Of a DNA stretch of 64,000 nt, positions 1 through 64,000 are shown piece by piece. The stretch is taken from positions 1-64,000 of the forward strand of contig DASUUK010000004.1 in the NCBI GenBank assembly GCA_036374135.1, given 5' to 3'. The notes under the pieces were generated by a model. The model was not told where the DNA came from and made no database searches. It saw nothing but the letters and a program-made list of their open reading frames with translations. This stretch comes from Euzebyales bacterium. Lineage in GTDB: Bacteria > Actinomycetota > Nitriliruptoria > Euzebyales > JAHELV01. A program made the position numbers and the translations under genes. Position 1 is the stretch's first letter. Each line of letters opens with the position of its first letter.

Positions 1-741
1 TCAGAGGATCTGTGAGAAGAACTCCTTGGTCCTCGGATGCTGCGGATCGGCGAACATCCGCGTTGGTTCGCCCTCCTCGAGCACGACGCCCTGGTCCATG
101 AAGAGCATGCGGCTGCCCACTCCCCGCGCGAACCCCATCTCGTGGGTGACGACCACCATGGTCATCCCCTCGGAGGCCAGCCCTGCCATGACGTCGAGGA
201 CCCCCTTGATCAGCTCGGGGTCGAGCGCCGACGTGACCTCGTCGAAGAGCATGAGCTTCGGCTCCATCGCCAGCGCCCGGGCGATCGCCACACGCTGCTG
301 CTGCCCGCCGGACAGCTGCGACGGATACGCGTCGGCCTTGTCGCCCAGGCCGACCGCATCGAGCTGCAGGAGCGCCCGCTCCCGCGCCGCGTCGTCGTCG
401 AGTCCCAGCACGATATCGAGTGCCAATGTGACGTTGGCCAGGGCGGTCATGTGAGGGAAGAGGTTGAAGTGCTGGAAGACCATGCCCATGCGGGTGCGCA
501 CCCTGTTCAGGTCCGACCGGACGTCGGTGAGATCCTGGCCGTCGAACCAGACCTTGCCCAGCGTGGGCTCCTCGAGCATGTTCATCGTCCGCAGCAGCGT
601 GGACTTGCCCGACCCCGACGGCCCGATGAGGACGATCACCTCCCCGGGCCTGACGTCGACCGTGATGCCCCGCAGCACGTGGAGGTCGCCGAACCACTTG
701 TGCACCTGCTCGACGCGCAGGAGCCGGTCCTGCCCGTTCAC
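1..741 (-). CDS. Polar amino-acid ABC transporter, ATP-binding subunit
   Basis: ATPase of a GlnQ/HisP-type importer, 246 aa, which energises uptake through the permease encoded just upstream. Walker [10 protein letters not shown] lies at residues 40-48, the Q-loop at about 90 (VFQHFNLFP), the ABC signature LSGGQQQR at 143-150, Walker [13 protein letters not shown] at 163-174 and the switch His in VVVTHEMG near 200. Length is normal and the gene is complete, with its TGA at the window edge. The start is GTG, overlapping the permease stop in a GTGA junction, so translation is probably coupled. The polar amino-acid class is clear; the exact substrate cannot be read from the sequence. Confidence 0.95.
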
Positions 742-1844
742 TGCGCGCCCACCAGGCCGGTCAGGCCGCTGTTCAGCCGTTCTTCGAGCATGCGGACCAC
801 ACGGATCATCGGCAGCGTGATCACCAGATAGCCCGCAGCGGCGGCGAGCCAGGGCGTCGCGTTGAACGATGCCGCATACAGGTCACGCGCGGTGCTCAGC
901 AACTCCTTCTGCGAGAACGTGAGCCCGAGGATGAACACCAGGGACGTGTCCTTGATGAGGATCACGAACTCGTTGGTCAACGGCGGGATCACCCGGCGCA
1001 CACCTTGGGGCAGGATGACGTGACGCAGCGCCCTGCCGTAGCTCATCCCCAACGAGCGGGCGGCCTCGAACTGGCCACGGTCGATCGATTCGATGCCCGC
1101 CCGGAAGATCTCCGCGCTGTATGCGCCGGCGTTGAGCCCGAGGATGACCATGGCCGCCAGGTACGCACCCACGCCCAGGCCGAGCGCCAGCACGATGCCC
1201 AGCCAGCCGAAGCTGAGTTGCCAGATCAGCGGCGTCCCGCGGAAGAAGTTGATGTACAGCCGCGCGGGGGCACGTACCAGCGGACGGCGGGACAGCACGA
1301 AGACGGCCAGGATCAGCCCGAGCACGATGCCGATCGTCTCGCCTGCGAGGGACAGGACGAGAGTGTTCAACGCGGCTCGGACGAACCGTGGCCCCTGGTC
1401 GGCGAGCAGGCCGAGCTCGAAGTACTGCCGGACGAGCAGGTCGACCTCGCCGGTGCGCACCCACAGGAACACCACGTCGAGCACGACGGCCTGCGCTCCG
1501 AGCACCGCACCACCGACCGCTGTCTCGCGCGCGGCTTTGTTGGGCATGCGCCCATAGGTGCCCCAGCCCAGCCCGGCCCCGATGAGGCCCAGGCCGAGCG
1601 ATATCCACAACAGCACGCCCTGCGCCGTGCTGGTGATCCCCTCGGCGAGCTGGGCGGACGGCACCCAGCCGAACGCGGTGATCACGATCGGTGTGCCGAT
1701 GACCACGAGGCAGAGTGCGGCAGCGCCGAGCACGCCGGCCGTGAGCGACACCCTCGTCTGGTCCTCGAGCCAGTCACTCAGCGTCCGCTCTGGTCGCTTC
1801 TGGGCGGTCGCGAGTGGATCGAGGGTCTCAGCGGTCCCGGTCAT
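738..1844 (-). CDS. Polar amino-acid ABC transporter permease with N-terminal membrane extension
   Basis: Inner-membrane permease of the HisM/GlnP family, 368 aa from the ATG preceded by GAGGAGGGA; an in-frame start 12 codons earlier lacks such a site. Residues from about 165 on are the conserved permease module, including RGTPLIWQ and the EAA loop [20 protein letters not shown] that docks on the ATPase. Typical members are about 220-250 aa. The N-terminal 150 or so residues here add roughly three hydrophobic segments and a soluble linker. The gene sits between the binding-protein gene and the ATPase, so the three form one importer operon. Confidence 0.93.
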
Positions 1845-1906
1845 GCGTCCCTCCTCGCCGGCAGCGCCCTGGGGGAGCACCGCACGCGTGCCACGCCACT
1901 CGGCGC

Positions 1907-2794
1907 CTACCCTTCCGTGGCCGTGGCCTCGGTCTCCTCGCCGCCGACAACGTTGCCGGCGGGAGCCTCCGGGAAGTACTGCTCGTAGATCTGCTGGTAC
2001 GTCCCGTCCCCGAACATCGCCGACAGCGTCTGGTTCGCCGCGTCGAGCAGTGGCTCGTTCCCCGGATTGACCGGGAACCCGAACTCCTCGCCGGTGTCGA
2101 TGGTGTCGACGACGGCCAGCGCCTCCCGGCCCTGGGCCGCGTCGACCGCAGCCGGCTCGTCGAAGATCACGCCGGTGACCTGCCCGGCCTCGACGGCGGT
2201 GAAGGTGTCGCCCGCCTCGGGGAACGTCCGCACCTGGACACCTTGCGGACCGAGGTTCTCGTTGGCCCAGCTCTCACCCGTCGTGCCCGTCTGCACCGCC
2301 ACGGAGTCGCCCTGCCCGAGGTCGTCGACCGAGGCAATGTCCGGCGACTGCTCGCTGTTGACCGTGAGTGCCTGCTGCGCCCGGTAGTACGGCTCTGTGA
2401 AGTTGACGGTCGCGGCGCGTTCCTCGGTGATCGTCGTCGCCGACGCGACCATGTCGAACTGCCCCGCCGCGAGTTGGGTGAAGATCGTGTCGAAGGACGT
2501 GTCGACCCACTTGACCTCGACACCCAGGCGGCTGCCGATCTCCTCCATGAGGTCGACGTCGAAGCCGGTCAGCGCACCCGCCTCCTCGTACTCGAACGGC
2601 GGGAACGGGATGTCGGATCCCACCGTCAACGTGCCCTCCTCCAAGGTGGCGAACTGGACCTCGGGCTCCTCGGAGTCCTGCGCGGCCGCCGAACCGCCGT
2701 CCGCGGTCTCCGTCGCCGTCTCGGCGGCGTCCCCCCCGCATGCGGCCAAGGCGACGGTGAACACCGCGATGACGATCAGAAGTTGTCGGCGCAT
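1907..2794 (-). CDS. Amino-acid ABC transporter substrate-binding lipoprotein
   Basis: Extracytoplasmic solute-binding protein of family 3 (SBP_bac_3), 295 aa. The start is the ATG after GGGAGG. A lipoprotein signal ends in LAAC with Cys19, followed by an acidic Ala/Thr-rich linker. The mature domain opens with LTVGSDIPFPPFEY and has GFDVDLMEEIGSRLG, the usual signatures of polar amino-acid binders; it ends in a short Glu/Thr-rich tail. It is first in the three-gene operon, 62 bases ahead of the permease start, matching the common order binding protein-permease-ATPase. The ligand is not determinable from sequence. Confidence 0.94.
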   Translation of the reverse strand: MRRQLLIVIAVFTVALAACGGDAAETATETADGGSAAAQDSEEPEVQFATLEEGTLTVGSDIPFPPFEYEEAGALTGFDVDLMEEIGSRLGVEVKWVDTSFDTIFTQLAAGQFDMVASATTITEERAATVNFTEPYYRAQQALTVNSEQSPDIASVDDLGQGDSVAVQTGTTGESWANENLGPQGVQVRTFPEAGDTFTAVEAGQVTGVIFDEPAAVDAAQGREALAVVDTIDTGEEFGFPVNPGNEPLLDAANQTLSAMFGDGTYQQIYEQYFPEAPAGNVVGGEETEATATEG

Positions 2795-3101
2795 CGTGCC
2801 TCCCGCGAAGTCCTCGTGCAATGGGTTGCCTCGAAGTCTGCGCCGACGGCGTGGCCACGCCCAACAGCGGAGGTCCCCCGGCGTGTGGGCCGTTCGGCCT
2901 ACGTCATTGACCTTCCCGTGCCGGTTGAGGGCCCTGCCGGGTCGTCACGCCGAAGATGCCGGCGGCTGGGGTCGGTGCCCGGGGCTGGCCTCCCGCGACG
3001 CCGTCGGTAGGGTGAGGTGTGGGCGACAACGCCACGTAGGGCACCGCTACGGACGGACCGCCCGGCGTTGAGGATCGGAGCGCGCCGGCCTGAGGCTCTG
3101 G

Positions 3102-3737
3102 TCAGGTTGGTGGCCCGCCCGGGCCCTGTGACTGGACGAAGTGCTCGATCCGATCGAGGGTCTCACCGGTATGGGTGTGGATGTGTCCGGTCATGCCCAG
3201 GGAACGTGCCGTCTCGACGTGACCAGGTGTGTCGTCGATGAACAGGGCGTCACCGGCGTCCACACCGATGCGATGCAGAGCGGTCTCGTAGATGCGGACG
3301 TCAGGTTTGGCGTATCCGACGTCGCAGGACAGGATGATGGCGTCAGCGAAATCCCACCCGGCGTCGGCGATGCTCTCTCGCATGTCGGGCCATGCGTTGC
3401 TGACGATGGCGATCGTCGCTCTGTCACGCACGCGGCGCAGCCCGGTCAGCAGATCGGTGTCCCATGTCTGGCGGACGGTCAGGTCGTGTCGGATCGCGGC
3501 AACCACGTCCTCACCGACATGCAGCCGGTCGGCGATGATGCGCCACCAGGCCACTTCGCTGGTGCGGCCGATGAGAACGTGGTCGTCGCTGCCGGCGAAC
3601 ACCGCCGCGAGGAAGGCGTGCGGAGGTATTCCGAGGCGGCCGCCCCAGAATGTCGCGGCAGCGGTCAGATCGTCCGGCATGAGGACCCCACCGACGTCGA
3701 TCAGTACCGCGCGGCGGCTGGGGCTCGTCGCTGTCAT
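3102..3737 (-). CDS. HAD-superfamily hydrolase (subfamily IA)
   Basis: Probable small-molecule phosphatase or dehalogenase-type hydrolase, 211 aa. Motif I is IDVGGVLMP near residue 15, where the usual second Asp of DxD is Gly, a variant frequent in the YihX-like branch. Motif II is VSNAW, motif III the Lys in GYAKPDVRIY and motif IV LFIDDTPGHVETA with paired Asp. An alpha-helical cap lies between motifs I and II. It is transcribed toward the amino-acid ABC operon, with about 300 bases between. The substrate is unknown. Confidence 0.85.
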   Translation of the reverse strand: MTATSPSRRAVLIDVGGVLMPDDLTAAATFWGGRLGIPPHAFLAAVFAGSDDHVLIGRTSEVAWWRIIADRLHVGEDVVAAIRHDLTVRQTWDTDLLTGLRRVRDRATIAIVSNAWPDMRESIADAGWDFADAIILSCDVGYAKPDVRIYETALHRIGVDAGDALFIDDTPGHVETARSLGMTGHIHTHTGETLDRIEHFVQSQGPGGPPT

Positions 3738-3808
3738 CTTCGGCCGATGGCGTGCGCAGATGCCACGACCGGCGCCGTCGAGGACGACGCCGGCCGCGAC
3801 GGGGTCGA

Positions 3809-6175
3809 TCAGTCGAGGCCCTCGAAGATGCCGTTGCCGAGCAGACGGAAGGCGTTCTCCGGATGGCCGCGGAACGTCGCGTCAAGACCGATCAGCGTGA
3901 CGTCGGCGTCACCCGCGTCGCCGCTGACCACGATCGGCCGGCCTGCCGCACCGCTGACCTCCCAGCCGGGCCAGTAACCCGAGATCAGGAAGTCGTCGGC
4001 GCCCAGCGTGGCCGCCACGTCGACGTCGGGGCCGAGGCTGGTGAACCACGCCGGAGTGAACACGAACGCCACGTCGTCGTCCGGGTACCCGCCGGCGGCA
4101 CCATTATCGGTGTAGTCCACCTCGACGATGGCGTTGCCGTCGCCGTTGTCGAACTCCGCATCGAGGATCCCCGCATCCAACGCGAGGCCGATCCCGGTGC
4201 TACGCAGGCCCACGTAGTCGCCACCCGCGGCGAAGAAGGCGGCCAGCGAGTCCCGGCCGGACTGCTGCAGGCCGCCCCACGACCGGCTGTAGTTGACGAA
4301 CACGTCGTAGTCCTCGACCACGCCGCTGTTGACGTCTCCCGTGCCGACGGTGTCGTACTCGAAACCCAGCTGGTCGAGCGCGTGGCGTGTGCCCTCGTCG
4401 GCGAACACGGCGATCTTCTGGGCCTCCATGGCGACGCTGTCGGGCACGGACCCCAGCGCGTACACATCCAGGCCGTCCTGACTGGCCAACGCGTTCACCA
4501 GCGAACGGTCACCCGGGACGATGAAGCTGCCCGGCTCGAACGTGTGGCCGCCGTCCGTGAAGACCTCGGCCGCCCGGCGCACTGCGACACCGTCCGCGAT
4601 CAGCTCGTTGGCTGCGCGGAACGCCTGCAGGCTGGTCGGCTCGAACGCGTAGGCGGTGGCGCGGTTGCCGGAGACCTCGCCGTGGACCGCGGTCGCCTTG
4701 GTGACCGGGCGGGTGGCGACGTCAAGGTCGCTGTCGACGACTGTCCGGGTGGCGCCCCACAGCAGCGGATGGCTCCACACGGCCGGCGGTGAGTAGAACG
4801 TGATGCCGACCACGTCGGACAGGTTCTTGCCGTCCTCGAGGAACGTGTTGGCCAGGCTGCGCTTCGCCTGGTCCATCCACACCACGTACGTGCCGGCGGG
4901 GTAGGTCGTCCCGTCGACGGTGAACGGCTGGGAGGCAGCCTCGACCTCGACGTCGTTGAACAACAGGAAGTCGACCAGGCGCTGGGCCTGCAGCGGGCTC
5001 TGCTGCAGTGGCTCGTCGACAGGGATGACGTGCGCGGTCGGAAACTCCTGGACGACCAGCTCGTTGTACTGGTTGAACTGGGTCTCGTCGAGAAGCTCGT
5101 CGGGGATCGGCATCTGGGGCAGGTCGAGCGCACCACGACGGAAGATCTCGACCTGGTCGTGCAGCATCGCATCCTTGTTCTCGACGACGAAGTTCAGCGC
5201 GCCCCAGACGGCCGCCTCGTGAGCGTCGACGCCCAGCTCGGCGCGGCTCGGCGTTTCGAGCGTGTGCCCGTACGACCCGTGGTACATCGCGTACATCGGC
5301 ACGTACTGGCCACCCCAGTCGTCCCAGCCGTCGGCAAAGTCGCGGTATGGGATCTGCGCCGGCAGGCCGAGCCGGTCGAACAGCGAGTCCTCCATGGCGT
5401 ACGCCTGGTGCAACGCCCACCGCAGGTACAGGTCATACTCGTAGTTGGTGTTGTGCGGCGGCGTGGTCGGCTCGATCAGCATCGGGTTGACGAACCCGTG
5501 GAGGTCGAGCGTGATCAGCGGGTTCCACTCGGTCAGGATCTCGACCGTGGCGCGTGCCTCGGGCTGGGTCTGCGACAGGAAGTCACGGTTGAGGTCGAAG
5601 CCGTTGACGTTCTGGCGGATGCCGAGCACCCGACCGTCCGGGTTCTGCACCACGTTGACGATCAGGATGACGTTGTCGAGGACCGCCTGGACCTCCGGCG
5701 AATCGCCGTACGCCAGCGTCTCGATCAGGCGGATCGCGGCATCGGTGCCCGGGTACTCGTTACCGTGGATGCTGCCGTTGATGAAGAGCGGGACCTTGTA
5801 GTCACCGAGTTCGGCGATCATCTGCTGGGCCCGCTCGGGGTCCTTCAGCATCATGTTGCTGATCGCCTTGTACCGGCCAAGGCGGCCCATCGCCTCGGGT
5901 GCCGACACCACCGCCAGGTACAGGTCACGTCCGCCGGCGGACTGACCGGCCACCTCGACGTGGACGCGGTTGCTCGACGTCTCGATCTCCCGCAGCTTCG
6001 GTCCGATCTCGGAGTAGAGGATCGAGTCGTAGAACGGCGAGGGGTTCTCCTCTTCGGGCTCCACGTCCCACCACGGGCCTCCGGGGTCCGCGGCGACCGG
6101 TCCCGAGGCGACGAGCATCCCTAGCACGAGTGCGACCACCATGACGGCGGTCAGACGACGTGACCATCGACCCAT
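3809..6175 (-). CDS. Secreted M14-family zinc carboxypeptidase
   Basis: Large exported metallopeptidase-like protein, 788 aa. A signal peptide (RRLTAVMVVALVLGMLVAS, cleavage after VAADP) is followed by the M14 domain at about 50-390. Zinc ligands are the His and Glu in IHGNEYPG plus the His in TLDLHGFVNP, and the candidate catalytic Glu lies in GHTLETPS. Residues about 400-788 resemble the glutamine-amidotransferase-like region seen C-terminal to many bacterial M14 proteins. The start is supported by AAAGGA upstream. Predicted role is extracellular peptide degradation, plausibly feeding the amino-acid importer downstream; that link is inference. Confidence 0.9.
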   Translation of the reverse strand: MGRWSRRLTAVMVVALVLGMLVASGPVAADPGGPWWDVEPEEENPSPFYDSILYSEIGPKLREIETSSNRVHVEVAGQSAGGRDLYLAVVSAPEAMGRLGRYKAISNMMLKDPERAQQMIAELGDYKVPLFINGSIHGNEYPGTDAAIRLIETLAYGDSPEVQAVLDNVILIVNVVQNPDGRVLGIRQNVNGFDLNRDFLSQTQPEARATVEILTEWNPLITLDLHGFVNPMLIEPTTPPHNTNYEYDLYLRWALHQAYAMEDSLFDRLGLPAQIPYRDFADGWDDWGGQYVPMYAMYHGSYGHTLETPSRAELGVDAHEAAVWGALNFVVENKDAMLHDQVEIFRRGALDLPQMPIPDELLDETQFNQYNELVVQEFPTAHVIPVDEPLQQSPLQAQRLVDFLLFNDVEVEAASQPFTVDGTTYPAGTYVVWMDQAKRSLANTFLEDGKNLSDVVGITFYSPPAVWSHPLLWGATRTVVDSDLDVATRPVTKATAVHGEVSGNRATAYAFEPTSLQAFRAANELIADGVAVRRAAEVFTDGGHTFEPGSFIVPGDRSLVNALASQDGLDVYALGSVPDSVAMEAQKIAVFADEGTRHALDQLGFEYDTVGTGDVNSGVVEDYDVFVNYSRSWGGLQQSGRDSLAAFFAAGGDYVGLRSTGIGLALDAGILDAEFDNGDGNAIVEVDYTDNGAAGGYPDDDVAFVFTPAWFTSLGPDVDVAATLGADDFLISGYWPGWEVSGAAGRPIVVSGDAGDADVTLIGLDATFRGHPENAFRLLGNGIFEGLD

Positions 6176-6531
6176 GTGCCTGTCCTTTCGAGGAAGCGGC
6201 GGTCCGGGTGCGCACCGCTCAAGGGATGGAAGAGCTGATCACGACCTTCGCGGGGTGACGACGCTCACACGCCCCGGATACTTGTCACCCGCGGGATCGA
6301 TTGTCAAGACCGCCGGCCTGCGGGCGGTGGGAGGTGTGACCGTGCTCGGCGGCGACGTCGAGGTGCTGGTGTTCCCGTGGCCGACCAGTTCGTGCCCGGT
6401 GCGTGCTCGGCGAGTGGTGGGCACACGTCGTGGGCGTCGATCCGGCTCCTGGCTGGTGGGCTGTTGATCGCCCATGGCGCAGCTGCTGGACCACGACGAT
6501 CGCCTGAGCATCGGGCACACCGTCTGGCGAG
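6176..6531. other. Intergenic region between carboxypeptidase and DUF1876 genes
   Basis: About 356 bases with no convincing gene. Short ORFs exist on both strands but are Arg/Ser/Pro-rich without start signals. The only element I can support is the minus-strand promoter candidate for the carboxypeptidase, listed separately. Confidence 0.6.
6278..6307 (-). promoter_or_regulatory. Candidate sigma-70-type promoter for the M14 carboxypeptidase
   Basis: Minus strand: a perfect TTGACA at 6307-6302, an 18-base spacer, then AAGTAT at 6283-6278. The -35 box is consensus and the -10 weak. It would give a leader of about 100 bases before the ATG at 6175. Confidence 0.4.
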
Positions 6532-6816
6532 TCAGGCGTCGAGCCGCCTCACGGGTTCACCGGTGGCCCGCTCGATGTCGTCGGCGGCGGCCTCGAGCAG
6601 CGCGTGGGCGAGCGCCGACAACGCGCGGGAGGCGGCCAGTTCGTCGCCGATCTCGGGCACATCGGGGTCGTCCGGGTGCTTGCGCGCCTCACCACGGCCC
6701 CGCAGATCCATGTCGTCCCGAGCCCGCAGTCGAGCCTCCGCGTGTGTGCGGACCACACCTTCGGCGTCGTGCTCGGTGAGGTGTATGTCGACGGTCCAGT
6801 GCTTGATGGTGTCCAT
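6532..6816 (-). CDS. DUF1876 family protein (Rv2632c/Rv1738-like)
   Basis: Small protein of 94 aa. It has the family pattern: KHWTVDIHLTEHD at the N-terminus, an Arg-rich middle, and NVPEIGDEL-type VPEIGDELAASRALSALA before the final helix. The mycobacterial homologues are small proteins linked with dormancy or hypoxia; that link is family knowledge, not visible here. The ATG at 6816 is chosen because GGAGGA precedes it; an in-frame codon nine residues earlier does not have this. It is monocistronic as far as I can see. Confidence 0.85.
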   Translation of the reverse strand: MDTIKHWTVDIHLTEHDAEGVVRTHAEARLRARDDMDLRGRGEARKHPDDPDVPEIGDELAASRALSALAHALLEAAADDIERATGEPVRRLDA

Positions 6817-7000
6817 CGCGTCCTCCGAGCAGGTGACGTCCAACCGGCATTCTCACATGGTCCGACGTCGCCGAGCAGAGCCCAACGTCCCGGCGCGCGT
6901 GGTCCGGCGGGCGTCGTGTCGACACCGACGTCACGGGCTGTGGGTCGCGCGTGGCCCGCGTCGTCGCCGTGAAGGTGTGACGCCTGTGCCGCGTCGCGCC

Positions 7001-7387
7001 TCACAGCGCTACGGCCCACAGCAGCCACACGCCGTACCCGACGGTGGCGACGCCGAGAGCCGCCAGCCAGCGGGTCGTCCGCCGCTCGCCACGTGGGGAC
7101 AGGCCCAGGTCGAGGATCACCGCCCGCACGCCGAGCATGGCGTGCAGGGTGACCGTGGCCAGGAACAGGTGCTCGGTGACCAGGATCACCGGTGACCGCA
7201 GGTACTCGACGACTTCGGCGTACGAGCGCAGCCCGTCCTCGACGACGAAGTGGTGGGCGACCATGTGCACCGTCAGCAGAACCAGCAGGGCGACGCCCGT
7301 CCCAGCCTGCCACACCCATGCCCAGCTGGGCCGCTCCCCGGCGGCGAACCCCGGGTCGGTCACACGTCGAGCGGTGTCGGTCCTCAC
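7001..7387 (-). CDS. SdhD-like membrane anchor of a GlpA/Sdh hybrid complex
   Basis: Succinate dehydrogenase/fumarate reductase-type membrane anchor, 128 aa, last gene of a four-gene operon. Three hydrophobic helices are visible: about 27-44 (GTGVALLVLLTVHMVAHH), about 66-88 (VILVTEHLFLATVTLH) and 105-126. The motif HAMLGVRAVILD at the end of helix 2 matches the conserved His/Gly-Val-Arg/Asp pattern of SdhC/SdhD subunits near the quinone site. The GTG start follows the preceding TGA by one base and has GGAGGG upstream. A longer ATG start is possible but would overlap the upstream gene. Confidence 0.82.
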   Translation of the reverse strand: MRTDTARRVTDPGFAAGERPSWAWVWQAGTGVALLVLLTVHMVAHHFVVEDGLRSYAEVVEYLRSPVILVTEHLFLATVTLHAMLGVRAVILDLGLSPRGERRTTRWLAALGVATVGYGVWLLWAVAL

Positions 7388-7388
7388 G

Positions 7389-7790
7389 TCACCCTCCGAA
7401 CAGCAGCGCGCCGGCCACCACGACCGCAACGACGGTGCCGATCCCGACGGCGAGCAGCATCGCGCGCTGCGCCCGCACGCCGAACCCGAGGCCGACGATG
7501 GTCAGGCGCAGACCGTTGAGCGCGTGGACCAGCCAGCCGGCGATCAGCACGAGGTCGAGTGCCAGGAACAGTGGTGACCGCATGACGTCGACGAAGCGGT
7601 CGTACGAACCGGCGCCCCGCGCGAGCAGGCTCAGCACGGCGAGGTGGACGTACAGGTAGGCGACCAGGCCGAGGCCGGTCACGCGGTTCGCCACGTACGC
7701 CCACGTGCCCGTCCCGCGGTGACGGACGTCCAGCCACCGCGCGGCTGAACCGGCCCGTGTGCGACCCGATGGTGCGCCGGCTGACATCAT
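7389..7790 (-). CDS. SdhC-like cytochrome b subunit of a GlpA/Sdh hybrid complex
   Basis: SdhC-type anchor of 133 aa. The N-terminal signature GTWAYVANRVTGLGLVAYLYVHL corresponds to the family pattern (W.. HRxTGL..), and WLVHALNGLRL carries the candidate haem/quinone-site His followed by NGLR. Three transmembrane helices are evident. Two adjacent ATG codons (7790 and 7787) lie two bases after the FeS-subunit stop; GGTGAGG precedes them. With the SdhD-like protein it should bind quinone and hold the FeS subunit at the membrane. Confidence 0.85.
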   Translation of the reverse strand: MMSAGAPSGRTRAGSAARWLDVRHRGTGTWAYVANRVTGLGLVAYLYVHLAVLSLLARGAGSYDRFVDVMRSPLFLALDLVLIAGWLVHALNGLRLTIVGLGFGVRAQRAMLLAVGIGTVVAVVVAGALLFGG

Positions 7791-7792
7791 CC

Positions 7793-8551
7793 TCACCGCC
7801 CGCGTCGGCGTAGCCGGCGCCGCAGCAGGTCGCGACGCTGCTGCATGATCGACTCCGCAGGATCGACCTGCTGGGGGCAGCGTGCGGTGCACTCCCAGGC
7901 GCCGTGGCAACGCCACACCCCGTGCTCACCGTCAGCCAGGTCCAGCAGGTGGTCGCGTTGGCCCGGGTCACTCGACTCCTCCTGCGCGCGACCGAGGGCC
8001 GCCAGCATCGCGGGGCCCCGGAACCGGTCATCGGTGGCCATCGTCGGACACGCGCTGATGCAGATCCCGCATTCGATGCAGTTCTCGAATCGGTTGAACC
8101 GTGTCAGTCCGTCGGCGACCTCGACGGCCGCGGTGTCCAGCACCTCGCGCTGCGCCGGTGTCGGCAGCCCGTCCTCGGCGGTGCGCGTGATCGTCATGTC
8201 CGAGGCCTGCATGCGCTCGAAGAACGCGGCGACGTCGACCACCAGGTCGCCGGCGAGTGGGAGGTTGCGCAATGGTTCGACACGCACGGGTGTGCGCTCG
8301 CGCATCGCATCGTCGAGATCGGTGACGCAGGGCAGGACCTCGACACCGTTCACGCGGACGCCACAGGATCCGCACGAGGCATGGTGGCACGCGTGGCGGA
8401 ACGTCAGCGTGCGGTCGTGGTGTGCCCACACCGCCTCGATCGCGTCGAGCACGGTCGCGCCGTCATGGACGGTGACGTCGAAGCGTTCGAGCCGACGATC
8501 GGCACCGCCCGGGCTGCAGCGGAGGATCTCGAGGGTTGCGGCGACGGTCAT
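7793..8551 (-). CDS. SdhB/FrdB-like iron-sulfur subunit
   Basis: Electron-transfer subunit, 252 aa. All three cluster motifs of succinate dehydrogenase/fumarate reductase are present: [2Fe-2S] CHHASCGSC with a fourth Cys eleven residues on, [4Fe-4S] CIECGICISACP, and the [3Fe-4S]-type set ending in CHGAWECTARCP. The start ATG overlaps the TGA of the flavoprotein gene (ATGA), so the two products are made in step. In a normal Sdh/Frd complex the partner is an SdhA/FrdA flavoprotein; none is encoded here and the coupled partner is GlpA-like. The inferred role is carrying electrons from the GlpA flavin to quinone. Confidence 0.9.
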   Translation of the reverse strand: MTVAATLEILRCSPGGADRRLERFDVTVHDGATVLDAIEAVWAHHDRTLTFRHACHHASCGSCGVRVNGVEVLPCVTDLDDAMRERTPVRVEPLRNLPLAGDLVVDVAAFFERMQASDMTITRTAEDGLPTPAQREVLDTAAVEVADGLTRFNRFENCIECGICISACPTMATDDRFRGPAMLAALGRAQEESSDPGQRDHLLDLADGEHGVWRCHGAWECTARCPQQVDPAESIMQQRRDLLRRRLRRRGR

Positions 8552-9714
8552 GTCGTCCTCGCATGGAAGCGCCGGTATGACGTCAGGGGCACCTCGGCGG
8601 TCCGACAGGGCGCGGCGAGGCCGAGCTTGCCGCACACGATGTCGGAGACCTTCTCGGCCATGGCCCGCGCGGTGGTCGTCTTGCCGCCGGAGATCGTGAC
8701 GAAGCCGTCCATGCCGTCCGCCTCGTGGTCGAAGCACTCGAACGTGCGGCTGACCAACCGGGCGTCGACCCCCGGCTTGCTGATCAGCGGGCGGGCCACG
8801 GCCATGACGCCGCGGACCCGCGCATCGGCGATCCGTGGGAGCAGGTCGCGGCCGCGCTCGCGCATCCGCGTCACGTGGTCACCCGGGATCGGGATGTGGT
8901 CGGGGTCGTCGACGGTCCACGACGTCGTTCCGATGATCGATGTGGTGCGTTGCGGCACCACGATGTCACCGTCGGACGGTGTGTTGAGGCGGTTGATGAC
9001 CATGTTGTTGAGCCGGCGGTCCACCGTCACCATCACGCCGGGCGTCGGACTGACCGGCACGTCGACCTCGGCCATCGACGCGAGGCGCTCCGCCCACGGT
9101 CCACCCGCGTTGACCACGAGGTCCGCTCGGATGGTGTCGACGTCGCCCGTGAGCCTGTCGACGACCGTCACGCCGCTGACGACGCCGTTGTCGCTGGCGA
9201 GGTCGACGACCTCGGTGAACGTCCGGACCTCGGCGCCGCTGGCCTGCGCGGTCGCAAGGAACGCCAGGCAGAGGCGGTAGGGCTCGAAGACACCGTCGGG
9301 CACTTGGACGGCAGTGAGCACGTCGGGGGTCAGGAACGGCTCGATGCGCCGTGCGCGTGCCGGCGTCAGCTCACGGGCCGGGATGTGGGACCGCGCGCAC
9401 GCCTCCAGGAACGTGTCGCGGTACGCCAGGTCGTCCTCGTTCGTCGCGACGAACAGCCCGTCGTTGAGCTCCAACAGGTCCGGCATGATCCGACGTAGGG
9501 TCAGGTTCTCGTCGATGCACTCGATGCCGGCCTCCTCGTCGGTGACGCAGTAGCGGCCACCGGAGTGCAGCAGACAGTGGTTGCGTCCGGTCGTGCCCGA
9601 CGCGACCTCGCCGCGTTCGACCACGATGACGTCGAGTCCGCGCAGCGCGAGGTCGTGCGCCGTCGCGGCGCCTGTCGATCCCGCGCCGATCACGATGACC
9701 CGTGCACGACCCAT
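8548..9714 (-). CDS. glpA: GlpA-type FAD-dependent glycerol-3-phosphate dehydrogenase
   Basis: FAD oxidoreductase of 388 aa resembling the E. coli anaerobic G3P dehydrogenase A subunit from memory of that sequence: dinucleotide fold GAGSTGAATAHDLALRG, then GTTGRNHCLLHSGGRY, VPDGVFEPYRL, VVNAGGPWAE, NRLNTPSDGDIVVP and the C-terminal FAD signature ISGGKTTTARAMAE. E. coli GlpA is about 540 aa and ends with a BFD-like [2Fe-2S] domain; this protein stops just after the catalytic fold and lacks it. No GlpB or GlpC is present. Its stop overlaps the start of the SdhB-like gene. Expected reaction: sn-glycerol 3-phosphate to dihydroxyacetone phosphate with reduction of FAD. Confidence 0.85.
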   Translation of the reverse strand: MGRARVIVIGAGSTGAATAHDLALRGLDVIVVERGEVASGTTGRNHCLLHSGGRYCVTDEEAGIECIDENLTLRRIMPDLLELNDGLFVATNEDDLAYRDTFLEACARSHIPARELTPARARRIEPFLTPDVLTAVQVPDGVFEPYRLCLAFLATAQASGAEVRTFTEVVDLASDNGVVSGVTVVDRLTGDVDTIRADLVVNAGGPWAERLASMAEVDVPVSPTPGVMVTVDRRLNNMVINRLNTPSDGDIVVPQRTTSIIGTTSWTVDDPDHIPIPGDHVTRMRERGRDLLPRIADARVRGVMAVARPLISKPGVDARLVSRTFECFDHEADGMDGFVTISGGKTTTARAMAEKVSDIVCGKLGLAAPCRTAEVPLTSYRRFHARTT

Positions 9715-9854
9715 GTGGCCGTTCCCTCGTCGACCACTGCCGAGTAGACCCGGTGCGGGTGGATCGACCCAGGCCGGAAGTCCCTGGTTGCGCCGTCCGC
9801 TCGGCTAGGTCGCGGGGAAGGCTGGTCGACCGCTGGCCGATCGGCGACGCACGC

Positions 9855-10505
9855 TCAGCCGGTGCCGGCGACGGTCCCGTGCGTCGCGAGCAGCGTCGCC
9901 ACCTCGTCGTCGTGCACCGCCGGGAAGTGGGTGTACCACTGGCGGATCGAGGTGAACGACCGCGGTGTGTGCAGGCACACGACGTCGTCGGCGTCGCCAC
10001 CGAGCCTGCGCACGGTTTCGGCGGGCCCGACCGGCACGGCCAGCACCACGTGTGCGGCGCCGCGACGCCGCAGCACCTCGATCCCCGCGTGCGCGATTCG
10101 CCCGGTCGCGACGCCGTCATCGACCAGGATCGTCGTGCGGCCGTCGACCGACAGCGGTGGCTTCGTCCCGCGATAGAGACGGACTCGGCGGTGCAACTCC
10201 GTCTCCTCGTCGGCCACGACGCCCTCGAGTTGGGCCGGTGTGATGTCGAGGCGGGCGACCAGGTCCCCGTCGATGAGGCGCATGCCACCCTCCGCGATCG
10301 CTCCCATGCCGAGTGTGGGATCCTTCGGGTAGGCGAGTCTTCGTGCGACGACGACGTCCAGCGGCGCACCCAACCGTGTCGCGACCTCGGTCGCCACAGG
10401 CATGCCGCCGCGGGGCAGGCCGATCACGATGACGTCGTCGAGCCGCTCCATTGTCAAGTGGTACGCCAGTCGGCGCCCTGCGTCCTGACGGTTGACGAAG
10501 CGCAT
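9855..10505 (-). CDS. Phosphoribosyltransferase-fold protein
   Basis: Type I PRTase-like protein, 216 aa. The PRPP-binding loop is TILVDDGVATG at about 127-137, preceded by the hydrophobic strand. The N-terminal VIGLPRGGMPVATEVA and the segment RLAYPKDPTLGMGAIAEGG are characteristic of an actinobacterial uncharacterised PRTase family, often linked with alpha/beta hydrolase domains elsewhere. The nucleobase specificity is not evident. It stands alone, with noncoding DNA on both sides. Confidence 0.82.
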   Translation of the reverse strand: MRFVNRQDAGRRLAYHLTMERLDDVIVIGLPRGGMPVATEVATRLGAPLDVVVARRLAYPKDPTLGMGAIAEGGMRLIDGDLVARLDITPAQLEGVVADEETELHRRVRLYRGTKPPLSVDGRTTILVDDGVATGRIAHAGIEVLRRRGAAHVVLAVPVGPAETVRRLGGDADDVVCLHTPRSFTSIRQWYTHFPAVHDDEVATLLATHGTVAGTG

Positions 10506-10716
10506 CTGTGCCTCCTGTCACCCAGGGAACGAGCGATCACACCCGCCCGCCGTCCAGCGTCGCGGCGGCTGCTGTCGACGCGCGGGGCCGATCGACTCGA
10601 TCCGGCCTGTCGGAGGTCCCTGACCCCACCGCGTGACGGAGCACAGGGTGGAGTCGACCGAGCACCGATCGGAGCGTCCGCGTTCCAGCGAGAGGTGTCG
10701 CGTCTGCAGACCGCGC

Positions 10717-10863
10717 TCATCGGCGCTCGGGCGGGACGTCGCTCGCACCGACGCCGAGCTCGGCGAGGCCCGTGCGCACCCGGTCGACCTCCTGGCGGAG
10801 GCGCCGTGCGTCATCCAACCCCACGTACCCGCCCGGCAGGGCCGACGCGGTCGCTCGACTCAT
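10717..10863 (-). CDS. Possible 48-residue small protein
   Basis: An ATG-to-TGA frame encoding a protein rich in Ala, Arg and Leu with a plausible amphipathic helix (LDDARRLRQEVDRVRTGLAEL). No clear ribosome-binding site precedes it and I recognise no family. It is listed only because the rest of the 750-base gap is empty and the composition is protein-like. Confidence 0.2.
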   Translation of the reverse strand: MSRATASALPGGYVGLDDARRLRQEVDRVRTGLAELGVGASDVPPERR

Positions 10864-11257
10864 CGTGCGCCATCACATGTCGGAGGTCCACAGCGCAGCG
10901 ACCGACGCGATGGAGGCGGCACACCACGGGAGGCACCGTAGCCGCTCAACGCCGGCGAACCGATCACCGGGTGGGCCACTCCACTGCGCGGCGTGTCCGA
11001 GCCCGCAGGTCGGCCCGTACCACCTCACCGTGGTCATCTTCTGACCTGAAGAGCCCGCGCCGCCCTCGCACCCGCGGCGGCCTGCCCGCCGTTCCGCACG
11101 GCGATCCGGCGTGACGAGCCGCGCCGGTTCGTGGTCGGTGCGCGGCGGGGCATCGTCGCCCGGCCAACTTCCTGCCGGGCAGTGTAACCGGCGCATGGCG
11201 TCCTACGGCCGCTCGACGGAGCCGAGGAGAACGGGATCGCCCGGATGGCAACCGTGG
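10864..11257. other. Intergenic region without recognised gene
   Basis: About 394 bases between the possible small ORF and the 3' end of the methyltransferase gene. I see no family motif, RNA gene or strong hairpin with a T-tract. Confidence 0.5.
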
Positions 11258-12088
11258 TCAGGTCCGCGCGGTCGCCGGTACACCCAGTGGGCGGTGGGAC
11301 CCCACGACAACGGTCGACTCCAGTTCGGCGGAACGGCGTGGCACCGCGCTCATGCCGGCCCGGCGGAGCATGCCTGTCGTCGCCTGCGACTGGCGCCTGC
11401 TGGCCTCGATCAGCACGTGCCCGCCGGGTGCGAGCCACATCGGCGCGTCAGCGACGACCCGCCGCTGGATGTCCAGTCCGTCCCGGCCGCCGTCCAGAGC
11501 CACGCGCGCCTCGTGCAGTCGCGCCTCCCGTGGCAGCAACCGCAGCTCTTCGGTCGGGACGTAGGGGGCGTTGACCACGAGCAGGTCCACCCGGCCCCGG
11601 AGCGGTCGGGGCAGCGGCGCGTACAGGTCGCCGACGTACACCCGACCACCGGCGGGCGCGACGTTGCGGCGTGCGCCCGCGCACGCGACGGGGGCGATGT
11701 CGACCGCGTGCAGCTCAACGGCCCCGATGATCGCCGCGACGGCGGCGCCGATGGCACCGGTGCCACAGCACAGGTCGACCACGACGGCGGACTGGTTCGT
11801 CAACTCGCCCGCCACGTGCACCATGAGCTCGGTCCGGCGCCGTGGGACGAACACGCCGGGATCGACCTCGATGCGCAGTCCGTAGAACTCGGCCCAACCG
11901 AGGACGTGCTCCAGCGGCAGGCCGTCCACCCGACGATCGACCATCGTCGCGAGCTCCACCGGTGTCGTCGCCGTGTCGCGCAACAGGCGTGCCTCATCTT
12001 CGGCGTGCACACAGCCTGACGCCCGGAGTCGGTTGACGACGTCGTCTGGCCAGATGTCCCTCGACGGCACCGCCGCATCCGGTCGCAT
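11258..12088 (-). CDS. PrmC-related putative protein-(glutamine-N5) methyltransferase
   Basis: SAM-dependent methyltransferase, 276 aa, resembling PrmC/HemK. An N-terminal helical region carries the family signature GLPLEHVLGWAEFYGLRIEVDPGVFVPR-type block (residues 57-83 in part), followed by the SAM motif DLCCGTGAIG (105-114) and HAVDIAP. The substrate-binding NPPY loop is NAPY at 173-176. This Pro-to-Ala variant is usual in the PrmC-related family, distinct from true release-factor PrmC. Actual substrate unknown. The start ATG lies at 12088, upstream of which two small genes read in the same direction. Confidence 0.82.
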   Translation of the reverse strand: MRPDAAVPSRDIWPDDVVNRLRASGCVHAEDEARLLRDTATTPVELATMVDRRVDGLPLEHVLGWAEFYGLRIEVDPGVFVPRRRTELMVHVAGELTNQSAVVVDLCCGTGAIGAAVAAIIGAVELHAVDIAPVACAGARRNVAPAGGRVYVGDLYAPLPRPLRGRVDLLVVNAPYVPTEELRLLPREARLHEARVALDGGRDGLDIQRRVVADAPMWLAPGGHVLIEASRRQSQATTGMLRRAGMSAVPRRSAELESTVVVGSHRPLGVPATART

Positions 12089-12184
12089 GCCGCCAGCGTA
12101 ACGGCGGAACCATCAGATCCCGCCCCGCCGGTCGTGGTCGTCAGAGGAGTGCGGCCGCGCGACGGCGGGCAGCGACCGCCGGGC

Positions 12185-12316
12185 TCAGCCTCCGAGGATG
12201 CGCGCCTTCTGGGCGGCGAACCGCTCCGCCTGTCGTCGTGCGACACGACCGCTGACCGCTGTCGCAGTCCCGGCCACCACCGCCGTGCGGGCCATGCCTC
12301 GAAGAAGTCCAGGCAC
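12185..12316 (-). CDS. Small 43-residue protein downstream of DUF6325 gene
   Basis: Starts at GTG with an ideal AGGAGG seven bases upstream, 11 bases after the DUF6325 stop. A short hydrophobic Ala/Val/Thr stretch (ARTAVVAGTATAVSG) is followed by a basic, helical tail (RVARRQAERFAAQKARILGG). Small proteins of this composition are often found beside DUF6325 genes in actinobacteria, from general recollection. Function unknown, possibly membrane-associated. Confidence 0.55.
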   Translation of the reverse strand: MPGLLRGMARTAVVAGTATAVSGRVARRQAERFAAQKARILGG

Positions 12317-12327
12317 GATGATCCTCC

Positions 12328-12769
12328 TCATTCGTCCGCTTCGAGCGCATCGAGCGCATCCATGACGTCCGGCGCGGGGATCCGCGCGCTCGCCACCAGT
12401 TGACCACCCGCCTTGCGGGCCGCAGCGACGAACGGCCTGGCCCACGCGTTCTCGTACACGAGCAGTGCGGCGACCGTGCCCGGCGTCATCGCGTCGGCCG
12501 CCTGTGCGAGGTCGTCGTCTCCGAGCAGTCCTGAGCGGGCGCCGCTGAAGGCGGTGAACCCACCCAGCGCGTCAGCCGACAGCTCACTGACATCGATGCC
12601 GGTGAAGGTGCCGTCGTCCTCCTTGCGGACCACCAACAGGTCGTAGAGCGCCACGATGCCCTGCTCGACGAGATCCAGTATCGCCGCCCGCGGCCGCGCC
12701 GGTGAGCCGGTCACCCGGGAACTCTATGAGTACGAAGTCGATCGGGCCGTGGACGTCAGCATCGGGCAT
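12328..12769 (-). pseudogene. DUF6325 family protein, frameshifted
   Basis: Two frames together make one DUF6325-like protein. The first starts at the ATG at 12769 behind a strong AGGAGAG site and reads GPIDFVLIEFPGDRLTG, the family's opening. The family sequence then continues in another frame as AAILDLVEQGIVALYDLL and runs to the TGA at 12328. The switch lies in the GC-only run at about 12678-12700. The rest is well preserved (VVRKEDDGTFTGIDVSEL and so on), so either the disruption is recent or one base is miscalled. Family function is unknown; it is commonly linked to stress-type small-protein clusters. Confidence 0.7.
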
Positions 12770-12805
12770 GTTTCTCTCCTGTGTCGGTCGGCTGTGCCCC
12801 TGCGA

Positions 12806-14023
12806 TCATTCGTCAGGTGCGGTCGACTGCGCGACCGGGGCCTGTCCACCGCTCGCGTCGCCGACGTCGTCGCGGGGGGAGTGGTAGACGACTTCGTAGC
12901 TCGCGGCGTAGTTGGAGATCACCGCGGAGATCAACGCGGCGACCGGAAGCGCCACGAAGGCGCCGATCGGGCCGGCGATCGCGCCGCCCGCCAGCGCCGC
13001 GCCGAACGCGACCCCGCCGTTGAGTGACATGGTCCCCGCACTGATGCGTGGGCTCAGCCAGTAGTTCTCCAACTGCTGGTACACCAATGCGTAACCGAGC
13101 ACGGCCAACGCCGCGACCAGGCCCTGCACCGCCAGCGTGAGCAGGATGGGGATGGCTGACCCGAGGTAGGTCCCGATCGCAGGGATGAACACCGAAACGA
13201 ATCCAGCGAACACGGCCAGGGGCAACGCCAACGACACGGGCATGCCCACGATGACCATCGTCAGCAGGAACCCGACGCCGTTGATCCCCATCAGGATGAC
13301 CCGCGAGTAGAAGTAGCCGCCGGTCTGTTCGATCGCCGTGTCCCAGGTCCACCCGATCCGCCGCTGTGCCCTCGGGGAGAACAACCGCAGGACGGCCCGC
13401 TGGACGCCACGCGCGTTGGCAGTGAAGTAGAACGTGAACATCGCGATCGTCGCGAGGTTGAACACCAGGGTGATCCCGCTCGAGGCGATCCCCGCCAGGC
13501 GCCCGAACGCTTCCGCCGCGAACTGGTCGGTCTCCTCGCCGGCGCCCACGACCTGTTCGCCGATGGCCTCGTCGATCGGGAACCCGAAGTTCTCCTGGGC
13601 GAACGCGTTGAGCTGTGCGATCCACTCGTCGCCGTTCGCGGCGATGCGGTTCGCGAGCTCCCCGATCGCGGGAACCAGGACGTACACCATGAACGCGACG
13701 AACGCGACGCCCGCCAGGTAGATCACGCCCACTGCCGCACCGCGCCGCCATCCGAATCGCGCCACCAGCCGCCGCACCGCGGGATCCAACGCCAGGCTGA
13801 AGAAGAACGACAACCCGACCATCGTCAACAGTCCACTTGCGGCGCTCGCCGCCCGCACCAGCACCAGCGTCAGCAGGATCGCGCCGATCACCTGCCACAC
13901 CGTGCGTCCACCGATCTCCACCCGCATGATCTGCGACACGGGGGGCGGCACATCGTCGGCGGGCACGGCTGGCGTCGCAGGCCGCCGGACGTCCCGGTCG
14001 TCCACCGGTTCACTCCGCGTCAT
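12806..14023 (-). CDS. AI-2E family transporter / PerM-type membrane protein
   Basis: Multi-pass membrane protein of 405 aa. After a 35-residue soluble N-terminus come paired helices (WQVIGAILLTLVLVRAA, LLTMVGLSFFFSLAL) and a further pair. A soluble segment at about 140-215 follows, then the C-terminal helices with VYQQLENYWLSPRISAGTMSLN, which carries the family's LEN and P-x-I-x-G pattern. Substrates of this family are diverse and often unknown. The ATG at 14023 overlaps the stop of a 39-codon upstream ORF (ATGA). The longer in-frame extension upstream lacks family content. Confidence 0.85.
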   Translation of the reverse strand: MTRSEPVDDRDVRRPATPAVPADDVPPPVSQIMRVEIGGRTVWQVIGAILLTLVLVRAASAASGLLTMVGLSFFFSLALDPAVRRLVARFGWRRGAAVGVIYLAGVAFVAFMVYVLVPAIGELANRIAANGDEWIAQLNAFAQENFGFPIDEAIGEQVVGAGEETDQFAAEAFGRLAGIASSGITLVFNLATIAMFTFYFTANARGVQRAVLRLFSPRAQRRIGWTWDTAIEQTGGYFYSRVILMGINGVGFLLTMVIVGMPVSLALPLAVFAGFVSVFIPAIGTYLGSAIPILLTLAVQGLVAALAVLGYALVYQQLENYWLSPRISAGTMSLNGGVAFGAALAGGAIAGPIGAFVALPVAALISAVISNYAASYEVVYHSPRDDVGDASGGQAPVAQSTAPDE

Positions 14024-14139
14024 CGGGCCGCCTGGGCGGTCGGGGGCGTTTCCGGTCCGAAGGTGATCCTGATGAGACCCTCCTTGTCGGCGTCGAGCCC
14101 GGCGATGCTCACCAAACTCGATGACGGCTCGAACGCCAT
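14020..14139 (-). CDS. Small 39-residue protein translationally coupled to the AI-2E gene
   Basis: ATG at 14139 preceded by GAGAGGA, TGA overlapping the next start by four bases (ATGA). The product is short and ordinary in composition, with FEPSSSLVSIAGLDADKEG followed by LIRITFG. I recognise no domain. The good start signal and coupling argue for translation. It could serve mainly to deliver ribosomes to the AI-2E-family gene. Confidence 0.45.
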   Translation of the reverse strand: MAFEPSSSLVSIAGLDADKEGLIRITFGPETPPTAQAAR

Positions 14140-14319
14140 GCGTCGTCCTCTCGGGCAGAGGGCTCGGCGCCAGGCTACGCCCGGCCGCCGGGTCAGCCAA
14201 GGGCGCGGGCCCCTGCTGATGCTCGTCGGCCTGATGGAGGTCGCGGGTGAGCTCGCACGCTGCGCCGCCCCGCGCGCTGAACCCGCTGCCTGAGCCCGCG
14301 CTCGCCGGGTGGCGCGGGC

Positions 14320-14475
14320 GGCGCGGACGATCTCCGCGACGGGTTCGTAGCTGCCGATCGTGGAGCCGAGGATCGCCACGACGCCGATCGTGTTCTCGTC
14401 GACGTGGGGCAGCATCGACTCCGCGGTCATGTGGTAGCGCTCGCCCTCCATCGGCGCGTAGCGCACGCAACAACA
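14320..14475 (-). pseudogene. Glutamate decarboxylase fragment
   Basis: About 50 codons read as an internal part of a pyridoxal-phosphate glutamate decarboxylase: YAPMEGERYHMTAE, then DENTIGVVAILGSTIGSYEPVAEI, the conserved block ahead of the PLP Lys. Similarity stops on both sides with no start, no catalytic Lys and no remaining gene. This is a decayed or rearranged remnant rather than a gene. Its match length is short but the DENTIGVVAILGST motif is highly specific. Confidence 0.75.
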
Positions 14476-14639
14476 TCCAACAACCAGCGTCCGGGGGGGT
14501 GTCACGCCATGCAGCACCGTTGACGACCACGAGAGGATCTGCGCACAGTGGCCCGAAGCGGCGCGTGACGGTGTCACGTCCCGCCGCACGTTGCGGCGCC
14601 GGAGGGGCGACGCCCGGGAATCGATCGATGGGAGACGCT

Positions 14640-14954
14640 GTGATCGTGACGACGACGCCATCGGTGTCCGGCCGCGAGGTCACGGAGTACCTCGGCGTGG
14701 TGTGTGCCCAGTCCGTGATGGGCGTCAATGCGTTCAAGGACGTCGCGGCGGGCGTCCGCAACATCTTCGGTGGCCGCTCGAAGTCATACGAGAACGAGCT
14801 GAGCTCGGGCGTGGCGTCGGTGATCGACGAGATGGAACGCCAGGCGGCCGATCTCGGCGCCGAAGCGGTCCTTGGCGTCGACATCGATTACGAGACGGTC
14901 GGCGCCAACATGCTCATGGTCAGCGCGTCGGGGACGGCGGTCCGACTGGGCTGA
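14640..14954 (+). CDS. YbjQ/DUF74 heavy-metal-binding-domain protein
   Basis: Protein of 104 aa with the family pattern TTTPSVSGREVTEYLGVV at the N-terminus, then GGRSKSYENEL, and AADLGAEAVLGVDIDYETVG at the C-terminal half. Members form pentamers; metal binding is proposed but not well proven. GTG at 14640 is chosen over an ATG ten bases upstream because GGAGA sits at the right distance and it matches the usual family start. It is transcribed away from the AI-2E gene. Confidence 0.85.
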   Translation: MIVTTTPSVSGREVTEYLGVVCAQSVMGVNAFKDVAAGVRNIFGGRSKSYENELSSGVASVIDEMERQAADLGAEAVLGVDIDYETVGANMLMVSASGTAVRLG

Positions 14955-15082
14955 CGCGCATGCGTTGACGGCCGGCGCGTCGGTGGCTTCGCTGACGGCG
15001 GCGGGTCGCGTGCCTGACGCCGTCCGTGCGCCAGGTGCGCCTACGACGTGGCGTCGGGCGGTGTCGGGGGCATCGGCGTGGG

Positions 15083-15514
15083 TCAGGCCGTGGTGCCCTC
15101 GGTGGCGTCGCGCAGTCGCCTGGCCATGGCGCGCAGCAGTTCGTGCGGCAGCCCCGGTACCTGGTCCAGGACCGTGTCGAACGCTCGCTTGCTGATGATC
15201 AAGACCGTCGTCGGCTCACGGACAGTGATGGTTGCGGTGCGGAGGCCGCCGTCGAGCAGCGCGATCTCGCCGACCACGTCGCCCGGACCGAGGTCGCGCA
15301 GGTGCTCGCCGTCACGCGCGGCCTCGACCGCGCCCTCGACGATGATCACCAGTTCCTGGCCGTATTCGCCCTGGTGGATGAGCACCTGGCCGGGGGTCGT
15401 CTCGACCTCCTCGACGAGCGGTGTGAGGGCCTCGAGTTGCCCCGTGGACAGGTTCGAGAACAGCGGAACCCTCCGTAGCCACGCGACCTTCTCCTCGCGT
15501 CGTCTCTGCAGCAT
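15083..15514 (-). CDS. Stand-alone cyclic nucleotide-binding domain protein
   Basis: Single CNMP domain of 143 aa with no helix-turn-helix. The phosphate-binding cassette is intact, GEIALLDGGLRTATITV, with the Glu and the Arg-Thr-Ala that contact cyclic nucleotide. An N-terminal helix (RREEKVAWLRRVPLFSNL) and the LVIIVEGAVEAAR strand pair are typical. AAGGAGGG precedes the ATG. It may relay cAMP signals to an unidentified partner; the tandem-cyclase gene at 17159 is a candidate source but no coupling is visible. Confidence 0.85.
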   Translation of the reverse strand: MLQRRREEKVAWLRRVPLFSNLSTGQLEALTPLVEEVETTPGQVLIHQGEYGQELVIIVEGAVEAARDGEHLRDLGPGDVVGEIALLDGGLRTATITVREPTTVLIISKRAFDTVLDQVPGLPHELLRAMARRLRDATEGTTA

Positions 15515-15693
15515 GTCAGGGCCCTCCTTCGCACTGGGCGGGCGGATCCTCACCCGCCTGCGCCGGTCACGCGCCGTGCGCGACACCTGCGTCGCGCACG
15601 CCTTGGCGCCAGCGCGTCGCAGCGTAGCGCATCGGCAACGCCAGGCGGTCGTTGCCAGAGGCCGGAGGTCTTCCCACGAACCGAATCGACCAC

Positions 15694-15752
15694 TACGCTC
15701 AGCAGCGATGGTGCCCGGCGATCCGGGCGGGCATCCTGGCGGGAGACACTGA
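15694..15752 (+). promoter_or_regulatory. Candidate promoter with 14-codon leader ORF before the secreted protein
   Basis: TACGCT at 15694-15699 resembles an actinobacterial -10 box. Eight bases later an ATG opens a 14-codon frame (MVPGDPGGHPGGRH) ending TGA at 15750-15752, 11 bases before the secreted protein's ATG. It could be a leaderless upstream ORF or simply 5' leader sequence. Confidence 0.3.
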
Positions 15753-15763
15753 GGGGTACGACC

Positions 15764-17137
15764 ATGGCCGTACGCAGCAGGATGCACACCGCGCTGATGA
15801 TCAGCATCGCCGTCGCGGCACTACTCGCGGTGACGATGACACCGGTGCAGGGGCAGGTGGCGGAGAACAAGACGTTCCGGCTGGATGTCTCCGGGGTCCC
15901 TGCGGGTGATGCCAACGCGACGCTGGAGATCACGATCACCAACACGTCGACGAACCAGAGCCTGGGGTCGGCGAATGTGACGGCGCCGAGCCCATTCGAC
16001 CTTCTCGGCGTCACCGACGAGGAAGGGGATCCGTCGGTTGAGATCTCCGCGTCGGACCCGCAGACCATCGAACTGCGCGGGCTGGGACTCGCGCCGGTTG
16101 ATCCGGATGAGAGCTTCACGTTCCTGGTCACGGTCGACGTCCAGCGGTGCACGGAGGGGGACTCCGAGGAGTTCGAGGCCACGGCGAAGCAGAGCAACAC
16201 CTATCTCGGCACGGGCAACGACTTCTTCTGGGAGAACCCTGGTCTCACTGCATCGATCGACGGCACGTGCTCGTTGGAGTTCGTCGACCAGCCTGCCGAC
16301 GCCGAGCGCGAGATGACCATCACCAGCGCCCCGTATGACGACCAGGGCGATCCGATCACCGTTGACATCCTCGACGCGTCCGCGGACCGGGAGCGAGCGA
16401 CCCACTCGACGGCGACCGTCGACCTGACGGCGCAGAACCCGGACGTGCCCGCCGACGACATCGTGCTGGGCGGCACCACCTCGGTCGAGGCCGTGGCCGG
16501 ATTCGCCAGCTTCGAGCCGGGCCCGACCCTCGCACCCAGCGCGTTCGATTATGCGTTCGTCGCCTCCGCCGACTTCGATGGCGGCGGTACCGACGCGACC
16601 GTCACCAGCACCGCGTTCGACATCGTGGATGATGCCGTGGACTGCCCGCCCAACCAGCCGTGCGCGGAAGCGGCCGTGGCGAGGCGGCAGAACCAGGTGA
16701 TCTCCGTCACGTTCGGCGCGGGTGCGACACAGCAGACCCTGGCGGCCAGCCTGGGCGCGTTCGACGCTCCGGGGTTCACGTGCGAGAACTCATCCGCGAG
16801 CTCACTGGCCGGGCAGTTCTTCCTGTCGGGTGTGTTCAGCGAGCGCCTTGGCACCGTCGTGTACGAGGTCATGAACGCGCAGCACCCGGCCAACGCGTAC
16901 GAGATCTGCTGGGCCGCGCCCTATCCGTTCAAGACGGACAACGGCGAGCAGTCGACGGTGCGGGGTGTCACCAAGCCCGACGGCAGCGTGGTGGACCTCA
17001 ACGTCGGTGAACTCCCCGACTGCTCGAACCGGGCACCGGTACGGCCGTGCGTGCGCCACCGGTCGTTCGACAACCCCACGTCGACGGTCACGATCGAGAT
17101 CGCGACCGACAACCGCGATCCCTGGATGCGTCACTAG
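15764..17137 (+). CDS. Secreted protein of unknown function
   Basis: 457 aa with a signal peptide (LMISIAVAALLAVTMTPVQG, probable cleavage near residue 30). The mature part is acidic, Asp/Thr-rich and beta-strand-like. It contains stretches such as ATLEITITNTSTNQSLGSANV that look like DUF11/NEAT-style extracellular repeat domains, and six or more Cys residues that may form disulfides. No catalytic motif is evident. GAGGGG precedes the ATG. The gene ends 21 bases before the large cyclase gene, so co-transcription is possible. Confidence 0.75.
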   Translation: MAVRSRMHTALMISIAVAALLAVTMTPVQGQVAENKTFRLDVSGVPAGDANATLEITITNTSTNQSLGSANVTAPSPFDLLGVTDEEGDPSVEISASDPQTIELRGLGLAPVDPDESFTFLVTVDVQRCTEGDSEEFEATAKQSNTYLGTGNDFFWENPGLTASIDGTCSLEFVDQPADAEREMTITSAPYDDQGDPITVDILDASADRERATHSTATVDLTAQNPDVPADDIVLGGTTSVEAVAGFASFEPGPTLAPSAFDYAFVASADFDGGGTDATVTSTAFDIVDDAVDCPPNQPCAEAAVARRQNQVISVTFGAGATQQTLAASLGAFDAPGFTCENSSASSLAGQFFLSGVFSERLGTVVYEVMNAQHPANAYEICWAAPYPFKTDNGEQSTVRGVTKPDGSVVDLNVGELPDCSNRAPVRPCVRHRSFDNPTSTVTIEIATDNRDPWMRH

Positions 17138-17158
17138 GGCCGAAGGAGACGTCGCCGC

Positions 17159-20100
17159 GTGGACAGTGGTCGGCGGGTCACGATCGTCGTCTGTGACCTG
17201 AAGGGCTCGACGGCCCTGGCCGAGCGCCTCGACTCGGAGACGCTGCGTGCGGTGCTGCGCCGCTACTTCGATGAGATGGGCATCGTCTACGAGTCCCACG
17301 GCGGTGTGATCGCCAAGATCATCGGTGATGCGCTCGTCACGGTCTTCGATGGTGCGGACGACCCCGGCCGAGCGGCTCGGCGTGCCGTACGCGCGGCCAC
17401 CGAGGCGCAGGCGGCGCTGACGTGGCTCAACGACCGGTTCGACGCGACGTGGGGCGTGCGTCTGGCCAATCGCACCGGCGTCGCGTCGGGCGGGCTTCCC
17501 GAGGTGTCGCTCGACGACTGGCACGCCGATCACGACGTCCTCGCCGGCGAGGTGCTGGCGAGGGCCGAGGTGCTCGAAGCCGCCGCACCCGTCATGGAGG
17601 TGCTGATCGACGACACGACGCGCCACCTCACCGGTGCCGCCGTGACGACCGCACAGATGGGGCCCGTGTCGGGGCGCGGAGGGCACGCAACGGTGGACGC
17701 CTGGCAGGTCGTCAGCGTCACCGCGCCGCGTGAGGACGTCGGTCCAGAACGCCCCGCCGGCCCTGCGCGACTGTGTGACGTGTGCGGGTCCGCCAACGAT
17801 CACGATGCGCGCTGGTGCGAGATGTGCGGTGCCACCCTCGCGGCGAGCGACGTCGTGCGTGAGTCCCGCCGGATGGTGACCATCCTGTTCGCCGACCCGC
17901 GGCTGGAGAGCGACGACGGTCCACCGTCCGCGGAGACGGTGCGGGTCACGATGGCCCGGTACGACACCGTCATGCGTCCGATCCTCGAACGCCACGGCGC
18001 CACGGTCGAGAAGTTCATCGGCGATGCCATGATGGCGGTGTTCGGGCTACCGGTGCGCCACGAGGACGACGCGCAGCGGGCGGTGCGCGCGGCGCGTGAC
18101 ATGCAGGCCGCGCTCGTCGATCTGAACGTGGAGCTCGGCGACCGGTTCGGCGTGACGCTCGTCCAGCCCATCGGCGTCAACACCGGCACGGTGGTCGCCG
18201 GTGATGCGATCGAGGCGCAGCGCCTCGTCACCGGCGACGCGGTCAACGTCGCCGCCCGACTGGAACAGGCGGCCGCAGCCGGCGACGTCGTCATCGGCCC
18301 GCTGACACGGCGCCTCGTCCGCGACAGTGCCGTGACCGAGCCGATGCCGGCGCTGGAGCTGAAGGGCAAGAGCGAGCCGGTGCGCGCCCACCGGCTCGTC
18401 GAGGTCGACAGTGGTCGCATCGGCCGTGCGCACACGCTTCCGCTGGTCGGGCGCGACGACGACCTCGCCGCGTTGCGACGCCTGCTACGAGCCACGATCC
18501 GCGGGCAGCAGGCTCGACGGGTGACCGTCATCGGCGAGGCGGGCGTCGGCAAGAGCCGGCTGATCCACGAGTTCCTGACCGAGGCGGAACGTACGGCGCG
18601 GGTGCTCTCGGGTCGCTGCCTCGCCTACGGCGAGGGCATCACGTTCTGGGCGTTCCTGGAGATGGTGCACGCCGCCACCGGCATCACCGACGACGACGCG
18701 GCCGACGTGGCTCGCCGGCGGCTGGCCGAGCTGGTGGGCGACGATCCGGAGGTCCTCGCGCGTGTCGAGTCCATCGCCGGACTGACCGACACCCCCTATG
18801 CGGTGGCGGAGCTGGGCTGGGCGATGCGTGCGCTCGTCGAGCGCCACAGCAGCAGGGGACCGGTCGTGCTGGTCCTCGACGACATCCACTGGGCGGAACC
18901 GACGTTCATCGAGATCGTCGATCGCCTCGCATCAACAGTTCGCGGCCCCGTGATGCTGCTGTCCTCGGCACGACCCCTCGCCCTCGAACAGCACCGCGAG
19001 TTCATCGGCGACGCGCCGTCTGTGGTCCTCGCGCCGTTCAGCGCCGAGCTCTGCGAGCGCTTCCTGCTGCTGCTCCTCGGAGAGGCGCAGATCGATCACG
19101 AGGTCGTCGAGCTGATCGCGGGCGCGGCGGGCGGCAACCCGCTGTTCCTCGAGCAGTTCCTGTCGATGTTGATCGACGACGGTCGTCTGCAGTACGTCGA
19201 TGGGCGGTGGCGTGCCGGCGGTGATCTGTCGACGCTCGAGGTGCCGGCCAGCATCGAGGCGCTGCTGGCGGCCCGGCTGGACCGTCTGCCGGAGCGCGAG
19301 CGCCACGTCATCGAGCCATCGTCGGTGATCGGCAACGAGTTCCGGCAGGAAGCCGTCGTCGCGCTCGTCGAGCGCGACGTGCGGCCGTTCGTCCCCGATC
19401 AGCTGGCACGGCTGACGGACCGTGAGCTCGTGGAGTTGGTCGACGAGTTCGACGCCGCGTTCCGGTTCCAGCATCAGCTGATCCGCGACGCGACGTACAA
19501 CACGCTGCTCAAGGAGTCGAGGGCGATCCTCCACGAGCGCTTCGTGCGCTGGCTCGACGCGCGCGAGGAGACCCGCGACCGCGCGACCGAGCTCCAGGAG
19601 ATCCTGGGCTACCACCTGGAACAGGCGTACCACTACTGGCGCGAGCTGGGCCGGGTCGATCCGCGCGTCGAGGCGCTCGGCGTCGACGCGTCCGGCCGGT
19701 TGGGCGACGCCGGCGAGCGCGCGCTGGCGCGCGGTGACATGCCCGCGGCGGCCGCGTTGCTGCTGCGTGCGGCCGATCTGCTCCCGGACGGGCACGCCGC
19801 GAGGCCGCGGATCCTGTTGCTCGCCGGCGGCGCGCTCGACGAGGCCGGGTGGTTCGACCGGGCGATGACCGCGTTCGACGACTCCGCGAAGGCCGCGCGC
19901 GAAGCGGGCAACGGCGCGGCGGTCGAGGCGGCGACCATGGCGAGGTCACGGCTGGAGTACCTGACGGGACACACGACCGACGCCGAGCAGGTCGCCAGCC
20001 AGGTCGACGAGGCGCTGGACCGCCTGACCGCATCCGCGGACCCCGACGCACTCAGTCGTGCCTGGCAGCTGCGGTTCAACGTGGACGTCGCCGCATGCCG

Positions 20101-20983
20101 TTGGGCGGCCGCGCAGCACGCCGCCAACCAGCTCATCGAGTACGCGCGTCGTGCCGGCAACACGATCCTCGAGCGCAGCACGCTGCGGGCGCTGGCCTTC
20201 CTCGCACAGAAGGGCCCGATGCCGGTCTCGGAGGCGACTCAGGTGTGCCGCGACATCCTGGAGCGTGTCGCGTCGGACCGCCGGAGCGCGGCGATGACGC
20301 GGGTCGATCTCGCGCTGCTCACGGCCATGGCGCTTGACTTCGACAACGCCCGCGAGGCCTGCATCGAGGCGCGCCACACGCTTGACGAGCTCGGCGCTGA
20401 CACCCAGGCGGCGCTGGTGTCACTCAGCACCGGACCGATCGAGTTGCTCGCGGATCAGCCTGCCCGCGCCGAGGTCGAACTGCGCAGGGACTACGAGGCG
20501 CTGCAGCGTATGGGTGAGCACAACTTCATCGCGCTGACCGCGGCGTTGCTGGCCGAGGCCGTGTATCGCCAGGAGCGGTTCGACGAGGCCGACGACCTGA
20601 TCGCGTTCAGTCGTGAGCTCGCGGCGCCCGATGATCTCGCCGTGCAGATCGTCGCGGGGTGCGTCGACGGCAAGCTGACGGCCAGGCGCGGCGACGCTGC
20701 GACAGGCGTCGCGTTGCTGCGTGAGGCGGTGCGGCTGATCGAGGCCACTGACGACCCGTCCGGTCAGGGCGATGCGTGGCTGGACCTCGCCGAGGCACTG
20801 CACCTGACGGGCGAGTCGGCGCACGCGGTGGACGCGTCGGAGCAGGCGCGGAACCGCTACGTGGCGAAGGGCAACCTGGCGGGCGTGCGTCGTGCCGACG
20901 GTATCGGTCGGCTCCTGCGTGCTGGGCAGGATCCGATCGCCGGCCTCGATCCGCGCTCGACCGCTGCGATCACCGAGACGTGA
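17159..20983 (+). CDS. Tandem cyclase / AAA ATPase / TPR multidomain protein
   Basis: Cytoplasmic signalling protein of 1274 aa with GTG start behind AAGGAG. Order: class III cyclase domain 1 (about 1-175); a four-Cys zinc ribbon (CDVCGSANDHDARWCEMCG, about 204-222); cyclase domain 2 (about 235-410); an AAA/NB-ARC-like ATPase with Walker A GEAGVGKS and Walker B VLVLDDIHW (about 430-800); then a long TPR-like helical tail. Domain 2 keeps the metal Asp pair (FADP, KFIGDAM) and the transition-state pair in GDAVNVAARLEQ. Domain 1 keeps both metal Asp (VCDLKGST, KIIGDAL) but reads GEVLARAEVLE where Asn and Arg are expected, so it is probably inactive or regulatory. Confidence 0.88.
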   Translation: MDSGRRVTIVVCDLKGSTALAERLDSETLRAVLRRYFDEMGIVYESHGGVIAKIIGDALVTVFDGADDPGRAARRAVRAATEAQAALTWLNDRFDATWGVRLANRTGVASGGLPEVSLDDWHADHDVLAGEVLARAEVLEAAAPVMEVLIDDTTRHLTGAAVTTAQMGPVSGRGGHATVDAWQVVSVTAPREDVGPERPAGPARLCDVCGSANDHDARWCEMCGATLAASDVVRESRRMVTILFADPRLESDDGPPSAETVRVTMARYDTVMRPILERHGATVEKFIGDAMMAVFGLPVRHEDDAQRAVRAARDMQAALVDLNVELGDRFGVTLVQPIGVNTGTVVAGDAIEAQRLVTGDAVNVAARLEQAAAAGDVVIGPLTRRLVRDSAVTEPMPALELKGKSEPVRAHRLVEVDSGRIGRAHTLPLVGRDDDLAALRRLLRATIRGQQARRVTVIGEAGVGKSRLIHEFLTEAERTARVLSGRCLAYGEGITFWAFLEMVHAATGITDDDAADVARRRLAELVGDDPEVLARVESIAGLTDTPYAVAELGWAMRALVERHSSRGPVVLVLDDIHWAEPTFIEIVDRLASTVRGPVMLLSSARPLALEQHREFIGDAPSVVLAPFSAELCERFLLLLLGEAQIDHEVVELIAGAAGGNPLFLEQFLSMLIDDGRLQYVDGRWRAGGDLSTLEVPASIEALLAARLDRLPERERHVIEPSSVIGNEFRQEAVVALVERDVRPFVPDQLARLTDRELVELVDEFDAAFRFQHQLIRDATYNTLLKESRAILHERFVRWLDAREETRDRATELQEILGYHLEQAYHYWRELGRVDPRVEALGVDASGRLGDAGERALARGDMPAAAALLLRAADLLPDGHAARPRILLLAGGALDEAGWFDRAMTAFDDSAKAAREAGNGAAVEAATMARSRLEYLTGHTTDAEQVASQVDEALDRLTASADPDALSRAWQLRFNVDVAACRWAAAQHAANQLIEYARRAGNTILERSTLRALAFLAQKGPMPVSEATQVCRDILERVASDRRSAAMTRVDLALLTAMALDFDNAREACIEARHTLDELGADTQAALVSLSTGPIELLADQPARAEVELRRDYEALQRMGEHNFIALTAALLAEAVYRQERFDEADDLIAFSRELAAPDDLAVQIVAGCVDGKLTARRGDAATGVALLREAVRLIEATDDPSGQGDAWLDLAEALHLTGESAHAVDASEQARNRYVAKGNLAGVRRADGIGRLLRAGQDPIAGLDPRSTAAITET

Positions 20984-21021
20984 TCCGGCGCCGTGCGGCG
21001 CGCAGCGGCAGGCGGTGGTGG

Positions 21022-21180
21022 TCAGGAGGTGAAGACCACGCTGTTGTCGGGTCCCGGCGTGTCCGGCCAGTAGACGTCGGCGGCTTCGTCGTTCTCCCAA
21101 CGGGTGTCGTCGAGCAGGTACCGGAACTGGACCGGTTCGGTCCGAGGGAAGCGGAGCCTCAGCTTGAAGGGCCCCTTGCC
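21022..21180 (-). pseudogene. C-terminal remnant of a CBM48 (isoamylase early-set) protein
   Basis: The minus strand encodes GPFKLRLRFPR, then QFRYLLDDTRWENDEAADVYW and a D-N-S-V-V ending, the second half of the small glycogen-binding CBM48 family (its FRYLLDG-RWENDW-AD-Y signature). The first half, which should carry the GDFNDW strand, is missing: upstream in-frame codons are Arg/Cys-rich nonsense, and the next gene ends at 21273, leaving no room. No usable start is visible. Confidence 0.7.
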
Positions 21181-21272
21181 ACGAACGCCTGGATGTGCGC
21201 CGGAGAGGCGGCAGCATACGGGCTGTCGTCCGCTCCTCGCCCGCCTGCACGTCGTTCACAGGCCGGCCAGGT

Positions 21273-22046
21273 TCAGCGCTGCACCAGCGCCAGCACGCGA
21301 ACCGGACTGCCCGAGCCCTTCACGATCGGCAGCGGCGGCGCGATGACGACCGCGCCGCGTGCGGGCAACTGCGCGAGGTTCTGCAACTGGGTCAGCCCGT
21401 ACTTGCCGTTGCCCAGGAAGAACGCATGGCACGGGAACGGTGGTTCGAACCCGACCGCACTCCCGGCGTCGGTTCCGACGGTCTCGACGCCGATGCCGAT
21501 GATCGGGGTGTCCTCGGCCAGCCAGCGGGCGCACTCGGGCGACAGGCCGGGCGTGTGCGAGCCGTCCTCGTCGGTGTTCAGGAACGCCTCCTGATCCGCG
21601 GACCGCGCGTCCCAGCCGGTGCGGTACAGCAGCCAGCCACCGTCGGGCAGGCCGCCGTGCTGGTTGGTCCACGCACGGACGTGGTCGACCTCGAGCACGA
21701 AGTCGGGATCATCTGCGACCTGCGCCGTCATGTCGAGCACGACGGCCGCGGCCACGAGCTCTGCCGGGGGCACCTGCGAGACGTCGATACCGTCCCGGCC
21801 GGTGACCCAGTGCACGGGTGCGTCGAAGTGCGTGCCGACGTGCTCTCCCGTATGGATGGCGTTCCAGTACCACGCCGGGCCGCGGTCGTCGTAACGGCTC
21901 AGCTCCGTGAGTGAGAACCCCGGCGTGTTCGTGAACGGCTCGGGCAGCCGCAGGATCGGGGTTTCGGCGCGCAGTGGCGCGGTGAGGTCGATGACCTCGA
22001 CCGCGCCCGAGCGCAGCGCTACCAGCAGATCGTCCAGGACGGGCAC
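21273..22046 (-). CDS. Cyclase-family (kynurenine formamidase-like) metal hydrolase
   Basis: 257 aa from a GTG with GAGGAGGAG upstream. The family zinc motif HTGEHVGTHFDAPVHW is at about 63-78, with the opening VIDLTAPLRAETPIL strand. Relatives hydrolyse cyclic amides, N-formylkynurenine or isatin-type substrates, so the reaction cannot be fixed. The gene starts 26 bases after the ThDP enzyme stop in the same direction, so the two probably act on one pathway. A final PLPIVKGSGSPVRVLALV segment matches the family C-terminus. Confidence 0.88.
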   Translation of the reverse strand: MPVLDDLLVALRSGAVEVIDLTAPLRAETPILRLPEPFTNTPGFSLTELSRYDDRGPAWYWNAIHTGEHVGTHFDAPVHWVTGRDGIDVSQVPPAELVAAAVVLDMTAQVADDPDFVLEVDHVRAWTNQHGGLPDGGWLLYRTGWDARSADQEAFLNTDEDGSHTPGLSPECARWLAEDTPIIGIGVETVGTDAGSAVGFEPPFPCHAFFLGNGKYGLTQLQNLAQLPARGAVVIAPPLPIVKGSGSPVRVLALVQR

Positions 22047-22072
22047 GTGCTCCTCCTCGTCGTGTGGTCGTA

Positions 22073-23713
22073 TCAGTGTGCGCGGAACGCCTCCTCGAGC
22101 CACTCCGCGACCACGGTCGGTGTCACGCGCGCGTCCACCACGCACAGGCCGCGGGGGTCGTCGAGCCATCCGCGTAGCTGCTCCAGGTCGTGTGTCGACC
22201 GGACGACGATGCCGCGACCGCCGGCGGCACGGCCGTAGGCGGCCAGGTCGGGCGCGGGGAACCGGACCAGATCGACGGGATGGCCCATCGGTCCGAAGTG
22301 GTGGACCTCCGCGCCGTAGGCCGCGTCGTTGTAGACGACGACCAGCAGGGGCTCGTCCAGGCCGGCGGCGGTCTCGAACTCGCCGAGCGACATCATCGCG
22401 CCGCCGTCACCCAGCGCGGCGACGGCGAGGCGGTCGGGGCGGGCGACGGCTGCGCCGATCGCGGCGCCCAGACCGAGACCGATCGACTGGTACGCCTGGT
22501 TGAACACGAAGCCGTCGGCGTCGGGCACGGCCAGGTACATGGCCGGCCACCCCATGAAGTGCCCGCTGTCGATGGCGATCGTCCGTTCCGACGGCAATAG
22601 GTCGTCCAGCGCGATCGACAGCGTGCGGGGATCGATCGTGTCAGCGGTGGATCCGTCGGCGTAGTCCACGTGCCTCCACGCACCGGACGCGATGCGCCGC
22701 GTGGTCGCCGGATCCCGCAGTCCCTCGCGGGCGAGTCCGCGACGCTCGACCTCGGCGAGCAGCGCCTCCGCGGTCGTGGCGGCGTCGGCCGCGATGGCGA
22801 TGTCGACCCGGTGGTGCGTGCCGAGTGCCGAGGCATCCAGATCGACCTGCACGACGCGCGCGGTGTCGGCGACGAGGGTGCCGTGCCTGGTCGTCCACAT
22901 GTTCAGCGTGGCACCGAATGCCAGCACGACGTCGGCGGACGCCAGCAGGTCCGCTGCAACCGGTGACGCGAAGCCGCCGCTGATGCCCAGCGCGTGATCG
23001 TCGCCGGCGAACAGCCCGTTGCCGTTGGCCGATGTCGACAGCACGGCGCCGATCCGCGCGCCCAGTCGGCGCAGCGCCGGGCCCGCACCGGCCATGACCG
23101 CGCCCCGCCCGCCGATGATCGCCGGCCGCTCCGCGGCGGCGAGCACGTCGACGACTTGGGCGACGACATCCGACGTGGGCGCGGGTGTCGGCACGACGGG
23201 CTGCGGTGGTGGGCCTGCGGATGTGGCGTCGGCGGCCTGGGTGTCCAGTGGCAGCATCAGCGCCACGGCCCGGCGCTGCTGCGCTGCCGTCCGCCACGCC
23301 CGCGCGACGTCCGCCAGGGCGGTGTCGGGCCCGTGGACCCGTTCGGCGACCCCACCGCATGCCCGGACCGCCGCAGCCTGATCGATGCGGAAGTTCGAGC
23401 GCACGGCGCCGGCCGACGTGTCGGCCGCGAGCAGCAGCAACGGGGTCCTCGCCTTGGCCGCCTCGGTGAACCCGGTCAGCGCGTTGGTCAGGCCGGGTCC
23501 CTGGTGGCACGTCGCGATGCCGACACGTCCCGAGACCCGTGCGTACCCGTCGGCCATGCACACCGCGGCGCACTCGTGCCGCGCGTGGACGAACCGGGTG
23601 CCCGCGGCATGCAGCGCGTTGACCACGGCGAAGTTCCCGCTGCCGATGACGCCGAACGCGTGCGCGACGCCCAGGTCCGCGAGTGCCTGTCCCACCGCCT
23701 CGGCCACCCGCAT
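22073..23713 (-). CDS. Thiamine-diphosphate enzyme, acetolactate-synthase-like
   Basis: 546 aa in the three-domain layout of AHAS/benzoylformate-decarboxylase enzymes. The N-terminal PYR domain carries the catalytic Glu in ARHECAAVCMADGYAR. The central TPP domain M includes PAIIGGRGAV. The C-terminal PP domain has the ThDP motif GDGGAMMS followed about 25 residues on by VVYNDAAYG. No regulatory-subunit gene is adjacent, which argues against a biosynthetic AHAS. The downstream cyclase-family hydrolase suggests a catabolic or specialised C-C lyase/ligase pathway. The ATG at 23713 gives the family N-terminus; a longer in-frame reading is not protein-like. Confidence 0.87.
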   Translation of the reverse strand: MRVAEAVGQALADLGVAHAFGVIGSGNFAVVNALHAAGTRFVHARHECAAVCMADGYARVSGRVGIATCHQGPGLTNALTGFTEAAKARTPLLLLAADTSAGAVRSNFRIDQAAAVRACGGVAERVHGPDTALADVARAWRTAAQQRRAVALMLPLDTQAADATSAGPPPQPVVPTPAPTSDVVAQVVDVLAAAERPAIIGGRGAVMAGAGPALRRLGARIGAVLSTSANGNGLFAGDDHALGISGGFASPVAADLLASADVVLAFGATLNMWTTRHGTLVADTARVVQVDLDASALGTHHRVDIAIAADAATTAEALLAEVERRGLAREGLRDPATTRRIASGAWRHVDYADGSTADTIDPRTLSIALDDLLPSERTIAIDSGHFMGWPAMYLAVPDADGFVFNQAYQSIGLGLGAAIGAAVARPDRLAVAALGDGGAMMSLGEFETAAGLDEPLLVVVYNDAAYGAEVHHFGPMGHPVDLVRFPAPDLAAYGRAAGGRGIVVRSTHDLEQLRGWLDDPRGLCVVDARVTPTVVAEWLEEAFRAH

Positions 23714-24048
23714 GCTGCGCCTTTCGTCCGGCGCCACGTCCGGCCGCGCCGCAGGGACCCTAGCATCCGCGGTCCGCCGGGGCGGCCGCATCGCAGCGCC
23801 GACGCTGCGCCGTACCGGGCCGGACGCTGCGGGGCGCCGGGCCGGACGCCGCGCGGCAGGGCGACCGTGAGCCGGTGGAACCGGCAGAGGCGCGCCAGGT
23901 GGACCAGCATGAACGCAGTGGCCCGCAGGGTGGACCGGTTGCTCGACGAGATCGACGGGGTCTCCGGCGCGAGGGATCCCAGCTGCGGTGCGAGCACTGT
24001 CCACCGGTGCCGCGAGACTCGATCGCCGCAGGCTGATCCCGGCCGGTG
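23714..24048. other. Intergenic region upstream of the ThDP enzyme
   Basis: About 335 bases. A plus-strand ATG near 23910 with AGGTGG ahead opens a short protein-like stretch (MNAVARRVDRLLDEIDG), but the frame soon becomes Arg/Pro/Cys-rich and runs into the opposite gene, so I do not call it. No RNA or repeat is recognised. Confidence 0.45.
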
Positions 24049-24297
24049 TCAGCCGCGGGCCGCGCGTCCTGCGGCGCGGTGGCGGACGACGACGTCCGGT
24101 CCGTACCGGGCGCCGCAGCCACTGCAACGCACCCACTCGCCGTGCGTTCCCAGCGGGATGACTGGGAGGAAGAACACGGTGAACCAGCGGCGCGCGCGCA
24201 GGTGGTCGAACCGGCGCTCCGTGCTCTCGTTCGGGCAGCGGAACCGGCCGCGGGCGACGGTCGTGGTGCGGCTCCGGATGCCGAGGATGAAGAACAT
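24049..24297 (-). CDS. Zinc-ribbon domain protein, one Cys missing
   Basis: 82 aa resembling small zinc-ribbon proteins that begin MFFI-G and contain RxWFTVFFIPVIP. Here the same pattern appears: ARRWFTVFFLPVIPLGTHGEWVRCSGCG. The second knuckle CSGC is intact. The first reads FRCPNE where CPNC is expected, leaving three of four zinc ligands. AAGGA precedes the ATG. Function in the family is unknown. Confidence 0.7.
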   Translation of the reverse strand: MFFILGIRSRTTTVARGRFRCPNESTERRFDHLRARRWFTVFFLPVIPLGTHGEWVRCSGCGARYGPDVVVRHRAAGRAARG

Positions 24298-24474
24298 GGG
24301 ATCCTTCGATGTGGTCCTGGGAGAAGGATCTCCACGCCGGCGCCACACAACCGTGTCGCATCGAGATTCGGGATCGCCCTCTGTGGTTGGCAGCACCCGG
24401 GCCTCGAAGTGTGCTCGGCGATCCGCAGTGCCAGGTGCAGGCTCGGGTGTACCCACGACCGCTCCCGCGGCCCC

Positions 24475-25581
24475 TCAGCGTGTCAGGGACGTGGGCGGCC
24501 GCAGCAGCAGCTCGAAGGGGCCGCGGGACGCCACGGCCCGGTAGGCCGTGGCGGCGACCAGCGCCACCACCGTGAACCGTGCGACCGACAACCACGCCGT
24601 GACGAACGTGTCGCGCAGCAGGGTCGCCGGCCACAGCTCGAGCACCAGCAGATGGGCGATGTAGACGGTCAGCGCCAGCTGACCGAGCGCGGCCAGCGGC
24701 CACGTCGCGCGCGGCGCCGTCCGTGCGAGCAGCAGGCACAGACCGATCGCGGCGATCGCGATGCCGGTCGCGGTCAGCAGCCACAACGGCATCTCGTTGT
24801 GTGGTTCGACGACGTACAGGTTGCGCCAGTCGCCGTCGGTCGCAGCCGGACCGACCGCTGCGACCAGTGCGTCCGACAGCACGAGGCCGAGCGCCGCTAC
24901 GACTGCGCCCGCCGCGGTCATCGTCCGCACGACCGTCGGCGACCGTAGATCGCGGCGACCGATCCACATGCCCGCCAGCAGCGGTGCGGTCCACACCAGC
25001 ACCGGGTAGTAGCCGGTGACGAGCACGTCGCGGACGATGCGGTCGACGGCGAACCACTGCGGCACGCCGGGTTGGAACAGTTCGGGTGTGGACCGCTCCA
25101 CAACGAGAAGCAGCACCGGCCCGATCGTCGCCGCCACCCCGGCCACGACCAGCAGCGCCCGATCGCTCAGCGTGATGGCGAGCGCGGCGACCACGAAGTA
25201 CGCGGCGTAGTACTGCAGGATCACCGCGACGTTGACGTCGAGGCTCTGCAGGGCGATGCCGGCGGGCAGCAGGACGAGTGCGCGCCACGCCAGGCGCTCG
25301 CGGGCGGCGGCGAGGTGTGCATCGTCGCGGGCCCCGACCAGCAGCGACACGCCGATACCGGCCAGCACGATGAACACGATCGCGGCGCGACCGTGTGCGG
25401 CGCGGTACGCCGCGCCTGCGAGACCCCCGCCGGAGGTGCGCGCCGGCCCGACGTGGATCATGACCATGCCGATGATGGCGAGCGCCCGCGCCACGTCGAG
25501 ACCACGGATCCGCGTGCGCACGGGCCGTGACACGGTCGTCGGTGCGTGCACCTGCTCCACGACACCCAGTGTGACGGTCAA
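24475..25581 (-). CDS. HGSNAT/DUF418-type multi-pass acyltransferase-like membrane protein
   Basis: 368 aa with about ten hydrophobic segments. The N-terminal block RIRGLDVARALAIIGMVMIH, then RAAIVFIVLAGIGVSLL, matches the heparan-alpha-glucosaminide N-acetyltransferase/DUF1624-like opening. The C-terminal GQLALTVYIAHLLVLELWP matches DUF418. These proteins are thought to move acyl groups across or at the membrane; the substrate is unknown. The longest frame uses TTG; a GTG at 25551 behind GGAG is an equally plausible start. Confidence 0.75.
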   Translation of the reverse strand: MTVTLGVVEQVHAPTTVSRPVRTRIRGLDVARALAIIGMVMIHVGPARTSGGGLAGAAYRAAHGRAAIVFIVLAGIGVSLLVGARDDAHLAAARERLAWRALVLLPAGIALQSLDVNVAVILQYYAAYFVVAALAITLSDRALLVVAGVAATIGPVLLLVVERSTPELFQPGVPQWFAVDRIVRDVLVTGYYPVLVWTAPLLAGMWIGRRDLRSPTVVRTMTAAGAVVAALGLVLSDALVAAVGPAATDGDWRNLYVVEPHNEMPLWLLTATGIAIAAIGLCLLLARTAPRATWPLAALGQLALTVYIAHLLVLELWPATLLRDTFVTAWLSVARFTVVALVAATAYRAVASRGPFELLLRPPTSLTR

Positions 25582-25693
25582 CGGCGGTGCTGCCGCGCGT
25601 CACGCCGACGCCTTCGGCGCTGTCGCGGCCCGGTGACTCGGGCGGGTCCACAGCGAGGGGTTCTCACCGTTGTGTGGGGTCGGCGATGGGATG

Positions 25694-25706
25694 AGAAACC
25701 GTTTCT
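25694..25706. promoter_or_regulatory. 13-base palindrome upstream of the sulfite reductase gene
   Basis: AGAAAC, a central C, then GTTTCT: a perfect inverted repeat about 97 bases ahead of the sulfite reductase start and 113 bases beyond the divergent membrane-protein gene. An outer, imperfect pairing (GGTTCTCA near 25659 with TGAGAAACC at 25692) overlaps it. This looks like an operator for the sulfate-assimilation operon; the regulator is unknown. Confidence 0.4.
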
Positions 25707-25802
25707 ACCGTATCGACCACGGGCGCACGGGGTTGGCACCGGACGCCACGGCTACCAAGGTCCGCGATCCCGCGTCATCGACCACGATGGATTGATCCCG
25801 CC

Positions 25803-27794
25803 ATGGCAGCAGTAGGCACGACCGTGCGCCCGCCCCGACGCCGGCGCCGTGAGAAGCCGACCTGGGAGCTCGTCTACAAGCGCAACTCCATCGAGCGGCT
25901 CAAGCAGGAGAAGTTCCCGCTCGACATCGTCGACGAGCTTCCGCAGCTGATCGCGATGGGGTACGAGGCCGTCCCTGAGGAGGACATCGTCCGCCTCAAC
26001 TGGTGGGGTCTCACGCACGACAAGCCCAAGCTGGGCACGTTCATGGTGCGCATCAAGGTGTCCGGTGGGCTGATCCAGCCCGCGCAGCTGCGGGGCGTCG
26101 GCGAGATCGCCCAGCGGTACGGGCGCAACTACGGCGAGCTGACCACCCGCCAGGGCATCCAGCTGCACTGGGCGCGGCTCGACCAGTTGCCGGAGGTGAT
26201 CGCGGCCGTCCAGGCGACGGGCCTGACGACGGTCGGGGGAGAGGGCGACACCGTCCGCAACATCACCGGCTGCCCGGTCGCGGGGATCGCCAACGACGAG
26301 CCATTCGACGTCACGCCGATCATCGCCGACGTCGCCGACTACTTCTACGGCAACCGCGAGTACTCCAACCTCCCGCGCAAGCACAAGTACACGATCGCCG
26401 CGTGCCCGGGGCAGTGCAACGCGCCCGAGATCAGCGACGTGGCGCTGATCGGCGTGGTCAAGGACGGTCGCGAGGGCTTCACCCTCAGCGTCGGCGGCGG
26501 GCTGTCGAACATCCCGCGCCTGGCCAGGGACCTCGGTGTGTTCGTGCCGCGGGACGAGGTCATCGAGGTGCTGCGGGCGGTCACCGACGCGTGGCAGTCA
26601 GACCCGAAGTACCGCATCAGCCGCGCCAAGGCGCGCATCAAGTTCATGATGGACGACCACGGCCCGGAGGGCGTGCGCGCCAAGGTCGAACAGCGGTTGG
26701 GGCGTCAGCTCGAGGACCACCCGGCGCCGGATCCCGTCGACGGGGTGGACCACCTGGGCGTGCACGCCCAGCGTCAGGACGGACGGGTGTACGTCGGGTT
26801 CTCGGTTCCCATGGGTTGGCTGTCCGGGGATCAGATGATCGGCATCGCCGACCTGGTCGAGCCGTTCGGCGGCGACGTGCGCCTGACCCGTCAGCAGGAC
26901 CTGATCGTCGGCAACGTGCCCACCGACCAGCTCGACGGCTTCCTCGCCGCCATGGAGCGACTGGGGCTGCCGATCACGCGGAACAAGGTGTACGGCAACT
27001 CGATCGCGTGCACGAGTCATAAGTTCTGCAACTACTCGGTCGCCGAGACCAAGGGCAAGTTGTCCGAGATCCTCGAGGTGCTCGAGGGCCGCTTCGGCGC
27101 CGCCGTCGAGGACCTGAAGCTGTACGTCGATGGCTGCCCGCACGCGTGCGCCCACCACTGGATCGGTGACATCGGCCTGCAGGGCACGACGACCAAGGAT
27201 CCGTCGACCGATCAACGCATCGAGGCGTACGACGTCACGCTGCGTGGCGGCCTGGGGCGCGCCGCAGCGATCGGCACGCCCCTGCTGCGACGCGTGCCGA
27301 CGACCGACATCACGGACGTGCTCGTCCGCCTGCTCGACGCGTGGCTGGAGCGGAAGGCCGCGCTGAACGGGTCGGGTGACGCGCTCGGGTTCCGCGCCTT
27401 CTGTGACGCCACGTCCGACGACGAGCTGCGCGCGATCGCCTCGGGACAGGCCGTGTCCGGACCGACCGCCGCGCACGGTGACGCCGACCATGTCGTCGTC
27501 CGCGTGCCGGGAACGCTGCTGGAGCTCTCCGACGGTGCGGACGAGATCTCGCTTCCGGCCGCGGCAGGTACGGACGGCACGGACGCGACCGTTTCCACTG
27601 TTGGCGAGGCGCTCGATCACCTGGTGCGTCTGCACCCGAGGTTGATCGCCTATCTTGTCAGCGGTCCGGGGCAGATCAACCCGGCGGTCAACCTGTACAT
27701 CGGCGAAGACGACATCCGTGGACTCGGTGGGTTCGACGCGCCGCTGCAACCCGGTGACGAGTTGTCGATCCTGCCGGCCCTCGCGGGCGGCTAG
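25803..27794 (+). CDS. Ferredoxin-type sulfite/nitrite reductase fused to a CysO/MoaD-like sulfur carrier
   Basis: 663 aa. Residues 1 to about 545 are a sirohaem/[4Fe-4S] sulfite or nitrite reductase with two half-domains and the cluster ligands CTSHKFC (C-x5-C) and GCPHAC (C-x3-C). Residues 564-663 are a ubiquitin-fold sulfur carrier: VVVRVPGTLLELSDG, an NLYIGEDDIRGLGG strand, and the terminal ILPALAGG, matching the CysO/MoaD ending whose last Gly is thiocarboxylated. APS reductase follows 16 bases later, which favours sulfite over nitrite as substrate. The fusion would place a sulfide-producing centre and a sulfide acceptor on one chain. The start has no strong ribosome-binding site. Confidence 0.9.
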   Translation: MAAVGTTVRPPRRRRREKPTWELVYKRNSIERLKQEKFPLDIVDELPQLIAMGYEAVPEEDIVRLNWWGLTHDKPKLGTFMVRIKVSGGLIQPAQLRGVGEIAQRYGRNYGELTTRQGIQLHWARLDQLPEVIAAVQATGLTTVGGEGDTVRNITGCPVAGIANDEPFDVTPIIADVADYFYGNREYSNLPRKHKYTIAACPGQCNAPEISDVALIGVVKDGREGFTLSVGGGLSNIPRLARDLGVFVPRDEVIEVLRAVTDAWQSDPKYRISRAKARIKFMMDDHGPEGVRAKVEQRLGRQLEDHPAPDPVDGVDHLGVHAQRQDGRVYVGFSVPMGWLSGDQMIGIADLVEPFGGDVRLTRQQDLIVGNVPTDQLDGFLAAMERLGLPITRNKVYGNSIACTSHKFCNYSVAETKGKLSEILEVLEGRFGAAVEDLKLYVDGCPHACAHHWIGDIGLQGTTTKDPSTDQRIEAYDVTLRGGLGRAAAIGTPLLRRVPTTDITDVLVRLLDAWLERKAALNGSGDALGFRAFCDATSDDELRAIASGQAVSGPTAAHGDADHVVVRVPGTLLELSDGADEISLPAAAGTDGTDATVSTVGEALDHLVRLHPRLIAYLVSGPGQINPAVNLYIGEDDIRGLGGFDAPLQPGDELSILPALAGG

Positions 27795-27810
27795 GTCAGG
27801 GGGAGTGGGA

Positions 27811-28608
27811 GTGCTGAAGGAACGCGTGGTCTTCGACGACCTCGAGATCGGTCAGCTGGCGGTCGAGCTGGATGACGGCGAGCCCGAGGACGTCATCGAG
27901 TGGGCGCTGAACACCTTCGGTGAGAACGTCGCGGTCGTGACGGCGTTCCAGTCCGACGGCATGGCCATCCTCGACATGGCCTATCAGATGTTCCCGCAGG
28001 TGCGGGTGGTGACGGTCGACACGGGTCGGCTGCCACCCGAGACCGTTGCGTTCATCGATGACGTGCGCCGGCGGTACCCGCAGGCGCGGGTCGAGGTCCG
28101 CTGTCCCGATGTCGACGAGGTCGCGTCGATGGTGCGTCGCAACGGGCCGGATCTGTTCCGCGAGAGCGTCCAGAACCGCCTGATGTGCTGCCAGATCCGC
28201 AAGGTGCGTCCGCTGACGGAGGCGCTGGAGGGCCTGGACGCGTGGTTCACCGGCCTGCGGCGCGACCAGTGGGCGTCGCGCGCCGCGATCACGAAGGTCC
28301 AGCTCGACCACGATCACGACGGCATCGTGAAGATCAACCCGCTGGCCGACTGGACGGCGGAGGACGTCGACGACTACCTCGCCGACTTCGCGGTGCCCCG
28401 CCACCCGCTGTACGGCAAGGGGTACACCAGCATCGGGTGTGATCCGTGCACGCGACCGATCCGCGACGGCGAGGACGACCGCGCGGGCCGGTGGTGGTGG
28501 GAGTCCGACGCACCGAAGGAGTGCGGGATGCACTGCCCGATCGAGACGGGCGGGTTCGAGCACGAGGTGCACGCGATCCTCGGGGAGGCGCATGCCGACG
28601 GCCACTGA
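27811..28608 (+). CDS. cysH: Assimilatory adenylylsulfate (APS) reductase
   Basis: 265 aa, GTG start with GGGGAG upstream. PP-loop-type fold: AVVTAFQSDGMAILDMA, VVTVDTGRLPPET and FTGLRRDQ. The [4Fe-4S] ligands CC (LMCCQIRKVRPL) and CxxC (GCDPC) mark it as an APS rather than a PAPS reductase. The C-terminal KECGMHC carries the catalytic Cys. It reduces APS to sulfite using thioredoxin, supplying the fused sulfite reductase encoded 16 bases upstream. The 3' end overlaps the next gene by 17 bases. Confidence 0.93.
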   Translation: MLKERVVFDDLEIGQLAVELDDGEPEDVIEWALNTFGENVAVVTAFQSDGMAILDMAYQMFPQVRVVTVDTGRLPPETVAFIDDVRRRYPQARVEVRCPDVDEVASMVRRNGPDLFRESVQNRLMCCQIRKVRPLTEALEGLDAWFTGLRRDQWASRAAITKVQLDHDHDGIVKINPLADWTAEDVDDYLADFAVPRHPLYGKGYTSIGCDPCTRPIRDGEDDRAGRWWWESDAPKECGMHCPIETGGFEHEVHAILGEAHADGH

Positions 28609-29092
28609 CACCCTCGCGCAGGGACCGGACGCGACCGTCGAACTCGACGACGCCGAGCAGGAACTGGTCGCCGCTGAGCTCGCGGCACTGCTGCCCGCCC
28701 TCTCGGAGGAGCGCCGCGCCGGGTACGAGGCGTTGGCGGACGCCGTCGACGAGGGCAGTGTGCCGCCCGAGCTCGTCGTGCACCTGCAGTCGCTGCTGGA
28801 GCTCGCGCTGCAGACGGCACGCGCACGCAAGCTGTACCGCGCGGAGGGCGAGAAGATCCTCACGGGCGTGTTCCGCCGGACGCCCGCTGGACGGGCGCTG
28901 ACCCGCCAGCTCGGTGACATCAACAGCGCCCTGCGGGCCGTGGCTGACCACGAGCTGCGCAGCGCCCGTGTGGGGATGCGCACGCTCGGCCACTTCACCG
29001 TGACGCTGCGGACCGACGAGGCGACGCTGACCCTCGCGGTGCGCCCCGACGGCATGAACGTCGAGAGCGTCGAGGTGCTGGACACGGCGTGA
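28592..29092 (+). CDS. Hypothetical protein overlapping cysH
   Basis: 166 aa, starting inside the end of cysH at an ATG behind GGGGAGG. The N-terminal half is acidic and helical (EQELVAAELAALLPALSEERRAGYEALADAV). The middle is basic (TARARKLYRAEGEKILTGVFRRTPAG). The C-terminus reads as a small beta sheet (VGMRTLGHFTVTLRTDEATLTLAVRPDG). No cofactor motif or membrane helix is seen. The overlap implies coupling to APS reductase and a role in sulfur assimilation, but I recognise no family. Confidence 0.7.
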   Translation: MPTATDTLAQGPDATVELDDAEQELVAAELAALLPALSEERRAGYEALADAVDEGSVPPELVVHLQSLLELALQTARARKLYRAEGEKILTGVFRRTPAGRALTRQLGDINSALRAVADHELRSARVGMRTLGHFTVTLRTDEATLTLAVRPDGMNVESVEVLDTA

Positions 29093-29235
29093 CCCGCTGA
29101 GCGTTGCAGCCGGGGCCGGATGCCGGTGTCCGGTGCCACGGTGGTGGGTGTCTGGCGGGTGGGGCGGTGTCCGGTGCCACGTTGGGACCGGCGGCGGTGC
29201 CGAACCGTCGGCCGTCGCGTACGGTCCGGGGCGAC

Positions 29236-29724
29236 ATGGCGCACGAGCTCGACCGGTGGAAGCCGGCATTGATCAACGGCGGCAGCGGGCTGGCGGTGAT
29301 CGCGCTGGGCTGGATGGTCGAGGGCCGGCTGACGTGGCCGATCATGGGGGCCGCCGTCGTCGCGCTCGGGTGGGGCTGGTGGGTCTCGCCGTTGCGCAAC
29401 GCGCGGCCCCATGTGCCGCACGCCGACGCGGCTGCCACGGCCGGACCGTACGGACCGGTCGTCTACTGGCGCCCGGGCTGCTCGTACTGCCTGAAGCTGT
29501 GGCGTGCGCTCGACCGTGACGAGCGCGACCGCGTGACATGGGTCAACGTGATGGCTGACCGCGACGCGTCCGTCTACGTCCGGCGCTTCCATGACGGCCG
29601 GATGGTCACGCCCACGGCCGTCATGGGCACGGGGCGGCAGATCGAGGCAACGGCGTCACAGATCCGCGCCCGCGTCGCACGTCGCCGTGGCCGACCTTCC
29701 GCCGACCCCGGCCGAGATCGCTAG
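29236..29724 (+). CDS. Membrane-anchored glutaredoxin/mycoredoxin-like protein
   Basis: 162 aa from the ATG at 29236. Two N-terminal transmembrane helices (about 15-32 and 37-55) precede a cytoplasmic thioredoxin fold at 77-150. The redox motif is VYWRPGCSYCLKL (C-x2-C) and the cis-Pro loop is VTPTAVMG. The tail is basic. Mycothiol-dependent mycoredoxins of actinobacteria share this domain. Its position after the sulfate-assimilation genes fits a thiol-redox role. A longer in-frame start is possible. A TACGGT box lies ten bases ahead. Confidence 0.8.
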   Translation: MAHELDRWKPALINGGSGLAVIALGWMVEGRLTWPIMGAAVVALGWGWWVSPLRNARPHVPHADAAATAGPYGPVVYWRPGCSYCLKLWRALDRDERDRVTWVNVMADRDASVYVRRFHDGRMVTPTAVMGTGRQIEATASQIRARVARRRGRPSADPGRDR

Positions 29725-30074
29725 TCGCCGAGCAGCGCCTGCCCGATCCACGACACGATCGAGACGATGATCGCGCCGAGGAACGTGGCGGCGAATCCGG
29801 TCGAGCTGAGACCGAGGCCCAGTCCCTCGGAGATCCAGATGGTCAACCCGAGCATCAACGCGTTGATGACCAGCAGGAACAGCCCGAGCGTCAGCAGCAC
29901 GATCGGCAGGCTGAAGAACGTGACGATCGGCCGCGCGAAGGCGTTCACGAGGCCAAGGATGAAGCCGACGATGATCAGTCCTGCCAGATCTCCGTCGAAC
30001 CGGAGTCCCGACACCAGTTCGACGGCGACCCACAGACCGAGGGTCGTGACGGCGACCTTCAGGATGAACGACAT
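29721..30074 (-). CDS. Phage holin 4 superfamily / YvlD-like membrane protein
   Basis: 117 aa with four hydrophobic helices and the conserved GLVNAFARPIVTFFSLPIVLLTLGLF segment that defines this bacterial family (YvlD-like, Pfam phage_holin_4_2). Despite the name it is a chromosomal housekeeping-type membrane protein; no phage genes are near. Function is uncertain and may relate to envelope stress. Its stop overlaps the converging glutaredoxin gene by four bases. Confidence 0.87.
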   Translation of the reverse strand: MSFILKVAVTTLGLWVAVELVSGLRFDGDLAGLIIVGFILGLVNAFARPIVTFFSLPIVLLTLGLFLLVINALMLGLTIWISEGLGLGLSSTGFAATFLGAIIVSIVSWIGQALLGD

Positions 30075-30212
30075 GCCGGCACCATAGCTGAGCCGGCGGG
30101 CTCGCGCGCCGCGGCCGGGCCAGTGGGGCGGAGGGCACGTCGACGCCGGGACGAACGGGCTCGCCCGCGGCCCGTGGCGGACGATTGGCTACTGCGACAG
30201 CGAATCGGCGGG

Positions 30213-30224
30213 TATGCTGTGGGC
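30213..30224 (+). promoter_or_regulatory. -10 box of the leuS leader transcript
   Basis: TATGCT at 30213-30218, then six bases to the ATG of the leader peptide, so the transcript would begin at or next to that ATG and be leaderless. No well-spaced -35 hexamer is seen. Confidence 0.5.
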
Positions 30225-30260
30225 ATGGCAGCAGCACTGCTCCTTAGCTGGCCGCGCTGA
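30225..30260 (+). CDS. Leucine-rich leader peptide of leuS attenuator
   Basis: Eleven codons encoding MAAALLLSWPR then TGA. Three consecutive Leu codons, each different (CTG, CTC, CTT), sit in the middle, which is the signature of a leader peptide that senses charged tRNA-Leu. The stop codon lies inside the first RNA hairpin of the attenuator. It is too short to be found by length-based gene finding. Confidence 0.8.
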   Translation: MAAALLLSWPR

Positions 30261-30310
30261 CACCCACCTCAGCGCGGCGACCCTCCCATGCACGGAGGGT
30301 CTTCTTGTGT
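30251..30310 (+). terminator. Attenuator hairpins in the leuS leader
   Basis: Hairpin A: GCCGCGCTGA (30251-30260) pairs perfectly with TCAGCGCGGC (30269-30278) across an 8-base loop and overlaps the leader stop codon. Hairpin B: GACCCTCC (30279-30286) pairs with GGAGGGTC (30294-30301) and is followed by TTCTTGTGT, a Rho-independent terminator. A third perfect 12-base stem, AGACGTTCGTGG (30315-30326) with CCACGAACGTCT (30336-30347), follows. GTCTTC (30299-30304) can pair with GAAGAC (30313-30318), excluding both the terminator base and the third stem. Confidence 0.78.
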
Positions 30311-30388
30311 CTGAAGACGTTCGTGGGGCCTGGTTCCACGAACGTCTGGAGGACCGGCTCCGCCGGACAGTAACTCTCGACCGTGAGG

Positions 30389-32863
30389 ATGAGCACCGTG
30401 AACGCCTACGACCCGCACGAGATCGAACCCCGGTGGGAGAAGGCCTGGGAGGAGGCCAGGCTGTTCGTGGCCGACGAGCGGTCCGACAGGGAGTTGTTCT
30501 ACGCCCTGCACATGTTCCCGTATCCATCGGGCGACCTGCACATGGGCCACGTGGAGGCCTTCTCGCTGGCGGACGCGGTCGCGCGCTACCGGCGCCTGCA
30601 GGGTTACGAGGTGATGAACCCGATCGGCTGGGACTCGTTCGGGCTGCCCGCGGAGAACGCGGCGATCAAGCGCGGCGCCGATCCCAAGGCGTGGACCTAC
30701 GCCAACGTCGAGACCCACGCCACGACGATGCGGCGCATGGGGTTCGCGTGGGACTGGTCGCGGCGCCTGCACACCTCGGACCCCGAGTACTACAAGTGGA
30801 CCCAGTGGCTGTTCCTGCAGTTGTTCCAGGCGGGCTGGGCGTACCGCGAGGAGGCGGACGTCAACTGGTGCCCCAACGACCAGACGGTGCTGGCCAACGA
30901 GCAGGTGATCAACGGTCACTGCGAGCGGTGCGACGCGGTGGTGACCAAGAAGTCGCTGACCCAGTGGTTCCTGCGGATCACCGCCTTCGCCGACCGCCTG
31001 CTCGACGACATGGATCAACTGGCCGACACGTGGCCGGAGCGGGTGCTGACCCTGCAGCGCAACTGGATCGGGCGGAGCGAGGGCGCCGAGGTCACGTTCA
31101 CGGTCGGCGACGACGAGGTCGTCGTCTACACGACGAGGCCCGACACCCTGTACGGCGCGACGTTCTTCGTGGTGGCGCCCGAGTACCCGTCGGCCCGCGC
31201 ATGGGCCGAGCTGGGCGGCGTGGTCGACGACTTCGACGCGTTCGTGCAGCGGGTGCAGTCGCGTTCGGACGTCGAACGCCAGTCCACCGACGCCTCGAAG
31301 GACGGGCTGTTCCTGGGCGTGCACGCCGTCAATCCCGTCAACGGGGAGCGTCTGCCGGTCTACGCCGCGGACTACGTGCTGATGGGCTACGGCACCGGGG
31401 CGATCATGGCGGTGCCGGCGCACGACCAGCGCGACCTGGACTTCGCCCGCCAGTACGACCTGCCGGTGCGCATCGTGGTGCATCCGGAGGGCGCGGACCT
31501 GCCCGACGCCGCCTCGATGACCGAGGCCGCGTCCGGCGACGGCGTGATCGTCAACTCCGGGGACTACGAGGGCCTGCCATGGCGGGACGCCAAGCAGCGG
31601 ATCACCGACGACCTGGCCGACCGCGGTCTGGGTCGTCACGCCGTCAACTACCGGCTGCGTGACTGGCTGATCTCGCGTCAGCGCTACTGGGGCGCCCCGA
31701 TCCCGATCATCCACTGCCACGCATGCGGGCAGGTGCCCGTGCCGATCGACGATCTGCCGGTCCGCCTGCCTGAGGTCGATCAGATCGACTTCTCGCGCAG
31801 CGGTGTCGCCCCGCTGGCGACCGCCGAGGGATTCGTCAACGTCGCGTGCCCCTCGTGCGGCGGGGACGCGCGGCGCGACACGGACACGATGGACACCTTC
31901 GTCGACTCGTCCTGGTACTACCTGCGTTACTGCTCGCCTCACCGTGACGACGTGGCCTTCGCCGCCGACGCCGTCGCCAGGTGGATGCCGGTCGACCAGT
32001 ACACGGGCGGCATCGAGCACGCGATCCTGCACCTGTTGTACTCGCGGTTCTTCACCAAGGCGCTGCACGATCTGGGTCACGTCGACTTCGTCGAGCCGTT
32101 CACGCGGCTGAAGTCACAGGGCATGGTGGTCATGGAGGGCGCCGCGATGTCGAAGTCGAAGGGCAACCTGGTCGAGCCCCGCGGCATCGTCGAGGAGTTC
32201 GGCGCCGACACCCTGCGCGCGACCATGCTCTTCGCCGGCCCGATCGAGGACGACGTCGACTGGGCGGACGTGTCGACCGCCGGCATGTTCAAGTTCCTGT
32301 CGCGGCTGGTGCGCCTGACCGACGAGCACGTCGAGTCGCGCGGCGCCGCGGTGGCCGACGTTGCCGGCGACGAGGATCTGCGCCGCGCCGCCCACCGGAC
32401 GATCCGGGATGTCACCGCCGACTTCGACGCGTTCAAGTACAACACCGCGCTGGCCAAGCTGATGTCGCTGACCAACGAGGTGTCGGCCGCCGTGCGCGAA
32501 CGCGCCGCGCGCGGAGGCGACCCCCAGCACGCGCTGGAGATCATCGCGATCATGCTGTCGCCGATCGCCCCGCACGTGGCCGAGGAGATCTGGCAGCGGC
32601 TGGGACACGACGACTTCGTGGCCGAGCAGCGCTGGCCGGAGTTCGACGAGGCGTTGCTGGTCGAACGCACCGTCGAGGTGCCGGTGCAGGTCGATGGCCG
32701 CGTCCGCGACACCGTCACGGTCGCGGTCGGTGCGGCAGAGGACGCCGTCGTAGAGGTGGCGCAGCAGTCGGAGAACGTCCAGCGCCACCTGTCGGATCGC
32801 GCGATCGTCAAGGTGATCTGGGTGACCGACCGACTGCTGAACCTGGTCACGCGCGCGGCCTGA
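30389..32863 (+). CDS. leuS: Leucyl-tRNA synthetase
   Basis: Charges tRNA-Leu; 824 aa, normal for bacterial LeuRS. Class I signature HMGH in [15 protein letters not shown] near residue 50, Zn-type knuckle CPNDQ/CERC around 160, editing domain CP1 with [12 protein letters not shown], and KMSKS as AMSKSKGN near 587. The anticodon-binding helical domain completes the C-terminus. Start is ambiguous: the ATG at 30389 is chosen, with GTG at 30383 and 30398 possible. Expression is predicted to be controlled by the upstream leader peptide and terminator. Confidence 0.97.
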
Positions 32864-32892
32864 CCGCCGGGTACCGGCCCGGTGACCGCGTA

Positions 32893-33131
32893 TGGGGAGA
32901 CCTGTCGCCGTATGGCGGTTGTTTCCGCTCCGGCGGGTGGGTGCGGGCGTGTGGGGAGACCTGTCGCCGTATGGCGGTTGTTTCTGCTCCGGCGGGTGGG
33001 TGCGGGCGTGTGGGGAGACCTGTCGCCGTATGGCGGTTGTTTCCTCCCCGTGGTCTGGGTGCGGGCGTTGTGTGGGGAGACCTGTCGCCGTATGGCGGTT
33101 GTTTCCTCCCCGGCGGGTGCGTGCCGGTTGG
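32893..33131 (+). repeat. Four-copy 59-62-base intergenic tandem repeat
   Basis: Four tandem copies begin at 32893, 32952, 33011 and 33073. Each opens with TGGGGAGACCTGTCGCCG, continues TATGGCGGTTGTTTC, then a less conserved G-rich part (GGCGGGTGGGTGCGGGCG type). CGCC-GTAT-GGCG in each copy can form a small stem-loop. Copies 1-3 are spaced exactly 59 bases; copy 4 is offset by 62. The block separates leuS from comEA and is not plausibly coding because the period is not a multiple of three. Confidence 0.9.
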
Positions 33132-33216
33132 GTAGGTGGTGCCTGCGGGGCGATGTCCACAGGTGGGCGACGCGCGAACGGGCAGGTGGCGGCCGTCGTT
33201 CGTAGCGTGCGGCCCG

Positions 33217-33903
33217 ATGGACGACGCGACACCACATCCACGCAGTGGCGGCGAGCGCCTCCGTGAGCTCGTCGGTGACCTCCAGCTGACACCGGCGCAC
33301 GTGACGGCACTGCTCGTCGCGGCGTCGTTCGCATGCGCGGGCGTGGTCGCGCTCTGGTGGATGGCGCGCCCCCAGCCGGTCGCCGCGCCGGATGTCTCGC
33401 CGGTCGCGGTCGCCAGCGTGCCGCCGCCGGTTCCGAGCCCGTCGGCAGGACCGCTGGTCGTGCACGTCAGCGGCGCGGTCACCTCGGCCGGCGTCGTCGA
33501 ACTGCCGGCCGGCGCCCGCGTGCTCGATGCGGTCGAGGCCGCGGGCGGGCTGCGACGGCGCGCGCGGACCGACCAGCTGAACCTCGCGCGGCCCGTCGTC
33601 GACGGCGAGCAGATCCACGTGCCCGACAGCCGGCCGGGGAGCACCGGACCCGTCGCGCCCGGTGCTGTGGCCGACGCAGGTACGGGAGCCGCAGCCGTCG
33701 CAGGAACGGCGGGGCCGCTCAGCCTGAACACCGCATCGGCGGCGGAGCTCGAAGCGTTGCCGGGCATCGGTCCCGTCCTGGCCGGTCGCATCGTCAGCCA
33801 TCGCGAGTCGGTCGGAGGGTTCACCGCTGTCGACGAGTTGCTCGAGGTGTCCGGCATCGGCGAGAAGACCTTCGCGGCTCTGCGCGATCTCGTGACGGTG
33901 TGA
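33217..33903 (+). CDS. comEA: ComEA-like DNA-binding competence protein
   Basis: 228 aa with one N-terminal transmembrane helix (about 28-48), a Pro/Ala linker, an SLBB domain (VVHVSGAVTSAGVVELPAGARVLDAVEAAGG) and a C-terminal double helix-hairpin-helix domain (LNTASAAELEALPGIGPVLAGRIV). It binds incoming double-stranded DNA outside the membrane and hands it to ComEC, encoded immediately downstream with a GTGA overlap. TAGCGT sits eight bases before the ATG and no Shine-Dalgarno is seen, suggesting a leaderless mRNA. Which DNA-uptake pilus genes complete the machine is not visible. Confidence 0.92.
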   Translation: MDDATPHPRSGGERLRELVGDLQLTPAHVTALLVAASFACAGVVALWWMARPQPVAAPDVSPVAVASVPPPVPSPSAGPLVVHVSGAVTSAGVVELPAGARVLDAVEAAGGLRRRARTDQLNLARPVVDGEQIHVPDSRPGSTGPVAPGAVADAGTGAAAVAGTAGPLSLNTASAAELEALPGIGPVLAGRIVSHRESVGGFTAVDELLEVSGIGEKTFAALRDLVTV

Positions 33904-36248
33904 CGGCGCCGGTCGCCGTACTGGTGGCCGCCGCGTTGTGGGTCGGTTGCCTGTGGTCGGGGCCACCATGGCTCGCCGCGGTTGCGGTTGCCCTGCTAGG
34001 TGTGGCGCGTCGGATGGCCCGTACCGTCCCCGGTCCGTCATCCACCCGTGCGGCCGGTGCAGGTTGCGCCGTCGCACGAAGCGGCGCCGAGGACGTCCAC
34101 GGGACGCCGCTCCACCCCGCGGCGACGGTCGTGGTCGCGCTGGTGCTGCTGGGCGCCGGTCTCGCCGGGGGCCGTACGTCGCTGCGCGACGACTCGCCGC
34201 TCGTCGGCCTGGCCGAACGCCATGCGACGGTCGACGTGTGGGCGCGGGTCGTCACCGAACCGCGGGTCAGCGCCTTCGGAGCGTGGGCCATCGTCCGCAT
34301 CACCCGCGTCGACGACCGCCGGCTGACGGGTCGTGCGGTGATCCATCTGGATGCGGACACCGCGCTGGCGGTGGGCCAGCCGATCGCTGGCCGGATGCGT
34401 GTCGGCGCAACCCCGGACGGCGGGTTCGGTGCCCACCTGCGCGCCCTCGGGGTGTCGGTCTCGCTCCGCCCACGCGCGCCGCCGGTGGCTCGACCTGCGC
34501 CGTGGCTGCTCGCCCACACCACGGTGCTACGGACGCGGGCCGGCGCCGCGTTCGACGCCGCGCTCCCGTCCGGGCGCGCGGCGTTGCTCGGCGGCATCGT
34601 GCTCGGATCGCGCGACAGGGTCGACGACGACATCCTGCGCGACGCCGGGCTGAGCCACCTGGTCGTCGTCTCGGGACGTCACGTGGCGGTCGTGCTGGCG
34701 GGTGTCCTGGCGCTGTCGGTGGCGTGCGGCATCGGCCACCGCGGACGGCACCGGTTGGCGCTGACCATGCTGTGGTGGTTCGTGCTCGTGACGCGCTGGC
34801 AGCCGTCGGTGCTGCGCGCGGCGGTCATGGCGACCCTCATGCTGGCGGCGGCGTCGGCGGGCCGTGGCCGCCAGTCGACGCACAGCCTGGCCGTCACGGT
34901 CGCGGTGCTCCTGCTATGTGACCCACTGCTCGGACGGCAGATGGGGTTCGCGCTGTCGGTGCTGGCCACGGCGGGTGTGCTGTCGGTGGTCGGCTCCGTC
35001 GGTGGGGAACGGCGTCGTCGCGGGCGCATCGCCGTCCGCGCGACGATCGCGGCGCAGATCACCACCGCACCGGTGGTGCTGAGCGCGGTCGGCACGGTGC
35101 CGCTGGGTGCTGTGCCGGCGAACCTCGTGGCCGCGCCGGCCGCGACCATCGCACAGGTCGTCGGTCTGGTCGCAGCCGCCGTCGCGGCCGTGCCGGCACC
35201 GGGCGCGCATGTTGCCGCAACGTGGGTCGCCCGGGCCGCCGGGCCGGCGCTGGCGCTGGTGCAGTCCACGGCGTCGTTGTTCGCAGGCTGGCCGCAGGCC
35301 ACCGCGCGGCATGTGCTCGGCGCCGTGCTCCTGTCGGCCGGCGTGTGGACGACGGCCCGGTGGGGACCGCTGGCGTCGCGCGCCCGCCATCGCATCGCGG
35401 TCGTCGCGGTCGTGACCGCGTGGCTGGTGACCGTCGTCGTGCCGTGGATCGTGCCGGCCTCCGCGCCCGACCATCTGCGTCTGACCGCGTTGGACGTCGG
35501 GCAGGGTGATGCGCTGCTGGTCGAATCACCCGGCGGCACTGCCGGCGTCGCACGGATGCTCGTCGACGGCGGCCCGGAGCCCGACGTGCTCGACGCCGCC
35601 CTGCGCGCACGCCGCATCCGATCGCTGACCGCGGTCGTCCTGACCCACGGCGATCACGATCACGCCGGCGGTCTGGCGCGCGTGCTGCGGCGGGCGCGTG
35701 TCGGCGCGCTGATGATCCCGGCGGGTGACCCGCAGTTGCGCGACGCGGCGTCGAGCGCCCGGGACGCGCTGGACGTCGCACAGCGGGAAGGTGTGCCGGT
35801 CATCGAGGTGGCGGCGGGGCGGCAGTTCGTGATCGGCGACGCCACGGTCGAGGTGCTCGCTCCGCCACCGGTGGCGCTGCCCGGGACGGATCGCAACAGC
35901 CGATCGATCGTGCTGCGCGTGGTGGGGCCTCACGGCAGCATGCTGCTGACCGGTGATGCCGACGAGTCCGCGCAGCTGCGGTTGCTGCGAGGCCCGGCGG
36001 CGCTGCGGGCCGACGTGTTGAAGGTGCCGCACCACGGGGGCGCGACCAATGCGGTCGGCTTCCTTGACGCCGTCGCGGCCCGTGTCGCCGTCGTATCGGT
36101 CGGGGCCGGGAACGGCTACGGCCATCCGCATCCCGACACCGTGGACGATCTCGCCCCGGTCCCGCTGTGGCGCACCGATCGACATGGTGCGCTGACCGTC
36201 ACGCTGACGCCGGCGGGACCGGTGGTGCAGCCGGCATCCTCGCCCTGA
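33900..36248 (+). CDS. comEC: ComEC/Rec2 DNA-uptake channel protein
   Basis: 782 aa. N-terminal membrane segments and an OB-like domain come first, then the competence core with SHLVVVSGRHVAVVLAG, then a C-terminal metallo-beta-lactamase domain with LTALDVGQGDALLVE and LTHGDHDHAGG. A PHHGGATNA motif and a conserved Asp near the end (TGDADESAQ) complete the nuclease-like site. It transports single-stranded DNA across the membrane. The GTG start overlaps the comEA stop. Length is normal. Confidence 0.93.
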   Translation: MTAPVAVLVAAALWVGCLWSGPPWLAAVAVALLGVARRMARTVPGPSSTRAAGAGCAVARSGAEDVHGTPLHPAATVVVALVLLGAGLAGGRTSLRDDSPLVGLAERHATVDVWARVVTEPRVSAFGAWAIVRITRVDDRRLTGRAVIHLDADTALAVGQPIAGRMRVGATPDGGFGAHLRALGVSVSLRPRAPPVARPAPWLLAHTTVLRTRAGAAFDAALPSGRAALLGGIVLGSRDRVDDDILRDAGLSHLVVVSGRHVAVVLAGVLALSVACGIGHRGRHRLALTMLWWFVLVTRWQPSVLRAAVMATLMLAAASAGRGRQSTHSLAVTVAVLLLCDPLLGRQMGFALSVLATAGVLSVVGSVGGERRRRGRIAVRATIAAQITTAPVVLSAVGTVPLGAVPANLVAAPAATIAQVVGLVAAAVAAVPAPGAHVAATWVARAAGPALALVQSTASLFAGWPQATARHVLGAVLLSAGVWTTARWGPLASRARHRIAVVAVVTAWLVTVVVPWIVPASAPDHLRLTALDVGQGDALLVESPGGTAGVARMLVDGGPEPDVLDAALRARRIRSLTAVVLTHGDHDHAGGLARVLRRARVGALMIPAGDPQLRDAASSARDALDVAQREGVPVIEVAAGRQFVIGDATVEVLAPPPVALPGTDRNSRSIVLRVVGPHGSMLLTGDADESAQLRLLRGPAALRADVLKVPHHGGATNAVGFLDAVAARVAVVSVGAGNGYGHPHPDTVDDLAPVPLWRTDRHGALTVTLTPAGPVVQPASSP

Positions 36249-36287
36249 ACGCGCGGGCATGACGAGCAGGTCGACGACCGACCGGAC

Positions 36288-36300
36288 TAGACTGCCGCCG
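36288..36300 (+). promoter_or_regulatory. -10 box for a leaderless holA transcript
   Basis: TAGACT at 36288-36293 lies seven bases before the holA ATG, and no Shine-Dalgarno sequence is present. A TSS at or next to the ATG is expected. Confidence 0.4.
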
Positions 36301-37260
36301 ATGTCCGCGCTCCCACCGATGTACCTGTTCACGGGCTCCGAGGAGCTGCTCGTCCGTCGTGCGGCGGCGCGGCTGATCGATCAGATGCGGTCCGACGCGC
36401 CGGTCGAGGTGATCGACGTCCGTGCCGGGGAGCTGCGCGAGTGGGGCATGCCCGACCTGCGCACGGGTTCGCTGTTCGGTGACCGCCGGGCCGTCCTGAT
36501 CCGCGACGCCCAGGAGCTACCGGCTGACATGGCCGCGTCGCTCGTCAGCGAGCTCGACGGGCCACCTCCCGAGGCGACCGTGATCCTGATGGCGTCGGGA
36601 ACCGGTCGGATCATGAAGCTGGCGCGGGCGATCAAGGCCGCGGGCGGACGCGTCGACGTGTCACCGCCGAGGGACTGGGAGGACCGCAAGTGGGCGCAGC
36701 TCGTCCGTGACGAGTTCGCCCAGCACGAGCGCAAGGCGACCAACGACGCGGTGACGGCCCTGCTCGGGCACGCCGGACTCGACGTCGGGCAGATCGCTGA
36801 GAAGGTTTCCCAGGTCGTCGCCGCGGCCGATCCGGGCACCATTGGTGAGGCCGAGGTCGAACGGGCGGTCGTCGGGCACGGCAGCCGTGGGTCGTTCGCG
36901 GTCGCCGACGCCATGTGCAGCCGCGAACCCGCCAGGGCGCTGGAGCTACTGCGGGGCGTGCTCGAGGCCGGAAACGACCCGATCATGGTGCTCGGGGCAC
37001 TGGTCTACCGCGTGCGTAGCATCCTTGCGGTCGCCGGCAAGGTCGACCCGAAGCGGGTCGGCCTGCGGATCAGCGGGGGACAGGCGCGCCATCTGCGGGC
37101 CGCGCGAGGAAACTTCGGACCCGGCGAGCTCACCCGCGCCATGCGCACGCTCGCCGACGCCGATGTCCTGCTCAAGAGCGGGGACGTGCCGCCGCAGCTG
37201 GTCATCGAGCGCGCCGTCGTCGACGTCGCGACGCCGGCCGCTGATCACGACCCGCGGTGA
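36301..37260 (+). CDS. holA: DNA polymerase III delta subunit
   Basis: Clamp-loader delta subunit, 319 aa. Family features: MYLFTGSEELLVRRAA opening, LFGDRRAVLIRDAQEL, a Cys-free AAA-like domain, and the C-terminal domain with RALELLRGVLEAGNDPIMVLGALVYRVRSIL. It opens the beta clamp during loading. The ATG at 36301 is preferred over an in-frame ATG at 36259 because the family starts near MYLF and a promoter-like box lies between. It precedes rpsT by about 1.1 kb, a common order, here with a HAD-IIA gene between them. Confidence 0.92.
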   Translation: MSALPPMYLFTGSEELLVRRAAARLIDQMRSDAPVEVIDVRAGELREWGMPDLRTGSLFGDRRAVLIRDAQELPADMAASLVSELDGPPPEATVILMASGTGRIMKLARAIKAAGGRVDVSPPRDWEDRKWAQLVRDEFAQHERKATNDAVTALLGHAGLDVGQIAEKVSQVVAAADPGTIGEAEVERAVVGHGSRGSFAVADAMCSREPARALELLRGVLEAGNDPIMVLGALVYRVRSILAVAGKVDPKRVGLRISGGQARHLRAARGNFGPGELTRAMRTLADADVLLKSGDVPPQLVIERAVVDVATPAADHDPR

Positions 37261-37524
37261 CGGCCCCGGGCACGCTCGCCCCGACCGTCGCCGGCGGCCA
37301 AGGCACGGACAGTCGCCTGCGGCTCATGCGCTGCAGGGCGGTCCGATCGTCGGTCGCGGGCTTCAGGGTCTGTGTCCCGGTCCCGGCCGGCATTCGGTCG
37401 CATCTGCATCCCTGCTCGCGTCGTTGCGGCTCGCGCGAAGACAACCCGGTATGCGTCGCTCAGCGCGCCGTGCGAGCCGGTCGCAGCTGCACCCTCGGTG
37501 CACGATCGGTCCGAGCGACAGACC

Positions 37525-38328
37525 CTAGTCCGGTGGGCCGTCCAGCAGCCGGGTGACCAGGTCGGCGAGGTCGTCGGCGATGTAGGTCGGCTTCGGATCC
37601 GCCGCGTCCGCGTCGTCGCGGTCGCTGACACCCGTGAGCACCAGCGCGGTGTCCCAGCCGAGTGACGCCGCCCCTGTGAGATCGGTCTCGACACGGTCGC
37701 CGATCATCAGCGTCGGGCCGTCGGGCAGCCGCGCCGCGGCGCTCTCGAACAGCGTCCGCTCGGGCTTGCCCGCGACCTCAGGGGACCGTCCGGTGGCGGT
37801 TTCCAACGCGGCGACGATGATCCCAGCGCCCGGGCTGATGCCGTCCGCTGCCGGAAAGCTGCCGTCCGTGTTGCTGGCGATGAACCGGGCGCCCGCCAGC
37901 AGCGCACGGGTCCCGACGACGAGCTTGTCGTAGGTCAGGTCGTGATCCAGGCCCGTCACGACGACCTGCGCGGACTCGGCGTCCTCGACGAGCTCACATC
38001 CGCGGTCGGTCAACGCGTCGCGCAGTCCCTGCATGCCGATGACCAGACACCGGGTTCCCGGCTCGACCAGGTCGGCCGCCGCGATGGCCGACGTGATGAT
38101 CTCGTCGGGTTCGGCGTCGAACCCGAGCGATCGCAGCTTGTCGGCGCTCTGCTTCTGCGTGCGCGTCGCGTTGTTGGTCGCGAACGCCACACCGACGCCG
38201 GCGGATCGCAGCCTGGCGATCGCGTCGGCCGAGCCGGGGATCGCATCGTTCCCGCGGTAGCACACCCCATCGAGGTCGATGACTACGCCTGCGTACGCGA
38301 TCGGAGTGGCCTCGGCGTCGGAGGGCAT
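37525..38328 (-). CDS. HAD-IIA family sugar/phosphoglycolate-type phosphatase
   Basis: 267 aa, NagD-like. Motif I VIDLDGVCYRG with DxD, motif II ATNNATRT, a C2-type cap (residues about 85-180), the Lys in AGKPERTLFESA and motif IV MIGDRVETDLTGAASLGWDT. Members remove phosphate from small sugars or nucleotides. It reads against holA and toward it. A 264-base gap separates them, in which I see no gene. Confidence 0.9.
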   Translation of the reverse strand: MPSDAEATPIAYAGVVIDLDGVCYRGNDAIPGSADAIARLRSAGVGVAFATNNATRTQKQSADKLRSLGFDAEPDEIITSAIAAADLVEPGTRCLVIGMQGLRDALTDRGCELVEDAESAQVVVTGLDHDLTYDKLVVGTRALLAGARFIASNTDGSFPAADGISPGAGIIVAALETATGRSPEVAGKPERTLFESAAARLPDGPTLMIGDRVETDLTGAASLGWDTALVLTGVSDRDDADAADPKPTYIADDLADLVTRLLDGPPD

Positions 38329-38366
38329 GGCGCGTGGTCGACGCGGTGACGCCGCTTCGGTGTCGG

Positions 38367-38627
38367 TCAGATCGACTGGAGGCGCCGCGCCATCTTCGAC
38401 TTGTGGTTCGCGGCGAAGTTTGGGTGGACGATGCGGCGACGGGCGGCGCGGTCGAGCCTGCTGGCGGCCGCGTCGTGGGCAGCGCGAGCCTCGGCGGCGT
38501 CACCGGAGTCGACCGCGGCGTCGAAGCGCTTGAGCGCGGTCTTGATGGCGCTGCGGGTCGCCTTGTTGCGTGCGCGGGCCGTCTCGTTCTGGCGGTTGCG
38601 CTTGATCTGACTGGCGATGTTGGCCAT
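38367..38627 (-). CDS. rpsT: 30S ribosomal protein S20
   Basis: 86 aa, very basic, two long helices: MANIASQIKRNRQNETARARNKATRSAIKT opening in the family pattern (split here as MANIASQIKRNRQ and RARNKATRSAIKT) and a C-terminal NKSK-like HPNFAANHKSKM. Binds 16S rRNA early in 30S assembly. It is divergent from lepA, with a 244-base promoter region between them. Confidence 0.96.
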   Translation of the reverse strand: MANIASQIKRNRQNETARARNKATRSAIKTALKRFDAAVDSGDAAEARAAHDAAASRLDRAARRRIVHPNFAANHKSKMARRLQSI

Positions 38628-38802
38628 GACGGTGTGACGCCTTCGTGTGGCTGATGACGGAGCAGGATGAAGGTGCGCCACTACGGCGCGACGGATCGAG
38701 TCTAGCGCGCCCCGGCACGCGACCGCACGGCCACCGCTAGCATCGCTGACATCCCGTCCCGCCACCTACCGGGCTCGCGCACGCGATCCCAGACTGCGGA
38801 CA

Positions 38803-38864
38803 TGACCTCAAACAGCGAAGCGGTAGGTCGCACACATTGACCTCAGACAGCGAAGCGGTAGGTC
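38803..38864 (+). promoter_or_regulatory. Duplicated promoter-like unit upstream of lepA
   Basis: A 27-base unit occurs twice, 35 bases apart, with one mismatch: TGACCTCAAACAGCG then AAGCGGTAGGTC at 38803-38829, and TGACCTCAGACAGCG then AAGCGGTAGGTC at 38838-38864. In the second copy TTGACC (38837-38842), a 16-base spacer and TAGGTC (38859-38864) form a promoter-like pair, seven bases before the lepA ATG. The first copy has ATGACC and TAGGTC with the same spacing. GACCT and AGGTC at the ends of each unit are also inverted repeats. Confidence 0.55.
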
Positions 38865-38871
38865 ACGGCAG

Positions 38872-40701
38872 ATGACCCCGACCGACCGCATCCGCAACTT
38901 CGCGATCATCGCCCACGTCGACCACGGCAAGTCGACGCTGGCCGACCGCATGCTGCAGCTGACCGGCCTGGTCGGCGATCGCACGATGCGCGCGCAGTAC
39001 CTGGATCGCATGGAACTGGAGCGCGAGCGCGGCATCACGATCAAGGCGCAGGCGGTGCGCATGCCGTACCGCGCGCTCGACGGCGACGAGTATGTGCTGA
39101 ACCTGATCGACACGCCGGGCCACGTCGACTTCTCCTACGAGGTCAGCCGGGCGATGAACGCGTGCGAGGGCGCCGTGCTGCTGGTCGACGCCGCGCAGGG
39201 CGTGCAGGCGCAGACGATCGCGAACCTGTACGTGGCGGTCGAGGCCGGCCTCGAGGTCATCCCGGTGCTCAACAAGATCGACCTTCCCGCGGCGCGCCCC
39301 GACCAGGTGGCCGAGGAGATCGCGGCGCTGATCGGTGGCGATCCGGCGGACATCCTGGCGGTGTCGGCCAAGACCGGTGACGGCGTGCCGGAGGTCCTCC
39401 AGGAGATCGTCGCGCGCGTCCCGCCGCCGGTCGGCAGCCCCGACGATCCCCTGCGGGCGCTGATCTTCGACTCGGTCTACGACAGCTACCGCGGTGTGGT
39501 CACCTACGTCCGCGTGGTCGACGGCCAGATCCGTCCCCGCATGGACGTGCGGCTGATGGCGACCGGGTTCGCCAACGAGGTCCACGAGCTCGCCGTCATC
39601 TCGCCGGAGCCCGTGCCGACCGATGTGCTGGGTCCCGGCGAGGTCGGCTATCTGACCGCTGCGATCAAGGAGGTCGACCTCGCCCGTGTGGGTGACACCA
39701 TCACGACGGTCGAGGCGCCCGCGCCGGAGCCGCTGCCGGGTTACCGGGAGCCGACGCCGATGGTCTTCAGCGGGCTGTACCCCGTCGACTCGGGGGACTT
39801 CCCTGACCTGCGGGACGCCCTCGACAAGCTGCGGTTGAACGACGCGAGCTTCACGTTCGAGCCCGAGACGTCCGTCGCGCTGGGGTTCGGGTTCCGCTGC
39901 GGATTCCTGGGCCTGCTGCACATGGAGATCATCTCCGAGCGCCTGGACCGCGAGTTCGACATCCCGCTGGTGACGACGGCGCCGAACGTGCGCTACGAGG
40001 TCCACCTCGACGAACGGCTGTGGACCGAGGAGGAACCCGCGGTCATCGAGGTGTCCAACCCTGCCGAGCTGCCGGCGCCCAACCGCATCGCGGAGATCCG
40101 TGAGCCGGTCGTCGACGCGATGATCATCGTGCCGAGCGACTACATCGGCGCGGTCATGCAGCTGTGCGAGGGCCGCCGCGGCGACATGCGCAAGATGGAG
40201 TACCTGTCTCCGGAGCGGGTGGAGCTGCGCTACCGCCTGCCGCTGGCCGAGATCATCGTCGACTTCTTCGACCGGTTGAAGTCGCAGACCCGCGGCTACG
40301 GGTCGCTCGACTATGAGCCCGCCGGTCTGGCGACGGCCGACCTGGTCAAGGTCGACGTCCTGCTCAACGCCGCTCCGGTCGACGCGTTCTCGGCGATCGT
40401 CCACCGCGACAAGGCGTACGAGTACGGCAAGCGGATGGTCAACAAGCTGCGTGAGCTGATCCCACGACAGATGTTCGATGTCCCGATCCAGGCGGCGATC
40501 GGGTCGCGGATCATCGCCCGTGAGACCGTCAAGGCGCGGCGCAAGGATGTGCTGGCCAAGTGCTACGGCGGTGATGTCACGCGCAAGCGCAAGCTGCTGG
40601 AGAAGCAGAAGGAGGGCAAGCGGCGCATGAAGAACGTCGGCGCCGTGGAGATCCCGCAGGAGGCGTTCGTCGCCGCGCTGAGCGTCGGCGACGACGCCTG
40701 A
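38872..40701 (+). CDS. lepA: Elongation factor 4 (LepA)
   Basis: Ribosome back-translocase GTPase, 609 aa. G1 [11 protein letters not shown]2 RGITIKAQ, G3 DTPGHVDF and G4 NKID are intact. EF-G-like domains II, III and V follow, then the LepA-specific C-terminal domain with [22 protein letters not shown] and the Lys/Arg-rich end [14 protein letters not shown]. The ATG lies seven bases after a TAGGTC box and has no Shine-Dalgarno, so a leaderless mRNA is plausible. hemW follows four bases after the stop. Confidence 0.98.
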
Positions 40702-40705
40702 CGCC

Positions 40706-41899
40706 GTGACCGCACCCGCAGCGCCCGAGGCCCGCACCGGGGCCTCGACGCGCGCGGGCGCCGGCATCTACCTGCACGTCCCCTTCTGTCGGCGCCGCTG
40801 CCACTACTGCGACTTCAACACGTACGCCAACCGTGGCGCACTGATCGGTGACTATGTCGTCGCGCTGCACGCCGACATCGACGTGGTCGCCGGCGGCGGC
40901 CCACGCGCGCTCGCCCCGCCGGACGCCGAGGTCGAACCCGACTGGCCGACGTTCGACAGCCTGTTCGTCGGCGGTGGGACACCGACGCTGCTGCCCGCGT
41001 CGGATCTGGCCGGCGTCGTTCGCCATGTGCTCGAGCGGTTCGACCTTGCCGAGGGCGCCGAAGTGACCGTCGAGGCGAACCCCGAGACGGTCGACGTCGA
41101 GACGCTCGCGGCGCTCGTCGACGCCGGGGTCACGCGGATGTCGATCGGCGCGCAGTCGTTCGCGCCGCACGTGCTCGATGCGCTGGGCCGGTGGCACGAG
41201 CTTGACGCGCCGGTGCGCGCGGTGGAAGCGGCGCGCGCGGCCGGGATCGCGCAGATGAGCCTGGACCTGATCTATGGCACGCCGGGAGAGTCGCCCGCGG
41301 ACTGGGAGCACAGCGTTCGCACGGCGCTGGACACAGGGATCGGCCACCTGTCGGCGTACGCGCTGACGGTCGAGCCCAGCACCCAGTACGCGCGCCGGGT
41401 CCGGCTGGGCACCGCGATGGCACCCGACGACGACGTCCAGGCCGAGCGCATGGATCAGGTCGACGCCTGGGCGGCCGAGGTGGGCCTCGCGCGCTACGAA
41501 CTGTCGAATTGGGCGCGACCCGGTCTCGAATCGGTGCACAACCGCGTCTACTGGCGCGGTGGCGACTGGCTGGGCATCGGCGCGGGCGCACACGGCCACT
41601 GGCGGGGACGGCGTTGGTGGTGCGCCCGCAGCCCCGAGCGCTACATCCGGGCCGCGCGAAACGGGGCGTCGACCCTCACCGGGTCCGAGATCCCCGACGC
41701 CGACCAGCGCCGTGCGGAGCGCCTCATGATGGGCCTGCGCCTGACCGAGGGCGTCGCACGCGCCGCGGTCGCGCCGCTCGACGACCGCACGGTGTCCGAC
41801 CTGGCCACGGCCGGTCTGCTCGCTGCCACCGATCACCACATAGCACTGACGCCGTCCGGGATGCGGCTCGCGTCGGCGGTGACCCTGAAGCTGCTGTAG
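40706..41899 (+). CDS. hemW: Radical SAM haem chaperone HemW
   Basis: 397 aa. The radical SAM cluster motif is CRRRCHYCDF (C-x3-C-x2-C) at about 29-38. SAM-binding GGGTPTLLP and the HemW regions MSIGAQSF and SLDLIYGTPGESPADWEHSV are present, with a C-terminal winged-helix-like domain. It delivers haem to membrane proteins; relatives were once called oxygen-independent coproporphyrinogen oxidase. Starts at GTG four bases after lepA, the usual gene order. Confidence 0.94.
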   Translation: MTAPAAPEARTGASTRAGAGIYLHVPFCRRRCHYCDFNTYANRGALIGDYVVALHADIDVVAGGGPRALAPPDAEVEPDWPTFDSLFVGGGTPTLLPASDLAGVVRHVLERFDLAEGAEVTVEANPETVDVETLAALVDAGVTRMSIGAQSFAPHVLDALGRWHELDAPVRAVEAARAAGIAQMSLDLIYGTPGESPADWEHSVRTALDTGIGHLSAYALTVEPSTQYARRVRLGTAMAPDDDVQAERMDQVDAWAAEVGLARYELSNWARPGLESVHNRVYWRGGDWLGIGAGAHGHWRGRRWWCARSPERYIRAARNGASTLTGSEIPDADQRRAERLMMGLRLTEGVARAAVAPLDDRTVSDLATAGLLAATDHHIALTPSGMRLASAVTLKLL

Positions 41900-41952
41900 C
41901 GGCCGACGGGCTCGACTGACGCCTCGCTGCCACCTGGACCTCCACTGGAGCG

Positions 41953-42329
41953 GTGCGGGGACATGCGCACCACGTGGTGTCCAGGAGGTCCGCCACTCTG
42001 TATCGTCGTCGTACCCTCGCACCCGGCGCCGTGATCGGTGGCGTGGTCATCTTCGCGACGCCGCTGTTGAGCACGGTGACGGTGGGCCTGGTGATCGGCT
42101 GGTACTGGGTCGTCGGCGGCGTCATCGGGATCGTCGGCGCCACCGTCGAGCGGGGTGACCGCTTCATCCGACTGCTGGTGGCGGTGCTCTCGCCCGTGGC
42201 GGGTGTACTGGTCATCGCGCAGCCCGGGCTGGCGCTCGTGACGCGTGGTTCGCCGGTGCATGGATGCTGGTCGTCGGCGTCGTGATGGCGGCGATGGCGC
42301 TCTTCCAGCGTGGGTCGGCTGCCGGCTAA
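41953..42329 (+). pseudogene. HdeD/DUF308-like membrane protein, frameshifted and probably truncated
   Basis: Frame 1 gives hydrophobic helices typical of HdeD/DUF308 (GLVIGWYWVVGGVIGIVGA, then SPVAGVLVIAQPGLALVT). At about 42243 the family pattern continues one frame over as WFAGAWMLVVGVVMAAMALF to the TAA at 42327-42329. Only about four helices are present, whereas HdeD has six, and no good start with a ribosome-binding site is visible. The stop overlaps the converging cyclase-like gene. Confidence 0.6.
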
Positions 42330-44485
42330 CGATCGTCCGGCGATGCCGCCGGCTGACGTGTGACGAGCATCGTCGCGTCGACCGGCTCGCCGCGCAGGTC
42401 GACGAGCCCGTCAGCGGGTGCGAGGTCCCAGTCGTCCCGCAGCCGATCTGCCGCCGAACGGTGGATGAGGATCTGGCCGTCGGTGGCGACGGCGTCGATC
42501 GCCAGCGCTGTGCGCGCCGGCTCGCCGAACACGCTGTAGGTGAAGGTGTTCGGGTGCACCAGACCGGCGACGACGTCACCGGCCGCCAACCCGGCGTGGT
42601 AGTCGACGTCGATGCCCGTCTCGTCGGTGAACGTGTCGAACGAGACCCCGACGTCGGTCACGAACGTCGCTGCGACGTCAGCGGCGACATCGGGCGCGCC
42701 GAGTCCAGCCGCGAACAGGTGGTGCTCCGACGCCGATCTGACACGTTCGATGTCGAGGCGCGTCGCCGTGTCCTCGAGGATCTGCGACAGTCGCGCGCTC
42801 GCCTGCAGCGCCTCCTCGGGCGCCAGGTCGTGGCGCTCGAGCGGCCCGTGCACGGTCAGCGCGATGACGGTGGCCGTGTCGGCGAGGTCGGTGGCAGCGA
42901 CGTGACCGACACGGAGCTCGTCAACCAGCCGCGCAGGCAGGATCGACTGCAGCAGCTGTGTGATCTCGTGTTCCTCGGCCGTGCGCGCCGCGCGTTGCTC
43001 GGCCAGCTCCGCCGTCAGCGCGTTGAGCCGCCGGCCGACGTCGCCGATCTCATGCCGCCCGAGCTCGGGTGCGCGGGCGCTGAGATCGCCGCCTGCGACA
43101 GCCGTTGCCGTCTCGACGACGGGCGTCACGGGGCGGGTGATGCGGTCGGCGAGGAACAACCCGGCCACGGCCACCAGTGGCACCAGCATCAGGGCGGTCA
43201 CCAGCAGGAGCCGATTGAAGTCGCCGAGTGGCTCGTTGGCCTCGGCTGTCAGCAGCTGCGACACAACGACCCAGTCGAGGTCGTTCGACGGGAGCAGCCC
43301 GGACACGGTCAGCGCCGGCCGGTCGAGGTAGTCGCCGGCCCGGCCGGAGAACGGCTCCCGGTCGAACGCCGCATCCACGCTCGCGGTCCGCACCGGCTGC
43401 TGCAGCACCGTCGTGCCGGCGGCGGCGATGGCGTCGCTGAGGTCAGGTGCGTACCCCGCGTCGTCGAGTGCCGCGAGGTATGCGTCGGGATCCTCCAGCC
43501 ACAGACGCGCATCCGAACGCATGAGCCGGTCAGCGCCGACCACGTAGCTCTCGCCGGTCGCTCCCAGACCGGAGGCCCGCCACTGACCGTCGAACGTCGT
43601 CAGGGCGTTGAGCGCCGGGGCGGGAACCTCGGCCACGACCGCACCGATGATCTCGGTTCCATCGCTGACGGTCGCCGCCGCGAGCATGACAGGCTGGCCC
43701 GACGCCGGAAGGTATGGACGGAAGTCGACGAACACCGTCTCGCTCACGCCGACTTGTGACAGCCGCTGCTCCACCACGTCGCGTAGCCCGGGGTGCCGCA
43801 ACGGCCCGACCAGGGCGTCGGTCCCCAGGTCGATGCGCTTGTCCGTCGAGTAGACGACGGTGCCCTGCGCATCGACCAGCAGGATGTCACCGAGGCCGAA
43901 CCCATCGCGCAGCTCGACGAGCTGCCGGTGCGACGCGGCGTGGGCGCGTCCGTAGGCCGTGGTGTCACCCGGTGCCTCGGCCAGCTGATGGCGCTCATCC
44001 GCCGGGAACGGGTTCGCGGCCAGGTAGTGGTACTGCACGTGCCGGGTCGCCGGGTCGTCGGGCACCAGTACGTCGGGTGGTGACGTGATGGCGGTGGACG
44101 CGAGGCTGTCCACATAGACCCGCTCGAGCTCGTCGAGCTGGCGTGCCGACAGTGGACGGGCCTCCCTTTCCAACTCGCGGAAGCCGTCGCCCATCGTCGT
44201 CAGCGCCTCGACGGTCGCCCCGGCGCGTGCGAGCAGGCCGACGGCCTGACTGATGCGGTCGAGGCCGTTGACGAGTGCCCGCACCTGCCCGGCCTGGTGG
44301 TTCTCGAGCTGGCGTTCGACCGCGTCGCTGAGCAGCGAACGCGCCACGAGGAAGTTGTAGGCGCCGAGCACGAGCACGGACAGCAGCGACATGCCGACGA
44401 GGACCACCGCCAGCCGCCGCCGCAGGCTCGGTCGACGGTCGCTGCTCGGTTCGTCGACGACCCCCGTCGTTTCGGTCGTGTTCAT
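42326..44485 (-). CDS. Cache-HAMP receptor with degenerate cyclase domain
   Basis: 719 aa: N-terminal helix (about 25-48), a long extracytoplasmic sensor (to about 425) with PYLPASGQP and GLGATGESYVVGAD motifs, a second helix (LLLVTALMLVPLVAVAGLFLA), HAMP (about 455-505), then a class III cyclase-like fold. That fold reads IALTVHG where the metal Asp should be, SASEHHLF for the second Asp loop (usually GD), and GEPARTALAI where the Asn and Arg should be. It is therefore probably inactive. It is last in an operon, two bases after the channel gene stop. Confidence 0.82.
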   Translation of the reverse strand: MNTTETTGVVDEPSSDRRPSLRRRLAVVLVGMSLLSVLVLGAYNFLVARSLLSDAVERQLENHQAGQVRALVNGLDRISQAVGLLARAGATVEALTTMGDGFRELEREARPLSARQLDELERVYVDSLASTAITSPPDVLVPDDPATRHVQYHYLAANPFPADERHQLAEAPGDTTAYGRAHAASHRQLVELRDGFGLGDILLVDAQGTVVYSTDKRIDLGTDALVGPLRHPGLRDVVEQRLSQVGVSETVFVDFRPYLPASGQPVMLAAATVSDGTEIIGAVVAEVPAPALNALTTFDGQWRASGLGATGESYVVGADRLMRSDARLWLEDPDAYLAALDDAGYAPDLSDAIAAAGTTVLQQPVRTASVDAAFDREPFSGRAGDYLDRPALTVSGLLPSNDLDWVVVSQLLTAEANEPLGDFNRLLLVTALMLVPLVAVAGLFLADRITRPVTPVVETATAVAGGDLSARAPELGRHEIGDVGRRLNALTAELAEQRAARTAEEHEITQLLQSILPARLVDELRVGHVAATDLADTATVIALTVHGPLERHDLAPEEALQASARLSQILEDTATRLDIERVRSASEHHLFAAGLGAPDVAADVAATFVTDVGVSFDTFTDETGIDVDYHAGLAAGDVVAGLVHPNTFTYSVFGEPARTALAIDAVATDGQILIHRSAADRLRDDWDLAPADGLVDLRGEPVDATMLVTRQPAASPDDR

Positions 44486-44487
44486 CG

Positions 44488-46017
44488 TCAGTCGGCGCCC
44501 GACGTGGTGGGAACGTCCGGTTCGTCGGGCTGCTGTCCGTTCGTTGCCGCGGTTCGACGGGCCGGCATGGCAGCCGCGCGCTCGATGCGCCGCTGCTGGC
44601 TCGCCAGCAGCTGTTCGAGTGCCTCCGACAGCTCGGGGTTGCGGCTGATGACCTCGGCCGCCCGTCCGCTGTCGACCACGATGACCTCGCAGTCGGTGAT
44701 CGCGTCGACGCGTGCCGTGCGGGTGCCCGCACCACGTCGACCGAGCAGACCGAACACGTCACCGGGACCGAACTGACCGATCTCGGCTGCGGCGCCCTCG
44801 GCGTCCACCGCGACCAGCCGGGCGCGGCCGTCCCACAGCACGACCAGGTCCGAGCGGTCCGGGTCGCCGGTCACGATCGTCTCGTCACGAGCGAAGCGGC
44901 CGGCGGTCGCCGCCGACTCGAGGTGCTCGATCGCCGGGTCGTCGAGCTGGTCGAGCAGTGGTGACGAGCGCAGACGGCGTTGGATGGTCGGGGCGTCGGG
45001 TCGCGCCGAGGCACTCGCCGCGACGCCGTCGTAGACGTACAGGTCGTAGGCAGGGCTGGGCAACGGCACGTCGTGGCGGTGTGAGTGGTACCAGACGAGC
45101 GCTCCGAACTCGCTGGACACGCGCGGCGCGATCCGGAAGTCGTCGATCCACAGGTCGACCTCGTAGCCCATGAGCGGGTCGTCGATCTGCACGACGCGGA
45201 CGTTGGGCGCGGGATCTGTGAGCACGTCTGGCGTGGCACGCGCAGCGTCGAGCAGCATGTCGCGCGCACGGCTCGGCGGGTTGGCGTAGGCGACCTGGAC
45301 CGGGACGACGACGCGGTGCAGGCGGCCCGGACGGTCGAAGTTGACGAGCATCGCGGCCGCCAGTTCGGCGTTGGGCACGATGATCAGGTCACCGTCCCGG
45401 CTCTCGATCCGCGTGCTGCGCCAGCTGAGGTCGACGACCCGTCCTTCGACCTCGCCGTGACGGATCCAGTCACCGGGTGCGAAGGGTGCGTCCGCCAGCA
45501 TCAGCAACCCGGATGCCAGACCGCTGAGGGTGTCCTGCAGCGCGAAGGACACCACGAGGGTCCCGACCCCGAGCGCTGTCAGCGCCGCGGACAGGTCGAC
45601 GCCCCACACCGTGTCGAGCAGCAGCCAGCCGATCACCAGGGTGATGGCCAGCCGTGGGAGGGCGAGCACGATCTGCGGCAGCTGTCCGCGTCTGTCCGTA
45701 CCCCGTCGACGCTTGAGCCGCGCGATCACCAACCGTGTCGCCAGGAGCGCCGCCACGGCCAGCGACAGCAGCATGCCGGTCGCGACGACCCGGACCAGAG
45801 GGCCCGTGTCCGGCAGGCCGACGACGCTGCGGAGGATGAACCACAGGGCGGTCAACGGCAGCGTCCACCAGCGCAGGACGGACAGCACCGGACGGAACGC
45901 GGAGTCGCGCTGTCGTAGCCGTTCCTCCGCCTCGCCGGCGGCGATCACGGCGACGGGTAGCACGACCAGCAGTGCGATGACCATCGCGACGATCGGGTCC
46001 CGCAACACGGACGTCAT
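44488..46017 (-). CDS. MscS-family channel with C-terminal cyclic-nucleotide-type domain
   Basis: 509 aa: about four to five transmembrane helices; the MscS pore and beta domains with ALGVGTLVVSFALQDTLSGLASGLLML and DGDLIIVPNAEL; then a CNMP-fold domain (about 340-470). In that domain the cassette reads GDVFGLLGRRGAGTRTARV, keeping the Arg-Thr-Ala but with Leu where the ribose-contacting Glu normally is. Such channels are the bacterial bCNG type, gated by ligand rather than stretch. The ATG overlaps the upstream receptor stop (ATGA), tying its translation to the sensor. Confidence 0.88.
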   Translation of the reverse strand: MTSVLRDPIVAMVIALLVVLPVAVIAAGEAEERLRQRDSAFRPVLSVLRWWTLPLTALWFILRSVVGLPDTGPLVRVVATGMLLSLAVAALLATRLVIARLKRRRGTDRRGQLPQIVLALPRLAITLVIGWLLLDTVWGVDLSAALTALGVGTLVVSFALQDTLSGLASGLLMLADAPFAPGDWIRHGEVEGRVVDLSWRSTRIESRDGDLIIVPNAELAAAMLVNFDRPGRLHRVVVPVQVAYANPPSRARDMLLDAARATPDVLTDPAPNVRVVQIDDPLMGYEVDLWIDDFRIAPRVSSEFGALVWYHSHRHDVPLPSPAYDLYVYDGVAASASARPDAPTIQRRLRSSPLLDQLDDPAIEHLESAATAGRFARDETIVTGDPDRSDLVVLWDGRARLVAVDAEGAAAEIGQFGPGDVFGLLGRRGAGTRTARVDAITDCEVIVVDSGRAAEVISRNPELSEALEQLLASQQRRIERAAAMPARRTAATNGQQPDEPDVPTTSGAD

Positions 46018-48182
46018 GTCGCCGACTCCTCAACGGGTGCGGGCTCGTCCACACGCCAGGCGGTCCCGTCCGGCAGATGCCGGGCACTGACATCGACCGC
46101 CGACGGCAGCACCGCCCGGCTCCGGTCGGAGATCAGGATCTCGCCCGCCCGTGCTGCCTGCGACAGCGCGTGGGCGTTGGTTGCCGTGTCACCCCACAGG
46201 TCGTACACGAGCATTGCGCTGCCCGCCAGCCCCACGGTGACCGGCCCGGTGTCCACGCCGATCGACACTGACAGGTCGGGGACCTCCCGAGCGGCCACCG
46301 TCGCCGCCTGTTGCGCCGCCCGCGCGAACGCGACGGCGCGCGGCGCGTGATCCAGGTACGGCCGGTCCAGGCCGCATCCGGCGAAGTAGGCGTCACCGAG
46401 CATCTTGACGCGATCCAGTCCGTTCCGCCTTGCGAGGTCGTCGAGCTCGCCAACGATGCGGTCCAGCAACGCGCGTCGCCGTACCTCGTCGCGCCGCTGC
46501 ACCAGGCCGGCGAGGCCATTGACCGTCACCACGGCGATGCTGGCCCGCGCGATCTCGTCGACGACGCGGCTGTCTCCGGCGTCGAGCCGTTCGGCGACGG
46601 TCGGCGGCAGCAATGTCCGGACCATGTCACGACGTTCCCGGATGGCGGTCTCGACCTCGGCCCGTCGGCGTTCGAGTGCGCGGATCATGCGTTCGACCGA
46701 CGAGGCCAGCACTGCGAACTCCCGGGGGGTGCGGGCGGGCACGGTAGCCGCCGGGCCCGAGCGGCCGGCGGTGACGTCGCCAAGGCGCTCCGCGACCGTC
46801 CTGATGGGCCGGAACACGTTGCGGGCCCACCCGACCGCGAGGAATGACACGATCAACACGAGGACCGCGAGCGCGACGATCGTCTGGCGGCGGTACCGGC
46901 GTGTCGGCGCGGTCAGCTCGGCGTCGATGACCTGCAGTGCGACGGACCACTCCGGCCCGGGCACATCGACGGGTTCGAGCGCCGTCCACACCTCCTCACC
47001 GAGGTAGCCGGCGGCCGTCCCGTCCACGGTGTCCCCGGTCGCGACGTCGGCCATCTCGGCGTCGGTGAACACCCGCTGCTGGATGGCGGTGGTCCCGGTG
47101 GCGGTCATGGCCGCGCGCTCCTCGACCGTCGCGGTCTCCGCATCGGCGACGGTCTGCAGGTAGGCCGCACGGTCCTCGACGAACGCCCGCGAGATCGACC
47201 GCATGCGGCCGTCGGCGCCGACCAGGAAGGTCTCGCCGGTCGCGCCGAAGCCGACGTCCTCCCAGTCACCTCCCACGGTCATGATGCGGTCGATCTCGTC
47301 GAGCGATATCCGCGCGGCGATCACGGATGTGAGCCGGTCCCCGTCGTGCACCGGCGCCGCGACGAACCCCTGCGGCTGGCCCGATGCGGGCAGGTACGGG
47401 GCGATGTCGCTCGACACGACGCCGGCCTCGGGATCGTCGCGGACCCGACGGAACGCCTGAGCGAGCAGCGAACCGCTGTACGGCCCAACGTCCAGGCTGG
47501 TCGCGAAGTCGGGAAGCTTCTCGACCGAGTAGACGACGAGTCCCGTGTCGGCGTCGATCAGGTACAGGTCCTCCAGGCCCGACGCCTCGACCAGATCGGT
47601 GAGACGGGGATCGGCCTCCGCGTGCACGGTGCTCCATGTGTCCCCGGCCGCCGGCTCCCCGACGTCGCCGTCCGCGGACGGGTCCGCGTCGACGATGACG
47701 TGGCGGTGCTGCAGGTACCGCGCGGCGGTGGTCTCCGGCAGGAGACGACGGAGATCGGGCGCCTGGCCTGTCGCGACGCCGATCCCGGGTACGAGCTCGG
47801 TGCGGTACCACGTGGCCAGCTCATCGTCGGCGCCCTCGACGTCCGCGGGCTGGAGGTCGCCCAGTTGCTGGTAGGCCGTGGCGAAGTCGTCCGCGGTCCG
47901 GGCGACGCGCTCGGAGGCGGCGAGCGCCGAGACCGACGTCCGCGTGCCCTGCAGGTACCGCTCCACCTCGCCGGACTGCAGGCTCAGCAGCGCACGGGAC
48001 CGGGCGTGCAGCAGGGTGTCGGCGACGGACGAGGCACGTGTCAACGTGACCGCTGACGCGGCGATCAGCGAGACGATGGCCACGGCCAGCAGGGCGATCG
48101 CCAGCCACGTGCCCATCGACAGTGTGACGACGCGACGGCGGACCCGCGGGGTGGACCGGGCACCGGCTGCCTCGTCCGCCAT
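46014..48182 (-). CDS. Cache-HAMP receptor with degenerate class III cyclase domain
   Basis: 722 aa from the ATG at 48182. N-terminal helix, large sensor (APYLPASGQP; GFGATGETFLVGAD), second helix near 430, HAMP, the LLPPTVAERL linker typical of cyclases, then the cyclase fold. The fold keeps KMLGDAYFAG but has Asn (VTVNG) for the first metal Asp, and GDTATNAHALSQ where transition-state Asn and Arg are expected. It shares the sensor signatures with the receptor at 42326, so the two are paralogues. It is first in a coupled three-gene operon with the channel. The start is uncertain. Confidence 0.82.
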   Translation of the reverse strand: MADEAAGARSTPRVRRRVVTLSMGTWLAIALLAVAIVSLIAASAVTLTRASSVADTLLHARSRALLSLQSGEVERYLQGTRTSVSALAASERVARTADDFATAYQQLGDLQPADVEGADDELATWYRTELVPGIGVATGQAPDLRRLLPETTAARYLQHRHVIVDADPSADGDVGEPAAGDTWSTVHAEADPRLTDLVEASGLEDLYLIDADTGLVVYSVEKLPDFATSLDVGPYSGSLLAQAFRRVRDDPEAGVVSSDIAPYLPASGQPQGFVAAPVHDGDRLTSVIAARISLDEIDRIMTVGGDWEDVGFGATGETFLVGADGRMRSISRAFVEDRAAYLQTVADAETATVEERAAMTATGTTAIQQRVFTDAEMADVATGDTVDGTAAGYLGEEVWTALEPVDVPGPEWSVALQVIDAELTAPTRRYRRQTIVALAVLVLIVSFLAVGWARNVFRPIRTVAERLGDVTAGRSGPAATVPARTPREFAVLASSVERMIRALERRRAEVETAIRERRDMVRTLLPPTVAERLDAGDSRVVDEIARASIAVVTVNGLAGLVQRRDEVRRRALLDRIVGELDDLARRNGLDRVKMLGDAYFAGCGLDRPYLDHAPRAVAFARAAQQAATVAAREVPDLSVSIGVDTGPVTVGLAGSAMLVYDLWGDTATNAHALSQAARAGEILISDRSRAVLPSAVDVSARHLPDGTAWRVDEPAPVEESAT

Positions 48183-48447
48183 GGCGCTAGGGCTGTCGTC
48201 TGACGCTGTGCGCTGCCACGGTGTCGACGGCGGGACGCCCGGCAACGGCCGTGCCCATCATGTGCCCGGCCGGCGCGACGGCTGGGTCGGGTGCGGATCG
48301 CGTCATGGTGTGATGAGGGTAGGACCTCACGGAGGAGGGCACCAGCACCTGCTGCGCAGCGCCGGCCCGGTGACACGGTCGGGGCTTCGGTGCCGATCGT
48401 GCGGGTCGACCATCGGGGCCTGTGGCCCGCGCCGCCTGACCGTTGGC

Positions 48448-48873
48448 TCACGCGTCGCGCGCGCACGCCTCCCGGAGGCCGTCGGCTTCCGCCGCGAGGT
48501 AGCGGCGCGTGATGTCGGCCAGGAAGCGACCGAGCACGGCGCCGACCGGGCCGCCGAAGTCGATGGTCGTGTGGACGCGGGTGTTCCGGTCCCCGACAGG
48601 CTCCAGCAGGTGGACGGCCGTGACGGTCGTGCCCGGGCGCCGCGACACCCACGTCCAGCTGCGTCCGGGCACCATCTCGGTCACCTCCCACGTGCCGGCG
48701 CCCAGCTTGGGCTGCTTGATCCACACCTGTGAGCCGACCTGGAGCGGGCCACCGTCGATGATGTCGACGTGGCTCATCGGCTCCATGAAGTGCGGCCACA
48801 GCTCGACCTGCGTGTAGGTCCGCCACACCTGCTCCACCGACGCAGGGATCTCGACCGTGTGTGTGATGCGCAT
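48448..48873 (-). CDS. SRPBCC (START-like) domain protein
   Basis: 141 aa with the polyketide-cyclase/START fold pattern: EIPASVEQVWRTYTQVELWPHFMEPM at the N-terminus (split family motif, PxxxVW and WP), central VWIKQPKLGAGTWEV and a long C-terminal helix. These bind hydrophobic ligands in a deep cavity; the ligand is not predictable. No neighbouring gene reads with it: the lipoprotein gene diverges and the receptor gene lies 265 bases downstream. Confidence 0.82.
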   Translation of the reverse strand: MRITHTVEIPASVEQVWRTYTQVELWPHFMEPMSHVDIIDGGPLQVGSQVWIKQPKLGAGTWEVTEMVPGRSWTWVSRRPGTTVTAVHLLEPVGDRNTRVHTTIDFGGPVGAVLGRFLADITRRYLAAEADGLREACARDA

Positions 48874-48936
48874 GCGCTGATGCTGCCCGCCGATGGCGGG
48901 GCGTGAACGGTCGGCCCGCGCCGACATACTGTGGGC

Positions 48937-49401
48937 ATGGCCACCACCCTCCGTGCCGTCCTCGTCGCCGTCGTGCCGCTGATGCTCGTCGGCTGCGGCC
49001 AGAGCACCGGCGACGACGGAGCGGACGCCGGGGCCGACGCGTCGCCGGCCGCGGCGCCGACGGCCTCCCAGTCCGTGGCCGCGCAGCGTCACCCCGACAT
49101 CGTGGAGGTCGAGATCACCCCGGCGGGGGAGCAGACCTTCGATCTGGCCGTGACGGTGTCGTCGCCGTACGACACGCCGGACCGTTACGCCGACGGGTGG
49201 CGGGTGCTGACCCCCGACGGCACCGAACTGGCCACGCACACGCTCATGCACGACCACGCCGGCGAGCAGCCGTTCACCCGCACGCAGACCGGCGTGGAGA
49301 TCCCGCCCGACGTCGGGCGGGTGACGGTCGAGGGTCGCGATCAGCGGTACGGGTTCGGGGGAGAGACGATCACGGTGGACGTGCCCCACAGCGATGTCTG
49401 A
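48937..49401 (+). CDS. Small lipoprotein of unknown function
   Basis: 154 aa. Lipoprotein signal with lipobox LVGC at about residue 20, an Ala/Asp-rich linker, then a beta-sandwich-like domain (VEVEITPAGEQTFDLAVTV; TPDRYADGWRVLTPDG; GVEIPPDVGRVTVEG). The DxYxDGW and TH--LMHDHA pattern hints at a small extracytoplasmic domain, but I do not recognise a family. CATACT lies six bases before the ATG, suggesting a leaderless mRNA. It reads toward hrcA. Confidence 0.7.
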   Translation: MATTLRAVLVAVVPLMLVGCGQSTGDDGADAGADASPAAAPTASQSVAAQRHPDIVEVEITPAGEQTFDLAVTVSSPYDTPDRYADGWRVLTPDGTELATHTLMHDHAGEQPFTRTQTGVEIPPDVGRVTVEGRDQRYGFGGETITVDVPHSDV

Positions 49402-49444
49402 CCCTCGGGACGGCGCGTCGCAGTGCCGACGCTGCGCCGCCGAC

Positions 49445-49557
49445 GCCACGCCGGCGTGGCCGGATAGCATTTCACCAGGCACCGTACATCCGTCGCGGAT
49501 CGGCCCGGCCACGGTCGATACCATTTCACAGTTGCACTCACATTCCGCGTGTGGGGG
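49445..49557 (+). promoter_or_regulatory. hrcA upstream region: palindrome, repeated 13-mer and degenerate CIRCE-like site
   Basis: GCCACGCC-GGCGTGGC at 49445-49460 is a perfect 16-base palindrome, possibly the lipoprotein terminator. GATAGCATTTCAC (49463-49475) and GATACCATTTCAC (49517-49529) are near-identical 13-mers 54 bases apart. GTTGCACTC at 49531-49539, a nine-base gap and GTGTGGGGG at 49549-49557 loosely match the HrcA operator CIRCE (TTAGCACTC-N9-GAGTGCTAA), good on the left, poor on the right. It abuts the hrcA start, where autoregulation would be expected. Confidence 0.35.
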
Positions 49558-49565
49558 AGGTGACC

Positions 49566-50627
49566 ATGGCCGCCCGACAGCTTGATCAGCGCAAGGAACA
49601 GATCCTGCGCGCCATCGTTCGTGACTTCATCCTGGACGGCCATCCGGTCGGCTCCAAGCGCGTGGTCGAAGAGCTCGACCTCGCGGTGTCGGCGGCCACC
49701 GTGCGCAGCGAGATGGTCGAGCTCGAACAGGCCGGCCTGATCCGCCAGCCGCACACCTCCGCGGGGCGCATCCCCACCGACGCCGGCTATCGCTACTACG
49801 TCGACCACCTGACGTCGCTCGAGCTCGCGAAGCCCACCAGCCCGGACGTCGTGGACCAGATGCTGCTGCGGGCGACGGACGTCGAGGACCTCCTGCGGCG
49901 CACATCGTCGGTGCTCTCGCGGCTGACCCGGCTGACCGCGCTGGTCACGGCCCCGCGGCTGGACCGCAGCAAGCTGCGCCACATCGAGCTCGTGACGCTG
50001 AGCCCGCATGCGATCCTGCTGGTGTTCATCGCCGACACGGGGCGGGTCGAGAAGCGTATCCTCGACCTGGACGTCCCGGTCGCCGACGACGACGTCCAGC
50101 GTGCCCGCTACGTCGTCAACGACGCGGCGTCGGGACTGCGCCTGACCGAAGCGCACGACGCGATCACCGGGGTGTCGCTGGCCGCGCCCACGAACCTGCA
50201 GCCGTTGCTCGACCGCGTGGCGACCACCATCCGCTCGGGCGCGACGGCACCGGCGCTCGAGGTCGATCGCGTGTTCGTCGGCGGCGCCGCGCAACTGGCT
50301 CTGCGGGCCACCGACGAGACCATCGACCGGCTCGACGACGTCTACGACATGCTCGAGGAACAGGTGGTGCTGCTCGGCATGCTGCGTGAGACGCTGAAGC
50401 AGGACGACCTCGCGGTGCGGATCGGCAGCGAGTTGCCGGTGGACGAGCTGTCGCCGTTCGCGATGGTGGCATCGCGGTACGGCGCGAGCGAGTCGTTGGG
50501 ATCGCTGGGCCTGCTCGGCCCGACGCGGATGGACTACGGGCAGGCGATGGCGACCGTCCGGGCGGTCGCGACCTCACTCGAGCGGGCGCTGGCGGCGCTC
50601 ACCGGCACCGGCACGACGGACGGCTGA
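49566..50627 (+). CDS. hrcA: Heat-inducible transcription repressor HrcA
   Basis: 353 aa. N-terminal winged helix-turn-helix (LDQRKEQILRAIVRDFI; PVGSKRVVEE; SAATVRSEMVELE; GRIPTDAGYRYYVD), then the HrcA GAF-like dimerisation domain with FVGGAAQL and a C-terminal GPTRMDYGQAMATV. It represses chaperone genes at CIRCE operators and is tuned by GroEL. The ATG follows a strong GGGGGAGGTGA. Its TGA overlaps the dnaJ ATG by one base, the standard hrcA-dnaJ arrangement. Confidence 0.96.
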   Translation: MAARQLDQRKEQILRAIVRDFILDGHPVGSKRVVEELDLAVSAATVRSEMVELEQAGLIRQPHTSAGRIPTDAGYRYYVDHLTSLELAKPTSPDVVDQMLLRATDVEDLLRRTSSVLSRLTRLTALVTAPRLDRSKLRHIELVTLSPHAILLVFIADTGRVEKRILDLDVPVADDDVQRARYVVNDAASGLRLTEAHDAITGVSLAAPTNLQPLLDRVATTIRSGATAPALEVDRVFVGGAAQLALRATDETIDRLDDVYDMLEEQVVLLGMLRETLKQDDLAVRIGSELPVDELSPFAMVASRYGASESLGSLGLLGPTRMDYGQAMATVRAVATSLERALAALTGTGTTDG

Positions 50628-51751
50628 TGGCAGCGCGTGACCTCTACGAGATCCTGGGCGTCGAGCGCGATGCCGATCAGGAGACCATCAAGCGTGCCTA
50701 TCGACGGAAGGCACGCCAGCTGCACCCCGACGCGGGCGGGAGCGAGGACGGCTTCAAGGAGCTGACCACCGCGTACGAGGTGCTGCGCAACCCGGAGACG
50801 CGCGCCAACTACGACCGGTTCGGAGATCCGCGTGGTCCGGGTGGGGCGGCCGGTGGCGATCCGTTCGCCGGCTTCGGCGACCTGTCGGACCTCATCGACT
50901 CGTTCTTCGGTGGCGGGTTCGCCGGTCGCACGGGTGGCACGCGCACGGCGTCGACGGCCGGACGCGACGCGTTGATCGATCTGACGATCGCACTCGACGA
51001 GGCCGCCGAAGGCGTCCGGCGCGATCTCGGGGTCGACGTCCTGCGCACCTGTGAGACGTGCGACGGCAGCGGTGACGCCGACGGCAACGGAGCGGTCCGG
51101 TGCAGCAACTGCAACGGCACCGGTGGCGTGCAGCAGGTCACGCGCAGCATCTTCGGACAGATGCTGACGACCACGACCTGCCCGCGGTGCCGTGGGTCGG
51201 GCAAGACGATCGCAAACCCGTGCCCGGTGTGCGCCGGAGAGGGGCGCCGCCGCACCAACGAGACCGTCACGGTCGACGTACCCCCGGGTGTGGACACCGG
51301 CACTCGCCTGCGTCTGGCCGGCCGCGGCGAGGCCGGCCGGATGGGAGCGCGCAGCGGCGACCTGTTCGTGCGCATCCGCGTCGAGCCCCACGACGTCTTC
51401 GAGCGCGACGGCAACGACCTCCACTGCCGCCTGCGTCTGCCGATGGTGCAGGCCGTGCTGGGCGTGGACATCGAGATCCCGACGATCGACGGGTCACACA
51501 CCCTCACCGTGCCGCCGGGAACGCAGCCCGACACCGTGCTGACCGTCCGGCGTGCCGGCATGCCGAAGCTGAACGGCGGCGGAGCCCGTGGTGATCTGTA
51601 CGTCCACTGCCAGGTCGAGATCCCGACCGGTCTCGACGATCAGCAGCGAGGGCTGGTGCGCGAGCTCGCGGAGCTGCGTGGTGAGGACCGTCCCGGCTCG
51701 TCGACCGACCGTGGCCTGTTCGACCGGCTGCGAGGTGTGTTCGGCACCTGA
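50627..51751 (+). CDS. dnaJ: Chaperone protein DnaJ
   Basis: 374 aa. J-domain with the HPD triad in RQLHPDAGG and YEVLRNPETRANYDRFG. A Gly/Phe-rich region follows, then four zinc-finger repeats CETCDGSG, CSNCNGTG, CPRCRGSG and CPVCAGEG, and the C-terminal peptide-binding domains (VDVPPGVDTGTRLRL; HTLTVPPGTQPDTVL). It stimulates DnaK ATPase. No grpE or dnaK is adjacent. The start ATG shares one base with the hrcA stop. Confidence 0.97.
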   Translation: MAARDLYEILGVERDADQETIKRAYRRKARQLHPDAGGSEDGFKELTTAYEVLRNPETRANYDRFGDPRGPGGAAGGDPFAGFGDLSDLIDSFFGGGFAGRTGGTRTASTAGRDALIDLTIALDEAAEGVRRDLGVDVLRTCETCDGSGDADGNGAVRCSNCNGTGGVQQVTRSIFGQMLTTTTCPRCRGSGKTIANPCPVCAGEGRRRTNETVTVDVPPGVDTGTRLRLAGRGEAGRMGARSGDLFVRIRVEPHDVFERDGNDLHCRLRLPMVQAVLGVDIEIPTIDGSHTLTVPPGTQPDTVLTVRRAGMPKLNGGGARGDLYVHCQVEIPTGLDDQQRGLVRELAELRGEDRPGSSTDRGLFDRLRGVFGT

Positions 51752-51761
51752 GCCGACAGCC

Positions 51762-52136
51762 ATGGCGACGCCGCACGTGTTCGTCGAACCAGCCGACTGC
51801 GCCGACGGTCGGGTGGTCCTGCGCGACGATGTCGCGCACCACGTGCTCACGGTGCTGCGCCGGCGCGTGGGGGACCCGGTGAGCGTGGCCGACGGCACGG
51901 GCACGGTGCGTCGCGCCGTGATCTCGTCGACGTCGAACGGTACCGCGGTCTGCGCGGTGACGGCGGAGACGCACGCGCCGTCGCCGCCGGCGTCGGTGCG
52001 TGTGGTGTGTGGCCTGCCGAAGCGCCGCAAGCTGGACGAGGGCATCCAACGGCTGAGTCCGACGATCATGCGGGCCGACATGGCCGCGGTCGTTGCACCG
52101 GCGCTGGTGCTCCACAGACTGGGTCGCCTGGGATGA
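51762..52136 (+). pseudogene. rsmE: Truncated 16S rRNA m3U1498 methyltransferase RsmE
   Basis: The first 95 or so residues are RsmE: HVFVEPADCADGRVVL opening, DVAHHVLTVLRRRVGD, and VCGLPKRRKLDEGIQRL. Intact RsmE is about 240 aa with a SPOUT knot carrying the SAM site. Here the sequence leaves the family after IQRL and ends at 124 residues, so the catalytic knot is absent. dnaJ-rsmE is the usual order. The stop overlaps the start of the HelD-like gene, suggesting a deletion fused helD-region DNA into rsmE. Another rsmE may exist elsewhere. Confidence 0.75.
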
Positions 52137-54040
52137 TGTGCTCGGACGACGAAGGCGAGCGTCGGCGGTCGTCCGACGAGCTGGAACGCGAGCAGGCGTA
52201 CGTCGACCGCGCCTACGCGCGTCTGGAGGTGCTCCGGCGGCGCGCCGAGGAGCGGTCGTCCGAGGTACTGACCCAGGGGCGCGGTGGCACGCACCAGGCG
52301 CGGCACGACCGCGACGCCCTCGTCCGCTCGACGTTGCATCGCCTCGACCAGATCGACGCCGCGGAGTATGGGCTGGTGTTCGGGCGCATCGACGAGCACG
52401 ACGGCGACGCGTGGCACATCGGCCGGCTGGGCATCAGTGACGAGGACTACGAGCCGCTCGTCGTCGACTGGCGGGCGCCGATCGCCGCCGCGTTCTACCG
52501 CGCCACCCCGTTGGAGCCGATGGGCCTGCGCCGCCGGCGGCACGTGCACATGCGTCGGCGTGACGTCATCGGTCTCGATGACGAACTGCTGGACGTCACC
52601 GCCGCGACCGACGGGGATGTGCAACTCGTGGGCGAAGCGGCGCTGCTGGCGGCGGTGGCGCGCCCACGGGGTGAGCGGATGGGCGACATCGTCGCCACGA
52701 TCCAGCGCGAGCAGGACGATGTCATCCGGGCGGCGCTGGACGGGGTCACGGTCGTCCAGGGCGGACCTGGGACCGGCAAGACGGCGGTTGCCCTGCACCG
52801 GGTCGCCTACCTGCTGTACACCAACCGCGACCGCATCGAGCGTAGCGGGGTGCTGATCATCGGACCCAGCGCGCGGTTCCTGCGTTACATCGGGGACGTC
52901 CTGCCGGGCCTGGGCGAGCGGTCGGTGCGCATGTCCCGCATCGTCGACCTGCTCGGCGACGGACTGGCGACGCTCGACGAATCCCCCGAGCTGCAGCTCG
53001 TCAAGGGCGACGCGCGCATGGCGACGGTGCTCAACCGCCTGGCGCGCCGCTGGCCGTGGTCGCGGGTGCGCGACGACGAGTGGGACGACCTGCCGGCCAC
53101 CATGCTGAGGGTGTTGTTGTCCGACGGCGATCTGCTGCGGCGCGTCGCCACCGACGTGCTACCGGCGGAGGAGATCGACCTGCTGGCCGGCACCGTGCGC
53201 GACGGCTGGACCGAGGCGGACGTCGCCCTGCTCGACGTGCTGGTCGCCGCGGTCGAGCGCCGACGGCCGCGCCGGGAACGACGCGACGACGGCAGGCGGA
53301 TCGAGGAGGCGATCGACACGCTGGGCATCGATCCGGGGCGACGCGCCGAGGTACGTCAGATGCTGCGACGTCAGCTCGAGCCCGACGTCAGCGGCGACGA
53401 CGTCTACGGCCACATCGTGGTGGACGAGGCGCAGGAGCTCTCGCCCATGCAGTGGCTGATGCTGGTTCGGCGGTGCCCGTCGGGATCGATGACCGTCGTC
53501 GGGGACCTCGACCAGGCGATGAGCGCCACCGCGCTGGACGACTGGGCCGACCTCGCGCCGCAGCTCCCGGCGCGGCTGTCGGTGTACGAGCTGACGGTCA
53601 ACTACCGGACCCCTGCCGAGGTCATGGCCTACGTGGAGGGGCAGGCGGCGATCACGGGCATCCGCCACCACCCACCCATGTCGGTGCGTCACAGCGGACG
53701 GGATCCCCTCGTGATGCGGGTGGAAGGCGCCGAGGTCGTGCCGAAAGTGCGCGGTGCGATCGACGATCTCGACGATGCCGCTGGGACGCTGGCCGTCATC
53801 GCCGCACCGTCGTGGGCGCAGCGGATCGACGCGGCGCTCGGCTCCGAGGACCTCGCCGTGCTGACCCCGCTCCAGGCCAAGGGCCTGGAGTTCGATGCGG
53901 TCGTCCTGGTGGCCCCGGACCAGATCGCGAGCGAGTCCGGCGGCGCCGGGCTCTACGTGGCCCTGACCCGCACGACGCGTGATCTCGTCGTCGTGGCGGT
54001 CGACCCCGTCGACGATGACCGGGCACCGTCGGCGCCGTGA
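52133..54040 (+). CDS. HelD/HelR-like UvrD-family ATPase
   Basis: 635 aa. An N-terminal coiled-coil arm (DELEREQAYVDRAYARLEVLRRRAEERS) leads to a helicase core with Walker A GGPGTGKTAVALHR at 210 and motif II VVDEAQELS. Motif IV-VI regions are QAMSATALDDW, ELTVNYRTPAEVM and VALTRTTRDL. HelD-type proteins bind RNA polymerase and recycle stalled complexes; the actinobacterial HelR branch can displace rifampicin. Assignment to HelD rather than classic UvrD rests on the N-terminal arm. Two adjacent ATGs (52133 and 52136) are possible starts; it is coupled to the truncated rsmE. Confidence 0.85.
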   Translation: MMCSDDEGERRRSSDELEREQAYVDRAYARLEVLRRRAEERSSEVLTQGRGGTHQARHDRDALVRSTLHRLDQIDAAEYGLVFGRIDEHDGDAWHIGRLGISDEDYEPLVVDWRAPIAAAFYRATPLEPMGLRRRRHVHMRRRDVIGLDDELLDVTAATDGDVQLVGEAALLAAVARPRGERMGDIVATIQREQDDVIRAALDGVTVVQGGPGTGKTAVALHRVAYLLYTNRDRIERSGVLIIGPSARFLRYIGDVLPGLGERSVRMSRIVDLLGDGLATLDESPELQLVKGDARMATVLNRLARRWPWSRVRDDEWDDLPATMLRVLLSDGDLLRRVATDVLPAEEIDLLAGTVRDGWTEADVALLDVLVAAVERRRPRRERRDDGRRIEEAIDTLGIDPGRRAEVRQMLRRQLEPDVSGDDVYGHIVVDEAQELSPMQWLMLVRRCPSGSMTVVGDLDQAMSATALDDWADLAPQLPARLSVYELTVNYRTPAEVMAYVEGQAAITGIRHHPPMSVRHSGRDPLVMRVEGAEVVPKVRGAIDDLDDAAGTLAVIAAPSWAQRIDAALGSEDLAVLTPLQAKGLEFDAVVLVAPDQIASESGGAGLYVALTRTTRDLVVVAVDPVDDDRAPSAP

Positions 54041-56259
54041 GCGAGGAACAGATCGTGCGCACCTACCCAGCCGCTCCGACAGGTGACGTCGTCGACGAGT
54101 TCCACGGCACGTCCGTCCCGGACCCCTACCGGTGGCTCGAGGACACGGACGCCCCGCAGACGCGAACGTGGATCGCGGCGCAGCAGCAGCTCACTGCGTC
54201 ATGGCTGGCGGAGGCCGACGGGCGCGAGGCGATCCGCGCACGTCTGACGGCGGTGTGGGACCATCCACGCCGTGGCGCGCCGTGGCGGCGTGGCGCGCGA
54301 TGGTTCCAGCTCCGCAATACCGGCCTGCAGGCGCAGGACGTGCTGTGGACGATGCCCACGGCCGGTGACGCGGGCGAGATGCTCCTGGATCCGAACGCGT
54401 GGAGTGATGACGGCACGGCGGCGCTCACCGGGCTGTCGGTGAGCCTGGACGGGCGGTGGATGGCGTACGCCCGCAGCGACCGTGGGTCGGACTGGATGAC
54501 CTGGCGTGTCCGCGACCTCGAGCGCGGTGACGACCACCCCGACGTCGTCGAGTGGAGCAAGTTCTCGACCGCCGCGTGGGCGCCTGATGGTTCGGGCTTC
54601 TACTACAGCGCGTACGACCGTCCCGCGCCTGGCGATGACTACGTCGAGGTCAACACCGATCAACGGCTGTGCTTCCACCGGATCGGGGACGACCAGGACG
54701 ACGACCGGGTCGTGTACGCCCGCGACGACCGGCCGCAGTGGGGGTACACGCCGTGGGTGTCCTACGACGGGCGATGGCTGGTCGTCACCGTCTGGGAGGG
54801 CACCGATCCGCGGACCCGGCTGTACATCGCCGACCTCCGCGACGACGGCGGGTCCGATGCCGCGTCGAGTGATGCGTCGACCGGTGACGCGCGGAACGCG
54901 GTCGGGCGGCCCGCGGCGGTGGACCCGGGCGCCGCACGGGTGCGGCCGCTGCTCGACGACTTCGACGCCGAGTACCAGTGCATCGGCACCAGTGGCGACA
55001 CGTTGTTCGTGCTGACCGACCGCGACGCGCCCAACCGTCGCGTGGTGGCCATCGACGCGCGCGACCATGACCCGTCGCGCTGGCGTGAGATCGTGCCCGC
55101 CGGTGACGACGCGATCGAGCATGCCGCACTCATCGGGGGGCGGCTCGTCGTCGTCCGCCTGCACCACGCCAGCCACCGCGTCGCGATCGTCGACCTGGAC
55201 GGGTCCTCGAGCCTGGACGTCGAGCTCGGTGGCCACGGTGCCGTGACCGGCCTGACGGGCCTGCCGTCCGACCCCGTGGCCCACGTCGCGTGGTCGACGT
55301 TCACCGCGCCCACGCGGGTGCTGTCGGTCGACATCGGGACAGCGCGCACCGCCGAGGTGTTCGCGCCGACGCTGCCGGGCCGCGCCTCGCCGGCCGCCGG
55401 TCCGTCCGACGGCGACGGCGACGGCCGCCCGGCGGCGTCGGACGACCTGGTGACGTCGCAGGTGTTCGTCGACTCCGACGATGGCACCCGGGTGCCGATG
55501 TTCCTGATCCACCGCGCCGATGTGGGCCCGCGGCACGGCCCCGCACCGACGATCCTGTATGGCTACGGCGGGTTCGGGATCTCGCTGACGCCGGCGTTCA
55601 GCGTCACGCGCATGGTGTGGGTCGAACGCGGGGGCGTCCTTGCGGTCGCCAACCTGCGGGGCGGCGGCGAGTACGGCACGTCGTGGCACGACGCCGGACG
55701 CCTGGCCAACAAGCAGCAGGTGTTCGACGACGCGATCGCGTGTGCCCACTGGCTCGCCGACAACGGGTGGACCACCCGCGGGCGCCTGGCCATCGAGGGC
55801 GGGTCGAACGGTGGGCTGCTGGTCGGGGCGTGCATCACGCAGCGCCCCGATCTGTTCGGGGCCGCGGTCGCACACGTGGGCGTGTTCGACATGCTGCGCT
55901 TCCACCGCTTCACCATCGGGTGGGCCTGGCGCAGCGACTACGGCGATCCTGACGACGCCGAGCAGTTCGCAACGCTGTACGCCTACTCGCCCCTGCACCG
56001 CGTGCGGCCGGGCACCCGGTACCCGGCGACGCTGATCGTGACCGGTGACCACGACGACCGTGTGGTGCCCGGCCATTCGTTCAAGTTCTGCGCGGCACTG
56101 CAGGCGGCGCAGGCCGCTGACGCGCCGGTGCTGTTGCGCGTCGAGACATCGGCGGGCCACGGAGCGGGTAAGCCGACCAGCAAGCTGATCGACGAGGCCG
56201 CCGACGTGCTCGCGTTCTGCGACACCGTACTAGAGGCGGCAGGAGACACAGACCGATGA
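54037..56259 (+). CDS. Prolyl oligopeptidase family (S9A) serine peptidase
   Basis: 740 aa, cytoplasmic, no signal peptide. N-terminal DPYRWLEDTDAPQTRTWI is the family start; a beta-propeller domain spans about 70-400, followed by the alpha/beta-hydrolase domain. The catalytic triad is Ser in GGSNGGLLVGA, Asp in TGDHDDRVVPGHS and His in SAGHGAGKP. It cleaves short peptides after Pro. The GTG start overlaps the HelD-like stop (GTGA), so both are in one operon. Confidence 0.93.
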   Translation: MSEEQIVRTYPAAPTGDVVDEFHGTSVPDPYRWLEDTDAPQTRTWIAAQQQLTASWLAEADGREAIRARLTAVWDHPRRGAPWRRGARWFQLRNTGLQAQDVLWTMPTAGDAGEMLLDPNAWSDDGTAALTGLSVSLDGRWMAYARSDRGSDWMTWRVRDLERGDDHPDVVEWSKFSTAAWAPDGSGFYYSAYDRPAPGDDYVEVNTDQRLCFHRIGDDQDDDRVVYARDDRPQWGYTPWVSYDGRWLVVTVWEGTDPRTRLYIADLRDDGGSDAASSDASTGDARNAVGRPAAVDPGAARVRPLLDDFDAEYQCIGTSGDTLFVLTDRDAPNRRVVAIDARDHDPSRWREIVPAGDDAIEHAALIGGRLVVVRLHHASHRVAIVDLDGSSSLDVELGGHGAVTGLTGLPSDPVAHVAWSTFTAPTRVLSVDIGTARTAEVFAPTLPGRASPAAGPSDGDGDGRPAASDDLVTSQVFVDSDDGTRVPMFLIHRADVGPRHGPAPTILYGYGGFGISLTPAFSVTRMVWVERGGVLAVANLRGGGEYGTSWHDAGRLANKQQVFDDAIACAHWLADNGWTTRGRLAIEGGSNGGLLVGACITQRPDLFGAAVAHVGVFDMLRFHRFTIGWAWRSDYGDPDDAEQFATLYAYSPLHRVRPGTRYPATLIVTGDHDDRVVPGHSFKFCAALQAAQAADAPVLLRVETSAGHGAGKPTSKLIDEAADVLAFCDTVLEAAGDTDR

Positions 56260-56498
56260 CCAGCGCCAAGGCCAACCAGGTCGTCTGCCCACGCTGTGGC
56301 GAAGTGCGGCTGGAGACCCCGCCGGGCACCACTGCCCTGCCGACGCTGGGGATGGCACGCAAGGCGTCTGGAGTGGCCGGCGAGTGCGACTGCGGCCGCG
56401 CCCCGCACGAACGCCCCGGCCACCTCGCCCACGAACCCGGCGAACCGGCCGGACCCGGCAGCGTCACCACACCGGACGCGTCTGACCAACGGGAATAG
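56256..56498 (+). CDS. Small zinc-ribbon-like protein
   Basis: 80 aa, ATG overlapping the peptidase stop. Cys residues are arranged CPRC near 11-14 and CDC at about 44-46, enough for one zinc. The second half is Pro/Gly/His-rich and looks disordered. Nothing else is recognisable. The tight coupling on both sides supports that it is translated. Confidence 0.55.
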   Translation: MTSAKANQVVCPRCGEVRLETPPGTTALPTLGMARKASGVAGECDCGRAPHERPGHLAHEPGEPAGPGSVTTPDASDQRE

Positions 56499-56502
56499 TG
56501 CC

Positions 56503-56904
56503 ATGCCCAGCGTGTTCACGCGCATCATCGAGGGTGAACTGCCCGGCCGGTTCGTCCATCGCGACGAGCGCTGCGTGGCATTCCTGTCCATCAACCCGCT
56601 CAGGCCTGGCCATGTGCTCGTCGTGCCACGCGTCGAGGTGGAGCACTGGGTCGATCTCGACGCCGAGGAATGGCTGCACCTGAACCAGGTCGCGCAGCGG
56701 CTGGGCCGGGCGCTGCAGCGCGCCTACGATCCCGTCAAGGTCGGGGTGATCCTCGCCGGGATGGAGGTGCCGCACGTGCACATCCACCTCGTGCCGATCG
56801 ACCACGAGCGCGACCTCAACTTCGCCAACGCCGACCCTGACCCGTCACCGGCGGATCTCGACCGGGCCGCCGAGACGATCCGCACGGCGCTCGACGGCGG
56901 CTGA
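56503..56904 (+). CDS. HIT family nucleotide-binding hydrolase
   Basis: 133 aa, histidine-triad protein. The catalytic triad motif is VPHVHIHLVP near 95; the N-terminal FTRIIEGELPGRFVHRDERCVAFL and RPGHVLVVPR strands complete the fold. Members hydrolyse phosphoramidate or dinucleoside polyphosphate bonds. It sits directly before phoH, as in many actinobacteria. Confidence 0.92.
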   Translation: MPSVFTRIIEGELPGRFVHRDERCVAFLSINPLRPGHVLVVPRVEVEHWVDLDAEEWLHLNQVAQRLGRALQRAYDPVKVGVILAGMEVPHVHIHLVPIDHERDLNFANADPDPSPADLDRAAETIRTALDGG

Positions 56905-56933
56905 TCGCCGTACCGCGTCGCCGCGCCCGGGGA

Positions 56934-56939
56934 TACACT
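56934..56939 (+). promoter_or_regulatory. Candidate -10 box before phoH
   Basis: TACACT in GGATACACTG, 38 bases before the TTG start of phoH. No clear -35. This is the only promoter-like element in the HIT-phoH gap. Confidence 0.3.
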
Positions 56940-56977
56940 GCTGACGCAAACGACCATGAGACCGACGAGAGCCATCG

Positions 56978-57967
56978 TTGCCAGGCATCACCAGCATCAA
57001 GACCTCCGTCCCCGTCGAGCACTCGATGCTGTCCCTGCTGGGAACCGGTGACTCGCTGCTTCGGATCGTCGAGCGCGCGTTCGACGTCGAGATCCTCGTG
57101 CGCGGCAACGACGTGACCATCTCCGGTCCCGAGGCCGAGGCGCAGCAGGTGTCACGGGTCTTCGACGAGTTCGTCAAGCTGCTCGAGCGCGGCTACGAAC
57201 TGGACGAGTCGCTCGTGCGGGGCACGATCGACATGGTCCGCGCCGACACCGATGCCAGTCCGGCCGATGTGCTCGGTGACACCGCCCTGTCGCACCGCGG
57301 GCGCCTGATCCGGCCCAAGACGCCGGGCCAGCGGGCGTACCTGGACGCCATCCGCAACAACACGGTGGTGTTCGCGATCGGGCCCGCCGGCACGGGCAAG
57401 ACCTACCTCGCCATGGCGATGGCCGTCGAGGCGCTGCGGCGCAAGGACGTCAACCGGATCATGTTGACGCGCCCCGCGGTCGAGGCCGGCGAGCGGCTCG
57501 GGTTCCTGCCGGGCACGCTGTACGAGAAGATCGACCCGTACCTGCGACCGCTGTTCGACGCGTTGCACGACATGATGGACGCCGAGCAGTTGACCATGCT
57601 GATGGAGCGCGGCACGATCGAGGTCGCGCCGCTGGCGTACATGCGGGGGCGCACCCTGAACGACAGCTTCATCGTGCTCGACGAGGCACAGAACACGACC
57701 GCTGAGCAGATGAAGATGTTCCTGACGCGTCTCGGCTTTGGTTCGCGTGCCGTCGTCACCGGCGACGTCACGCAGGTCGACCTGCCGTCGGGACGCCGGT
57801 CCGGGCTGCGGGTCGTGCGCGACGTGCTGGCCGGGATCGACGGCGTCGCCTTCGCCGAGCTCAGCGGCCGCGATGTCGTCCGGCACCGGATCGTGCAGCA
57901 GATCGTCGAGGCCTACGCGCGCTATGACCACGTGGAAGGTGGGGAGGGTGGACTCCGCCAGTCCTGA
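56978..57967 (+). CDS. PhoH-like ATPase
   Basis: 329 aa. An N-terminal KH/R3H-like region is followed by a RecA-like ATPase with Walker A GPAGTGKTYLAMA at about 134, then LTRPAVEAGERLGFLPG and Walker B IVLDEAQNTT. Function is linked to RNA turnover and ribosome maturation with YbeY, encoded next. The start is TTG; no ATG or GTG gives the family N-terminus with a better signal. The ybeY frame begins before this gene ends. Confidence 0.92.
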   Translation: MPGITSIKTSVPVEHSMLSLLGTGDSLLRIVERAFDVEILVRGNDVTISGPEAEAQQVSRVFDEFVKLLERGYELDESLVRGTIDMVRADTDASPADVLGDTALSHRGRLIRPKTPGQRAYLDAIRNNTVVFAIGPAGTGKTYLAMAMAVEALRRKDVNRIMLTRPAVEAGERLGFLPGTLYEKIDPYLRPLFDALHDMMDAEQLTMLMERGTIEVAPLAYMRGRTLNDSFIVLDEAQNTTAEQMKMFLTRLGFGSRAVVTGDVTQVDLPSGRRSGLRVVRDVLAGIDGVAFAELSGRDVVRHRIVQQIVEAYARYDHVEGGEGGLRQS

Positions 57968-58562
57968 GCCGTCCCCGCCCGCGGGCCGCGCGCCCGTGTC
58001 CGGGACGGCCGCCCAGGACCCGGCTGCCGATACGCAGCCGCCTCCGCGTGTGAACGTTCCGCCCGACGGTCCCACCGCCGGCGCGCAGGCCGACGGCGGA
58101 ACGGCGCCCCGTGTGTCGGTCGTCGACGAGCAGGACGTCGGCGTCGACACCGCCCGGCTGGCCGCGCTGGCCGGTCATGTCCTGGGGGCGCTCGACGTGC
58201 CGCGTCAGCTCGAACTGTCGGTGACCTGCGTGGACATCGACGCAATGACGGCGCTGAACGCCGAGCACATGGGTGCGACGCGCCCGACCGATGTCCTGGC
58301 GTTCCCGATCGATGCACCCGACGACGTGACGCCGGGCGTCCCGGGCCTGCTCGGCGACGTGGTGCTGTGCCCCGTCGTCGCGCACGGACAGGCCGCCGAT
58401 CACGGCCGGACCGCCGACGGTGAGGTCGATCTGTTGCTCGTGCACGGCATCCTGCACCTGCTCGGGTACGACCACGCCGAGCCCGACGAGCGCGACCGCA
58501 TGTTCGCGCTGACCGACGACCTGCTCGCCGCGTTCGACGCGCCGGGGGACGTGGCGCGATGA
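57948..58562 (+). CDS. ybeY: Endoribonuclease YbeY
   Basis: 16S rRNA maturation and quality-control RNase, about 204 aa if GTG 57948 is used. The zinc motif HGILHLLGYDH near 166-176 is intact, with RPTDVLAFPID ahead. The first 55 or so residues are Pro/Gly/Ala-rich and not part of the family; a GTG at 58113 (VSVVDEQDVGVD) gives the standard YbeY N-terminus, so the true start may be there. PhoH-YbeY-CNNM is a classic gene order. Its stop overlaps the next start (ATGA). Confidence 0.9.
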   Translation: MDSASPEPSPPAGRAPVSGTAAQDPAADTQPPPRVNVPPDGPTAGAQADGGTAPRVSVVDEQDVGVDTARLAALAGHVLGALDVPRQLELSVTCVDIDAMTALNAEHMGATRPTDVLAFPIDAPDDVTPGVPGLLGDVVLCPVVAHGQAADHGRTADGEVDLLLVHGILHLLGYDHAEPDERDRMFALTDDLLAAFDAPGDVAR

Positions 58563-59830
58563 CGGCGCTGTACCTCGCGGCCGCCGCCGGACTGCTGCTG
58601 GCCGCCGTGGGGGTCTTCGAGACGGCACGGGCCGCGGTCGCCCGCGTCAGCCCACTGCGGGCGGAGAAGTTGATCGAGGAGCACGTCGGTGGTGCGAAGA
58701 CGCTGCTGACCCTGGTCGATGCGCTGCCCCGGACGCTTGATGCGCTGGCGCTGTTGACCACGCTGCTGCGGACCGTCTACGCCGCTGTGACGATCGCCAT
58801 CGGGCTCGAGGTCGTCGGCGGCGTCATCGGTCTGGTGACGGGAGCGGCGGCCGGCGTGGTCGCGTTGTACGTGCTGGGCGACGTCGTGCCGCAGGCACTG
58901 ATCGAGTCACAGCCCGAGCGCAAGGCGGCGAGCCTGTCGCGGATCGTGCGCTGGCCCGTGCGGGCGCTGGGCCCGGTGGCCCACGCGGGCGGGCGCCTGC
59001 GCAGCACGGTCACACCCGGCGACGGCGACGAGCCGGCGCCGGTCGTCACGGAGCAGCGGCTGCGCGACCTGGTCGACGTGGCCGGCGCGGAGGCGACGCT
59101 GACGGCCTCGCGACATGCCATGCTGACCGCCGTCTTCGAGCTCGATGACACCATCGTGCGCGAGGTGATGGTGCCACGGCCGGACATGGTCACCGTGGCC
59201 TCAAAGGCGCCGCTCGACGAGGTGGTCGAGGTTGTCCTCGATGCGGGCCATTCGCGCGTGCCCGTCCACGGCGAGGACCGTGACGAGATCGTCGGGATCG
59301 TCTACGCCAAGGACATCCTGGCGCTGCTGCACACCGGCGACGTGCGGCCGTGGACCGAGGTCATGCGTCCGCCCCTGGTGGTGCCGGAGCTCAAGAGCGT
59401 CGAGGGGCTGTTGCGCGAGCTGCAGGGCGCGCGGATCCACATGGCGGTCGTCGTCGACGAGTACGGCGCCACGGTCGGCCTGGTCACGATCGAGGACATC
59501 CTCGAGGAGCTCGTCGGTGAGATCGTCGACGAGTACGACGACGAGCTGCCGCTCGTGGATGTCCTCGACGACGACCTGTGGCGGGTCGACGCACGACTGC
59601 CGGTCGACGATCTGTCAGAGCTGGTCGACGCGCGGCTGCCCGACGACAAGTGGGACACGGTCGGCGGCCTGCTGTTCGGCCTGCTCGGTCACATCGCGAG
59701 CCCGGGGGAGCGCGTCACGGTCGGCCGCATCCGGCTGACCGCGGAGCAGGTCCGCGGTCGCCGCATCGCGCAGGTGCTCGTGGAACGCTGTGACGACGAC
59801 ACCGACCCCGACGACGAGGATCGCCGATGA
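58559..59830 (+). CDS. CNNM/CorC-type transporter (hemolysin family)
   Basis: 423 aa. The DUF21/CNNM transmembrane domain has three to four helices (about 1-125), followed by paired CBS domains ([58 protein letters not shown]) and a CorC-type C-terminal domain ([26 protein letters not shown]). Such proteins mediate magnesium or cobalt transport and homeostasis. They are coupled to ybeY in many bacteria. ATG overlaps the ybeY stop and the TGA overlaps cdd. Confidence 0.92.
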
Positions 59831-60270
59831 CCCGCGTCCCCGAGCCGGCTGCCCACGTCGGCCTGACCGACGACGACCTGGCACTGGTCGACGCCGCGCG
59901 CGATGCCCGTGCCGGCGCGTACGTGCCGTACTCACGGTTCCGCGTGGGTGCCGCGCTGCGTACAGCCGACGGCACCGTGATCACCGGGGCCAACGTCGAG
60001 AACGCCGCGTATCCAGCCACCATCTGCGCCGAGCGCGTCGCACTGACGTACGCGGTGAGCCATGACCGGCGGTCATTCACCGCGCTCGCCGTGATGGGCA
60101 CCGGGCCCGCCGTGTGCACGCCCTGCGGGACGTGCCGGCAGGTGCTGTACGAGTTCGCCCCCGATCTTGTCGTGCTGGCGGCCGGTGACGCGGGCGTGGT
60201 CGAACGGTACGTGCTGGGCAGGGACCTGCTGCCACGCGGATTCGGTCCCGACGCGCTGGCGCAGTCGTGA
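59827..60270 (+). CDS. cdd: Cytidine deaminase
   Basis: 147 aa. Zinc site: CAERVAL with the catalytic Glu, and PCGTCRQVLYEF, plus the Asn/Glu substrate motif NVENAAYP. Converts cytidine and deoxycytidine to uridines in pyrimidine salvage. Homotetrameric small CDA type, tightly packed between CNNM and era with overlaps on both sides. Confidence 0.96.
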   Translation: MTRVPEPAAHVGLTDDDLALVDAARDARAGAYVPYSRFRVGAALRTADGTVITGANVENAAYPATICAERVALTYAVSHDRRSFTALAVMGTGPAVCTPCGTCRQVLYEFAPDLVVLAAGDAGVVERYVLGRDLLPRGFGPDALAQS

Positions 60271-61160
60271 CGGCCGACGTCCTGCGATCCGGGTTCTGCT
60301 CGATCGTCGGGCGCCCCAACGTCGGCAAGTCGACGCTGCTCAACGCTCTGGTGGGCGAGCCGGTCGCCATCACCACGCCGGTGCCCCAGACCACCCGGCA
60401 CGCGGTGCGCGGCATCCTGCACGACGACGGCGTCCAGGTGGTCTTCGTCGACACGCCGGGGTTGCACAAGCCGCGCACGCTCCTGGGCAGCCGTCTCAAC
60501 GACGTCGCGCGCGAGGCGGTCGCCGATGTCGACGTGCTGCTGTTCGTGGTCGACGCGGCCGCTGGGATCGGGTCGGGCGACCGCTTCGTCGCCGGCCTGC
60601 TCACCGGTCACGCCGACCGCACGATCGCCGTCGTGAACAAGATCGACCGCATCGGACGGGCCGCACAACTTCCCGCCATCGACGCCATGGCCAAGCTGGG
60701 TGCGTGGGCCGAGGTCGTGCCCGTGTCCGCCCGGACCGGCGACGGGGTCGACGTGGTGCGGCAACTGATCGTCGCTCGCATGCCGGAAGGTCCCCCGTAC
60801 TTCCCGCCCGAGCAGGTGACCGACCAGTCGGTCGAGCACCGCGTCGCCGAACGCATCCGCGAGCAGGCGATCATCCGCATGCGTGAGGAGGTGCCGCACT
60901 CGGTCGCCGTGACCGTCGACGAGATGGTTCCCGGCACCTCCGACGACGTCACGGTCGTGCACGCGACGATCTTCGTCGAGCGCGACTCGCAGAAGGGCAT
61001 CGTGATCGGGCGCCGAGGGGCGATGCTGCGCGACATCGGTGCCGACGCCCGGCCCGCCATCGAGCAACTGCTGGGCACGCGGGCCTACCTGGAGCTGCGC
61101 GTCAAGCTGCTCAAGGACTGGCAGGGCGACCCTCGCGCGCTCGACCGTCTGGGCTACTGA
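60267..61160 (+). CDS. era: GTPase Era
   Basis: 297 aa. G1 GRPNVGKST, G3 DTPGLHKPRTLLG, G4 NKID and G5 VSARTGDG are present. The KH domain near the C-terminus carries VIGRRGAMLRDIGADARPAIEQLLG, which binds the anti-Shine-Dalgarno end of 16S rRNA. It assists 30S assembly with YbeY. GTG start overlapping cdd. Confidence 0.96.
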   Translation: MTADVLRSGFCSIVGRPNVGKSTLLNALVGEPVAITTPVPQTTRHAVRGILHDDGVQVVFVDTPGLHKPRTLLGSRLNDVAREAVADVDVLLFVVDAAAGIGSGDRFVAGLLTGHADRTIAVVNKIDRIGRAAQLPAIDAMAKLGAWAEVVPVSARTGDGVDVVRQLIVARMPEGPPYFPPEQVTDQSVEHRVAERIREQAIIRMREEVPHSVAVTVDEMVPGTSDDVTVVHATIFVERDSQKGIVIGRRGAMLRDIGADARPAIEQLLGTRAYLELRVKLLKDWQGDPRALDRLGY

Positions 61161-61180
61161 GGTCCCGCGTGGCAGTGCGC

Positions 61181-61265
61181 GCCGGTGGGGCGGGGCAGGT
61201 TGCCACGGTGGCGCGAGTGTGGCGGTTGGGGCCGGTGGGCCGGGGCGGGTTGCAACGGTGGCGCG
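61181..61265 (+). repeat. Direct repeat between era and recO
   Basis: Two 35-base copies, 61181-61215 and 61231-61265, with about 32 identical positions; each begins GCCGGTGGG and ends ACGGTGGCGCG. The spacing is exactly 50 bases. No gene is present. Possible origin is slippage; it may carry promoter or terminator elements of the two neighbours. Confidence 0.75.
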
Positions 61266-61303
61266 TGCCGGTGATCGCTCAGGTGGCGCCGTAGCCTGTG
61301 CGC

Positions 61304-62026
61304 ATGGCGCTGTTCCGCGAGCAGGGCGTCGTCCTGCGGACCTACAAGCTCGGCGAGACCGACCGCATCGTGAACCTGCTGACGGCCGGTCGGGGCAAGG
61401 TGCGCGCTGTCGCAAAGGGCGTGCGCAAGCCGGGGTCGCGCTTCGGTGGGCGGCTCGAGCCGTTCAGCCACGTCGACCTGCAGCTGTACGAGGGACGCAA
61501 CCTCGACATCGTGACGCAGGTCGAGCTGATCGACGGCTTCGCGGCGGTGCGTGCCGACTTCAGTCTGTCGGCGTGCGGGTCGAGCATGGTCGAGGCCGCC
61601 GACGTGATAGCGCAGGAGGGCGAGCGGTCCAACCGGTTGTACGTGCTGCTCCTCGATGGCCTGCGACAGCTGGCCGCAGGCCCCACGTGGCCCGCCACCA
61701 CGCTCGACGCGTACCTGCTGCGGCTGGCGTCCGTGGCCGGGTACCACCCGCAGCTCGACGCCTGCGCGGCGTGTGGCGCACCGGGCCAGCACGACGTGTT
61801 CCACCTGGCCGCCGGGGGCGTGGTGTGCTTCCGGTGCGCGCCGGGTGGCACACGGCCGCTGGAGCCCGCGACGATCGGCCTGCTCCGGACGCTCGCCGGC
61901 GCTGACTGGGGTGCCACCGCCGCCGCGGACGCGCGGCCCCGCCGAGCGGTCGGGGCGCTGATCAACAGCTACCTGGCCTACCACCTCGGCCGCTCGCTGA
62001 AGTCGTGGGAGCTGGTGCCGCGATGA
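61304..62026 (+). CDS. recO: DNA repair protein RecO
   Basis: 240 aa. N-terminal OB fold (YKLGETDRIVNLLTAGRGKVRAVAKGVRK), helical middle, and a C-terminal zinc finger CAACGAPG plus CFRCAP, the four Cys of RecO. It loads RecA with RecF and RecR. The ATG at 61304 is seven bases after a TAGCCT box (61292-61297) with no Shine-Dalgarno, so it may be leaderless; an in-frame GTG lies two codons earlier. uppS follows, the standard recO-uppS order. Confidence 0.93.
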   Translation: MALFREQGVVLRTYKLGETDRIVNLLTAGRGKVRAVAKGVRKPGSRFGGRLEPFSHVDLQLYEGRNLDIVTQVELIDGFAAVRADFSLSACGSSMVEAADVIAQEGERSNRLYVLLLDGLRQLAAGPTWPATTLDAYLLRLASVAGYHPQLDACAACGAPGQHDVFHLAAGGVVCFRCAPGGTRPLEPATIGLLRTLAGADWGATAAADARPRRAVGALINSYLAYHLGRSLKSWELVPR

Positions 62027-62090
62027 ACGCGTCAGCGGTCACCGAACCGGCCGGGGGGCACCCTGCTCGCGTCAGCGAGGAGGGTGGGCT

Positions 62091-62831
62091 ATGACCGGTG
62101 ACCCCGATCCGCACCCGACGATTCATCCCGACCGGGTGCCCCGGCATGTGGCGATCATCATGGACGGTAACGGCCGGTGGGCGGGCGAGCGCGGGCTGCC
62201 ACGGCGGGAGGGCCACGAGGCGGGGGAGCACGCCCTGTTCGACACGGTCGAGGGCGCGCTGGAGCTGGGCATCCGGTGGCTGACGGTCTATGCGTTCTCG
62301 ACCGAGAACTGGCGCCGCCCGCCCGGCGAGGTCCGGTTCATCATGAACTTCAACCGCGACCTGCTGCGCCGACGCACGGGCGAGCTCGACGAGCGGCAGG
62401 TGCGGATCAGGTTCATCGGCCGCCAGACGCGCCCGATCCCCGCCAGCCTGCGACGCCTGATGGCAGACAGCGAGGCGCGGACCAGCCACCACCGCCGCAT
62501 GACGCTGCAGATCGCGTTCAACTACGGCGGTCGCGCCGAGCTCGCGGACGCCGCGCAGGCGCTGGCGCGTGAGGTGGCCGCCGGCGAGCTGAACCCCGGC
62601 AAGATCGACGAGGCGGCCGTCGAACGGCACCTGTACACGACCGACGCTCCCGACGTCGACCTGCTGATCCGCACCTCGGGTGAGCAGCGCCTGTCGAACT
62701 ATCTGCCATGGCAGGCCGCGTACGCGGAACTGGTGTTCACGCCCCTGTACTGGCCCGACTTCGGGCGGGCCGCACTGCGTGACGCCGTCGCCGAGTACCA
62801 GCGCCGCACGCGCCGCTTCGGCAAGGTCTGA
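62091..62831 (+). CDS. uppS: Isoprenyl (undecaprenyl) diphosphate synthase
   Basis: 246 aa. cis-prenyltransferase motifs: HVAIIMDGNGRWA with the catalytic Asp, GHEAGEHAL, YAFSTENWRRP, and C-terminal DLLIRTSGEQRLSNYLPWQ. It makes the C50/C55 lipid carrier for cell-wall precursors. GAGGAGGGTGGG precedes the ATG. Confidence 0.95.
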   Translation: MTGDPDPHPTIHPDRVPRHVAIIMDGNGRWAGERGLPRREGHEAGEHALFDTVEGALELGIRWLTVYAFSTENWRRPPGEVRFIMNFNRDLLRRRTGELDERQVRIRFIGRQTRPIPASLRRLMADSEARTSHHRRMTLQIAFNYGGRAELADAAQALAREVAAGELNPGKIDEAAVERHLYTTDAPDVDLLIRTSGEQRLSNYLPWQAAYAELVFTPLYWPDFGRAALRDAVAEYQRRTRRFGKV

Positions 62832-62852
62832 GCCGCGACCGCATCGCGCCGC

Positions 62853-63656
62853 TCACACCCGGTGTGCGGCGAGGACGTCGTCCACCAGCGCGGCGAACCG
62901 TGCCGGTTGCTCGAGGTTGATCAGATGCGCGGCGCCGGCGACCTCGACCAGCCGGGCGCGCGGCAGGTGGTCGGCCAGATGGCGGGCAATGCGGTCGAAG
63001 CCCGGAGCGTCGTGGCTGCCGACCAGCACGAGCGTGGGGATGTCGACGTCGCCCAGCCGGTCGCGCACCAGGGGTTCGACCAGTTGGGCCCCGCTGTCTG
63101 CGGCGCGGGCCTGCGCGGCCTGTCGTGGCAGCAGTTCCCGCAGCCAGGCCGTGACCCGGCTGCGCACGTCGGCGTCGACATCGTCGGCCGACCGACCCAC
63201 GCCGTCGACGAACCAGCGCAGGTTGATCGCCAGTGCGCGGTCGATGCCGCCGGCGTCGAGGGCCTCACCCTCGGCGTCGAGGTCGGCCCGGACATCGTCG
63301 GCCAGCGTGATGCCGGGCAACGCCGAGCCCGCGAGCACCATCGCCGCCACACGGTCCGGGGCGGTGACCGCCGTGTCGAGCACGATCCGCCCGCCGTTCG
63401 ACGAGCCGACCAGCACCGCACGCTCGATGCCGGCGTCGTCCATGACGCCGAGCAGATCGTCGTGGTCGTAGTAGTCGCGCGCCGGGTCCGGTGACGCCCC
63501 GAACCCGCGGACGTCGTAGCGCACGACACGGTTGGTTGTGGCGAAGCGGGTGAACTCGCGATCCCACTGGTGCCGGTCGGCGATGCCAGCGTGGACCAGG
63601 ACCACCGCGGGCTCCCCGATGCCCGCCGACTCGACGCACAGATCAGTGGGGGGCAT
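62853..63656 (-). CDS. Alpha/beta-hydrolase fold enzyme
   Basis: 267 aa from an ATG behind GGAGGTCACC. Nucleophile elbow GSSNGGR, catalytic Asp in VGSHDAPGFD, His in AGAAHLINLEQP, and the oxyanion strand VVLVHAGIADRHQWD. DVRGFGASPDP matches the family. Could be an esterase or C-C hydrolase; the substrate is not apparent. It converges on uppS. Confidence 0.87.
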   Translation of the reverse strand: MPPTDLCVESAGIGEPAVVLVHAGIADRHQWDREFTRFATTNRVVRYDVRGFGASPDPARDYYDHDDLLGVMDDAGIERAVLVGSSNGGRIVLDTAVTAPDRVAAMVLAGSALPGITLADDVRADLDAEGEALDAGGIDRALAINLRWFVDGVGRSADDVDADVRSRVTAWLRELLPRQAAQARAADSGAQLVEPLVRDRLGDVDIPTLVLVGSHDAPGFDRIARHLADHLPRARLVEVAGAAHLINLEQPARFAALVDDVLAAHRV

Positions 63657-63786
63657 GGGTGACCTCCGAGGCGTGCTCCCGTCAGGATCGCACACCGCCC
63701 GAGGTGCTCGACGGACGCACGGTGACGTTCTGGCCGAGCCTGGCGACGTCCAGCAGGCGTCTGACGCCGTCCACGACCCCGGCTGC

Positions 63787-64000
63787 TCAGCCCGCGGCGG
63801 GCTGCGGTTCCAGCAACTGGTCGACCGGCGCGTACGCGTCGGTCAGCACCGGTGCGTCGCCGATGAAGGCGTCGAGCGACGCGCCGGTGATCACCTGTTC
63901 ACCCTCGCCGCGGGCGTCGAGTTGGCGCTGGATCGCCATTGCATCGACGGCGTCAGTACCGACCATCACGAAGTTGCCGCCCACGTCGCCGGCGAGCCGT
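63787..64000 (-). CDS. Spermidine-synthase-like protein, C-terminal fragment
   Basis: 71 codons ending TAG-equivalent stop TGA at 63787; the gene continues beyond the window edge. The tail PVLTDAYAPVDQLL matches the C-terminus of spermidine-synthase-like (often fused MFS/spermidine synthase) proteins, whose last conserved block is LTDDYAPVxxLL. GNFVMVG also fits the family end. Too short to establish the rest. Confidence 0.6.
   Translation of the reverse strand, partial: RLAGDVGGNFVMVGTDAVDAMAIQRQLDARGEGEQVITGASLDAFIGDAPVLTDAYAPVDQLLEPQPAAG

Follow-up and report, generated by a model that had tools for sequence, protein, structure and literature searches.

A sulfite reductase fused to a CysO-type sulfur carrier domain in the sulfate assimilation loci of Euzebyales and bacteria of other phyla

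Introduction

What purpose could be served by a sulfite reductase that bears a sulfur carrier at its own C-terminus? The question is raised by one gene in a stretch of 64,000 nucleotides (the window) from a Euzebyales bacterium (assembly GCA_036374135.1, contig DASUUK010000004.1, positions 1 to 64,000). An initial annotation, made from the sequence, had proposed that a sirohaem reductase and a ubiquitin-fold carrier ending in Gly-Gly are joined there in one chain, and had regarded the fusion as new. The architecture is not new: Iyer, Burroughs and Aravind reported in 2006 that sulfite reductase of the actinobacteria Nocardioides and Acidothermus bears a C-terminal ThiS-like domain (PMC1779556, Table 1, row 4e), and proposed that sulfur derived from sulfite or sulfate ends on the carrier (PMC1779556). 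No experimental follow-up of that fusion was found in the literature searched, outside which most subscription papers lie.

What is new here is, on the one hand, a single clade of fused reductases extending over five phyla, with the gene order fused reductase, CysH and a third, uncharacterised protein (DUFx) at nearly all loci. On the other hand, the carrier is an extra, dedicated one, usually standing beside a separate CysO-CysM-E1-JAB module; some fusions have two residues after the Gly-Gly, and one runs on into CysH. In the following, genomes and loci are labelled G and L, G000 being the window's own assembly.

The fusion gene and its two domains

The features of the locus are collected in Table 1. 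The reading frame contains no internal stop codon, and the motifs CTSHKFC and GCPHAC, the ThiS domain and the terminal ...ILPALAGG* all belong to a single open reading frame, as the initial annotation had read it. The orthologous fusions of the congeners have the same start, MAA(A/V)GT. A sequencing artefact or a missed stop between the domains is ruled out, because the same in-frame junction is present in congeners (86-89% identity) and in unrelated, independent assemblies (57-74%); it is also present in the cultured isolate Pyrinomonas methylaliphatogenes K22. The fusion of sulfite reductase and carrier is genuine and conserved in several phyla.

Table 1. Features of the fusion locus (positions in the window)
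Feature	Position	Strand	Description
SiR-Ubl fusion gene	25803..27794	+	single ORF, 663 aa, ATG start, TAG stop
Sirohaem/[4Fe-4S] sulfite reductase domain, residues 1-549	25803..27449	+	Pfam NIR_SIR, NIR_SIR_ferr; Foldseek
Lys193-His-Lys195 active-site motif	26379..26387	+	Lys195 is the sulfite-type residue; invariant in 32 sequences
[4Fe-4S]/sirohaem cysteines C403, C409, C445, C449	27009..27149	+	invariant in 32 aligned sequences
Flexible linker, residues about 550-561	27450..27485	+	pLDDT < 50 at 550-560; length and sequence vary
CysO-type beta-grasp (ThiS/MoaD-like) carrier domain, residues 562-663	27486..27791	+	Pfam ThiS, CysO matches, Foldseek
Terminal Gly662-Gly663	27786..27791	+	in every complete fusion examined
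cysH, APS/PAPS reductase	27811..28608	+	GTG start 16 nt after fusion stop; Pfam PAPS_reduct 2e-44
DUFx, 167-aa protein	28589..29092	+	uncharacterised; start overlaps cysH stop by 20 nt

In the fusion protein, Pfam recognises NIR_SIR (3.2e-48), NIR_SIR_ferr (3.7e-36) and, at residues 594-663, ThiS (PF02597; 30.3 bits, the curated cut-off being 22.5). The AlphaFold model, built with 32 aligned sequences, has a mean pLDDT of 87.7 and consists of a confident reductase, a disordered linker (550-560) and a beta-grasp domain whose last four residues are flexible. In this structure prediction, a check named in the initial annotation, Foldseek matches the parts separately, the reductase with NirA/SirA of M. 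tuberculosis (1zj8; E 1.7e-48, TM 0.89 by target) and the carrier with CysO (3dwm; TM 0.88 by target, rmsd 1.6).

The reductase is of the NirA/SirA type, with two NIR_SIR repeats and the cluster ligands C-x5-C...C-x3-C, and R83, R152, K193 and K195 are invariant among the 32 aligned sequences. Lys195 aligns with Asn226 of tobacco NiR, a position at which 1zj8 and the engineered mutant N226K (3vlx) likewise have a lysine. Cys161 of the Tyr-Cys crosslink of NirA/SirA aligns with Glu147 of the fusion. Sulfite reduction is the expected activity because of Lys195, of the adjoining cysH and of the fact that the fusion is the sole sirohaem reductase found in the window's genome; on these grounds the assignment made in the initial annotation is retained.

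Operon and neighbouring genes

The cysH product scores 263 bits with the NCBIfam model PRK02090 and 231 bits with APS_reductase (TIGR02055), just below the cut-off of the latter. Where a fused locus has sufficient flanking sequence, the fusion gene is in nearly every case followed by cysH and by a protein of about 150-170 aa, and often then by cysC and sirohaem synthase. Searches of Pfam and NCBIfam gave no family for DUFx; its AF2 model (pLDDT 90.8) has five helices followed by four strands, and a PDB search returned no match to this fold at E<=0.001. DUFx occurs in 6 of 198 actinobacterial genomes, all of which have this reductase clade, fused or unfused, and it shares an open frame with CysC at three loci (L080, L083, L096). 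This pattern makes DUFx a candidate for a new accessory of sulfate assimilation.

Within 8 kb of the fused loci none of JAB, E1, CysM and O-acetylhomoserine (OAH) sulfhydrylase (MetY) was found; SirA was sought by a single query. Neither a riboswitch search nor a promoter scan of the region returned anything. Downstream of the operon lies a gene for a weakly glutaredoxin-like protein (29104-29724, + strand), and a similar gene follows in one congener; no such gene was seen near the fusions of other taxa.

Distribution and descent

The search for further fusions, which the initial annotation had called for, was fruitful: a single scan of the species collected in GTDB yielded 29 loci, most of them with the full fusion. 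Its motifs derive from this clade, so that fusions of independent origin elsewhere may have escaped it. The taxa are Nitriliruptorales (the neighbours of the window) and other Actinomycetota, Ardenticatenaceae and other Chloroflexota, Pyrinomonas (including K22) and other Acidobacteriota, Armatimonadota and Tectomicrobia. In evenly drawn samples the fusion is rare. It is present in 9 of 396 actinobacterial genomes, 7 of these being from the window's own class, and in 3 of 297 genomes in the sample of Acidobacteriota. Among 27 further actinobacterial sulfite reductase loci the carrier domain was found at one only, L225, which is a member of the same clade.

In a tree of 45 reductases all 27 fused proteins, from five phyla, form one clade (100/99) with the unfused relatives outside it, and the actinobacterial fusions are scattered at several places. 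The simplest reading of this tree is therefore that one fusion event was followed by transfer between phyla. Several independent fusions were considered as well and none was seen in the sample.

The carrier domain, its tail and selection

When the C-terminal 113 aa are taken in isolation, their best matches are structures of CysO type (4n6e_B, 4.3e-9; M. tuberculosis CysO 3dwg_C, 3.3e-8), and SAMP1 and MoaD rank much lower. The domain has what is expected of the ThiS/MoaD/CysO group, namely a beta-grasp domain recognised by the family profile and a C-terminal Gly-Gly that is exposed or can be exposed. It is called here CysO-type and not CysO, because in the carrier tree the fused carriers and the standalone CysO proteins are two separate branches (100/99); moreover, CysM and Mec, with which CysO proper is encoded, are in the window's genome partners of a separate CysO (G000:C74). 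The fused carriers also lack the stretches 'P[TA].LR' and 'RF[IV]N' conserved in CysO, and in view of this and of their separate branch recognition by CysM cannot be assumed.

In comparisons of congeners the reductase has a dN/dS of about 0.10-0.15, the carrier one of 0.07-0.13 and the linker one of about 0.4-1.0; in the pair G009/G016 the values are 0.20, 0.17-0.30 and 1.1, respectively. The linker figures are rough as they come from 12-16 codons. In these pairs of close relatives no amino acid differs among the last 12 residues despite synonymous changes, and Gly-Gly is retained in 25 of the 25 fusions of a broad alignment. The Gly-Gly of the carrier is thus under strong selection, and the linker drifts and is not conserved.

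Most fusions end in Gly-Gly. Six of them (L080, L088, L090, L091, L092 and L096) have two further residues, the endings being GGGA, GGAR, GGAV, GGAF, GGGC and GGAC. At an Anaerolineae locus (L084, 7965-10748) reductase, carrier and CysH are joined in one frame of 927 aa, with 20-odd residues between the internal Gly-Gly and CysH, according to one metagenome assembly. Both kinds of tail imply that a protease would be needed to expose the Gly-Gly. In MoaX, cleavage after Gly82 is required for activity (PMC4326299).

Partner genes and a second carrier

A Mec(JAB)-CysO-CysM operon stands apart from the fusion in the window's genome (G000:C74:4876-6702), and its CysM has that of M. tuberculosis as its best match by far (2.5e-91 against 1e-69 for the next). 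The possibility that the fusion is the cell's only CysO is ruled out by this operon, which is complete, and the fused domain is thus a second carrier. Fused genomes as a rule keep such a module, which makes the fused carrier an additional, dedicated one beside CysO.

An E1 above the cut-off is found in 20 of 22 fused genomes (the exceptions being G000 and G041, the latter with only a fragment at a contig edge), Prok-JAB in 21 of 22 (not in G434), and CysM-type genes adjoining CysO, E1 or JAB in 14. The initial annotation had proposed looking for MoeZ and CysM homologues, and the outcome is mixed: CysM is present in the window's genome and each of three congeners has one MoeZ, with rhodanese, but no E1 (MoeZ/MoeB/ThiF homologue) was found in the window's assembly, which is 96% complete, even at E 0.1. 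Since all three congeners have MoeZ, its absence from G000 is probably an assembly gap. The co-occurrence of partners is permissive and not diagnostic, because E1, JAB and CysM are also found in unfused relatives. A single mycobacterial MoeZ is known to charge CysO as well as MoaD proteins (PMC3227635), and sharing of an E1 between carriers is therefore plausible by analogy.

Other associations of carriers with enzymes were observed in the course of the analysis. A TtuB-like ThiS domain ending in ISGG is N-terminal to a TtuA-like tRNA 2-thiolation enzyme in the window's own genome (L048, 4606-5766, G000:C12), a second carrier-enzyme fusion in one ORF with an internal Gly-Gly. CysO-like domains are N-terminal to E1-like enzymes, in one frame and with an internal Gly-Gly, at L162 (8538-10007), L164 (6133-7686) and L167 (1896-3410), the hosts being Pyrinomonas, an Anaerolineae genome and a Bacillota genome with an unfused sulfite reductase. 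Finally, in G066 a CysO gene (L235, 71-346) precedes an unfused NirA-type reductase by about 1.2 kb.

Proposed function and alternatives

The two domains, their conservation, the operon and the co-existing partner genes are matters of observation. The reading that we prefer, with a probability of roughly 0.55, is that the fusion is a bifunctional enzyme of assimilatory sulfate reduction, in which an E1 charges the tethered carrier with sulfide that the same chain has produced, and the charged carrier supplies cysteine synthesis of the CysM type. First, CysH would reduce APS to sulfite, which the sirohaem domain would reduce to sulfide. A MoeZ/MoeB-type E1 encoded elsewhere would then adenylate the Gly-Gly of the tethered carrier, a JAB protease (Mec-type) having first exposed it in proteins with two extra residues or a run-on tail. 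The adenylate would be converted to a thiocarboxylate by sulfide from the same chain or by the persulfide of the MoeZ rhodanese, and a CysM-type synthase would use the thiocarboxylate so that cysteine is made on the tail, from which JAB would release it. The tether would provide each reductase with its own carrier in a 1:1 ratio, keep free sulfide low and couple sulfite reduction to cysteine synthesis. The steps from adenylation to cysteine, as well as the benefit of the tether, are modelled by analogy on the chemistry of CysO and HcyS; it is from there that we infer the charging of the tail, the capture of sulfide in cis and the identity of the acceptor.

In favour of the bifunctional enzyme, the active elements of both domains are intact and conserved, and the carrier is kept in all 27 members of the clade. 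Against it, the need for a second carrier is unexplained given the full CysO module, and E1, JAB and CysM are encoded outside the operon, with no E1 found in the window's own assembly. A bolder version can be advanced only tentatively: the carrier would load itself, sulfide being caught in cis by the adenylated tail and never set free, the charged reductase would itself be the substrate of a cysteine or homocysteine synthase, JAB would free both tail and product, and DUFx would be a dedicated accessory.

Among the alternatives, methionine as the product is possible, if doubtful. The Wolinella carrier HcyS is synthesised with one additional Ala, and its bisulfide comes from sulfite reductase. 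A protein-thiocarboxylate pathway making methionine in Wolinella succinogenes (Krishnamoorthy and Begley, 2011) is cited in PMC5764234 and PMC6225789, and according to the latter such thiocarboxylates supply the sulfur for cysteine in M. tuberculosis and for methionine in Wolinella. By analogy, the tethered carrier would give its thiocarboxylate sulfur to MetY (O-acetylhomoserine sulfhydrylase) for homocysteine and methionine, and the standalone CysO would serve cysteine, which would account for two coexisting carriers. The tails with two residues after Gly-Gly resemble the Wolinella carrier, the fusion was placed in 2006 with operons holding OAH sulfhydrylase (PMC1779556), and PF01053 enzymes are above the cut-off in 18 of 20 fused genomes. 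However, G430 and G435 have no such enzyme above the cut-off and do have CysO-CysM, a pattern that mildly favours cysteine as the product, both assemblies being possibly incomplete; MetY was not seen within 8 kb of the fused loci, and of the solved structures, HcyS not being among those compared, CysO is the one nearest to the carrier. Use of the carrier by MetY is considered less likely than use by CysM.

A direct hand-off is unlikely. The tail would take sulfur at or near the sirohaem before its release, in the manner of the swinging arm of DsrC, and no sulfide would diffuse freely. The linker is short, the tail flexible and the single-chain arrangement constant throughout the clade, and DsrC bound to dissimilatory sulfite reductase (title of entry 2v4j) is a precedent; but neither the length nor the sequence of the linker is conserved, and adenylation must occur on a separate E1, so that the tail has to travel.

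That the domain serves as a tag for regulation or degradation, or as a SAMP-like modifier, and not as a sulfur carrier, is highly improbable: the sulfate assimilation context found everywhere and CysO as the nearest solved relatives weigh against the organism's proteasome/Pup-type genes and a weak match to the NCBIfam SAMP1 model (1.1e-9, below its cut-off). Still less credit is given to a nitrite reductase with an incidental tie to sulfur carriers, an identity rejected on account of Lys195 in place of Asn226 and of the gene context (CysH, CysC and sirohaem synthase as neighbours, no other sirohaem reductase found in the genome), although the top NCBIfam score is for ferredoxin-nitrite reductase (354 bits, far under the cut-off of 594). 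Finally, a passenger or relic without function, which the complete separate CysO module might suggest, is hardly credible in view of the purifying selection, the invariant Gly-Gly and the retention of the domain over five phyla.

If the tail of the bifunctional enzyme is charged with sulfide from the same chain, the fusion would provide a direct example of a toxic gas being channelled between enzyme and carrier, and it would answer the prediction of 2006 on the destination of sulfite-derived sulfur in organisms with these fusions. With two carriers per genome, it may also be asked how a single E1 and a single JAB protease discriminate between them. The idea is testable, since a cultured host exists (P. 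methylaliphatogenes K22).

Comparison with known systems

NirA/SirA of M. tuberculosis (1zj8) shares the reductase fold and the lysine at the sulfite-type position; identity is about 32%, and that enzyme bears no carrier. The CysO-CysM-Mec-MoeZ pathway of the same organism is similar in the fold of the carrier, its Gly-Gly tail and the same partner genes in most fused genomes, whereas here the carrier is tethered to the reductase and belongs to a branch of its own, apart from CysO. MoaX, the MoaD-MoaE fusion of M. tuberculosis, is also a carrier fused to another enzyme, and the internal Gly-Gly of L084 parallels it; in MoaX, however, the carrier is N-terminal to the enzyme that consumes the sulfur, and here it is C-terminal to the source.

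The HcyS/HcyF/HcyD/Sir/MetY system of Wolinella likewise has a sulfite reductase, a Gly-Gly carrier and a JAB protease in sulfate assimilation, and some of the present fusions share with it the residues after Gly-Gly; the Wolinella proteins are encoded by separate genes and the product is methionine. The fusion of Iyer et al. agrees, by its description, in architecture, in the sulfate assimilation context with PAPS/APS reductase and in the proposed role. The neighbourhoods reported in 2006 included JAB, an E1 without rhodanese, SirA and OAH sulfhydrylase, whereas here no JAB, E1 or OAH sulfhydrylase was found within 8 kb of the loci, such genes, where found, lying elsewhere in the genome, the E1 of the congeners is of the MoeZ type with rhodanese, and the fusion also occurs in four other phyla.
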